From the IMG/VR virus record IMGVR_UViG_3300018933_000010, positions 1-34,216 of that record: DNA of 34,216 nucleotides; one strand, given 5' to 3'. Positions within the stretch are counted from its first letter, which is position 1. The number at the start of each line of letters is the position of its first letter. This DNA comes from a virus. The position numbers and the translations under genes are program-made. Shown one piece after another: positions 1 through 34,216 of the stretch. The notes under the pieces were generated by a model. That model did no database searches. It had not been told where the DNA came from and saw only the letters and a program-made list of their open reading frames with translations.

Positions 1-36
1 GGGGGGAGGCAGCCCGGGCCCGCGCTGGGGGGGTGG

Positions 37-264
37 TCAGGAGCGGCGGCGGGCGTTGCGGGAGCGCATGGGCACCTGGGCCTCGTGAAGCAGGTCCCGG
101 GCCAGACCGAAGGAGACGGGGCCGTGCCGCTCGGACAGGTGAGCGGCCACCGCCCGGACACTGGACCCGGCCAGGTAGTCCTGGGCCGCCTCCTTCCGCA
201 TCCGGTCACGCGCCTCGCCGCGCACCGGCTGCCACTTCCGCCGCTGGGTCGTCTCGGTGGTCAT
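37..264 (-). CDS. small helix-turn-helix protein (75 aa)
   Basis: The central segment (residues about 28-65, YLAGSSVRAVAAHLSERHG then FGLARDLL) looks like a recombinase/resolvase-type helix-turn-helix: a short helix with the small-residue turn AGSS, then a putative recognition helix. Both ends are Arg-rich, which suits DNA binding. The ATG overlaps the stop of the upstream gene by 4 bp (ATGA), so it is translationally coupled and is the last complete gene of the leftward early operon in this window. No effector or catalytic domain is visible. Most likely a small phage DNA-binding regulator; its target is unknown. Confidence 0.7.
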   Translation of the reverse strand: MTTETTQRRKWQPVRGEARDRMRKEAAQDYLAGSSVRAVAAHLSERHGPVSFGLARDLLHEAQVPMRSRNARRRS

Positions 265-722
265 GAGGGCATTCCTCCCGGGTCTGGGATGGCGGGGCCC
301 TGCTCGGCCCGCAGGGTCAGGCCCCGCACGTGCGCGAGCAGGGCACAGATGGACTCCGTGCGGTCCTGGTAGCCGGCCGCCTCACTGGCCTGGAACAGCG
401 CCAGCGCCATGGGCTGGTCCTCGTTGAGGTAGGCGGTCATGAACCGCGCGGCGAACAGCCGGTGCGGGTCGCCGGCCATCTGCTCGACCATCTCGGGCAG
501 CAGACGCCACTCGTCCGCCGCGCCGTCGCAGGCGAACGGGAACAGCGCCTGCAGGGCGACCCGCCCGCACTCCGCGGCGGCGCAGCACACGCCGAACAGG
601 TCGGCGCCGTCCCCGTGTTCGGACACGACGTCCAGGAGGGAGGCGGCCAGGGCGGGGCGGCCGTCCAGGGTGTGGCGCAAGATCTCGCGCACCAGCGAGT
701 CCAGTGCCTCCGAACCGATCAC
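261..722 (-). CDS. hypothetical early protein (153 aa)
   Basis: I do not recognise a family. The protein is mainly alpha-helical, Leu/Ala-rich and acidic, with no membrane segment. Three Cys sit at residues about 49-58 (FGVCCAAAECG). The start is GTG at 722, chosen because GTGA overlaps the upstream stop; an open frame extends upstream but only as a shadow of the neighbouring genes. It sits in the coupled early operon between a 63-aa unknown and the HTH protein. Coding is well supported by codon bias and by coupling at both ends; function is unknown. Confidence 0.65.
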   Translation of the reverse strand: MIGSEALDSLVREILRHTLDGRPALAASLLDVVSEHGDGADLFGVCCAAAECGRVALQALFPFACDGAADEWRLLPEMVEQMAGDPHRLFAARFMTAYLNEDQPMALALFQASEAAGYQDRTESICALLAHVRGLTLRAEQGPAIPDPGGMPS

Positions 723-910
723 TGGCCGGTCACCGCCTCGCGGGCAACGCGCGGCGCAGGCAGCGTGTCCAGAGCGTCCCCGATCCGGTCGGCGATGTCC
801 CGCCGCAGCTCGGCGATCTCCTCGCCGCCGGCGTAGTCGGCAGCGACCAGCAGCGACTCCACGATCTCCTGGTAGTCCGCCACGCCCAGGCCAGGCACGT
901 ACAGCGCCAT
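719..910 (-). CDS. hypothetical early protein (63 aa)
   Basis: Small acidic helical protein with no recognised domain. ATG at 910 forms a TGATG overlap with the upstream stop and has GAGG four bases before it. GTG at 913 (one residue longer) is also possible but would sit almost on the Shine-Dalgarno sequence. Its stop overlaps the GTG of the next gene, so it is embedded in the coupled early operon. Function unknown. Confidence 0.6.
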   Translation of the reverse strand: MALYVPGLGVADYQEIVESLLVAADYAGGEEIAELRRDIADRIGDALDTLPAPRVAREAVTGQ

Positions 911-1200
911 CACGCCTCACCCGGCCCGGCCACGACAGGCGCAGCAACCGGTACGGCCGGCGCGGGGCGCATCTCGCCGCGCAGGACCAGGCGCCGGTCC
1001 ACGGCGTCATGCGCCCACTGGACAGCGATCTCAATGCCCTTGATCGCCTGGGACTCCTCCCGGCAGCCGGGCACCAGCTCATGGATGAGCAGCGCCAACT
1101 CCTCCGCCTTGGCGGAGATCCGGGCCTTTATGTCGTTGCGGGTCTCGTCGGTCTTGGGCGGGGCGAAGCGGATGTGGATCTCGCGTTCGGTGATGGCCAC
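910..1200 (-). CDS. hypothetical early protein (96 aa)
   Basis: The start is GTG at 1200, preceded by a clear AGGGGAG ribosome site. The N-terminus (VAITEREIHIRFAPP) looks like a short beta strand, followed by a charged amphipathic helix region (residues 20-70) and a Pro/Ala-rich tail. No recognised domain. A 47-bp gap separates it from the upstream WhiB gene, so unlike most neighbours it has its own ribosome site. Function unknown. Confidence 0.65.
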   Translation of the reverse strand: MAITEREIHIRFAPPKTDETRNDIKARISAKAEELALLIHELVPGCREESQAIKGIEIAVQWAHDAVDRRLVLRGEMRPAPAVPVAAPVVAGPGEA

Positions 1201-1247
1201 AGGGGCTCCCCTTCGGTGGTGGGCGGGACAGGTGGGGTGGGGTGGGG

Positions 1248-1583
1248 TCAGCCGGCCTTGGCCAGGGCGCCGGGGTCCTCGGTGGTCTGCGTGACCGTGG
1301 CGGCGGCCCGGCGCACCTTGCGCGCGGCGCGTAGCTGGTTCTCGTCCAGGCCGCCCCAGATGCCGTAGTCCTCGCCCCGGGTGAGGGCGTCGGTGCGGCA
1401 CCGCATCTGCACCGGGCAGCTGCGGCACAACGCTTTGGCGCGCTCGACGCTCAACGCGTCGGTGGGGATCGGGAACCAGGTGTCCGGGTGGTTGTCCGAG
1501 CCCTTGCAGACCGCGGCGCTCGCCCAGTGCGCGGGCCGCGGCAGGTTGTCCGGCGCCCGGCGGGCGGGAAAGATCGACGGCAC
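1248..1583 (-). CDS. WhiB-family iron-sulfur transcriptional regulator
   Basis: A 111-aa protein with the full WhiB signature: four cysteines (C26, C53, C56, C62; the last three as CxxCxxxxxC) that ligate a [4Fe-4S] cluster, followed by the turn GIWGG (residues 74-78) and a basic tail (AARKVRRAA) for DNA or sigma contacts. WhiB-like proteins in actinobacteria act with the principal sigma factor. Phage copies are known, for example in mycobacteriophage TM4, where the protein interferes with host WhiB2. The GTG at 1583 has an AGGAAGAGAGG site seven bases upstream. Its place in the early operon suggests it acts on host or phage transcription soon after infection. The family call is firm; the target is not known. 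Confidence 0.93.
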   Translation of the reverse strand: MPSIFPARRAPDNLPRPAHWASAAVCKGSDNHPDTWFPIPTDALSVERAKALCRSCPVQMRCRTDALTRGEDYGIWGGLDENQLRAARKVRRAAATVTQTTEDPGALAKAG

Positions 1584-1585
1584 CG

Positions 1586-1867
1586 TTACCTCTCTTCCTC
1601 GTGTCCGGACACGTCCTCCCTGGTGGCCGCGGACACGTCCGGACGCGTGTCCGCGCAGGTCATAGCGCTGGGGGTGGGGGTGTCCGGGCCGGTGTCCGCG
1701 CGCGTCCGGACATCGCCCGGGACGTGTCCGGGCACCGTCCGGCGGGCGGGCCGCCACTGCCGCACCAGGACGGCGACCGTCCCGACGAGCAGCAGCGGCC
1801 CCCACACCGGCACGGCCTCCACGACCGGCAGCACGACACCGAGCGCGGCGAGGTAGGCATCAAGCAC
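1586..1867 (-). CDS. small membrane protein with Asp/Thr-rich tail (93 aa)
   Basis: Residues about 3-32 form one strong hydrophobic segment, probably a single transmembrane helix, followed by Arg-rich residues (RQWRPARR) that would place the tail in the cytoplasm. The tail (residues 45-93) is hydrophilic and low in complexity, with repeated GHVPGD / TRADTGPDT / CADTRPDVS units. At DNA level these are runs of GTGTCCGGAC-type repeats, so the repeats may serve DNA rather than protein. GTG start at 1867; the stop is two bases before the WhiB start. Family and function unknown. Confidence 0.6.
   Translation of the reverse strand: MLDAYLAALGVVLPVVEAVPVWGPLLLVGTVAVLVRQWRPARRTVPGHVPGDVRTRADTGPDTPTPSAMTCADTRPDVSAATREDVSGHEEER
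1603..1711. repeat. cluster of GTCCGGAC palindromes (left cluster)
   Basis: The palindrome GTCCGGAC occurs three times here (1603-1610, 1637-1644, 1704-1711). The first is extended to CGTGTCCGGACACG at 1600-1613. They are interspersed with degenerate copies (GTGTCCGCG, GTGTCCGGG). They lie inside the 3' coding part of the small membrane gene, just upstream of WhiB. A second cluster of four copies lies at 25399-25520. The role is unknown: dyad operator or a simple expanded repeat. Confidence 0.55.
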
Positions 1868-2192
1868 GACCGGCCTCCGCCGTACGCCACCGGGACACCT
1901 GCCGCTGGTACGTGCCCAGGCGGACCGCCGTGTCCTCGATGCCGATCCCGACCGCCGCCATCACGAGAGCGGCCAGGCGCGGCTCGTCGCGGTCCTCGTC
2001 CAGCACCGGCAGCGGTGCGCCCAGATCAGCCGCGCGAGCCACGGCCACCAGGTCCCGGCCCCGCCACCAGGTGGCGGTGTCCGGGGCGCCGGCGATGCGC
2101 CGGGCGACGGCCAGCAGCTCTCCCCGCCCGGGCCCCGACGGCAGCGCCCCGGGGATGGCGAGAGGCGTCCTCTCCAGCCGGTCGACTCTCAC
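1860..2192 (-). CDS. hypothetical protein with C-terminal HTH-like segment (110 aa)
   Basis: GTG at 2192 overlaps the upstream stop (GTGA). Residues about 70-105 (LVMAAVGIGIEDTAVRLGTYQRQVSRWRTAE) read like a helix-turn-helix: a helix, IEDTAVRLG, then a recognition helix ending in VSRW. The N-terminal half contains a WWRGRDLVAVARAADLGAP motif, reminiscent of a second winged or AlpA-like fold. A DNA-binding role is inferred from this motif only. It belongs to the coupled early operon. Confidence 0.6.
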   Translation of the reverse strand: MRVDRLERTPLAIPGALPSGPGRGELLAVARRIAGAPDTATWWRGRDLVAVARAADLGAPLPVLDEDRDEPRLAALVMAAVGIGIEDTAVRLGTYQRQVSRWRTAEAGRA

Positions 2193-2629
2193 TCGGCCAC
2201 CTCCGCCACGGTGGCGCGGGCCGCCTCGCGCATCAGCCGGTCCGCCTGGTGGGCGGGCTCCACGCAGTGCGGGAACGTGCACGACGGGCGCACCTGGCCC
2301 TCCGGCTCCCGCCCGTGGGCGATCGTGAACGCCACCCGTCCGACCGTGACGTGCCGGCCACGCCACGACAGCACCGGGGTGCCGCTGGCGGAGACCTGCG
2401 CCGTCCACTCCCGGTGGCCGCCGGCCACCGGCCGGGACCGCTGCTGAACCGCCCCCTCCAGCGTCTCGGCGGCAGGCCGCCGACCGCGCGGGTACGCGGG
2501 CAGGTTCAGGTCACGGCGTACCCGGGCGACCAGCCGCACGCTGCACCCGTGCTCGGCGGCCAGCGCCAGGTCCGACAGCTCCCGCGGGTCACCGTTCTGC
2601 AGAGCCCGCGCCACGGCCTCCCAGCTCAT
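2189..2629 (-). CDS. degenerate HNH-endonuclease-like protein (146 aa)
   Basis: The C-terminal half (VGRVAFTIAHGREPEG, then CTFPHCVEPAHQADRL, residues about 95-135) matches the usual phage HNH_3 pattern: a short helix, Gly-x-x-Pro, then C-x4-C-x-x-P-x-H. In canonical HNH domains a His comes just before the first Cys and acts as the general base. Here that position is Ser (PSC), so catalytic activity is doubtful. The N-terminal part (LALAAEHGCSVRLVARVRRDL) resembles a helix-turn-helix. It may have become a DNA-binding protein. ATG at 2629 overlaps the RuvC-like stop (ATGA), so it is coupled to the recombination genes. Confidence 0.7.
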   Translation of the reverse strand: MSWEAVARALQNGDPRELSDLALAAEHGCSVRLVARVRRDLNLPAYPRGRRPAAETLEGAVQQRSRPVAGGHREWTAQVSASGTPVLSWRGRHVTVGRVAFTIAHGREPEGQVRPSCTFPHCVEPAHQADRLMREAARATVAEVAE

Positions 2630-3261
2630 CCGGCCGCCCCCGTCCCGAACAGCTCCGGGGCCACGTCCTGCGGCCAGTCGGCGCCGTCCACGGCCTTGCG
2701 GTGGACCTTGGGCACGGCACAGATCGGGTGGCGCAGCCAGTCCCGGCCGGCGGCCATGAGCACCACGGCGTCCGCGGCGTTGTCGTTGCCGCCGGTCTGC
2801 CACTGGGGCCAGCGCCTCACCACCTGCTCCAGCACCACCGTCTTGGAGCCGCTGCCCTTGCCCGTGGCGTACAGGATCCGCTGGTTGGTGGACATGACCC
2901 CGGTGGGGATACCGGCGTCCAGCAGCCGCTCGAACACCCGCCACCACAGCCAGCCGCGCTCATGCGCACCACCGGACGCGCGGGACAGTGCCGCACCCTC
3001 CATCAAGGCCAGGTCCGGGCGGCCGATGCCGGCCATGACCTGGTCCAGGAGCACGTTCATGTGGGCCAGCCGCTCCAGCCGGGGCAGCTTGCTGATGGGG
3101 TGCTTCTTGCTCTTGTCCACGTAGCCGATCACCCGGCACCAGCCCTCCGAGGAGGCCAGGCCGGTGCCGGTCAGGCTGGTGTCCACGCCGACCACCCGCG
3201 GCCCGTCAACAGGCCGGGCCCTGGGGGTGTGGTCGTGGATCGTCTGCACGCCGTGGTTCAC
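2626..3261 (-). CDS. RuvC-like Holliday junction resolvase
   Basis: A 211-aa RNase H-fold nuclease of the RuvC type. Visible acidic residues fit the family: D27 in VVGVDTSLTGTGLA (strand beta-1), E88 in LALMEGAAL, and the D160/D164 pair in NDNAADAVVLMAAGRDWL. Phage RuvC-like enzymes resolve branched recombination or replication intermediates before packaging. It shares an operon with YqaJ, RecT and DnaQ-like genes, giving a complete phage recombination set. ATG at 3261 overlaps the upstream stop. About 20 residues precede the catalytic core, which is slightly longer than usual. Confidence 0.88.
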   Translation of the reverse strand: MNHGVQTIHDHTPRARPVDGPRVVGVDTSLTGTGLASSEGWCRVIGYVDKSKKHPISKLPRLERLAHMNVLLDQVMAGIGRPDLALMEGAALSRASGGAHERGWLWWRVFERLLDAGIPTGVMSTNQRILYATGKGSGSKTVVLEQVVRRWPQWQTGGNDNAADAVVLMAAGRDWLRHPICAVPKVHRKAVDGADWPQDVAPELFGTGAAG

Positions 3262-3989
3262 GCCTGCTCACCCCCGGCCGGGGTGATCTCGACGGCCCGC
3301 AGGGCCACCGTCTGCTCCGCGTCCCCGTCCGGCAGCGGCGGGGCCACCCGCACCCGGGTGAGCACCACGTCGTCGGCCTGGTCGGCGTAGCAGTTGGCCT
3401 CCGCCTCCAGCCACGTCCCGGCCAGCTCCTGCACCGGCAGGCCGGTGTCGGCCTGGAGCTGGTCCAGCAGCACCGTCACGGGCTCGGCCATGCGCCAGCC
3501 CACGACCGCGCACTGCGCGGTGCGGGCCTTGGTGTCGACGGACAGCACCTCCACCGAGGTGGTGAGCCGGGCCGCGCTGCGCATGTCCAGGTAGAAAGCG
3601 CCGAGTTCGGTCACGGTGAACAGCTCATCGGCCGGCTCGGCCACGAACCCGGCCACCCGCAACTGGGCCAGGGCCCGCAGGTCGTCGGCGGTCTCACCCA
3701 TGGCGAGCGCCCGCAGCACCACCTCCACGGCCGGGGCCAGCGGGTGCTCCGTGGCGTACCGGGTGGCCCGGACGCGCTCCAGCCGCCAGGCGTGCGTGCC
3801 GCGCGTCAGCGCCGACGAGCACGGGCAGTTGTAGACGGTCGCCCGCAGCTCCTCCGCCGTCAGTCCCCGGCACTGGTGAATACTGTGACGGCCGCGCTCG
3901 CACAGGCGGGCCGTGCAGCAGTGGCAGTCCGGGCAGTCCGCCTCGGCGGGGCGCACGTAGTCCACCCCGAACGGTTCGATCATGGTCAT
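3258..3989 (-). CDS. hypothetical protein with Cys/His-rich N-terminus (243 aa)
   Basis: Residues 19-57 carry a dense set of Cys and His (CPDCHCC, LCERGRHSIHQC, YNCPC) that could bind one or two zinc ions. The remainder is a mixed alpha/beta region without a family I recognise. It sits between the RuvC-like resolvase and the DnaQ-like exonuclease with 4-bp overlaps on both sides, so it probably belongs to the DNA-metabolism set. The motif suggests nucleic-acid or protein contact; this is inference. Confidence 0.65.
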   Translation of the reverse strand: MTMIEPFGVDYVRPAEADCPDCHCCTARLCERGRHSIHQCRGLTAEELRATVYNCPCSSALTRGTHAWRLERVRATRYATEHPLAPAVEVVLRALAMGETADDLRALAQLRVAGFVAEPADELFTVTELGAFYLDMRSAARLTTSVEVLSVDTKARTAQCAVVGWRMAEPVTVLLDQLQADTGLPVQELAGTWLEAEANCYADQADDVVLTRVRVAPPLPDGDAEQTVALRAVEITPAGGEQA

Positions 3990-4876
3990 TGGTTGCCGTC
4001 CGTTTCGTTCCCGCAGCTCCAGCAGCGGCGGCGGCCGTCAGCCGTGACGGCGTGCGCGCGGGTGGAGCGCTCGCGGGTGCAGTAGTGGTATTCGGCGGCC
4101 TCGATCTCACCGGCCGCGTGCATCGCGGCCAGGGGGTCGCCGCCTGCTGTCGAGAGGGCCGCCGCGGTGGCGGCCGGGACCATCGGCCAGTCCAGGCGTA
4201 CGCCCAGGGCCTCCACCTCCCGGCCCGGCTGACGGTGCAGGTAGTCCCGGAAAGACGCGTTCTGCTGATACGCCCACGACCGCTGAGCGTCGTGCAGATC
4301 CGCCAGGCTCTTGCGCTGCAACCACGGGTGCCGCCGGGCGATCCGGTACACCAGGTCACAGGCGGCGATGGCGTCCACCTGCGAGTCGTGGGCCTGGCCG
4401 TCGAGCTTGGCGCACCAGTGGGTGCACAGGTCTGCCAGGCGCCGCCGGCCGCGCCGGTAGCGGTCCACCTGCTTGTCCAGGACGCGGGGGTCCAGGACGT
4501 ACGGGGTGACCCGCTCGACGAGCGGCCGGACGCCCAGGCGCCGGGCCGCCCGGTCGAGGAGGGTCAGGTCGAACGGGGCGTTCATGACCACCAGGGGGTA
4601 GCCCTGCTCCACCCCGTCGACCACCGCAGCGATGACGTCCGCGAGGACGCCGTCAGGAGGCGCGCCCTCGGCTCGGGCGCGCTCGGTTGACCAGCCGTGC
4701 ACCGCCGACGCCTCCGCCGGGATCTCGAACTCGGGCACGGCCACCCACGAGCGGGGCACGGTCTCCAGGCCGCCGCCCCAGCGGACGACGGCAGCCGTGA
4801 CGATGCAGTCCCGCTCCGGGTCCGTACCGGAGGTCTCCAGGTCCAGGCCGAGGTACGGCCGGCGGTGCCAGCTCAT
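3986..4876 (-). CDS. DnaQ-like DEDDh 3'-5' exonuclease
   Basis: A 296-aa protein whose first ~180 residues are an exonuclease of the DnaQ/epsilon superfamily. Exo I is LGLDLETSGTDP (D12, E14), Exo II is VMNAPFDLTLLDRA (D103) and Exo III is HDSQVDA (H163, D168), giving a full DEDDh metal-binding set. The C-terminal ~120 residues end in a CxxC pair (CWSCG) and are not a polymerase domain. The enzyme should degrade or proofread single-stranded 3' ends. ATG at 4876 overlaps the RecT-side stop by 1 bp on the other strand of the operon, so it is co-translated with recT. Confidence 0.9.
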   Translation of the reverse strand: MSWHRRPYLGLDLETSGTDPERDCIVTAAVVRWGGGLETVPRSWVAVPEFEIPAEASAVHGWSTERARAEGAPPDGVLADVIAAVVDGVEQGYPLVVMNAPFDLTLLDRAARRLGVRPLVERVTPYVLDPRVLDKQVDRYRRGRRRLADLCTHWCAKLDGQAHDSQVDAIAACDLVYRIARRHPWLQRKSLADLHDAQRSWAYQQNASFRDYLHRQPGREVEALGVRLDWPMVPAATAAALSTAGGDPLAAMHAAGEIEAAEYHYCTRERSTRAHAVTADGRRRCWSCGNETDGNQ

Positions 4877-5847
4877 CAGCTCACCCGGCCCTTACGGCCG
4901 CCGCGCTGCTTCTTGCCCCGGTAGCGGCGACCGGCGGCGTTCCGCTTCACCGGCAGGGCCGCCGTCTCCTGGCTGCCCTCCGCCGCGCGGTGCGCCCGCT
5001 CGGCCTCCGCCACCAGCGCGGCACGCTCCGGGTCCGGCGCGTGCACGATCTGCACCTCGCCCCGGTCGCCGGCGTCGTCCGCGCGCACCAGCGCGACCAC
5101 CTCGGCCGAGGTGTCCACCCACGGGAACAGGGCCTTGAGCGCGGACTTCTTCATCTGGTGGTCGAAGTCCCGGTGCCAGAAGGAGTCACGGGTGCCGGTC
5201 TGCTCGGCGAGCTTGTAGGCGTAGCTCCACTCGTCGCGGAGTTGGGCGGCCCGGCTGCGGTTGACGGTGACCACCTGCGAGCGCTGCCCGGCGGAGTTGA
5301 CCAGGAACGCGTACGCGAACAGGGCCTTGCCGCGCTCCTCGTCCGGCAGCTCCGGGTGGGTCTCCAGCTCGAAGTCATCCGGAGCGGGCAGGCTGGGACG
5401 GACCCGCCAGGTGTCGCTCTCGTAGACCAGGCCGCAGTGGACGGTGGCGCCCGGGTCGGCCCGGAGCATCAGTCGCACATAGCCCTGGTAGCGGGGGATG
5501 AACACGGCCTTGTTGCCCTGTACCTGGATGGCGGCCTCGTAGCCGTCCGGCTTGAGACCGAACCGGGCGCACGTGAGCAGTGCCATGCGCAGGGACGCAG
5601 GCGTGCACCGGCCGAGCCGGGGCAGCAGCTCGGCCACGTGGGCCGCGAACTCCTCGTACGGCAGGACCGAGGGCAGGGCCGCGGCCAGCTTCTCGCGGTA
5701 CTTGTCCAGGTACGCCTGGACGGCGTCCACCTGGGCCGGGGTGGCCTCCCCCACGGGGGGCTCCACCGGCTCGGTGGTGGGCTGCTCGGGGGCGGGGCGC
5801 CCACCGCCAGTAGCGGCGAGCACCCGAGCCATCAGCGTCTCGGTCAA
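4876..5847 (-). CDS. recT: RecT-family single-strand annealing recombinase
   Basis: A 323-aa RecT protein. Family landmarks are the N-terminal helix region PYEEFAAHVAELLPR, the core TCARFGLKPDGYEAAIQVQGNKAVFIPRYQGYVRL (residues about 93-126), and HQMKKSALKALFPWVDTSAE (230-249). The Lys/Arg-rich tail (RRYRGKKQRGGRKGR) probably binds DNA. RecT anneals complementary single strands made by the partner exonuclease. I placed the start at TTG 5847 because AGGAG lies eight bases upstream; ATG 5832 is too far from that site. It lies directly downstream of yqaJ, the standard two-gene recombination pair. Confidence 0.92.
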   Translation of the reverse strand: MTETLMARVLAATGGGRPAPEQPTTEPVEPPVGEATPAQVDAVQAYLDKYREKLAAALPSVLPYEEFAAHVAELLPRLGRCTPASLRMALLTCARFGLKPDGYEAAIQVQGNKAVFIPRYQGYVRLMLRADPGATVHCGLVYESDTWRVRPSLPAPDDFELETHPELPDEERGKALFAYAFLVNSAGQRSQVVTVNRSRAAQLRDEWSYAYKLAEQTGTRDSFWHRDFDHQMKKSALKALFPWVDTSAEVVALVRADDAGDRGEVQIVHAPDPERAALVAEAERAHRAAEGSQETAALPVKRNAAGRRYRGKKQRGGRKGRVS

Positions 5848-5849
5848 GA

Positions 5850-6923
5850 TCAGATCTCCTTGGACGGCACGCGCAGCACGCGAGCGCGGTACTGGCGGTA
5901 CAGCTCGGGCCGCTCGGCGGCGAGCCGCTTGGTGTCGATGACGGTCTTCGTGGTCGCGTACTCGCGGGCCAGGTCCGGGTGGTCCTTGGCGAACTTGGCC
6001 GGGGCGAAGTTGCCGTTCTGCTTGTTGGTCCACGCGACCTTGCCGCCGGGGGTCTTGACGATCTCGTTCTCCCGGGCGACCAGGCGCATGGTGTTCTCCA
6101 CCTCGTCCAGGCGGCGCTGGGCCCGGTCGATCGCGGCGGACAGGGCGGCGGCACGGCGGCGCAGGTTGCGGGCCTGCTCGGCGGCAACCTCGGTGACGGC
6201 GTTTTCCTTGACGTCCCACAGGTGGGCCAGCAGGTCCTTGGTGCCGGGCAGGCCGTCCGCCGGGGGCTCCTCGCCCTCCACGATGTGGCGCTGCCACCAG
6301 TCCCCGGTCCACTCCACGAGGTGCTGGATCAGGTCCTCGCGGCGCTGCACCTTGTGCCAGCGCAGGGTGTTCCCGCCGACGCAGGCGGCGCAGTAGCCGC
6401 CGCGCCAGCCGCCCACGGCCTGGTACCACAGGTTCTGGATCTGCGGGGCGTCCGGCGCCTCGTCCTGCTCCCAGTCCTTGCGCTGCCACTCGGTGCGGTT
6501 CTTGCACTCCAGCGGGCCGACCACCTCGCGGGTGTCCGCGTCCAGCGCCAGCCGGTCGACGTTGCCGAGCATCCACGGCCGCTCGACGTTGACGTACATG
6601 CCGGGCGGCGTGACCACGGGGATACCGGTCCGGCGGGAGAACACCCGGGCGATGGGCTCCTCCATCTCCCGGCCGAACTCCATCGCCTCGGTGTCGAAGT
6701 CCTTGCCGCGGCCGTGCTTGTCCTCGAAGACGTGCCACGGCCCCTGGCCCGACACGAACCCGAGCAGCCGCGCGACGTCGGAGCCGCCCAGGCCGGCCTG
6801 GCGCGCCGCCAGCCAGCGCTTCCGGTACTCCGGGTCCCACATGTCGCCGGCGGGCAGGACCACCCGGGCCTCCGGGGCCAGGTCCAGGCCGGGGATGGTG
6901 GGCTCGGTCACGGTGGCGCTCAC
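5850..6923 (-). CDS. yqaJ: YqaJ-family viral recombinase exonuclease
   Basis: A 357-aa lambda-exonuclease-like nuclease. The YqaJ fold is shown by GGSDVARLLG (46-55), FGREMEEPIARVF (83-95), and the PD-(D/E)XK core MLGNVDRLAL (D123) and GPLECKNR (E139, K141). Residues about 240-300 form a helical, charged coiled-coil segment, followed by a basic C-terminus. It processes double-strand ends 5' to 3' and loads RecT, encoded directly downstream. ATG at 6923 overlaps the upstream stop by 4 bp. Confidence 0.93.
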   Translation of the reverse strand: MSATVTEPTIPGLDLAPEARVVLPAGDMWDPEYRKRWLAARQAGLGGSDVARLLGFVSGQGPWHVFEDKHGRGKDFDTEAMEFGREMEEPIARVFSRRTGIPVVTPPGMYVNVERPWMLGNVDRLALDADTREVVGPLECKNRTEWQRKDWEQDEAPDAPQIQNLWYQAVGGWRGGYCAACVGGNTLRWHKVQRREDLIQHLVEWTGDWWQRHIVEGEEPPADGLPGTKDLLAHLWDVKENAVTEVAAEQARNLRRRAAALSAAIDRAQRRLDEVENTMRLVARENEIVKTPGGKVAWTNKQNGNFAPAKFAKDHPDLAREYATTKTVIDTKRLAAERPELYRQYRARVLRVPSKEI

Positions 6924-7177
6924 TGGGCATCACCGCCCTGGGCGGCCAGGTCGTGCTTGGCGGCGAACGTGTCGGCGTGCGCGGTGCACACGTGGCGCGA
7001 GGCACTGGACACGCGCCCGGCCCGGCCGGTGACGTACTTGTACGTCGTCAGGTGCGTGGCCTGCTCGGTGCAGCGGCCGGTGCCGCACGTGGCGCGTCCG
7101 CTCCGGGCGTTGCTGGCCTGCTCCTGCTCCGTCAGGGGCCGGATGGCGTGCCCCCAGGATCGAGATGCCGCGCTCAC
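6920..7177 (-). CDS. small zinc-ribbon-like protein (85 aa)
   Basis: The protein carries two Cys/His pairs, CGTGRC (residues about 30-35) and HVCTAH (about 64-69). This spacing fits a small treble-clef or zinc-ribbon. A basic middle region (YKYVTGRAGR) could touch nucleic acid. The start is GTG 7177, chosen for the GTGA overlap with the upstream stop. It is coupled to yqaJ immediately downstream. No specific family is recognised. Confidence 0.65.
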   Translation of the reverse strand: MSAASRSWGHAIRPLTEQEQASNARSGRATCGTGRCTEQATHLTTYKYVTGRAGRVSSASRHVCTAHADTFAAKHDLAAQGGDAQ

Positions 7178-7701
7178 TGGTCGGTGTCCTCTCGGGTGGT
7201 GTTGGTCTGGAGCAGGTAGGCGGCGGCCTGGCGGGCGCTCCTGTGGCCGTCCTGTTCCGCCTCCAGCCACCCCCGGACGCGGGCGGCGTCCTCGGCGTAG
7301 CCGTGGCGGTCGAGCAGGTTGACGGCCCACCGGGCGCTCACGTACCGGTCCACCGTCTGGTGGGCGGCCATCAGCACGGCCACGGACTGGGGGAGCTGTT
7401 CGGGCAGCTCGCCGAGCGAGGTGCTGTCGTGGACGTAGCGCACCCACAGCTCGCGCCCCTCGCGGCCCAGCGTCTGGTACGCCTCGAAGTGGCCGGCGGG
7501 CCTGTAGGCGGCGAGCCGACCGGCACGCACATGGGTGCCGGTGGAGCGGGCCACTTCGGCGGACTGGTACATGCCCACCCGCTGCCACTGCCCCGGGTGG
7601 GCCTTGGCGCGGGCGGCCACCGCCTGGTGGTCGGCGATGCGGTGGTACTCACGCGTGCGGCCTGTCAGTGGTCCGGTGCGGGTACTAAGGTTGCGCGTCA
7701 T
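7174..7701 (-). CDS. hypothetical early protein (175 aa)
   Basis: Soluble, Arg/His-rich, mostly helical protein without a recognised domain. ATG at 7701 is preceded by GAGGT seven bases upstream. The 88-bp gap to the next gene upstream (7702-7789) shows no convincing promoter. The stop overlaps the start of the zinc-ribbon gene. First gene of the tightly coupled block leading to yqaJ-recT. Confidence 0.6.
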   Translation of the reverse strand: MTRNLSTRTGPLTGRTREYHRIADHQAVAARAKAHPGQWQRVGMYQSAEVARSTGTHVRAGRLAAYRPAGHFEAYQTLGREGRELWVRYVHDSTSLGELPEQLPQSVAVLMAAHQTVDRYVSARWAVNLLDRHGYAEDAARVRGWLEAEQDGHRSARQAAAYLLQTNTTREDTDQ

Positions 7702-7789
7702 GGGTTGGACCTCGATTCATGGGATTGAGGTACGGCCTGGGTGAGCGGGGCTGTGCTGGACCCGGCACGGTCCGTACGGCCCCGCCGCC

Positions 7790-8128
7790 TCACACCTGGG
7801 CGGTCGCGCGCCTGCGGCCCTGAGCGGGCCGGATGGACGCCAGCGACCGAACGGCCGGCGTTTCAGCGGGGATCGGCTCGGCCTGGTCGGCCGGCGGGTT
7901 GATGACGGCGAGAGCGTCAGCGGGCAGGACGGTCTGCATCGCCTGGATGAGGCGCAGGTCGCACATGCAGAACACGGCCGGTTGCTGGCCGAACTTCTGG
8001 TGTGGCAGGCGGCTGATGTTGTCCCGCAGCCACCGGTCCGTCTTGAGCGCGAGCGCTTCGGCGGCCTGCTCGTACGTGAGGTTGCGCACCTCCGTGCAGA
8101 CGCAGTGCCTGCGCGTCCAGGCGGTCAT
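7790..8128 (-). CDS. HTH protein, excisionase/early-regulator-like (112 aa)
   Basis: Residues about 17-55 (LTYEQAAEALALKTDRWLRDNISRLPHQKFGQ) match the AlpA/excisionase-type winged helix: the helix after LTYEQAAEAL, a recognition helix DRWLRDNI, and a wing with PHQK. Such proteins act as excisionase or as an early transcription factor. ATG at 8128 overlaps the Cro-like stop (ATGA), so it is the second gene of the early lytic operon, the position expected for an xis-like gene. The remaining C-terminus is Pro/Ala-rich and probably disordered. Confidence 0.7.
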   Translation of the reverse strand: MTAWTRRHCVCTEVRNLTYEQAAEALALKTDRWLRDNISRLPHQKFGQQPAVFCMCDLRLIQAMQTVLPADALAVINPPADQAEPIPAETPAVRSLASIRPAQGRRRATAQV

Positions 8129-8370
8129 CGGGCGTCAGCCTGTTGCTCGGTGGCGGCGGCCTCACCGGCCTCGTTCACCAGGTCGTCCAGGCTCAGGCCG
8201 TACGCGGTGCGCATGGCCAGCAGGGACGGCAGGGACGGCACGGTTTCGCCGGCGAGGAGCCGGGTGACCGTGGACCGGCGGACCTTGATGCGGCGCGCGA
8301 TGGCGGTCGGGGTGTGGTCGCCCTTCTCGGCAGCTCTCGTGAGCAGCCGCTGGGCGTGCAGCGTGGCCAT
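8125..8370 (-). CDS. Cro-like XRE-family DNA-binding protein
   Basis: An 81-aa protein that is essentially one XRE helix-turn-helix: TPTAIARRIKVRRSTVTRLLAGE (20-42), with the second half SLPSLLAMRTAYGLSLDDLV packing the five-helix fold. It has no dimerisation or cleavage domain, as in Cro proteins. ATG 8370 has GAGGAGG close upstream; an in-frame ATG further up has no ribosome site. It heads the leftward early operon, divergent from the larger repressor, with shared palindromic operators between. By position it is the lytic-side switch protein. Confidence 0.82.
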   Translation of the reverse strand: MATLHAQRLLTRAAEKGDHTPTAIARRIKVRRSTVTRLLAGETVPSLPSLLAMRTAYGLSLDDLVNEAGEAAATEQQADAR

Positions 8371-8390
8371 ATCCCTCCTCAGCAGGGGAC

Positions 8391-8450
8391 GTGCACTCAT
8401 GCACGTAGCGTGCATGCACGACCATAGTTGACGTGCACGCATGCACGCAA
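8391..8450. promoter_or_regulatory. left operator cluster and leftward early promoter
   Basis: Several copies of a GTGCATGCACG-type site lie here: an imperfect one at 8391-8405, a perfect 12-bp palindrome CGTGCATGCACG at 8409-8420, and CGTGCACGCATGCACGC at 8432-8448. A leftward promoter is superimposed: -35 TTGCGT (minus strand, 8450-8445), 18-bp spacer, -10 TATGGT (8426-8421). The sites overlap both the spacer and the start region, so a bound repressor would block it. It would drive the Cro-like early operon. Confidence 0.75.
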
Positions 8451-8553
8451 CAGGCCGTGCGTACTAATTCCACAACCTTTGCCGCGAACTCCCGGCGGGG
8501 GTGCACCTGCTCCCACCAGCAGGGATGACCAAACCGCCTGCGATCTGGGGTGA

Positions 8554-8601
8554 TGCGCGCATGCACGCCTCTAGGAATGTTGCATGCATGCGCGCTAATC
8601 T
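8554..8601 (+). promoter_or_regulatory. right operator sites and leaderless repressor promoter
   Basis: Two more sites of the same family are present, GCGCGCATGCACGC at 8556-8569 and TTGCATGCATGCGCGC at 8580-8595. A -10 hexamer TAATCT at 8596-8601 ends seven bases before the ATG at 8609, so transcription probably starts at or next to the start codon and the repressor mRNA is leaderless. There is no ribosome site before 8609 or 8618. The -35 region is poor, which suits a promoter modulated by the repressor bound alongside. Confidence 0.65.
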
Positions 8602-8608
8602 CGGCAGT

Positions 8609-9112
8609 ATGCGGAGTATGGACACACCCCCCACGCCCACCAGTGATGGGCCACCCGGAAACACCCGGGGAGCGACAGCCAAGGAGTTCGGCGACCTTGT
8701 GCGGCGCCTCGCCGCCGAAGCCGGCTACGACATGACACCAGGCGCCGGCGGGCAGGTCGCCCTCGCCGAAGCCACCGGCATGAGCAGGTCCGCCGTCGGA
8801 CGCATGATCAACGGCATCACCTTGCCCATGCCCAACCAGTTCGAACGACTCGCCAGAGTCCTGCACACCGACGTGCGCAACCTTCTGGTCGCCGCTGGAG
8901 TCATCTCTCGCGAGGCATGGCCAGAAGGGATCATTCCGGATGTAGGCTCATCAACCTCGCAAGCACCCCAGTCTCCCGAGGCGTTTGCAGACTCATGGGG
9001 CATCACAGACCCCGTGATCCGCCAGACGCTGGTGGGCGCTTTCGAACTGGCGATCAAGCTGCAACGAGCAAAAGACACTGAGCACTCGGCGGCGCATTCG
9101 GGGGCGCCGTAG
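8609..9112 (+). CDS. phage immunity repressor, XRE family (167 aa)
   Basis: An N-terminal helix-turn-helix (GQVALAEATGMSRSAVGRMINGITLP, about 48-73) follows a short disordered Pro/Thr-rich leader. The C-terminal half (100-167) is helical with an acidic linker; no S24/LexA-type Ser-Lys protease motif is visible, so SOS cleavage is not predicted. ATG 8609 or ATG 8618 could start it; both lack a ribosome site, matching the leaderless promoter. It is divergent from the Cro-like gene and shares its operators. It is co-oriented, 12 bp apart, with the membrane protein gene that follows. Repressor of lysogeny is the natural reading. Confidence 0.8.
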   Translation: MRSMDTPPTPTSDGPPGNTRGATAKEFGDLVRRLAAEAGYDMTPGAGGQVALAEATGMSRSAVGRMINGITLPMPNQFERLARVLHTDVRNLLVAAGVISREAWPEGIIPDVGSSTSQAPQSPEAFADSWGITDPVIRQTLVGAFELAIKLQRAKDTEHSAAHSGAP

Positions 9113-9124
9113 CAAGGGGGACAC

Positions 9125-9832
9125 ATGCCGGGAAGGGCAACCATCGCGTCGTCAGTCAGCGGACTGATCGCGGGCGTCGCGGCAACGTTCATGGTCACCG
9201 GCGAGAGGCCCCACCATGAAGCAGGCGACACCGTCGTGATGATGGCGGCCTGGCTGGCCGCCATGGTGTGCGTAACCATCATCGCCCTGGCGACGCTGCG
9301 CAGGTGGCTGAACACCCACGAGGCGCGCACTCGCCAGATGGCCCAGCAGGTCGCGATCGAGCGCAGCACCTTCATAGAGGCGAGCGCCACGCGCGCCAGG
9401 GAACTCAAGGAGAGGGAGGACCGACTCAACCAGCAGGCCGAACAGGCCAGTTCCTACGTCATGGGAATCGCCCGCCGCCTGGACGAAGCCCTAACGCGTA
9501 ACAGCCACCTCGAGGAACACCTCGCCGCCTTGCAAGGGGCGTACGCCGAGCTGGCCGAGGACCACAACAGACTCGTTCGCGAGACCCTGCAGGAGCGGGC
9601 GGACCGGTTCAGCCGGCCGCGCCCTGCCATCACCCCGGCCGCGCGGAGCACAGCACCTGCGTCCCCGCCGGCCGCGGCGCCCCAGGTGGACAACCCGGGG
9701 CGGCCGTACCTGGACGAGAGAGCGCGCACACCTGCGGCGCCCATCCCGCTCCGACGCATTCCCTCCGCTGCACGGCTGGCCGACAGTCCCCAGCACGACC
9801 GCACCGTGGAGGGCGTGAGCGGACAGGCATAG
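9125..9832 (+). CDS. two-TM, coiled-coil membrane protein expressed with the repressor (235 aa)
   Basis: Two transmembrane helices (about 8-25 and 36-58) form an N-terminal hairpin. A long charged coiled coil follows (about 60-160; RELKEREDRLNQQAEQAS and HLEEHLAALQGAYAELAED), then a Pro/Ala/Arg-rich disordered tail. The tail should be cytoplasmic. AAGGGGG lies just before the ATG. It is 12 bp after the repressor stop and ends at a strong terminator, so it should be transcribed in the lysogen. Genes in this place often affect superinfection or host traits; that role is inference, and I recognise no family. Confidence 0.75.
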   Translation: MPGRATIASSVSGLIAGVAATFMVTGERPHHEAGDTVVMMAAWLAAMVCVTIIALATLRRWLNTHEARTRQMAQQVAIERSTFIEASATRARELKEREDRLNQQAEQASSYVMGIARRLDEALTRNSHLEEHLAALQGAYAELAEDHNRLVRETLQERADRFSRPRPAITPAARSTAPASPPAAAPQVDNPGRPYLDERARTPAAPIPLRRIPSAARLADSPQHDRTVEGVSGQA

Positions 9833-9852
9833 GCGGCCACAGCCGATAGCGG

Positions 9853-9884
9853 AGGGCCCTGACCACGCCGACGGTCAGGGCCCT
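9853..9884. terminator. bidirectional terminator between repressor operon and integrase
   Basis: A perfect 12-bp stem, AGGGCCCTGACC (9853-9864) with GGTCAGGGCCCT (9873-9884) and an 8-nt loop. It lies between the convergent ends of the plus-strand membrane gene and the minus-strand integrase, and can serve both directions. Confidence 0.85.
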
Positions 9885-9898
9885 TTCGCATGCCGCCG

Positions 9899-11707
9899 TC
9901 AGGAGACCGGCTGGCGCTCTCCCGCGCCGTGGTCCGGGTGCGACCCGCACACCCGCAGCGCGTCGGTGCGGGCGGTCGCGTAGGCCGCCAAGACAGCCTC
10001 CTGGTCCGTCCCCCAGGCCCGCGCTTCCGTCTCAGCCAGGGGACCACGGCGCCACTCCGCCAGGCCATGAGCGGGCTCCTGGGTGAACTCCGGCTCCCAG
10101 TCCCACACCCACAGCGCCCGAGGCTCGTGGACCCCAGAGGCTGACACCACCTCCGTGCCGTCCACCGCGTACACCGCCGGGCCCACCCGCCAGACATACG
10201 CGCGCGCCGGCAGCGCAGACCGTACGGCCGCGAGGGCATCCGCCCCGCCGGCCTGGTCCCCCTCGGCCTGCATCCACTGGTCGGCAGACCACCTTTCCAC
10301 GAGCACGGGGCCGCCGCGATCACGTGCCCAGCGCTCGGCGGTCTCCTCCGCGTCCTCCAGCTTCCAGAACCCGAGCCGCCGGGCGCCGACATGCAGGACG
10401 TGCACGGCGGGCTGCCGCGTCTCCTGCGCCTCCTCGACGGCGTCCTCGGCCTGGGCGGTCGGCGCGGTGCCCAGCACCCGGTCCAGGGTGGCGAGCGCGG
10501 CCTGGTGCGCGGTCTCCAGCAGGTGCCCGTACCGGTCGCTCGTGGTCTTGATCGACTCATGTCCGAGGCGCCGCTGCACGTAGGTCAGGCTGTGGCCGTC
10601 CGACAGTAGGGCCGCCACGTGGGAGTGGCGCAGATCGTGGACCGTGGGGGCCTTCCACTCAGGCAGCAGCCCGGCGCGCTTCGCCTCGGCGACCGCGGCC
10701 AGCCACCGCCCGTAGAACGTCGAGTAGGGCAGGCGCCCTCCGTTGGGGCCCGGGAAGATCAGATCGTCCTTGCCCAGGCCCGCGAGTCCGAAGTCCAGGA
10801 GTTCCTGCCACAGCCCGGCCGTGATCTCCACCGTCCGGCGCCCGGCCCTGGTCTTGGGCGGGCCCAGCCACCACACCTCCGGCGGCCCCGTGTCCCGCTT
10901 CCACGCCCGCGTGACGCGCACCAGGTGCAGCTTGCCCTGCACGCGCACGTGCTTGGCGGCCAGGGCCGTGACCTCCCCCCACCGCAGTCCGGTGGCGTAC
11001 AGGAACCGGACGAACATCCGGTCCTCTGCGCGGGGGAAGCAGCTCACGAGGCCGGCGATCTCGTCGGGAGTCATGAACTCCATGTCGTCGGTCGACTCTC
11101 GGTCCCCGACGCCCCGTTCGTCGTCCTTGGGCAGGCGGGTGAGGTCACACGGGTTGCGCTCGCGCAGCGGCGGCTCTGCGACGACCGCCTCTTGCAGGAC
11201 GGACGAGAGCAGCCCGTGCAGACCCCGCAGCGTCTCGGAGGACATGGGCTTGGTCTGCGACCCGCGCTTGACCTTGGTCTTGCGCATCTTGTTGATCCAG
11301 GCCCCGATGGTGCTCCTGCTGAAGTGCTCGGTGGAGCGGACGTCACAATGCCCGAACGTCGGGAAGACATACACCTCCAGGGCGCGCAACCTCATGTCCT
11401 TGTAGCGCTTGCTCGCGGTCCGGTTCTGGATGCTCTCGCGGGCGAAGTTGTCGAACCGGTAGCGCAGTTCATCCGGCGCGGCGGCCGTCGGGTCGATGTA
11501 CCCCTGACCCTTGACCCACCCCGCCGGCCACTGCTGCCCGGCGTCGTCGACGGCCTCTCTGAAGAGTTCCGCGGCGTCCAGACCCTGCTCGTCACCGTCG
11601 AAGCGCTCGCTCTGCCATGGAGCGGTCTTCCCCCCGCCCAAGCGCCACTTGACCTGATAGCTGGTGATCTCACCAGCATTATTCCGTCTCGGAACGACGC
11701 TAGCCAT
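9899..11707 (-). CDS. int: tyrosine integrase with long C-terminal extension (602 aa)
   Basis: Catalytic residues of the tyrosine recombinase family are all visible: R242 (ATGLRWGEV), K285 (PPKTRAGRR), H357 and R360 (VHDLRHSH), H383 (LGHESIKTT) and nucleophile Y393 (SDRYGHL). Residues about 80-190 form the SAM-like core-binding domain and 1-60 an arm-binding region. The catalytic domain ends near 410; about 190 further residues follow (410-602) with a Trp-rich region (LGFWKLEDAEE, VWDWEPEF) that is not part of the usual ~400-aa protein. ATG 11707 was chosen because a -10 (TATCGT) lies seven bases upstream and no homologous sequence precedes it. It should integrate the phage at a host attB. 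Confidence 0.93.
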   Translation of the reverse strand: MASVVPRRNNAGEITSYQVKWRLGGGKTAPWQSERFDGDEQGLDAAELFREAVDDAGQQWPAGWVKGQGYIDPTAAAPDELRYRFDNFARESIQNRTASKRYKDMRLRALEVYVFPTFGHCDVRSTEHFSRSTIGAWINKMRKTKVKRGSQTKPMSSETLRGLHGLLSSVLQEAVVAEPPLRERNPCDLTRLPKDDERGVGDRESTDDMEFMTPDEIAGLVSCFPRAEDRMFVRFLYATGLRWGEVTALAAKHVRVQGKLHLVRVTRAWKRDTGPPEVWWLGPPKTRAGRRTVEITAGLWQELLDFGLAGLGKDDLIFPGPNGGRLPYSTFYGRWLAAVAEAKRAGLLPEWKAPTVHDLRHSHVAALLSDGHSLTYVQRRLGHESIKTTSDRYGHLLETAHQAALATLDRVLGTAPTAQAEDAVEEAQETRQPAVHVLHVGARRLGFWKLEDAEETAERWARDRGGPVLVERWSADQWMQAEGDQAGGADALAAVRSALPARAYVWRVGPAVYAVDGTEVVSASGVHEPRALWVWDWEPEFTQEPAHGLAEWRRGPLAETEARAWGTDQEAVLAAYATARTDALRVCGSHPDHGAGERQPVS

Positions 11708-11713
11708 GGCAGG

Positions 11714-11744
11714 ACGATAGCCGATGTGTTCCCAGGGTGTTCCC
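11714..11744 (-). promoter_or_regulatory. integrase promoter with tandem GGGAACAC operator repeats
   Basis: On the minus strand, -10 TATCGT (11719-11714) ends seven bases before the integrase ATG, predicting a leaderless transcript. Where the -35 should be there are instead two direct copies of GGGAACAC (11744-11737 and 11733-11726), 11 bp apart, one helical turn. Their position suggests a protein that activates or represses int from one face of the DNA. Confidence 0.6.
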
Positions 11745-11943
11745 AAGTCACCTTCGGGAAACCGGGAGTTCGGGCCATATCGCCAGGTCAGGTGGCCACA
11801 AAGGGAAACGGCCGCAGCCCCCGCACAGTGAGCCCTACAAACACCCTGTGACCTGCGGCTTTGCGCTGACCAGCGCAAACCCATCCGGGCCTGAACCGGA
11901 CTGGCCCGCCTCAGCCCGTCCCAGACCGCCCTGGCCCCGATCC

Positions 11944-11961
11944 GTGTTCCCATGGGAACAC
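11944..11961. promoter_or_regulatory. 18-bp perfect palindrome GTGTTCCCATGGGAACAC
   Basis: A perfect palindrome made of two inverted copies of the GTGTTCCC unit that also occurs as a tandem direct repeat at the integrase promoter (11726-11744). The shared unit implies that one protein, perhaps the integrase arm domain, an excisionase or a regulator, binds at both places about 200 bp apart. Confidence 0.6.
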
Positions 11962-12059
11962 CCTCGGGAAACGAGCAGCGCCCGCGCCCCCCACCTGGCA
12001 CTACACCCCGCCCGGGGCGCATGGCGCTTCCGGAGCAGTGGCCCACACAGCGAGCGCCC

Positions 12060-12087
12060 CACTCGTGCATCGTTATGGCAACGAGTG
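12060..12087. repeat. inverted repeat CACTCGT / ACGAGTG, possible att core
   Basis: 7-bp inverted arms (12060-12066 and 12081-12087) flank a 14-bp centre with lower G+C (GCATCGTTATGGCA). Tyrosine integrase core sites have this kind of inverted arm around an overlap region, but the same could be a weak hairpin. Tentative. Confidence 0.3.
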
Positions 12088-12143
12088 CGTCAATTCCATG
12101 CGCCCAGGTACATACAGCAAGCCCTTCCGCGCCGTATAACACA

Positions 12144-12178
12144 GTGGGCCCGGCGGCACGTATCGCCGCCGGGCCCAC
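12144..12178. terminator. strong GC hairpin, probable terminator
   Basis: A perfect 14-bp stem, GTGGGCCCGGCGGC (12144-12157) with GCCGCCGGGCCCAC (12165-12178) and a 7-nt loop (ACGTATC). No U-tract follows, as is common in Streptomyces. It would stop leftward transcripts from the phosphotransferase-like gene before they enter int. Confidence 0.8.
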
Positions 12179-12399
12179 CTGCGGTGTGTCCCTGCCCAAC
12201 CTGCGGAGTATGGACGAGGGCCATCCGCTCCGCCGCACCCCTTGGGCACGGCAGCCTGATCTGACACCGGTCACGGCCGTTTGGCCGAAACACGAATGTC
12301 ATTTAACCCTGTACTGCCACCGGTGACTAGATGGATGCGCCTCACAACCACGAGTCACCCAAAAGAGTTAACTTGACATTGGCATAGACCTGGCGCATG

Positions 12400-13218
12400 T
12401 CAGCAATGGGACGCCCTGGGGTCCAGCGCCAGGTAGGCCCACAGCTCCGCCGCCTGCACGGCCGTGTGCAGGTTCCCCCCGGCAGGTTCCTTCGTCGCGA
12501 TCTCGTGCCACACCCGCGCGACCGCCGCAGCGAACGCCCGGAGCGCCGCGGGGTCGGCATCACGCCACGAAGGCACCTCACACGCCCACTCCACCGCCGT
12601 GGCCGCGGAGTGGCCGGCCTCCATCAGCCGCAGCGCCCACATGTACGGGTCGATCCACCCCGCTCCCCGGGTCGGCCAGGCCCACTCCACCACCCACGCC
12701 TGGCGGCCGGGCCCCACCAGCACCTGCTCCGGTGCCCACTCCGTCTGCAACAGCACATCGCCGGCGAAGGCCTCCGCGGCGCCCTCGTCCGCGTACGGCC
12801 CCCAGCGCTCCACGGCGGTGCCCAACTCCACCCCGGCCGTGATCTTCTCGCGCTGCACCTGCTCCATCAGGCTCTGCACCAGGTGCAGGTCCTCCCGTGA
12901 GCGGTAGTCCGCCTGACGGCCGCTCACGGCCTGCCAGCCACTCAGCAGCCACCCGCCGGCGTCCACCTGCCAGAGCAGCCGGGGCACGGCGGTACGCAGA
13001 TGGGGGGCGACAGCGGCCTCTCGCATCTGGGCGTCTGCCTGGGGGGTATCGGCGGGGACGCCCTTGACGTAGACGGGCCCGGCCTGGGTGGCCAGGAGGA
13101 CGGCCAGGGCGGCGTGCTGCCCGCCCCACGCGGGCCGGACGGTACGGACGGGCCCGGTATGACGGGTGACGGCCTGGCGGGCAGCGGCGGGTAGATCGGC
13201 GAAGGCAACGCGGGACAT
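12400..13218 (-). CDS. aminoglycoside-phosphotransferase-like protein (272 aa)
   Basis: The protein resembles the small APH/choline-kinase-fold proteins common in Streptomyces. An N-lobe strand pair contains a lysine (PVYVKGVP, about K54), then a helix with acidic residues (AQMREAAVAPHL), a hinge (GGWLLSGWQAV), and a C-lobe. The usual catalytic H-x-D-x-x-x-x-N loop is altered: the aligned region reads LLQTEWAPEQVLVGPGRQAWVVEWAWPTRG, with E where D is expected, and the DFG-like Asp is replaced by VEW. Kinase activity is therefore uncertain. ATG 13218 has GAGGA upstream. It is cargo-like next to the integrase. Confidence 0.72.
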   Translation of the reverse strand: MSRVAFADLPAAARQAVTRHTGPVRTVRPAWGGQHAALAVLLATQAGPVYVKGVPADTPQADAQMREAAVAPHLRTAVPRLLWQVDAGGWLLSGWQAVSGRQADYRSREDLHLVQSLMEQVQREKITAGVELGTAVERWGPYADEGAAEAFAGDVLLQTEWAPEQVLVGPGRQAWVVEWAWPTRGAGWIDPYMWALRLMEAGHSAATAVEWACEVPSWRDADPAALRAFAAAVARVWHEIATKEPAGGNLHTAVQAAELWAYLALDPRASHC

Positions 13219-13256
13219 GTGGCTGGTCCTCGGTGAGGGGGGACGGTGAACGAGGC

Positions 13257-13287
13257 GCTGCCCCGGCCATCGTGCGACCGGGGCAGC
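13257..13287. terminator. 10-bp hairpin upstream of the APH-like gene
   Basis: GCTGCCCCGG (13257-13266) pairs perfectly with CCGGGGCAGC (13278-13287), 11-nt loop. It lies 38 bp before the ATG at 13218, so it may end transcription entering from the right or act in the leader of the phosphotransferase-like gene. The rest of the 13219-13461 gap shows nothing certain. Confidence 0.5.
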
Positions 13288-13461
13288 CGTGGGGGGTTGG
13301 TTGAGAGATTAGGTCGTGTATTCGATGTCCGTGAGCGCTTTACGGCTCACCAGGTCCGCGAGTGCGGATGCGCGTCTGGTCCAGGTGGTCCGGCAGGGCC
13401 CGGCCGGGGCCGAGCTCTCCACTAGCGTGCTGACAAACACAGAACGGGAGGAGATCCGCGG

Positions 13462-13869
13462 ATGACGCAGCACGGCGAGCCGTTCGCTCGGGATGGCCGG
13501 CCAGTGTGCGGGGTGTGCCCGTCCCTGCGCCTGCCCGGCGGCCGGTTCGATGTCGTCGAGCGTCCCTCACGGGACTGCCCCTTCGACCCCGTGACCGGCC
13601 ACCGCTTCACCGCCGCTGGCGTACCGGTGTGCGTGCACCCCGAGCGTGTCGGACTGCCCGCCGCCCCGTACGCCACTGACTCGCTGCCCCTCCCCTGGGA
13701 GACCCCGCCGCCCGTCGAGGCCGGCGAGGTCCCCGCCTGGGTACGCGCAGCACTGGACGCGGCGCCGCCAGAGGCCTGCGACGACGTGATCCGCCAGGCG
13801 ACGGACATCCTCCTCGCCGCAGACCCGGCCACGGACATCACCGCCGTGCTGCGCGCCGCACTCGGCTAG
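13462..13869 (+). CDS. hypothetical Cys-containing protein (135 aa)
   Basis: ATG with GGGAGGAG eight bases upstream. The N-terminal half has CGVC (residues 16-19), a further DCPFD (around 39) and PVCVHP (around 57), so a zinc site is possible. The C-terminal half is helical and acidic. No family recognised. Its TAG stop at 13867-13869 overlaps the TAG stop of the convergent minus-strand gene, a tail-to-tail overlap with no room for a terminator between. Confidence 0.65.
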   Translation: MTQHGEPFARDGRPVCGVCPSLRLPGGRFDVVERPSRDCPFDPVTGHRFTAAGVPVCVHPERVGLPAAPYATDSLPLPWETPPPVEAGEVPAWVRAALDAAPPEACDDVIRQATDILLAADPATDITAVLRAALG

Positions 13870-14444
13870 GCCGCGACCGCGGCGAAGTTGATGGCGTGTT
13901 CCCGGCCGCTGCGGCCCATGCCGATGCTCTCGTACAGGCCGGCGAGCACGCTGCGACGCCGCAGCACCTCCACGTGGTCGAGCCAGTACCGGGCCGGCGG
14001 CTCACCCCAGGCAGCCCGGTAGCAGTCGTGCGTGTAGCCTCCCGCCCGGTAGTCGGTGTGCTCCTGGTCGGTCTGGTGGATGATGACGGCCCCGACGCGG
14101 TCCGCGATCGCGTGCAGGAGTTGCGCCTGCGCGAGCATCGCGTGCGTCATCTCGTCTACCGGCACGGCGATGGCGATTTCGGCCGCCTGGTCGTCACGGG
14201 TGGCCTCGTAAACGGCCGCCTTCAGTGCGAGTGCGCGCAGGCCCTCCTCGAACAGCGGCTCGGCGTCGGCCTCCAGGTTCCAGCGGTCGATGACCGGGAA
14301 CCCAGTGAAGCACTGCCAATCCTCCGAGTACTCCAGGCTCGCGGCCCGGAACTGCGGGAACTGCGGGTCGCTCGCGATGCTGTCCCGGATACGCCGCGCG
14401 GCATTGGCGACGGCGTCCACGGCGGGCATCTCCAACTGGGTCAT
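13866..14444 (-). CDS. hypothetical protein (192 aa)
   Basis: A soluble alpha/beta protein with a moderate acidic charge. ATG 14444 has GAAGGGA five bases upstream. Segments such as AEIAIAVPVDEMTHAMLAQAQLLHAIADRVGAVIIHQ look like alternating strand and helix. I recognise no motif or family. It lies convergent with the 135-aa plus-strand gene. The upstream stretch to 14617 is non-coding, with a weak hairpin (CTGCCCC 14478-14484 / GGGGCAG 14515-14521). Confidence 0.62.
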   Translation of the reverse strand: MTQLEMPAVDAVANAARRIRDSIASDPQFPQFRAASLEYSEDWQCFTGFPVIDRWNLEADAEPLFEEGLRALALKAAVYEATRDDQAAEIAIAVPVDEMTHAMLAQAQLLHAIADRVGAVIIHQTDQEHTDYRAGGYTHDCYRAAWGEPPARYWLDHVEVLRRRSVLAGLYESIGMGRSGREHAINFAAVAA

Positions 14445-14617
14445 GCTTGTCCCTTCGTTGATGGAGTGGTGCTGGACCTGCCCCACGGCGGGGACCCACG
14501 GTCAACCCGGTCGCGGGGCAGGGGTCTATGGGAGCGAGACCGGCACAGGCCGAGGGGCTGGAGGAGTGGCGGAAGGCTGCCGCAGGCCGCCCGCTCCGCG
14601 CGCGCCGCGCCTCGGCA

Positions 14618-14836
14618 TCATCCGACCGCCCAGACGACTTGGGCGATCGTCCCGCTCATCAGTACGGCCCACACGACGATGGCCCACGCCGCCCACGGGC
14701 AGTCGCGGCGCCACGCCCGCCACGCCTCCCAGCCCGTACGCCCGCTCGCGCAGACCCGCACGCCGAGCGCGCTGAGCCTCACCGCTACCAACTGTGCCGC
14801 CTCACCGTCGCGGAGCGGCCTCTTCTCGCTGGCCAT
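14618..14836 (-). CDS. small single-TM membrane protein (72 aa)
   Basis: Residues about 46-70 (CPWAAWAIVVWAVLMSGTIAQVVWAV) are one hydrophobic helix at the C-terminus, after a basic Arg/Trp-rich cytoplasmic part. AGGAG lies eight bases before the ATG. It overlaps the end of the upstream gene by 52 bp in another frame. The tail-anchored layout suggests membrane recruitment of something encoded nearby; this is inference. Confidence 0.6.
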   Translation of the reverse strand: MASEKRPLRDGEAAQLVAVRLSALGVRVCASGRTGWEAWRAWRRDCPWAAWAIVVWAVLMSGTIAQVVWAVG

Positions 14837-15243
14837 ACGTCCCTCTCCTGGCAGAAGCGCACGACGGCCTGCTCGCTGAAGCCGTAGAACCAGCCGCGGA
14901 TCACTTCACTGTCGCTGCGGGGCGCAGGGTCTCCCCACTCGACGGCGTGACACACGCGCGGGTCCGTCGACCGGCGCACGCGCACCGACGGGAAACCCTC
15001 CAGGCCGGCGAGAGCCGCGCGTAGCTGGCCCACCATCGCGAAGTCGTCCACGGCTAGGTAGCCGCCGCGGCGTCGGCCGCCGACCGGCACCGCGAGAAAA
15101 CCAATCCCATCAACGACGACCACGACGCCGAAATCGATCAGCGACGGATCGTGCAGCCGCTCCCGGTACCAGGACGCCTCCCACTCGTCGCGGGCATCAG
15201 GAGGCCGCACCTCGACCACCCCCCGCCTGCGGCGCACCCTCAC
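14785..15243 (-). CDS. hypothetical protein, tandem paralogue B (152 aa)
   Basis: Closely similar to the next gene upstream: shared DEWEASWYRERL, DPSL, FLAVPVGG, GFPS, HAVEWGDP and FYGF in the same order, roughly half the residues identical by eye. The C-terminus is extended by a basic tail (ARRGRSATVRRHSW). GTG 15243 overlaps the paralogue's stop (GTGA). The conserved Trp/Arg/Asp set suggests a folded domain of about 120 residues. I recognise no named family. Confidence 0.68.
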   Translation of the reverse strand: MRVRRRRGVVEVRPPDARDEWEASWYRERLHDPSLIDFGVVVVVDGIGFLAVPVGGRRRGGYLAVDDFAMVGQLRAALAGLEGFPSVRVRRSTDPRVCHAVEWGDPAPRSDSEVIRGWFYGFSEQAVVRFCQERDVWPARRGRSATVRRHSW

Positions 15244-15659
15244 GAGTCGACGGCCGCGCCGGCCGTACTGTCCCCGAGTTCGTCCGCGTTGGCCCGGTCG
15301 AACCGCTCCGCGTCGAAGCCGTAGAACTCCTGGGTTTCGCGGTCGCCCGCATCCCGCGGCACCGGGTCACCCCATGCGACGGCGTGCGACACGTACGCGT
15401 GCGTCGACCAACGGAGCCGAAGGGACGGGAATCCGGGGCGATCCTTCAGCGCGTCCCGCAGCCGCCACAGGTGGTCCCTGTCCTCGACGGGGATGTAGCC
15501 GGCGCGGCGCTGCCCACCGACCGGCACCGCGAGGTAGCGCACCCGGTCGATAACGATGACCACGCTGCTGTCGAGCAGCGACGGGTCGGCGAGCCTTTCG
15601 CGATACCAGCTCGCCTCCCACTCATCCAGCACCCCAGGGCACTGCACTTCCACGGCCAC
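15240..15659 (-). CDS. hypothetical protein, tandem paralogue A (139 aa)
   Basis: First of two tandem paralogues. It has a strand-rich core (SVVIVIDRVRYLAVPVGG) between the conserved SWYRERL helix and HAVAWGDP, and a Ser/Asp-rich acidic tail where the other copy has a basic one. GTG 15659 has AGGAGAG six bases upstream, so this copy carries the ribosome site for the pair. The opposite tail charges hint that the two products could interact with each other; this is speculative. Confidence 0.68.
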   Translation of the reverse strand: MAVEVQCPGVLDEWEASWYRERLADPSLLDSSVVIVIDRVRYLAVPVGGQRRAGYIPVEDRDHLWRLRDALKDRPGFPSLRLRWSTHAYVSHAVAWGDPVPRDAGDRETQEFYGFDAERFDRANADELGDSTAGAAVDS

Positions 15660-15746
15660 AGATTTCTCTCCTTGGATTTCGGGTTGCTGACGGCGACCAG
15701 CCCCGGCCCACGCCCGGTGACGCGAGCAGTGAGGCCGGGGCCCTAC

Positions 15747-15778
15747 CCCGGAAGCGCGGCGCTGCCGCCGCTTCCGGG
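15747..15778. terminator. terminator after the 227-aa gene
   Basis: CCCGGAAGCG (15747-15756) pairs with CGCTTCCGGG (15769-15778), 12-nt loop, five bases beyond the stop of the gene ending at 15784. A second CCCCGGCC/GGCCGGGG pair lies further downstream. Confidence 0.65.
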
Positions 15779-15783
15779 TGTCG

Positions 15784-16467
15784 TCACCGGCTCGTGCCGA
15801 CCAGGCCGGCGACGCGAGCGAACTCTGCCTCCAACCGGTCGCTGCCGAGGCGGGCAAGGTCGTGGCCCAGATTGGCGGACCGTACGTCGACCAACTGGCC
15901 AACGAGTCGGTGCGCGACGGTCCACGGCGACAACGGGGTGTCGTACTCGACCCTCTGGAGGATGGGCCGCTGCGGCACGGTCGTGCCGGGATGGTGGACG
16001 ACACCGGCGACCCCCCACGCCGAGACCTGCCCCACCCATGCCGCCGTCCACTGGCCGCGCAGCTCGGGGCAGAGCTGGGTGGCGATCGCAGCGCACGGCA
16101 CGCACACGGGCGGGCTCGTCGTGCGCTCCCCTTCACGGACCGGGCCGCCGGCGTTGCGCAGCACGAAGAAGTGCGGCCCATCCGGGTTCGGCGGCGCCGT
16201 ATTGCAGACCTGGCACAGCATGTCGAGCATGGCCCGGCGCTGCCGGTAGGGGTGGACCAGGTGCGGGCGCGGCACTCCCCGCCGGCGCTTCGGCTTGAGC
16301 ATCGGGCGGACCCACAGCTGCCCGAACGAATCCCGGTCGTGAGGAGTCTCGTCCGCGTAGCCCAGGCCGGGGCGCCGTCGGCTGAGCACGAGCTGAGGGT
16401 TCAGCGTGCGTTCCTCGCTCCAGGCCGCGATGTGCGGGACGATGCCGGGCGGTACGGGCGGCAACAC
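15784..16467 (-). CDS. hypothetical zinc-binding-like protein (227 aa)
   Basis: The middle carries CQVC (about residue 85) and CVPCAAIATQLC (about 122), a spacing of paired CxxC typical of a treble-clef or HNH-like zinc site, but no conserved catalytic His is evident. GTG 16467 has GGAAGGA six bases upstream. The Trp-rich stretch GQWTAAWVGQVSAWGVAG follows. It is a monocistronic unit with its own terminator. Family not recognised. Confidence 0.65.
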   Translation of the reverse strand: MLPPVPPGIVPHIAAWSEERTLNPQLVLSRRRPGLGYADETPHDRDSFGQLWVRPMLKPKRRRGVPRPHLVHPYRQRRAMLDMLCQVCNTAPPNPDGPHFFVLRNAGGPVREGERTTSPPVCVPCAAIATQLCPELRGQWTAAWVGQVSAWGVAGVVHHPGTTVPQRPILQRVEYDTPLSPWTVAHRLVGQLVDVRSANLGHDLARLGSDRLEAEFARVAGLVGTSR

Positions 16468-16743
16468 GTGAAGTCCTTCCGCAGATAGGGGTGGTGGGTG
16501 GCCCAGCGCACCCGGGTCGACGGGGAGGGTGCGCCGGGCCTGGCGCCCTGGCCGGCGGGGGGAATGTCGCCGGGCCAGGACGGGTCATAGGGGGGGATGT
16601 GCCCGTGTCCGGGGTCGGACCGGATGGCAGCCCACGCGGCCGTTGATCATCGCGAACGGCTGCGCACGGGCCTCTGCCGACACACTCGGTGCCCCCCCGA
16701 TCGAGGATCGCCCGATCCAGGACGACGCCGGCAGACGATTGGT
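16468..16743. other. 276-bp gap without a supported gene
   Basis: G-rich tracts (runs of six or seven G near 16555-16595) and no open frame with convincing codon bias or ribosome site. A minus-strand frame crosses it but overlaps the genes on both sides. No clear promoter or hairpin. Confidence 0.4.
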
Positions 16744-17091
16744 CTACGCGTACTGCCTGAGGCAGCCGAGGAGACTCAGGCGCTCCAGTAGGTTGTTCGC
16801 GGTCCACGCCATGCGGCGCACATGCCCGACGGCTCGCCAGTGGCTACCGGGCGCCTCCTCGACACGCACGTCACGGGCCTGCTCGATCAGCGCCGCCGTC
16901 TCCTCGTCGATGCCCGCTCCGGCGGCGACCGCGATGTCCACGAGCCGCATCAGGTGGCCGCGTAGCCGCTCAGCTATGCCCTCGATCTCGTCCTCGGCTG
17001 GCTCCACCTCGTCGAGCGCCGTGCCGACGTCATCGAGCAGAGCGCGCCCGTCGAACGGGGTCCACCGGCCGGCGGCCGGTAGCACGCTCAC
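16744..17091 (-). CDS. DUF6415-like helical protein (115 aa)
   Basis: An all-helical, acidic protein whose shape (ERLRGHLMRLVDIAVAAG, then a central acidic helix, then HVRRMAWTANNLLERL at the C-terminus) recalls a Streptomyces family of unknown function that I would compare with DUF6415. GTG 17091 overlaps the upstream stop (GTGA). It is the last gene of the small operon divergent from the XRE/TPR regulator. The family match is from memory of the pattern only. Confidence 0.6.
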   Translation of the reverse strand: MSVLPAAGRWTPFDGRALLDDVGTALDEVEPAEDEIEGIAERLRGHLMRLVDIAVAAGAGIDEETAALIEQARDVRVEEAPGSHWRAVGHVRRMAWTANNLLERLSLLGCLRQYA

Positions 17092-17696
17092 TGCGCGCCC
17101 TTCTCGCGCAGCGAGCGGCAGCCTTCGGTGACCAGCTGCTCCACCTCGTCGAGGTGGCACAGATCACCGGGCGTCTCCATCGGCATGCACCAGTACGCGC
17201 GCCCGCGCGGCTCGGTGCGCTGCACCGCCGGAATCCCCAGGAGACTGTTCCCGCCGAGCAGGCCCACCCCCGGGCACTCCCGGTCGGTCCACGTCCACTC
17301 CGCCTCACTGGGCACCAGGGCGTAGTACATGTGGGAGTGCAGGTCCATGAGCACGGCGCCGCCGTCGAACCACTTGTTCATGCGCTCGTCGACATCTCTG
17401 AGGACATCCGTCTTCAGCGCCGCCCACACCACCCTTGCCGGGATGCGCACAGCGGAGAACCGCTGGCCGCAAGGCAGCAGCGCGATTCCGTCCGGCTGCC
17501 GCCACTGCTCTCGCGCCTCCTCCCGGTCCCGGGCTGCGGCCAGGAGCCAAAGCTTCACTGCTACTTGCTGCTCGGTGCGGGCGATCGGGTGCCCCAAGAC
17601 CGCTCCCTGCGCGCCCGGTCCGGTGTCGCTCGGCCGGACGGGGTGCTCCGTTCCAGATCTGGTCATTCGTGAGATTCCTGCTCTGGCCATGGTCAC
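17088..17696 (-). CDS. primase/polymerase-N-terminal-like hypothetical protein (202 aa)
   Basis: The order of motifs (DGIALLPCGQRFSAVRIP, then GGAVLMDLHSHMYYALVP, then LGIPAVQRTEPRGRAYW) resembles the short Streptomyces proteins usually annotated as bifunctional DNA primase/polymerase N-terminal-like, which lack a helicase part. The acidic metal ligands of true prim-pol domains are not clearly present, so activity is doubtful. The start is GTG 17696, which overlaps the stop of a 40-aa upstream frame; ATG 17690 is also possible. It sits in the operon divergent from the regulator at 17950. Confidence 0.6.
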   Translation of the reverse strand: MTMARAGISRMTRSGTEHPVRPSDTGPGAQGAVLGHPIARTEQQVAVKLWLLAAARDREEAREQWRQPDGIALLPCGQRFSAVRIPARVVWAALKTDVLRDVDERMNKWFDGGAVLMDLHSHMYYALVPSEAEWTWTDRECPGVGLLGGNSLLGIPAVQRTEPRGRAYWCMPMETPGDLCHLDEVEQLVTEGCRSLREKGAQ

Positions 17697-17815
17697 GCCT
17701 CGGTAAGGGGGGAGTGAGCGGGCCGCTCGCCCGCACGGGGGCGGTGAGCGACCGGACGCCAGGACGGCCGCAGCCGTTGCTCCGTCTCGGTCACACGGGT
17801 GGTAGTGCTCGCCAT
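17693..17815 (-). CDS. possible 40-aa leader peptide gene
   Basis: A short frame from ATG 17815, preceded by a weak GGGGG, whose stop overlaps the next start as GTGA. That coupling is the main reason to believe it. The product is basic and Thr/Pro-rich (STTTRVTETEQRLRPSW). It may serve to couple translation rather than encode a stable protein. Confidence 0.4.
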   Translation of the reverse strand: MASTTTRVTETEQRLRPSWRPVAHRPRAGERPAHSPLTEA

Positions 17816-17894
17816 GCTGACGCCCCCAAGCGGCTTCGCGCGGTTTGCTCGTACGGCGAGTACAACGGGGAATACGCTGAGTGCACCATCACCG

Positions 17895-17926
17895 GTCAAC
17901 GCTCATGCGTTTACCGCGTTTAACGC
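17895..17926. promoter_or_regulatory. candidate operator upstream of the XRE/TPR regulator
   Basis: Two adjoining dyads built from the same half-site: GTCAACGC-TCAT-GCGTTTAC (17895-17914, one mismatch) and GCGTT-T-AACGC (17916-17926). GCGTTTA also repeats directly at 17907 and 17916. They lie 24 bp before the ATG at 17950, between divergent genes, a suitable place for autoregulation. Confidence 0.5.
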
Positions 17927-17949
17927 CCTGCTTGGGAGGGTGAAGCACC

Positions 17950-19341
17950 ATGAACGATCACTCGCGCGTGCGCAACAACGCGCTCGAACAGGCCCTAAAA
18001 CAAGCCGATCTAACTTATGAACAGCTCGCGGCGGCGGTCCGAGTGGTGGCCGCCGAGGCAGGCGAGATTCTCCGTACCAACCGCTCCGCCGTGGCCCACT
18101 GGGTGAAGGGTCAACGACCGAACCCCCAGACCGCCACGTACATTGCCGAAGCGCTCTCGCGCCGACTGGGCCGCGTTCTGCGGCCCAGCGATCTCGGATT
18201 GTGCGACCCCCACCGGGACCAGCCCCCGCAGGATCTGGGCCTGGCGCTGGGCGCCGATCCGGTGGACGTGCTGATGCGGATCGGGGAGGCGGACATTCAC
18301 CGGCGGAAGTTTCTGACAGGGGCGGCCTACAGCGTCGCAGCGGCTGCCCTGCCGCTGGGCATAGACCAGGCCATTGAGTACGAGCAGCGGGCGCAGGCCG
18401 GCCACACGCGGGCAGGCATGGCAGAGATCGCGGCCGTCCGCGACGTCGTCGAGATGTACACCCGCATCGATGAGCGCCACGGCGGCCAGCACGGCCGCAG
18501 CGCCGTCGTCCAGTACCTGCGATCGGATGTCGCGGACCTGTGCCGGGCCTCGTTCGACACCGCCGAGCACCGCCGCGCCGCCCTGAGCGCCGCGGCCTGC
18601 GTGGCCTACCTGTGCGGCTGGAAAGCCTACGACGCCGGCGAGCACGGTCTGGCCCAGCGCTACTACCTCCAGGCGTACGCCCTGACGAAGGAAGCCGGGG
18701 ACGAACTCCACGCCGCGTGGATACTGCGGATCATGGCGCACAACGGCATGGACGTCCGCAGGCCTGAGAGCACGGTGGACCTGGCGGAGGCGGCCCTGGC
18801 TCGCGTCCAGGGCCGCGTGGACCCGGCCACGGAAAGCCTGTTCGCCGTCACCCGCGCCCGCGCGCTGGCCCACGCCAGGCGCGGCCCGGAGGCGGTCACG
18901 CAGATCCGCCAGGCGCAAGACCTGGCGCTGCGCGGCGATGAACAGGAGTTGCCGTTCTGGGCCGCCCTGTGGGGCTCCCCCCGCGCCACCGTCGCCAGCC
19001 ACGCTGCCAAGTCGCTGCGGGAGCTGGGCGACCACGCCAACGCCGAGAAGCATTACGCCACCTCGGCCCGCGTCCGGCCCCACGGGGGCCGCTCCGCCCA
19101 GCGGATCACTGCGCTGACTCTCGCCGACCAGGGCCGCGAACAGGCCGCCCAGGGCCACCTGGAGCAGGCATGCGCCACCTGGGGCCACAGCCTGGACATG
19201 TTCACCGGCGTGCGCTCCCAGCGCGCCACCAAGCAGGTCCGCGGCATCCGCCGCTCTCTGCAGGTGTTCGAGCGACGTGGCGTCAAAGCAGCCGTCGACC
19301 TGGACGAGCGCGCCCGCGCCTGGCAGACCGCGTACGCCTGA
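17950..19341 (+). CDS. XRE-type regulator with TPR-like sensor region (463 aa)
   Basis: Residues about 10-70 are a helix-turn-helix (LTYEQLAAAV ... NRSAVAHWVKGQRPNPQTATYIAEALSRRLG). A linker contains IHRRKFLTGAAYSVAAAALPLG, a hydrophobic stretch after RR that imitates a Tat signal but is internal. Residues about 165-440 are repeated helical hairpins rich in Ala/Leu with TPR-like spacing (YYLQAYALTKEAGDELHAAW, ANAEKHYATSARVRP). This layout is common in Streptomyces regulators that sense a peptide or small molecule through the TPR region; the ligand is unknown. GGGAGG lies upstream of the ATG. It is divergent from the coupled operon ending at 16744. Confidence 0.82.
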   Translation: MNDHSRVRNNALEQALKQADLTYEQLAAAVRVVAAEAGEILRTNRSAVAHWVKGQRPNPQTATYIAEALSRRLGRVLRPSDLGLCDPHRDQPPQDLGLALGADPVDVLMRIGEADIHRRKFLTGAAYSVAAAALPLGIDQAIEYEQRAQAGHTRAGMAEIAAVRDVVEMYTRIDERHGGQHGRSAVVQYLRSDVADLCRASFDTAEHRRAALSAAACVAYLCGWKAYDAGEHGLAQRYYLQAYALTKEAGDELHAAWILRIMAHNGMDVRRPESTVDLAEAALARVQGRVDPATESLFAVTRARALAHARRGPEAVTQIRQAQDLALRGDEQELPFWAALWGSPRATVASHAAKSLRELGDHANAEKHYATSARVRPHGGRSAQRITALTLADQGREQAAQGHLEQACATWGHSLDMFTGVRSQRATKQVRGIRRSLQVFERRGVKAAVDLDERARAWQTAYA

Positions 19342-19380
19342 TCAAGGTACGGGCGGTGTCAGCCCCCGCCCGTACCTTGA
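19342..19380. promoter_or_regulatory. 15-bp perfect inverted repeat between regulator and small gene
   Basis: TCAAGGTACGGGCGG (19342-19356) and CCGCCCGTACCTTGA (19366-19380), 9-nt spacer. It starts directly at the regulator stop codon and ends four bases before the next ATG (19385). It can be a terminator for the regulator or an operator/leader structure for the small gene. If transcribed it would hide the start region of that gene. Confidence 0.65.
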
Positions 19381-19384
19381 AGGC

Positions 19385-19570
19385 ATGCCCAACACTCCCC
19401 GGACTCCGGGCACCCAGTGCTGCCCTGCTCGGGACCACCTCAACCAGGCCATCCGCGACCTGATGAACCAGCCGGCCAGCCGCGAGCGCACCCGCCAGTG
19501 GGCCGCCCTGCTGGAGCAGTGGGCCGACGCCTGCCCTCAGGACGGGGGCTGCTGGACCACCGCCGCCTAA
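19385..19570 (+). CDS. small Cys-containing protein (61 aa)
   Basis: A compact helical protein with four Cys: CCP near the N-terminus, and ACPQDGGC near the C-terminus, a possible metal site or disulfide pair. The centre is an acidic/Arg amphipathic helix (ERTRQWAALLEQWAD). There is no ribosome site because the inverted repeat fills the space before the ATG, so translation may be leaderless or re-initiated after the regulator. Function unknown. Confidence 0.5.
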   Translation: MPNTPRTPGTQCCPARDHLNQAIRDLMNQPASRERTRQWAALLEQWADACPQDGGCWTTAA

Positions 19571-19584
19571 CACCGGACATGGGT

Positions 19585-19620
19585 GCGCCCCGTCCCGGTT
19601 TCCACGCCGGGGCGGGGCGC
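19585..19620. terminator. terminator after the 61-aa gene
   Basis: GCGCCCCGTCCCGG (19585-19598) pairs with CCGGGGCGGGGCGC (19607-19620) with one G-U wobble, 8-nt loop, followed by CTTC. It ends the plus-strand unit and faces the leftward phage genes ending at 19661. Confidence 0.75.
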
Positions 19621-19660
19621 TTCACATGCGTCCGAGTGGCACGCCAGCCAGTGGACGACT

Positions 19661-19909
19661 TCACCGTACGCCGGGGGTCTGACACTCCCCCTCGCCTGGG
19701 TCCTCCACATCCACAGTGAGCAGGTCCACCGTGGTCAGCAGCCTGTAGGCGGCGGAGCGCAGCAGGTCCTGCGGGCTGCCCTCCTCGATGGCGCCCTCCC
19801 CGCCCTCGGGCTCCGTCTCGACCAGAGCCTCCCGGAGCATCTGGCCATGCCTCACCAGGCGCCTCATCAGCTCCTCCTGGCTCAGTCCGTGGTCGGCCAT
19901 GTCGGTCAT
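19661..19909 (-). CDS. hypothetical acidic protein (82 aa)
   Basis: An acidic helical protein (SQEELMRRLVRHGQMLREAL, then TVDLLTVDVEDPGEGE) with no recognised domain. ATG 19909 overlaps the upstream stop (ATGA); upstream open frame is a shadow. It is the last gene of a coupled run of four that starts at 20957 and may mark the end of the phage block next to the accessory region. Confidence 0.6.
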   Translation of the reverse strand: MTDMADHGLSQEELMRRLVRHGQMLREALVETEPEGGEGAIEEGSPQDLLRSAAYRLLTTVDLLTVDVEDPGEGECQTPGVR

Positions 19910-20220
19910 CCCCCTACCCGCCGGCCCGCGGCCGAGCGCACCGGCCGGCCGAACGCCAGCGGCGCCACTCGCACGCTGGGCGGGCTCGCCATGATCCGGG
20001 CGAAGTCCCACAGCGCTGCCGCCGGCGCGCTCAGGCTGTCGCGGATGGTGCGGCAGTCCCGGCAGGACGGCTCCTCATGACCACGGGTGCACACCCGCTG
20101 CCCGGCCTGGACGTCATGGGCCTGGACCGGGTGCTTGCACCACGGACAGGAGGGCAGATAGGCAGCCCGCTCGATCTGGCGGCGGGCGCGCTCAACGCTC
20201 GGCCGGGGCCGGTGTCCCAT
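19906..20220 (-). CDS. small zinc-finger-like protein (104 aa)
   Basis: The N-terminal half has CPWC (residues 25-28), C44-x2-GH, and CRDC (53-56). The pairs have spacing suitable for one or two zinc ions. The N-terminus is basic (HRPRPSVERARRQIER). AGGAG lies four bases before ATG 20220, inside the 29-bp overlap with the upstream gene. Probably a small nucleic-acid-binding phage protein; not assigned to a family. Confidence 0.65.
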   Translation of the reverse strand: MGHRPRPSVERARRQIERAAYLPSCPWCKHPVQAHDVQAGQRVCTRGHEEPSCRDCRTIRDSLSAPAAALWDFARIMASPPSVRVAPLAFGRPVRSAAGRRVGG

Positions 20221-20623
20221 GGATCTCCTCCAGCAGCTCGGGGTGCTCAGTGCGGTAGTGCTCGCGGAACGCCGCGTCCACGCGGTCCAGCCGCGCCTCG
20301 TGGCGCTCGCTCGCCTGGGCGGTGATGGCTGCCGACACGTCGTCCGGGGTGAAGTTCACCGGCAGGGTAAGCGGCCCTGGCAGCTCGTCCACCGCCTCCA
20401 GGTACACCATGCAGCACCCCGGCTGACGGCAGGTGTAGCGGGCGGTCACGGCATTGAGACCGTGTAGGCCCCTTGGGAACTCCGGGCCGCGCATCAGGGG
20501 CGCCGGCTCCAGCGCCTCGGCGGCCAGGCGCGCGGTGTCCTCGTGGAGCCGCTGGACGAGGGCGGCGGCCGTCTCGCGCGGCAGCTCCGCCATGATCCGG
20601 GCCACGGACTCCTCACCGCTCAC
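20192..20623 (-). CDS. hypothetical protein (143 aa)
   Basis: A soluble protein with a middle CRQPGCCMVYLEAV segment and long acidic helices on both sides (RETAAALVQRLHEDTARLAAEAL; ASERHEARLDRVDAAFREHYR). GTG 20623 overlaps the upstream gene by 11 bp; GTG 20605 or ATG 20590 are alternatives without a better ribosome site. Family unknown. Confidence 0.58.
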   Translation of the reverse strand: MSGEESVARIMAELPRETAAALVQRLHEDTARLAAEALEPAPLMRGPEFPRGLHGLNAVTARYTCRQPGCCMVYLEAVDELPGPLTLPVNFTPDDVSAAITAQASERHEARLDRVDAAFREHYRTEHPELLEEIHGTPAPAER

Positions 20624-20957
20624 TGGTCACCCCAAGCAGCCCCAGAGAGCGCAGCGCCTCCAGCGTCGGCGCCATCCGCTCCGCGGCCTCCGTCATGCGA
20701 CGAACGCCCTCCGCGACGATCTGCGGGTCCGGGCCACCGAGCCGGGACGCGGTCAGCGTCACCAGCTCATCCGTGGACAGGGACCGCAACCACGCCGCGC
20801 GCTGGTCGCCGTGTTCCTCAAGGGCCGCCGCACGCGGCGCGTACTGGTCGGCCAGGCGGCGGCCCCCGGCCTCCGTCAGCTCCACGAGCAGACCGCCGTC
20901 CGCCGCCACCGTCACCACGCCGTACTCGCCGCGCTCCAGGTTCAGGGTCGTCACCAT
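20613..20957 (-). CDS. hypothetical protein, winged-helix-like (114 aa)
   Basis: The start of the protein (LERGEYGVVTVAADGGLLVELTEAGGRRLADQYAP) reads like the wing and recognition part of a winged-helix fold: strand, turn, strand, then LTEAGRRLAD, a phrase typical of MarR/PadR-like ends. A helical tail follows. ATG 20957 is two bases after GGAGG; GTG 20954 has the better spacing. It is the first gene of the 20.96-19.66 kb coupled unit. DNA binding is inference. Confidence 0.6.
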   Translation of the reverse strand: MVTTLNLERGEYGVVTVAADGGLLVELTEAGGRRLADQYAPRAAALEEHGDQRAAWLRSLSTDELVTLTASRLGGPDPQIVAEGVRRMTEAAERMAPTLEALRSLGLLGVTSER

Positions 20958-20997
20958 CGCCTCCGTCTCATCGGGCCGGACATGATGGCACAGCAAC

Positions 20998-21102
20998 GCC
21001 CGCCCTCCGGATGTGGAGGACGGGCTGCTGGCACCGCCTACACGCAGGAATCAACGCAGAGGCGCCCGCCCTCGGCCGGACACAAGCACCAGGGCGGGCG
21101 CC
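20998..21102. terminator. double hairpin after the lysis genes
   Basis: A perfect 12-bp stem, GGCGCCCGCCCT (21061-21072) with AGGGCGGGCGCC (21091-21102), lies 17 bp beyond the stop at 21119. A second, with one mismatch (20998-21008 / 21015-21025), follows downstream. Together they would end the leftward late transcript before the hypothetical genes at 20957 and beyond. Confidence 0.75.
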
Positions 21103-21118
21103 GGTCTCGCCACGCGGC

Positions 21119-21298
21119 CTATGAGCTGGGCGCGGTCACCTCACTGGCCACCGCACCAGCGGCAGCCTCCCAGGCCGTACGGATGGATTCGGGGAGGTCT
21201 TCCCAGGTGGGCATGGGATCGCCCAAAAAGTTCTCGTTACCCGTCGACTCACCGTATGCGGTGTAGGCGATCCGGGCGAGATGCGCGGGGTCTGCCAT
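21119..21298 (-). CDS. small acidic phage protein (59 aa)
   Basis: ATG 21298 with GGAGG five bases upstream. The product (ADPAHLARIAYTAYGESTG ... PTWEDLPESIRTAWEAAA) is a short acidic helical protein of a kind often found downstream of actinophage lysis genes. It has no membrane segment. Function unknown. Confidence 0.68.
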   Translation of the reverse strand: MADPAHLARIAYTAYGESTGNENFLGDPMPTWEDLPESIRTAWEAAAGAVASEVTAPSS

Positions 21299-21370
21299 TT
21301 CATCCTCCAGGGTGCTGTGTGCGAACAGGGCAGCGATACCCAACGCGGTGTCTGCCACGCCGGTGACGGG

Positions 21371-21661
21371 TCAGCGCAGGAACAGGGACACCACCGCGGT
21401 GGCGGTGCCGACGACGCCGGCGACGGCGCCGAGCACGCCCAGCGGCCAGCGTCTGGCCTTCAGCGCCTCCATCTCCGCTTTCAACGCGTCCAGCTCCTTG
21501 CCCGTGTCCTCACGTAGCCGTAGAAGATCTTGTTCGGTGCGCGTGGACCTCTCCAGCAGGACGGCCAGCGACCCCTTGACCTCCGCCAGCCCTGTGGCCA
21601 CCGTCCCGCGAAGCCTCTCCAGCTCCACCGCAACCGTGATCCCCGCCTGCGGCATGGTCAT
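21371..21661 (-). CDS. coiled-coil/TM protein, candidate second lysis protein (96 aa)
   Basis: A long charged coiled coil (about 10-70: TEQDLLRLREDTGKELDALKAEMEALKARR) is followed by one C-terminal transmembrane helix (WPLGVLGAVAGVVGTATAVVSLFLR). The layout, tail-anchored with a cytoplasmic coiled coil, is like small proteins that pair with holins in actinophages. Only four bases separate it from the holin gene. GGAGGG lies nine bases before ATG 21661. Antiholin, accessory holin or spanin-like function are all possible. Confidence 0.7.
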   Translation of the reverse strand: MTMPQAGITVAVELERLRGTVATGLAEVKGSLAVLLERSTRTEQDLLRLREDTGKELDALKAEMEALKARRWPLGVLGAVAGVVGTATAVVSLFLR

Positions 21662-21665
21662 GTGC

Positions 21666-21929
21666 CTACACCCTCCTGGACAGGCTCGCGCTGTGCGGGT
21701 CGCCGAACGCGCGGGCCACCATGCCCTTGAGGAGCGCGCCTACCGCGCCGATCGCGGCGCCGCCAGCGGCGTACCACATGGACGCGTCCGCGGCCTGGGC
21801 CGGGACGAACGCTGCCACGAAACCGTAGGCGGCGCTGGTGATGACCCTCTCGAACAGGTCCCGCGCGTACGTCTTGGCGCTGCGCACGATCACGCCACCG
21901 TCCGGGAGCCGGAAACTGCTGGTGCTCAT
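21666..21929 (-). CDS. holin, r1t-type
   Basis: An 87-aa protein with two hydrophobic helices (about 30-47 SAAYGFVAAFVPAQAADA and 51-72 MWYAAGGAAIGAVGALLKGMVA). The ending ALLKGMVARAFGDPHSASL is a pattern I associate with r1t-type holins of actinophages. Holins make the membrane lesion that releases the endolysin. ATG 21929 overlaps the endolysin stop by 4 bp. The gene pair and order are standard. Confidence 0.85.
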   Translation of the reverse strand: MSTSSFRLPDGGVIVRSAKTYARDLFERVITSAAYGFVAAFVPAQAADASMWYAAGGAAIGAVGALLKGMVARAFGDPHSASLSRRV

Positions 21930-23044
21930 GAGGTGGACTCCTTCCAGACCAGGGCCGTCAGGACGGCGCTGGCAACCTCGATTCCGCCGGCGCTCTGGTT
22001 GAGCAGCCGGACGCGCATGGAGCGGCCCGGGGCGAGCCGCTTGACCAGGGGCACCACGGCGTAGGCACCGCCCGCGCTGCCGATCACCTCGTGGATCGGG
22101 TGCAGCGTGCGCAGGGTGTTGCCCTCCCACTCACTCATGCGGACCTGCACGACGTCGCCGACCGGCAGGCCCACCAGGCGCAGGGACAGGGAGCCGGTGA
22201 ACCGGGCTGGGCCGACCAGGACCACCTCCCCGTTGGTGGTGTGGTGACCGGCCCCGTCAGCCCACTCCTCGGTGAACGCGATCTCGTCCCACAGGTCGGG
22301 GGCCAACTGGTACCCGTCGATCCCGACGTTGAGGTAGTACGGGCCAGTCATGGTGGTGGCCTCCTGGGGGATGCTCGCCTGCTGGGGGCTCCAGCTCGCC
22401 GGGTGCCGCAACCGCTCCGCGACGTCGGCCCGCAACTGGGCCATGGTGAACGCGAACCGGCCGCGCCGGCCGTAGCCCTCCACCGGGCCGCGAGGGTCGA
22501 CCTTGCCCTCCACGCTGGTCTCCAGGTGGCCGGCGACGCTCCCGGCCCCCCACCCGTGGTGGCGGCAGATGGCCGCGTTGCAGCGCACCCAGGTGTCGTA
22601 CTGGGCGCGCGTGTAAGTGTCCGTGCCGTTGCCGAGGTTCTCGACTTCCAGGCCGTAGAGGGCATCGTTGCCGTCCACCGTTCCGGACGCCTTGGACGGC
22701 GCGGGGATCGGCGTCTCGGCCACGATCGCGTCGAAGGCGTTGCGGGCGGCCAGGCTGGCGTGGTTGGCGCGCCCGTCCGCGACGAGGACCAGGCGGCCGT
22801 CCTTGGGCAGCAGCGCGTGCGCCAGGGGTGCGGGGACCGCCGAGCCCTGCCCCTGGAAGGCGATCATGGTGAGGGAGTCCCGCCCGGCGGTGTGGTGGTT
22901 GAGAACGCCGTGGACCGGCCCGAAGGTCTTGCCGGTCGCGGCGTCCCGGCCGCGGGTGGTCCAGCCCTCCAGCTCCCTGTAGGGCACGCCCTCGGCGCGC
23001 AGCGCGGCCCGCCACTGGGCCGGGGTCATCGGGGTGGTGCTCAT
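21926..23044 (-). CDS. endolysin, N-acetylmuramoyl-L-alanine amidase (372 aa)
   Basis: Residues about 40-215 form an Amidase_2/PGRP-type domain: VLNHHTAG (H50), HASLAARNAF, GLEVEN, and GHLETSVEGKVDPRG (H173, D183 as the third zinc ligand). It cleaves the lactyl-L-Ala bond of peptidoglycan. Residues about 245-372 are a beta-rich domain (LWDEIAFTEEWADGAGHHTTNG ... SLSLRLVGLPVGDVVQVRMSEWEGN) that looks like a jelly-roll/tail-fibre-type module instead of a LysM or SH3 wall-binding domain. Coupled to the tail genes upstream and to the holin downstream. No signal peptide. Confidence 0.9.
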   Translation of the reverse strand: MSTTPMTPAQWRAALRAEGVPYRELEGWTTRGRDAATGKTFGPVHGVLNHHTAGRDSLTMIAFQGQGSAVPAPLAHALLPKDGRLVLVADGRANHASLAARNAFDAIVAETPIPAPSKASGTVDGNDALYGLEVENLGNGTDTYTRAQYDTWVRCNAAICRHHGWGAGSVAGHLETSVEGKVDPRGPVEGYGRRGRFAFTMAQLRADVAERLRHPASWSPQQASIPQEATTMTGPYYLNVGIDGYQLAPDLWDEIAFTEEWADGAGHHTTNGEVVLVGPARFTGSLSLRLVGLPVGDVVQVRMSEWEGNTLRTLHPIHEVIGSAGGAYAVVPLVKRLAPGRSMRVRLLNQSAGGIEVASAVLTALVWKESTS

Positions 23045-23328
23045 TCCTGCACCTCCTGCGGGGTGTGGCCGCTCAGGCGCCGAGCGGTGGCCTCCGGGAT
23101 ACCGGCGGCCAGCAGCGCCTCGTAGTCCTCGGCGCGCTGGCTCTGCTCACTGGCACGGGTCGCGGCCTCGTCCGCCTGGCGCTGGGCCTCGATCTCGGCC
23201 AGCCGCGTCTGGTAGTCCTCTGCGGTGATGAGGGTGACGCCAGGCGGGTGGGTGACCTCCTCGACACCGACCACGGTCCGCACGCCGACCGACTCGTCGG
23301 GGTACTTGTAGTAGAACGTCTCTTCCAC
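23041..23328 (-). CDS. small tail-fibre partner protein 2 (95 aa)
   Basis: A short strand-rich start (FYYKYPDESVGVRTVVGVEEV) is followed by a charged helix (DEAATRASEQSQRAEDYEAL) and the ending LLAAGIPEATARRLSGH. This ending matches the partner encoded at 24096 (LLEVGLPDATARGLSGY), so the two are paralogues. Each follows a fibre gene of a paralogous pair, suggesting a chaperone or an add-on subunit for that fibre. ATGA overlap with the endolysin start. Confidence 0.75.
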   Translation of the reverse strand: MEETFYYKYPDESVGVRTVVGVEEVTHPPGVTLITAEDYQTRLAEIEAQRQADEAATRASEQSQRAEDYEALLAAGIPEATARRLSGHTPQEVQE

Positions 23329-23340
23329 GGTGGCCCCTCG

Positions 23341-24036
23341 TCAGGTGGTCGGGTTGGAAATCACCCAGGCGCGGAGCGTGGCCTGGATGCGGGTGTAGGT
23401 CGCGCCGCCGGCGCCGCGGCTCATGTTGATGTCCATCGTGTGCAGGCGTGTCTCGCCCGGGGCGAGCGTGAGGTTCGTCAGCTTGTTGACCTGCACGTGC
23501 TCGCGGCTGATGGTGCTGTTGCCGGTGTTGGCCAGGTGCACCATGTCGTCCGTGTCGATGCCCACCCCGCCCTCGGAGTTGGGCGGCAGGTTCAGGTCGG
23601 CGTCGACTTCCTGAAAAAGGATCACCATCGCGGTCCGGCAGGGGTCCGGGTTGACGATCGGCAGGTCCAGCGTCGCCACTACCTCTTCCGGCTGCGGCAC
23701 GAGCGGCGCGGCGGGGAAGGACCGGCCGAGGCTGTTCTGCTGGAACCTGGACCGTACGGGGGGCTCTCCACGCAGCACACCGGAGCTGTCGCAGTAGACG
23801 CCCGCCGCGGCGTCGTCCACGTCGCACGGGTAGGGCCAGACGCCGACCGCCACGGCCAGCGGAGTACCGGTACTGCCGTCGCCGGTGAGACCGCACGCCG
23901 TGGCGATCGCGGCGCCGCCCGTGCCGCCGGCGCTGATGATGTAGGGGTTGGAGGGGGAGCCGTTGCCGTCCACCGTGACGCCGGGGCCAGCGGTGACGGC
24001 GCAGGTGCACCGACGGCTGCATCCGCAGTTGGTCAA
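23341..24036 (-). CDS. minor tail/fibre protein 2, Cys-rich N-terminus (~231 aa)
   Basis: The N-terminus has a CxCxxxCxC motif (NCGCSRRCTCAV) followed by GPGVTVDGNGSPSNPYIIS, a strand pair typical of phage tail adhesins, then WPYPCDVDDAAAGVYCDSSG. The remainder is beta-rich with a late galectin-like segment (VQVNKLTNLTLAPGE). The same blocks occur in the same order in the protein encoded at 24473. Start TTG 24036 has GGGAG eight bases upstream; GTG 24045 would add three residues. It is preceded by the conserved 20-bp element. Probably part of the receptor-binding tail tip. Confidence 0.82.
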   Translation of the reverse strand: MTNCGCSRRCTCAVTAGPGVTVDGNGSPSNPYIISAGGTGGAAIATACGLTGDGSTGTPLAVAVGVWPYPCDVDDAAAGVYCDSSGVLRGEPPVRSRFQQNSLGRSFPAAPLVPQPEEVVATLDLPIVNPDPCRTAMVILFQEVDADLNLPPNSEGGVGIDTDDMVHLANTGNSTISREHVQVNKLTNLTLAPGETRLHTMDINMSRGAGGATYTRIQATLRAWVISNPTT

Positions 24037-24065
24037 GGAGATCACTCCCGAAATGGGGGTTCCTC

Positions 24066-24085
24066 GCCCGGACCTAAACCAGCGG
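24066..24085 (-). promoter_or_regulatory. conserved tail-region element, copy 1
   Basis: Minus strand CCGCTGGTTTAGGTCCGGGC, 20-29 nt before the start of the fibre gene at 24036/24045. Identical over 20 bp to the copy at 25342. It may be a phage late promoter element or an mRNA processing site. TAGACTC lies a short way upstream here and at the second copy. Confidence 0.65.
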
Positions 24086-24095
24086 CGTAAGGAGT

Positions 24096-24461
24096 CTAAC
24101 CGGCAGCTTGTTCGGTTGAGGGGCCGTCATAGCCGGACAGCCCGCGCGCGGTCGCGTCCGGCAGACCCACTTCCAGCAGGTCCTGGTACTGCTGGAGCCG
24201 CGCCGCCTCCTCCGCCGCCTGGATCTGTGCCAGGCGCGCCTCGTGGGCATCGTGCATCTGGCCGCGCAGCTCCTGGTATTGCTCCTGCGTCAGGGTGGTG
24301 GAGCCCTCCGGCAGCAGAGGCTCCGTACCGAACGCGGCAGTGATCTGGCCGATATGGCCGTCCGGGAACCGGACGTAGTACACGGTCGGTTCCGGTGCCG
24401 TATCTCCGCCGCCAGGCCACGGCCACGGCCACCCGGGCAGCTCGGGGAGAGGCTGGGACAT
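24096..24461 (-). CDS. small tail-fibre partner protein 1 (121 aa)
   Basis: A Pro/Trp/Gly-rich N-terminus (PGWPWPWPGGG), then strands (TVYYVRFPDGHIGQITAAFG), a coiled-coil helix (QYQELRGQMHDAHEARLAQIQAAEEAARLQQ) and the ending LLEVGLPDATARGLSGY shared with the paralogue at 23041. ATG 24461 has GAGGAG seven bases upstream; a GTG at 24476 overlaps the upstream stop but is less well placed. Likely a chaperone or tail-fibre attachment protein for the fibre encoded just upstream. Confidence 0.78.
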   Translation of the reverse strand: MSQPLPELPGWPWPWPGGGDTAPEPTVYYVRFPDGHIGQITAAFGTEPLLPEGSTTLTQEQYQELRGQMHDAHEARLAQIQAAEEAARLQQYQDLLEVGLPDATARGLSGYDGPSTEQAAG

Positions 24462-24472
24462 GGGCGTGCTCC

Positions 24473-25309
24473 TCACAGGCTGATCAGCAGGGTTCGCAGA
24501 ATGAAGTTGATGCTGTAGTAGTAGGCGCCGTTCAGGCCCCGGCCGCCGGTCGCGCTGAGCGTCACCGGGATCGTCGCCCCAGGGGCGAGCGCGGACGCTG
24601 ACGGCAGGACCTTGCAGCTCTGGGCGTGCACGCCCACCATCGAGGACGTGCCGGTGTTGCGCAGGTAGAACGTCTCATCGTTCTGCTGCCCCACGGCCGC
24701 CGCGCCACCGGCCGGCAGCACCATGTAGATGTCGACTTCCCGCTCCGTGATCACCCACGCTGGGCGGCACGGATCCGGATTGGTCACATTCACTGTGAAC
24801 GTGTCCAGCACGGTGTTCTGCGCCACCGGGATACCGATGTCGGGGTACTCCCGCAGTTCCGAGTAGGACGGGAAGGTGATCATCCCGCGCGGCTCGGAGC
24901 GCAACCGCCCCTGGCTGTCGCAGTACACGCCCCCGCCGAAGTCATCGACACTGCACGGGTACGGCCAGGCCACGGTGCTGGCCCGCAGGGGGGCGCTGGC
25001 GGTGCCGTCACCGGCCAGCCCGCACTGGGTGAGCACGGCGCCGCCGGCCGTGGGCACGACCAGCCCGCCGTCCGCACCGACTGACAGGTTGTTCCCGGCC
25101 TGCCCGGATACATGGGCGCTGATCTCGCCGGTGGCCTGGTCGACCAGGATGCCGTCCCCAGCGGACAGGCACGCGCGTACGTCCTCGCACGGCACTTCCG
25201 CGCTGATGACGTACGGGTTGGCCACCGACCCGGACCCGCTCACGTTAACGTTCGTCCCGGCCTCGACCGCGCAGTTGCACGCGCCGCCGGCGCATCCGCA
25301 CCTCGCCAC
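24473..25309 (-). CDS. minor tail/fibre protein 1, Cys-rich N-terminus (278 aa)
   Basis: Paralogue of the protein at 23341. It has the same CxC-x4-CxC start (RCGCAGGACNCAV), SGSGSVANPYVIS, CGLAGDGTASAPL, WPYPCSVDDFGGGVYCDSQG, VTNPDPCRPAWVI and LRNTGTSS. It contains an extra block (residues about 35-80, CEDVRACLSAGDGILVDQATGEISAHVSG) absent from the shorter copy. GTG 25309 is the start homologous to the other gene; GTG 25318 is also possible. Beta-rich tail-tip adhesin is the likely role. Confidence 0.82.
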   Translation of the reverse strand: MARCGCAGGACNCAVEAGTNVNVSGSGSVANPYVISAEVPCEDVRACLSAGDGILVDQATGEISAHVSGQAGNNLSVGADGGLVVPTAGGAVLTQCGLAGDGTASAPLRASTVAWPYPCSVDDFGGGVYCDSQGRLRSEPRGMITFPSYSELREYPDIGIPVAQNTVLDTFTVNVTNPDPCRPAWVITEREVDIYMVLPAGGAAAVGQQNDETFYLRNTGTSSMVGVHAQSCKVLPSASALAPGATIPVTLSATGGRGLNGAYYYSINFILRTLLISL

Positions 25310-25341
25310 TGGTCCCACCGTCCTCGGGGGTCGTGATCGGG

Positions 25342-25361
25342 GCCCGGACCTAAACCAGCGG
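25342..25361 (-). promoter_or_regulatory. conserved tail-region element, copy 2
   Basis: CCGCTGGTTTAGGTCCGGGC on the minus strand, identical to copy 1, 23-32 nt before the fibre-1 start. It sits at the left edge of the only sizeable gap in the tail genes (25310-25525). Confidence 0.65.
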
Positions 25362-25398
25362 CTCACTACCGAGTCTATCGACGCCCTTACCGGACATG

Positions 25399-25520
25399 GT
25401 CCGGACGTGTCCCCAGCGCTGTCCGGACAGCGCGCGGCCACGGTCACGGCCGAGCATGCCGGACACTGGCTCACCTGCGTGGACACTGTCCGGACGCAAG
25501 GAGTCCGGGGGTGTCCGGAC
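25399..25520. repeat. cluster of GTCCGGAC palindromes (right cluster)
   Basis: GTCCGGAC occurs at 25399-25406, 25421-25428, 25488-25495 and 25513-25520. The second is extended to the 18-bp perfect palindrome GCGCTGTCCGGACAGCGC (25416-25433). TGCCGGACACTG-type degenerate copies lie between. The stretch is non-coding on the minus strand and follows the glycine-rich tail gene. It could be an operator array, a terminator region, or sites for DNA modification or packaging. Confidence 0.6.
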
Positions 25521-25525
25521 AGGGG

Positions 25526-26248
25526 TCAGCCGTACAGCTCCACGATGACGATGCCGGGACGGCCCACGGTGCCGTTGACGCTGTCGCCGTCACGAGCAAT
25601 CGCGCCGGCCGCGCCGCCGCCGTAGCCGCGGCCGGGGCCGCCGGAGCCGGTGGAGGAGCGCTGCCAGCCACCGTGCCCCAGGTGAGAATCTCCGCCCTCG
25701 CCGCTCTGTCCCTCACCGCCGTTGATCCGGATGGCGCCGCCGCCCGGGCCACCGCCGATCACGAGGTCACCCACGCCCGTGCCGGGCCCTGCGGTGCCGG
25801 TGTGACAGGTGGGCGTGTTGCCGGACGCCATGATGGCCTGGCCGCCGTGGCCGCCCAGCGCGGTGCACAGACCACCGAAAGAGGAGTTCCCGCCGGGGCC
25901 CCCGCCTTCCGTCGGCGTGCCGGCCTCCCCGCCCTCCCCCACCACGATGGTCTCCGCAGCGCCGAGCGCAGACGCCTCGATCAGCCGCTCCGCGTAGCCG
26001 CCGCCTGAACCCCCCGGCTGCGCCGTGAGCATGCCCGCCCCCGCGCGAGCCCCGGCCGCGCCGCCGCCACCGGCCTGGACCTTGACGAGCACCCTCGCCA
26101 GCCACGGGTATGCAGCCCTCTCGAACGTGTAGCTGCCCGGGGTCTTGAAGTACAGGGTCTGCCGCAGGCCCTGCTGCCCCGGGATGAGCGTCAGCCGCCC
26201 GTCGTCGCCCACCTCGAAATACTCGTCGTCCACGCACACCGATGCCAT
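25526..26248 (-). CDS. glycine-rich tail protein (240 aa)
   Basis: The N-terminal ~90 residues (VDDEYFEVGDDGRLTLIPGQQGLRQTLYF ... YPWLARVLVKVQAGGGG) are followed by a Gly-rich domain (95-240; GGGSGGGYAERLIEASAL, GEGGEAGTPTEGGGPGGNSSF, GGAAGAIARDGDSVNGTVGRPGIVIVELYG). This is the polyglycine-sandwich style known from phage adhesins. The last strand (GIVIVELYG) ends the domain as in such proteins. ATG 26248 with GGGAG six bases upstream, itself preceded by copy 3 of the conserved element. Probable receptor-binding protein. Confidence 0.85.
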   Translation of the reverse strand: MASVCVDDEYFEVGDDGRLTLIPGQQGLRQTLYFKTPGSYTFERAAYPWLARVLVKVQAGGGGAAGARAGAGMLTAQPGGSGGGYAERLIEASALGAAETIVVGEGGEAGTPTEGGGPGGNSSFGGLCTALGGHGGQAIMASGNTPTCHTGTAGPGTGVGDLVIGGGPGGGAIRINGGEGQSGEGGDSHLGHGGWQRSSTGSGGPGRGYGGGAAGAIARDGDSVNGTVGRPGIVIVELYG

Positions 26249-26274
26249 GCTGAACTCCCGCCGTTGCGGTGCGT

Positions 26275-26294
26275 GTCCGGCCCTAAACCAGCGA
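26275..26294 (-). promoter_or_regulatory. conserved tail-region element, copy 3
   Basis: Minus strand TCGCTGGTTTAGGGCCGGAC, 26 nt before the glycine-rich protein start. It differs from copies 1 and 2 at a few flanking positions only; the core GCTGGTTTAGG is kept. Confidence 0.6.
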
Positions 26295-26310
26295 CTGACC
26301 AGCAGGGTAC

Positions 26311-26745
26311 CTAGCTGCCTCCCACGTCCTGGGCGCTCACGTGCACAGCCACCCCCGGCCCGGCCGGCTCCGCCACCCCACTGCCTCGCCGCCCCCGGGT
26401 ACGCCACACCCGCACGACCAGGCACCAGGTGGTGACCTCCTCCAGAGCGACCACCACGGTGCGCTCCTCGTCGCCGGGGTCCGGGTCGACGGCGACCGCC
26501 GAGACAGCCGGCACCGCCCCGTACGGGGCCGGGAACGTCCACCTGGCCCGCCCGTCCTCCCCCGTGGTCAGCACAGCGGCAGCAGGCCGTGCAGCCACGC
26601 GCACGGGCGTGGCAAGCAGCGCCTGGTCCTGCTCGGCGCGGGTCCGCCGTACAGCCACCCGGCGGGTGCGCTGGTCCAGGCTGGTCAGCACCGACCCCAG
26701 CGGGTTGCCCACGATCCGGCGGGCCGGTGATCCTCGCATCGCCAT
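26311..26745 (-). CDS. small minor tail protein (144 aa)
   Basis: An Arg-rich first third (SLDQRTRRVAVRRTRAEQDQ) precedes a beta domain (ARWTFPAPYGAVPAVSAVAVDPD; ERTVVVALEEVTTWCLVVRVWRT), which resembles the small lectin-like beta-sandwich domains used as tail-fibre modules. ATG 26745 forms a TGATG overlap with the upstream gene. It is the last gene of the coupled unit that starts with the tape measure. Confidence 0.72.
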   Translation of the reverse strand: MAMRGSPARRIVGNPLGSVLTSLDQRTRRVAVRRTRAEQDQALLATPVRVAARPAAAVLTTGEDGRARWTFPAPYGAVPAVSAVAVDPDPGDEERTVVVALEEVTTWCLVVRVWRTRGRRGSGVAEPAGPGVAVHVSAQDVGGS

Positions 26746-27785
26746 CAGGGGGTCTCCGCTCCGGTCGCCGCTACCTGCACCTGCACGCTCTCCCCGCCCG
26801 GGTTGTCCCCGTCCCCGCCCGTCTCGACGACTCTCAGCCCGGTGATCTTGAGGCGCTGCCGTACGGTGCGGCAGGTGCCCGCCGACGTGACGTCCAGGCA
26901 CCAGCCCGGCACGAGGGACGGCACGTCGATCGCGGCCAGGGGGCTGATGGTCACCTGCTGGGTGTCCACGACGACAGGGACCGGCAAACTCGCCCGCCGC
27001 CGCGCCCGAGCGGCCTCCGTCGCGCTGGCGTTGTCGGTGATCTCGGACATCTCTACGAACCGCTCGTGCAGTCCGTAGTAGGGATCCACACCCCCGTACT
27101 CGCCGATGGCGCCGCTCTCCTCGCTTCCGGCCACCACCCACCGGGACACCAGCGCCGCCCCGTCCTCCGCGACGTCCAGGCCCTCCGGCAGGTCCGCGTC
27201 CGACAGCCGCCCCACACTCACCAGGTGGTCCTCCGGAAGGAGCAGGATTTTGGAACCGATGGCGGTGAAGTCAATCCCGGCCTCCGCCAGTTGCGCCAGG
27301 TGATCGCCGGTCTGGCCGACGTTCCTGGTGTACGCGCGCGAGCCCGTGATCCCCGCTTTGCCCACCACCTCCACCGTGTGCCCGGGGTCATCCGGGGCGT
27401 AGCCGTCCTCGATCAGCCAGACGGCGACCTCGGCCAGGTCCACGCTGGTGAAGGTGCGGCTCTCGTGGATCACGCGCCGGTCCAGCCAGGCCAGCACGTC
27501 CTGGGCCTGGATCTCGACCTGACCCAGGGACCAGGAGATACCAGTGATCGGGCCGTCCCACACATACCGGTTGTCACGGAACACGACCAGCCGATGAGCC
27601 CAGGTGGACAGGCGTCCCAGGCGGTTACAGCAGTCACCGTCCGGGTTGATGACGGCGCGGGCGCTGCTCACCGCGTCCAGGGTTCGGGTCCACTCGACCT
27701 CTGTGAGCACGGACGCCGTGGCGACGACGGCGCCGCCGCGGTCGAGGATCTGCACGGCATGGGTGCCGCACCCCGCCACAGCCAT
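26745..27785 (-). CDS. minor tail protein, Gp37-like (346 aa)
   Basis: The opening (VEWTRTLDAVSSARAVINPDG, LSTWAHRLVVFRDNRYVWDGPITGISWSLGQVEIQAQDVLAWLDRR) follows the pattern of siphovirus tail-hub proteins such as the ReqiPepy6 Gp37-like family: a split beta domain in which a line saying what is imposed is followed by W-x-G-P-I. Two Cys pairs (GCG, DCC) are present. TAATG overlap with the upstream stop. In this gene order, after the tape measure and distal tail protein, it should form part of the tail tip. Confidence 0.8.
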   Translation of the reverse strand: MAVAGCGTHAVQILDRGGAVVATASVLTEVEWTRTLDAVSSARAVINPDGDCCNRLGRLSTWAHRLVVFRDNRYVWDGPITGISWSLGQVEIQAQDVLAWLDRRVIHESRTFTSVDLAEVAVWLIEDGYAPDDPGHTVEVVGKAGITGSRAYTRNVGQTGDHLAQLAEAGIDFTAIGSKILLLPEDHLVSVGRLSDADLPEGLDVAEDGAALVSRWVVAGSEESGAIGEYGGVDPYYGLHERFVEMSEITDNASATEAARARRRASLPVPVVVDTQQVTISPLAAIDVPSLVPGWCLDVTSAGTCRTVRQRLKITGLRVVETGGDGDNPGGESVQVQVAATGAETP

Positions 27786-29101
27786 TACCGCCCCCGCCCG
27801 GACACGTTGAGCGTCACCAGCGCGTCCAGCGCCGGGGGGTGCTCGATGTCCGATTCGATGCACACGCAGTACGTGGAGCACTCCAACGGCGTGTACGTCG
27901 GTGGCATGCCGTCCATGCCGTACACGTCCGGGCTGGACTCGCAGGTCCCGCCGCACTCCACCGTGGCGCGGGCCGTCTGGCCGTCCAGCGTCACCGCCCC
28001 GCCCGGCGGCACGTATGCAATGTGCCAGTAGTCCACCGGGGCGCAGCGGTTGAAGTCGGCCGTCTCCTCGCAAGTCATGCCGGGTTCGCCGCTCTCGTAG
28101 ATTGCGATGGTCAGGTTGCGCAGCTCACTGGACCCGGACCGTACGGTGACGACCGGCAGGTCGGTGCTCCAGTTCGGCCGGTCGGTGAGGTCCAGGGGGT
28201 AGCAGGCGCGCTCCGTCGCCAGGGGCAGGCAGAAGCACGTCGACAGCGGGGCGCCCGGCAGGGGCGGCGCCTCGGGCATACAGCGGCTGTCCGCGCACGC
28301 CGCCGCCGGGTCCACGCAGGTGGCGAACTTGCAGCCCCCCGGACATCCCTCGCCGGTGGGGTGCAGGCACCACTCCACGCAGTCCCCGTCCAGGTTCATG
28401 GGCGGGGTGACCTCCATGACCGGCATGAGGTCCGTCCACAGCCACGGCACCGTGGCGGTCATCACCCATTCCACGGTGAGGATGTCCGCGCCGGACTGGC
28501 ATCTGCCGGTGGTGCAGCCGGTCCCGGCCCGGGCCGTCACCCGCGGACCGTCCACGAGAGCCACGCGGCGCAGCGTCCGCCGGATCCTGGCGTTGAACTC
28601 CGCCGGCGTCAACCCGCCGCCGGGGCAACAGTCGTACACCACGAGACAGTCCCCGTCGCACTCCCCGGCCGCACAGCCCTGGAGCGCCTGGCCCAGGAAC
28701 TGGAGGCCGTACTGGACGCCGCAGCAGGTGGAGCCGAGCAGGATCGCGGTCACGGTGATGGTGCGCGGCAGCGCCCGGGCCGGGCCGATGGCGCCGCCGC
28801 CGGCGATCCCGCCCGTCACGGTGCGCTGCACCGGGTAGTCGTCCAGGCCCTGGACGTCCAGCACCATGATCCCGGCGAACTCCGTGGACTCCGGGACGTC
28901 CGGGTCGTACCAGGGCGCTGGATTGTCCTCGTCGTCCGGGGTCGTGTAGGGGAGCTGGTCCAGCACCTCGTGGGTGAAAGCCGGGCAGCCACACCCGGCG
29001 TGGGAGTCCAGCGGTGACCCCACCGTCTCCAGGTACTGCTGGAGGCGGGAGTGGTTCACGATCTCCACCCCGCCGTACTCCATGTACCACTCAGCCGTCA
29101 T
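27785..29101 (-). CDS. distal/minor tail protein, unusually Cys-rich (438 aa)
   Basis: It follows the tape measure with a TGATG overlap, the position of the distal tail protein. The N-terminal half contains EFAGIMVLDVQGLDDYPVQRTVTGG and LPRTITVTAILLGSTCCGVQYGLQFLGQ, typical of actinophage Dit-like proteins. I count 28 Cys in 438 residues, many as CxC, CC or CxxxC (GDCLVVYDCCPGGG; DCVEWCLHPTGEGCPGGC; STCFCLP). This many suggests metal sites or disulfides. The C-terminal half is a beta domain ending in STYCVCIES. Confidence 0.83.
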   Translation of the reverse strand: MTAEWYMEYGGVEIVNHSRLQQYLETVGSPLDSHAGCGCPAFTHEVLDQLPYTTPDDEDNPAPWYDPDVPESTEFAGIMVLDVQGLDDYPVQRTVTGGIAGGGAIGPARALPRTITVTAILLGSTCCGVQYGLQFLGQALQGCAAGECDGDCLVVYDCCPGGGLTPAEFNARIRRTLRRVALVDGPRVTARAGTGCTTGRCQSGADILTVEWVMTATVPWLWTDLMPVMEVTPPMNLDGDCVEWCLHPTGEGCPGGCKFATCVDPAAACADSRCMPEAPPLPGAPLSTCFCLPLATERACYPLDLTDRPNWSTDLPVVTVRSGSSELRNLTIAIYESGEPGMTCEETADFNRCAPVDYWHIAYVPPGGAVTLDGQTARATVECGGTCESSPDVYGMDGMPPTYTPLECSTYCVCIESDIEHPPALDALVTLNVSGRGR

Positions 29102-32100
29102 CAGCCGGTCACTCCCGCCGCATGTACGAGGCGGGCCACGACGCGGTGCGCGGTGACCTGGCCGTTGCCTACCTCTCTGATCTCGAAGTGGTTGTTCTGG
29201 ATCACCGTCCGCCCCCCGCCCCCGGTGGTTCCGCCGCCCGTCCCGGCCTGGCGGGCGCGCTGCGCGCGGGTCAGCGGGATGACGTCCGCCCCGAGATCGC
29301 CGCCCACCCCGGCGAGGGAGGAGGAGACCCGGCCGGGCAGCAGGTCGAACTGGGAGCTGACGGCGTCCACCACCGCGCGGGCCGCCGCCGTGGCCGCGCG
29401 CATGATCCCGGCGACGCGGTCCACCAGACCGAGCTGGAGGCCCAGACCGGTGAAGTCGCCCAGGCGGCGCATCACCCGGGACGGGCTGTTGATGTCCAGC
29501 GCACTACGGATGGCGGCCTGCATGCCCTTGGCGATGTCGAGCATCAGCCGTTCGATGTTCTTGCGCTGGGCCTGCAACCCGGTGAGGAACCCCTTGCCTG
29601 CCTGCTTCCCGGCGTCGAAAAGAACGTCGGCGCTGGTGTTGCCCAGGTTGGTGGACGCCCTGGTGAGGTCCGTCTGAAGGCTGTTGAGGCGCTTCAGGCT
29701 GTCCTTGGTCGACCCGGCCAGGGCGGTGGCGATCTCGGCGCCCTGGACCGTGCCCAGGCTCACGATCTGCTGCAACAGGGCCTTGGACAGGCCGCGCTTG
29801 GCCAGGTTGGCCAGGTTGGCCTGGAAGGTCCGGACCTGCTTGACCGCGGCCTCCAGGCCCGCGGTCAAACCCTTGGTCGTCACCTTGTCGCTGCCCTGGG
29901 TGAGGTTCTGCAGGCTGAACGCCTGGGCGGTCTGGCTGGCGGTGTCGGCGGCGAACTTCCGCGCGTCCGCGATGCGCTTGGCCAGGGCATCGCGCTGGGC
30001 GGCCAGGGTCTGCAACCTCTTGTTGCCCGCGTCGAGCATGGCCACCAGCCGGTCGTCCAGCCGCGTGTTCTTCCCCGCGAACGCCTGCTGAATGGACCGG
30101 ACCAGCTTCTCCGTGGTGGCCTTGATCTGGGCGGCCGTACCGATCAGGCCCTCCACGAACCCGCGCCCGACATCGCGGCCGATCCGGGCGAACACCCGGC
30201 TTGGGCTGTGGGTCTCCAGGGTGTCGCGGGCGGCGATCGCCGCGGTGTCGGCCATCTCGGTGGCGGCCGTGGCGATCTGGCCGGCGTTGTTGCGGATGCC
30301 GTCGACCATGCCCTGCACCACGTTGGCGCCCACGCCGTCCAGCAACTGTCCGATACCGGCGAGCAGCGTGCGCAGGGTGGACACGGCGCCGCCCACCGAG
30401 GCGCTGCTGCTGGTCGTCGCCGCGGTGGCCGACACGGCCAGGGTGCGCGCCTGGCCGGCCAGGATGCCCAGCAGCCCGGACTGCTGGGCAAGCTGGGCCG
30501 CGCGCCTCGGGTTGGTCAGAGGGATGACCACCTCGGGCCCGGCCTCGCCGATCAGGGCGTGCGTCGGGCCGTACACAATGCCGCCCTTGGCGAACGGCAA
30601 GTACTTGCGCACCGCGCTGGGGATGCCGGACTTGATCTTGGACATGATCTGTCCGCCCACGTTGCCGATGGCGTTGAGGATGGCGCCAGGCAGGCCCCGG
30701 AACAGCGAAACAACCGCCGAGATCAGCCCGGACACGGCGGACCGCGCGCGGCTGGCGGCGCTGGTGAAGGCGCTGGCGATCCGCCCCGGCAGTGAGGCGA
30801 GCACCCCGGCCACGCGCCCGGGCAGAGCCCGGAAGAGACCCACGGCGGACGAGACGAAGCTGGTGATCCGCGCGCGGGCGGAGTTGAACGCGCCGGTGAA
30901 GGTGCGCAGCAGCGCCGAACCCAGGGAGGCCAAGGCGCCGGCGACCCGCCCGGGCAGCGTGCGGAAGAACCCCACCGTGGACGAGATCCAGCCGGACGTG
31001 GTCGATCGGGCGGAGGTGAACGCGCTGGTAAAGGTGCGCAGCAGCACCGAACCCAGGGAGGCCAAGGCGCCAGCGACCCGCCCGGGCAGCGTGCGGAAGA
31101 ACCCCACCGTGGACGAGATCCAGCCGGACACGGTGGACGTCACCGCGTTGAACCCGGACACGAAAGCGCTGACCAGCAGCGATCCCAGCGACAGCAGCCC
31201 GTTGTAGATGCGGCCTGGCAGCTCGGTGAACACGAACACCAGTCCGGCCACCACGGTCAGCAGGCCGATGATCGCGTACGCCACCGCGCTGGTGAAGGCG
31301 TTCAGGAGCAGCCCGGGTAGCGCGGCCAGCCCGGCGAGGATCCGCCCGGGCAGCGCCACGAAGAAGTCCACGACGCCCTGGACGGCGACCGACAACCCGG
31401 CCTTGACGGTCTCGAAGGCACCGACGAAGAAGGTGGCGATCGTGGAGCCCAGCGCGGACAGCCCGGCCGTGATCCGTCCTGGCAGGCTGGTGAAGAAGGC
31501 GACCGTGGCGTCGATGCCGGCCGAGACGGCCGCCTTGGTCTCCTCCCAGGCGCTGACGAAGAAGCCAGCGATCTGCCCGGCGGCGGTCCGCACGAACCCC
31601 ACCGCGGCCAGGAACCCGTCCCGCAGGGCCCGGCCCACGGCATCGACCACGCCGCGCACGGCGCCGAACCGCTGGTAGAGCAGGTAGATCGCTGTGGCCA
31701 GGCCGATGACGGCCACCACGATGACGCCGATGGGGGAGGCCACGAAAGTCGCGTTCAGGGCCAGCCACGCGCCCTGGAGCACCAGGAAGATGGCCTGTGC
31801 GGCCCGGATGGCCTTGACTAGGAGCAGCGTGGCCGCGGCTGCCGCGAGCACGGGCGCCGCGTAGTTGACGATCGGGGCCAGGATCTGGGCCAGCAGAGCG
31901 GCGGCAGGCGCCAGGGCCACGATGAGGTCGGCGAAGGATCGCGCCAGGGCGGCAGCTGCCTCGGCCACGGGCGGCAGGGCAGGGCCAAGGGAGAGCGCGG
32001 CCACCCCAAGCTGCTGGAAGACCACCGCTAGCTGAGGCAGCGCCCCCTGGACGGCAGCACCTACCTGGTTGATCGTCTGGACGATCACCGGTCCGAGCTG

Positions 32101-33561
32101 CTGGAAGATGGGGGACAAACTCGGGGCAATCTGCCCCAAGTTGGACAGCAAGGCCGAGACGATCGGGCCAAGCTGCGCGGCGACCTGGCCGACCGCTCCG
32201 AAGATGTTGCCCAGGGCGTCCTGCCCCTGGGTGGAGTTGACGAAGTCGCTGACCGCCTGCGTGATCTGCTGGAGGTTGGTCAGCACCCCCGCCCCGGCGT
32301 CGTTCCCGGCCCGGAACATGCCGCTGAAGATCTCGCCAACGTTGCCGGCGATGTCGCCGAGCTGGGCCAGGGTGGTGATCGCCCCGTCCACCCAGGCGAC
32401 GGCCTGGCCACCCTGAGCGATCTGCTGGAGCCAGGTGCCGAACCGCTGACCCAGGCCCTCGATGCCGCTGGCAAGCTCCCCGCCGAACCGGTCCGAGACG
32501 ACGGCGGCCACCTGTAGCAGCCCCGCTGTCAACCGGTTGGTGGTCCGGGAGAACCCCTCCGTGGCCGCCTGCGCGGCCCGCATAACGGACTGGACGTTCG
32601 ATACGCCCTGGGCGCCCTGGACGTACCCCAGGGCGTTCCGGGCGGCCACTCCCCACGCTGTGGAGATGCCCGTCAGCCCCGTCTTGAGGGGCCCCGCCAG
32701 GGCGTTGGCCGTCCTGGTGATCTCGCCCTCGATCTGGGCGAAGAAGCCGTCTTGGACGCTCTCCTTCAGCTCCTCGAACGCCGGCCGCAGCGCCCGCACT
32801 TCTCGGGCCGCCGCCTGGGCCTTGGGGGACAGGCCCTCCAGGGACTCCTCGAACGCCTCGGCGTCCTCGGTCAGGGCAGCCTTGAAGGCGTCACCCACCC
32901 CGGACAGCGCCAGGCGCAGCGCGCCCAGGGCGGCCTGGAACCCAAGGACCACCGCCGGGAGGGCGGCGAGCAGACCAGCCGCTGGCGCCAGGGCCGCCGT
33001 GAGCTGAGCGATCCCGGACGCGGCGCCTGCCGCCGCGATACCCATCGCGCCGAACCGCAGAGCCCCCACGATGGCCCCGCCGACCCGGCCGGCCACCCCG
33101 GCGAGGTTGCCCAGGGCGCGCGTCAGGGCGTCGGTGTCGAAATCGACGTCGACCGTGACGGTGGGCGCGGAGTGCGCCCGGATACGGGCGTCGAAGTCGG
33201 TGAGGTCCGGGATGACCCGGAGCCGGAACTCCTCGCCCGCGAGCAGCGCCCGGATGCGGGTGACGAACCCGTCCAGGTCCGGCAGAACTGGGACGCGCAG
33301 CTCCGCGCCGGCGGCGAGGGAGGAGGCGCGCTCGATGCGGTCCCGGAGCTGGGACATGTCCGGGATGACCTGGACGGCCACCGACACATCCCGCAGACCG
33401 CGAGTGATGTTGTCCCGGATGCGCTCGCCGACGTCGCGCGTCGAGCGGTCCAGCGCCCGCCGGATCCGCAGACCGAGGTCACGGGCATCCGCGACGGCGT
33501 CCGCGTCGTCCAGATCAATGGTGATCCGGGCGCTGCCGTAGTCCTCATCCTCGCCAGCCAC
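29101..33561 (-). CDS. tape measure protein (1486 aa)
   Basis: By far the longest gene, placed after the frameshifted chaperones. Residues 1-200 are charged helical repeats (VIPDMSQLRDRIERASS, VLPDLDGFVTRIRALLAG, VIPDLTDFDARIRAH). Residues about 540-690 contain hydrophobic transmembrane-like stretches (IGVIVVAVIGLATAIYLLY). Seven FF-x-x-LPGR repeats follow (about 690-970). After 990 come SPSRVFARIGRDVGRGFVEGL and, near 1400, SPSRVMRRLGDFTGLGLQLGL, with coiled coil between. At about 1.5 angstrom per residue it predicts a tail near 220 nm. GTG 33561 follows conserved element copy 4. Confidence 0.95.
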   Translation of the reverse strand: MAGEDEDYGSARITIDLDDADAVADARDLGLRIRRALDRSTRDVGERIRDNITRGLRDVSVAVQVIPDMSQLRDRIERASSLAAGAELRVPVLPDLDGFVTRIRALLAGEEFRLRVIPDLTDFDARIRAHSAPTVTVDVDFDTDALTRALGNLAGVAGRVGGAIVGALRFGAMGIAAAGAASGIAQLTAALAPAAGLLAALPAVVLGFQAALGALRLALSGVGDAFKAALTEDAEAFEESLEGLSPKAQAAAREVRALRPAFEELKESVQDGFFAQIEGEITRTANALAGPLKTGLTGISTAWGVAARNALGYVQGAQGVSNVQSVMRAAQAATEGFSRTTNRLTAGLLQVAAVVSDRFGGELASGIEGLGQRFGTWLQQIAQGGQAVAWVDGAITTLAQLGDIAGNVGEIFSGMFRAGNDAGAGVLTNLQQITQAVSDFVNSTQGQDALGNIFGAVGQVAAQLGPIVSALLSNLGQIAPSLSPIFQQLGPVIVQTINQVGAAVQGALPQLAVVFQQLGVAALSLGPALPPVAEAAAALARSFADLIVALAPAAALLAQILAPIVNYAAPVLAAAAATLLLVKAIRAAQAIFLVLQGAWLALNATFVASPIGVIVVAVIGLATAIYLLYQRFGAVRGVVDAVGRALRDGFLAAVGFVRTAAGQIAGFFVSAWEETKAAVSAGIDATVAFFTSLPGRITAGLSALGSTIATFFVGAFETVKAGLSVAVQGVVDFFVALPGRILAGLAALPGLLLNAFTSAVAYAIIGLLTVVAGLVFVFTELPGRIYNGLLSLGSLLVSAFVSGFNAVTSTVSGWISSTVGFFRTLPGRVAGALASLGSVLLRTFTSAFTSARSTTSGWISSTVGFFRTLPGRVAGALASLGSALLRTFTGAFNSARARITSFVSSAVGLFRALPGRVAGVLASLPGRIASAFTSAASRARSAVSGLISAVVSLFRGLPGAILNAIGNVGGQIMSKIKSGIPSAVRKYLPFAKGGIVYGPTHALIGEAGPEVVIPLTNPRRAAQLAQQSGLLGILAGQARTLAVSATAATTSSSASVGGAVSTLRTLLAGIGQLLDGVGANVVQGMVDGIRNNAGQIATAATEMADTAAIAARDTLETHSPSRVFARIGRDVGRGFVEGLIGTAAQIKATTEKLVRSIQQAFAGKNTRLDDRLVAMLDAGNKRLQTLAAQRDALAKRIADARKFAADTASQTAQAFSLQNLTQGSDKVTTKGLTAGLEAAVKQVRTFQANLANLAKRGLSKALLQQIVSLGTVQGAEIATALAGSTKDSLKRLNSLQTDLTRASTNLGNTSADVLFDAGKQAGKGFLTGLQAQRKNIERLMLDIAKGMQAAIRSALDINSPSRVMRRLGDFTGLGLQLGLVDRVAGIMRAATAAARAVVDAVSSQFDLLPGRVSSSLAGVGGDLGADVIPLTRAQRARQAGTGGGTTGGGGRTVIQNNHFEIREVGNGQVTAHRVVARLVHAAGVTG
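30886..31149 (-). repeat. two nearly identical 132-bp tandem repeats in the tape measure gene
   Basis: The segment beginning GTGCGGAAGAACCCCACCG occurs at 30959 and again at 31091, exactly 132 bp (44 codons) apart, and the surrounding blocks also match almost base for base. Each codes for a unit with SSTVGFFRTLPGRVAGALAS. Flanking units of the same series are recognisable only at protein level. Confidence 0.8.
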
Positions 33562-33587
33562 CGGGCCCCCACTGGGTGAGTGGTGGT

Positions 33588-33608
33588 GCCCGGCCCTTAA
33601 CCAGTCGG
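33588..33608 (-). promoter_or_regulatory. conserved tail-region element, copy 4
   Basis: Minus strand CCGACTGGTTAAGGGCCGGGC, 26 nt before the tape measure start. It has GGTTAAGGG where the others have GGTTTAGGK. The gap that holds it, 33562-33648, also carries a short GGCCCCGCGTGGGGGCC hairpin. Confidence 0.55.
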
Positions 33609-33648
33609 CGAGAGGCGGCCCCCACGCGGGGCCTGCCGTGATCCCAGA

Positions 33649-34214
33649 CTATCCGCTCCTACCGCCGGTGATCTGGGAGTCCTCGGCGGCCACGCTGGCC
33701 ATGAGGGCCTGCGCCTGGGCGATGCTCATACCCCGGCCCTGCGCAGGCCCGCCGGCCCCGGCCGCCCTGGCCGCGGGACGCTGCCCCTTGGGCGGGGCGT
33801 ACAACCGGGCCCGGTTACGGGCCCGCTCCTGGTCGTCCTTGGCGGCGGCGTCGATCGCGGCCTCCGCGGCGGCCAGCAGGGTGCGCAGCCGCCAGGCGTG
33901 GATGTCTACCCCTTCGAGCGCGAGCGCGCCGGACCACTCTTCCCACCCCTGGCCGATGCTGTCGCAGAGCCGCCAGACCGCCCAGTAGGGCGGGCCTTCG
34001 CGCCACCCCCGTACAGCTCCGTCACCCACTCCATGAGAGCGACCAGGACGCGGTCCGGCATGGGCATCGCCCACTTCACCCGGGCACCGGCCACCTGGTC
34101 CGCCGCCTCCTGCGCCTCGTCCCAGTCCTGGTGGGTGGACAGCACGGCGCCGTCCTTGACGACTTCCAGGGCCAGAAACCGCTGGGCGCTCTCGGGGAGC
34201 ATGAGACGGGCCAC
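33649..34214 (-). CDS. tail assembly chaperone, frameshifted fusion (GpG-T-like, 188 aa)
   Basis: The fused product reads the upstream frame from 34214 to the GGG at 34010-34008, slips -1, and continues in the second frame to 33649. The joined protein is continuous: WVTELYG then GWREGPPYWAVWRLCDSIG. The second part is helical (LRTLLAAAEAAIDAAAKDDQ), basic, then Ala/Gln-rich (SIAQAQALMASVAAEDS). Siphoviruses such as lambda make G and G-T this way, and the place directly before the tape measure is exact for it. The unshifted frame has no good start for the second part alone. Confidence 0.82.
   Translation of the reverse strand, partial: GPSHAPRERPAVSGPGSRQGRRRAVHPPGLGRGAGGGGPGGRCPGEVGDAHAGPRPGRSHGVGDGAVRGWREGPPYWAVWRLCDSIGQGWEEWSGALALEGVDIHAWRLRTLLAAAEAAIDAAAKDDQERARNRARLYAPPKGQRPAARAAGAGGPAQGRGMSIAQAQALMASVAAEDSQITGGRSG
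33906..34214 (-). CDS. tail assembly chaperone, unshifted form (GpG-like, 102 aa, may be 5'-partial)
   Basis: Reads FLALEVVKDGAVLSTHQDWDEAQEAADQ, then VKWAMPMPDRVLVALMEWVTELYGG, and ends in a low-complexity Gly/Ser/Ala/Arg tail (RSGGSATASARGGKSG) in the unshifted frame. The GTG at 34214 lies two bases from the window edge, so the true start may be further out. The short, disordered tail after the slippery site is typical of the non-fused form. Confidence 0.78.
   Translation of the reverse strand: MARLMLPESAQRFLALEVVKDGAVLSTHQDWDEAQEAADQVAGARVKWAMPMPDRVLVALMEWVTELYGGGAKARPTGRSGGSATASARGGKSGPARSRSKG
34006..34010 (-). other. putative -1 frameshift slippery site (GGGGG)
   Basis: On the minus strand, TAC GGG GGT GGC is read in the first frame; a run of five G lets the ribosome slip back one base to give GGG TGG CGC. 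The G run is at the point where the two overlapping frames give one continuous protein. GC-rich sequence just downstream (33965-34003) could form the stimulatory structure. Confidence 0.7.
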
Positions 34215-34216
34215 GA

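Follow-up and report, generated by a model that had tools for sequence, protein, structure and literature searches.

Apparently interchangeable tail-fibre cassettes behind a candidate leader RNA in a temperate Streptomyces siphophage

Several receptor-binding genes within one phage are already known. In cluster K mycobacteriophages, the SAS is a 13-bp sequence (GGGATAGGAGCCC) at the Shine-Dalgarno position, and the ESAS consists of 17-bp inverted repeats whose arms, according to the authors, do not generally support RNA pairing (PMC3203893). Here, we analysed a viral DNA of 34,216 nucleotides (IMG/VR record IMGVR_UViG_3300018933_000010; hereafter the window) in which two fibre genes, each with a small partner gene, stand behind leaders that carry the same element. 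We favour, at a probability of roughly 0.55, a model in which fibre and partner form interchangeable cassettes, each beginning with a late-gene leader of its own, in which B entered at the leader of the lysin, and in which a leader element, E, coordinates the late genes.

A sequence-only reading had proposed that a two-gene unit of fibre and partner is present twice, and this description holds. Both fibre genes and both small ORFs lie on the minus strand where that reading had placed them (Table 1), with each partner directly 3' of its fibre, the two fibres being paralogous and the two partners likewise. Fibres A and B align at 41% identity over 182 aa (BLASTP, E=9e-40), rising to 53% in the Cys-rich N-terminal 36 aa, and partners a and b at 38% over 88 aa (E=2e-15). 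For fibre and partner alike, the similarity thus extends far past the short common blocks or chance. The gap of about 45 residues between the fibres corresponds to a single shaft module (NPYVISA...CxDVRxCLSxGxGI..DGGL.P), of which fibre B has no copy, fibre A one and the second fibre of the relative L004 two; longer fibres carry further repeats of it.

Table 1. Features of the cassette region and related leader elements in the window
Feature	Positions	Strand	Remarks
Amidase endolysin	21926..23044	-	directly after cassette B; follows the same leader in relatives without B
Partner b	23041..23328	-	95 aa, GTG start; stop overlaps lysin ATG
Fibre B	23341..24036	-	231 aa, TTG start (24036); fibre A's family without the ~45-residue shaft module
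Leader hairpin E, cassette B	24066..24086	-	core 24068-24084; 21-nt repeat identical to that of cassette A
-10 box TAGACT, cassette B	24093..24098	-	overlaps partner a stop codon
Partner a	24096..24461	-	121 aa, ATG start; predicted beta hairpin, long helix and short C-terminal helices (DATARxLSGY)
Fibre A	24473..25309	-	278 aa, GTG start; Cys-rich N-terminus, one shaft module, modelled C-terminal beta-sandwich head
Leader hairpin E, cassette A	25342..25362	-	core 25344-25360, CGCTGGTTTAGGTCCGG
-10 box TAGACT, cassette A	25372..25377	-	
Glycine-rich tail protein	25526..26248	-	upstream of the cassettes; phrog_863, 2.7e-41
Leader hairpin E, glycine-rich tail gene	26275..26295	-	86% copy
-10 box TACCCT, glycine-rich tail gene	26304..26309	-	
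Variant E, GACTGGTTAAGGGCCGG	33590..33606	-	45 nt before tape-measure start; breaks 0/16 pair; no clear -10 box

As in actinophage tail fibres, the fibre genes of the window and its relatives are located between a glycine-rich tail gene and the lysin, and alignments together with an AlphaFold2 model of fibre A (pLDDT mostly 89-97 across the C-terminal ~138 residues) point to a conserved N-terminal part, a repeated shaft and a variable, beta-structured head. A fold search with the head gave top E-values of about 1e-4 (IBDV VP2, Chlamydia Pgp3, lambda gpJ); TM-scores were no higher than 0.28 (by query) and 0.46 (by target), and these matches are too weak for a fold to be named. The head would be the receptor-binding part, and it is plausible that cassettes A and B confer two putative receptor specificities.

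The most likely start of partner a is the ATG at 24461, which has a Shine-Dalgarno sequence (GGAG), rather than the GTG at 24476. A partner lies directly downstream of 42 of 43 fibres, the first fibre of L051 being the only one to lack it. Distances among fibres correlate with those among their partners (Mantel r=0.62, against a permutation maximum of 0.15), a correlation for which phage ancestry accounts in part, and in two-cassette phages position-wise differences of fibre and partner move together. This co-inheritance suggests a fibre-specific partner, as the sequence-only reading had proposed. Pfam, PHROG, PDB and fold searches with the partner turned up nothing convincing: in a Pfam scan of 35 partner proteins, the Caudovirales tail fibre assembly family PF02413 was absent from the 19 weakly matching families, and the fold search returned nothing at E<0.05. 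The segment P-x-G...T-x-x-x-Y is reminiscent of these assembly proteins. Most likely, the partner would serve as a fibre-specific assembly or capping protein. That it is instead a small tail or lysis protein in its own right, a mere neighbour of the fibre, would fit the lack of a recognised family, the one fibre without a partner, and L014, in which a longer protein with a partner-like N-terminus lies downstream of the fibre. We consider this unlikely in view of the near-constant pairing and the correlated divergence.

The same reading had explained the two units by in-place tandem duplication of cassette A followed by divergence, and on this point our results disagree. The cassettes are adjacent, identical in order and clearly homologous, and local duplication does occur in the family, as neighbouring fibres of L051 are sisters (99/97). 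However, cassette A is present in all eight nearest relatives and cassette B in only one; in the seven without B, the gene immediately behind the same promoter-leader is the lysin or an unrelated small gene. The B leader shares 73% identity with the lysin leader of L001 but 51% with its own A leader, and the B leader of L004 shows the same pattern (79% with the lysin leader of L005, 58% with its A counterpart). The fibre tree places A in a clade with support of 100/98 to which B does not belong, and in the partner tree a and b belong to different deep groups. A recent in-place duplication is rejected on the relatives without B, the fibre tree and the leader identities, and we regard plain in-place duplication with later divergence as highly improbable. 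Cassette B appears to be a swappable extra, not a fresh copy of A, and the arrangement is not a simple tandem duplication. B would have been gained at the lysin leader, inserted between leader and lysin. Phages carry one to three cassettes, and the region appears to be an array of interchangeable fibre and partner cassettes among the late-operon genes of a temperate Streptomyces siphophage. Common leaders and a common fibre N-terminus would allow cassettes to be added, lost or swapped while expression and tail attachment stay correct.

At the head of nearly all cassettes stands a -10 box (TANNCT), followed by a 21-nt element (GCCGCTGGTTNTGGGCCGGGC) and then by a Shine-Dalgarno sequence; the start codon lies at about element +46, mostly at E+42 to E+52. 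The exact 21-nt repeat that opens both cassettes of the window had escaped the sequence-only reading; none of 100 shuffles reached four matches. TANNNT was found at 139 of 180 sites, compared with 16 of 180 in a control window, and the fifth -10 base is C in 88%; the leader sites show no -35 conservation. Each phage genome or record carries three to seven copies of E in a single orientation (a reversed control matched in 0 of 13), and the genes behind them encode capsid, tail, fibre and lysin proteins. Among cultured phages, E was found in one, TurkishDelight, other matches looking like chance; there, no copy lies in the early 48.6 kb or near the repressor. E is not a host repeat, since its copies in host genomes sit on phage contigs or in a prophage stretch. 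Rfam covariance models (release 15) gave no matches in 13.2 kb at E<=1, and only tRNA in eight related loci. No description of the E leader was found in open-access PMC papers.

Comparative analysis argues for a structured RNA. In a hand-thinned subset of 45 sequences, from which GACTGG-type sequences were left out, 100% of the cells of the E stem are paired, with 26 double changes compared with 7.8 after shuffling and with double changes in four of six pairs. The GACTGG type accounts for 3 of 99 distinct element sequences and breaks the 0/16 pair in the drawn register. An alternative inner stem (C2-G16, U3-G15) was rejected, being 97.4% paired with two covarying pairs, against 100% and four. 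A second hairpin, between the 3' side of E and the ribosome-binding region, was assessed by swapping arms between sequences, because MAFFT could not align its 3' arms; covariation reached z-scores of -8.0 to -8.7, compared with -0.3 to +4.7 in control windows. A count of longest perfect stems gave a modest excess (7.48 vs 6.82). The E stem is energetically weak, at about -3 to -5 kcal/mol, and in equilibrium folding the second hairpin wins (mean P of the E stem, 0.03), so that the model has to assume either a factor that binds or folding during transcription. On these comparative data, a role of E as an RNA element appears well supported.

We hypothesize that each cassette leader comprises a -10-only promoter (TANNCT) and then an RNA hairpin, E, which would lie close to the 5' end and has a conserved 7-nt loop. 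A second hairpin would form by pairing of the Shine-Dalgarno/start region with the 3' side of E and a few nucleotides beyond it. Since the two hairpins overlap and cannot both form fully, the ribosome-binding site would become accessible whenever E is favoured, whether by a putative factor or by folding in the course of transcription; the direction and trigger of such a switch are inferred. E would thus most likely coordinate late genes at the RNA level. More tentatively, and with somewhat less than even odds, the leader could define a phage-wide RNA regulon, in which one structured leader, placed ahead of the genes for capsid, tail, fibre and lysin, works as a two-state ribosome-access switch under a phage or host factor and doubles as a socket for new fibre cassettes.

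E could instead work as duplex DNA, an operator bound by a phage repressor or activator and comparable to the stoperators of R4-like Streptomyces phages and cluster A mycobacteriophages. Its repetition in one orientation at predicted promoters of temperate phages would fit, as would the intergenic position of stoperators in R4-like Streptomyces phages (PMC10276819) and the phage-specific element position 9, where some phages have A throughout their copies and most others have T throughout. We nevertheless find this improbable. The outer arms of E show complementary changes between copies within one phage, and a second pair of arms covaries with the ribosome-binding region, both as RNA predicts; the distance from E to the start codon is tightly fixed, and the early half of TurkishDelight lacks E, at the repressor and elsewhere. 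A role as a processive antitermination site (nut/put-like) or as a 5' hairpin stabilising late mRNA, with pairing to the ribosome-binding site being secondary, also seems doubtful, if a little less so. E sits approximately at expected transcript starts ahead of late transcription units, and is a small hairpin with a conserved loop, comparable in size to boxB. Yet its copies are many and often precede two-gene units, and strong covariation with the ribosome-binding region is unexpected for such roles. An RNA element acting on ribosome access remains our preferred reading of E.

The exchange unit visible here is promoter-leader, fibre and partner, with one to three units per phage among close relatives, and makes the gain of receptor specificities by Streptomyces phages testable in a natural setting. 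The common leader is a simple, testable handle on joint late-gene activation in this phage group, and a leader-RNA candidate absent from Rfam.

Like SAS and ESAS (PMC3203893), E is a short one-orientation repeat just upstream of some start codons in actinobacterial temperate siphophages, with a consensus that varies by subgroup. It is neither a 13-bp sequence at the Shine-Dalgarno nor an inverted repeat of the non-pairing kind: the E block (GCCGCTGGTTNTGGGCCGGGC) lies about 46 nt before the start whereas SAS is on the Shine-Dalgarno itself, both hairpins show compensatory changes, unlike ESAS, and E is linked to late genes and a -10 box. With stoperators of R4-like Streptomyces phages and cluster A mycobacteriophages (PMC10276819), it shares being repeated, intergenic and oriented in temperate actinophages, but E stands at a fixed distance before late-gene starts, 3' of a -10 box, and shows RNA-type covariation. 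The cassettes resemble pairs of tail fibre and assembly chaperone (PF02413) in having a small gene directly after the fibre gene, fibre-specific by co-inheritance, although the partner, lacking a notable Pfam/PHROG match or a fold match, is unrelated to that family by every test run. Homologues of fibre A in Woodruffvirus, phiSAJS1 gp32 (40.6%) and Mischief19 gp34 (39.2%), likewise follow a glycine-rich gene; these fibre genes are single-copy, without a separate small partner and without E in front, and Xkcd426 carries one E-like leader, before its major tail gene.

The window carries part of the genome of a temperate siphophage (34,216 bases of an IMG/VR virus record), with genes for an integrase of the phage-integrase family, RecT-like and exonuclease proteins, a tape measure, tail proteins and a lysin. 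Its relatives are prophages of Streptomyces genomes and the cultured Streptomyces phage TurkishDelight. On the - strand, the late genes run from the tape measure through two tail genes, a small gene and a glycine-rich tail gene to fibre A, partner a, fibre B, partner b and the lysin. A repeat search revealed an exact 21-nt repeat ahead of both fibre-partner cassettes and a near copy ahead of the glycine-rich gene; we call this element, with consensus GC-CGCTGGTTNTGGGCCGG-GC, E.

Relatives carry E ahead of the same genes. An IMG/VR scan found E in at least 119 stretches and, with loci from relatives, at least 180 distinct sites were pooled. Each of 13 genomes or records, some of them Streptomyces genomes 9-12 Mb in size, holds 3-7 copies in a single orientation, and a reversed control gave 0 matches in these 13. 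The genes downstream, named partly by analogy, are a presumed capsid gene, a head-region fibre-like gene, the major tail gene, the tail chaperone, the tape measure, further tail genes, the glycine-rich gene, the fibre cassettes and the lysin. In TurkishDelight, all six E sites precede late genes, and no E was found in the half at 45-93.6 kb. Besides the window (table), five related loci hold GACTGG variants (L029, L059, L067, L087, L089). Some leaders hold tandem pairs of element hairpins (L029, L087, L070, L111, L145, L044, L018 and TurkishDelight, L155:18515), including that of the TurkishDelight major tail protein; the first hairpin sometimes has a CUUCGG loop.

Coordinates of features in the window and in related loci
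Feature	Location	Remarks
E before cassette B	window 24066-24086	
E before cassette A	window 25342-25362	
Variant element GACTGGTTAAGGGCCGG	window 33590-33606	45 nt before tape-measure start
Tandem repeats in tape-measure gene	window 30758-31616	132 nt (44 residues), several copies, 63-98% alike
Direct repeat	window 15043-15216 and 15480-15653	174 nt, 70% identity
Glycine-rich gene to fibre A	window 25400-25530	many GTCCGGAC palindromes; CTGTCCGGAC...GTCCGGACAG, possible terminator-like hairpin
Candidate E factors	window 15784-16467 and 17088-17696	56% and 49% to TurkishDelight over the matched regions; encoded between lysis genes and integrase; unannotated, no Pfam match
Candidate E factor	window 17950-19341	HTH-TPR regulator
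Extra DNA between fibre A and glycine-rich gene	L005 5662-8001; L007 5197-8001 (related loci)	2.3-2.8 kb
Element-like leader, Woodruffvirus Xkcd426	L016, about 1934	one; loop differs (CGTTAGG); before major tail protein gene
Leader of TurkishDelight gp33 'tailspike'	L155 30549-30610	annotated start (30557) within element; likely start at ATG ~47 nt past element (MARCGC...)

At 139/180 sites, a TANNNT box precedes E by 8-16 nt; in an equal-sized control window the count is 16/180. Its fifth base, left free in the search, is C in 88%, and the pooled E sites show no -35 conservation. By the usual spacing, we infer a transcription start no more than a few nucleotides from E. In most leaders with an assignable start, the start codon lies at E+42 to +52.

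E itself is predicted to form a stem. Among 99 distinct sequences, pair -2/18 is GC in 85, AT in 8, GT in 3 and unpaired in 3; pair -1/17 is CG (77), TA (17) or TG (5); pair 0/16 is CG (75), TG (15), TA (6) or GG (3); and pair 2/15 is CG (98) or AT (1). In 45 thinned sequences, from which three GACTGG-type variants were omitted, all cells were paired, with 26 double changes against 7.8 in shuffled controls, and pairing was clearly lost on a one-column slide. Loops are mainly UUNUGGG or UUNAGGK, more rarely YGYUAGG or CUUCGGG. The nucleotides directly 3' of E are complementary, leader-specifically, to the ribosome-binding region, giving a second hairpin. Among 101 non-redundant leaders, the native duplex scored -10.83 kcal/mol versus -8.91 +- 0.22 after arm swapping (z -8.7); five control window pairs gave z of -0.3 to +4.7. 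Both hairpins draw on the 3' side of E and so compete. For cassette A of the window, E pairs in addition with the stretch containing A's GTG start; for cassette B, as read from the sequence, the E-side arm pairs with the stretch containing B's TTG start, leaving one mismatch.

This layout appears to be that of a translational switch. The mean E-stem probability is 0.03 in the full leader, and its outer pairs reach 0.31 in a nascent stretch; the folding model predicts that thermodynamics alone favour the closed state. A state favouring E would need a binding factor or co-transcriptional folding. Putative factors, conserved with TurkishDelight, include three window products (table). Alternatively, E may act as an antitermination site, an mRNA-protecting element or an operator.

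The sequence-only reading had proposed that both fibres and both partners are homologous, and this holds: fibres A and B share 41% identity over 182 aa (E=9e-40) and partners a and b 38% over 88 aa (E=2e-15). The ~45-residue difference it noted between the fibres is one shaft module, absent from B and present once in A; the second fibre of relative L004 has two, and long fibres, such as in locus L051, have more. In the AlphaFold2 model of fibre A, a C-terminal beta sandwich is confidently predicted and the N-terminal half is uncertain. The partner is predicted to have a beta hairpin and a helix of 39 residues, with short helices at the C-terminus; comparison with protein families, PDB entries and known folds gave no convincing match for it. 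A partner directly follows 42/43 fibres. Fibre and partner pairwise distances correlate (Mantel r=0.62; maximum 0.15 in 2,000 permutations), owing in part to phage ancestry, and in two-cassette phages the matched-versus-crossed position difference shifts jointly in both. As judged from their genes, fibre and partner form one unit; the partner's suggested role, as chaperone or attachment protein, would follow from position and specificity only. Four loci (L145, L146, L149, L151) carry a second fibre-like gene type, starting MGKCCG/MAKCCG, with NPYVIS and shaft repeats, upstream of the tail region behind an E leader; it is perhaps a head fibre.

The proposed tandem duplication in place was not borne out, as the B leader is closer to the lysin leader and the fibre tree separates A from B. 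Outside E, the B leader is 73% identical to the lysin leader of relative L001 and 51% to the A leader; the second leader of L004 shares 79% identity with the L005 lysin leader, against 58% with the L004 A leader. Cassette A is present in 8/8 closest relatives, and a second cassette in L004 only. In five of the seven others, a leader matching B's sits directly on the lysin, with a very short ORF intervening in two; in L002 and L003 it sits on an unrelated ~103-aa gene. Fibre A falls inside a clade (100/98) of first-position fibres and B outside, and second-position fibres require several independent changes on the tree. Loci spanning glycine-rich gene to lysin, with repeated records merged, hold one cassette in about 15, two in six and three in L137; a true local duplication is seen in L051. 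Together, the leader identities, tree, counts and L051 duplication indicate that phages gain and lose cassettes and exchange them.

Fibre arrays of this kind are already known, and the division into cassettes is unusually clear here; of array and leader, the leader is the more novel. It has no Rfam match, and no description was found in the open-access literature searched. TurkishDelight is its sole recognisable carrier among 50,697 phage records, so there was little chance for it to be noticed. The nearest analogue in layout is the SAS/ESAS of cluster K mycobacteriophages, which differ from the window leader in sequence and position, and whose arms reportedly do not, in general, support RNA pairing (PMC3203893).
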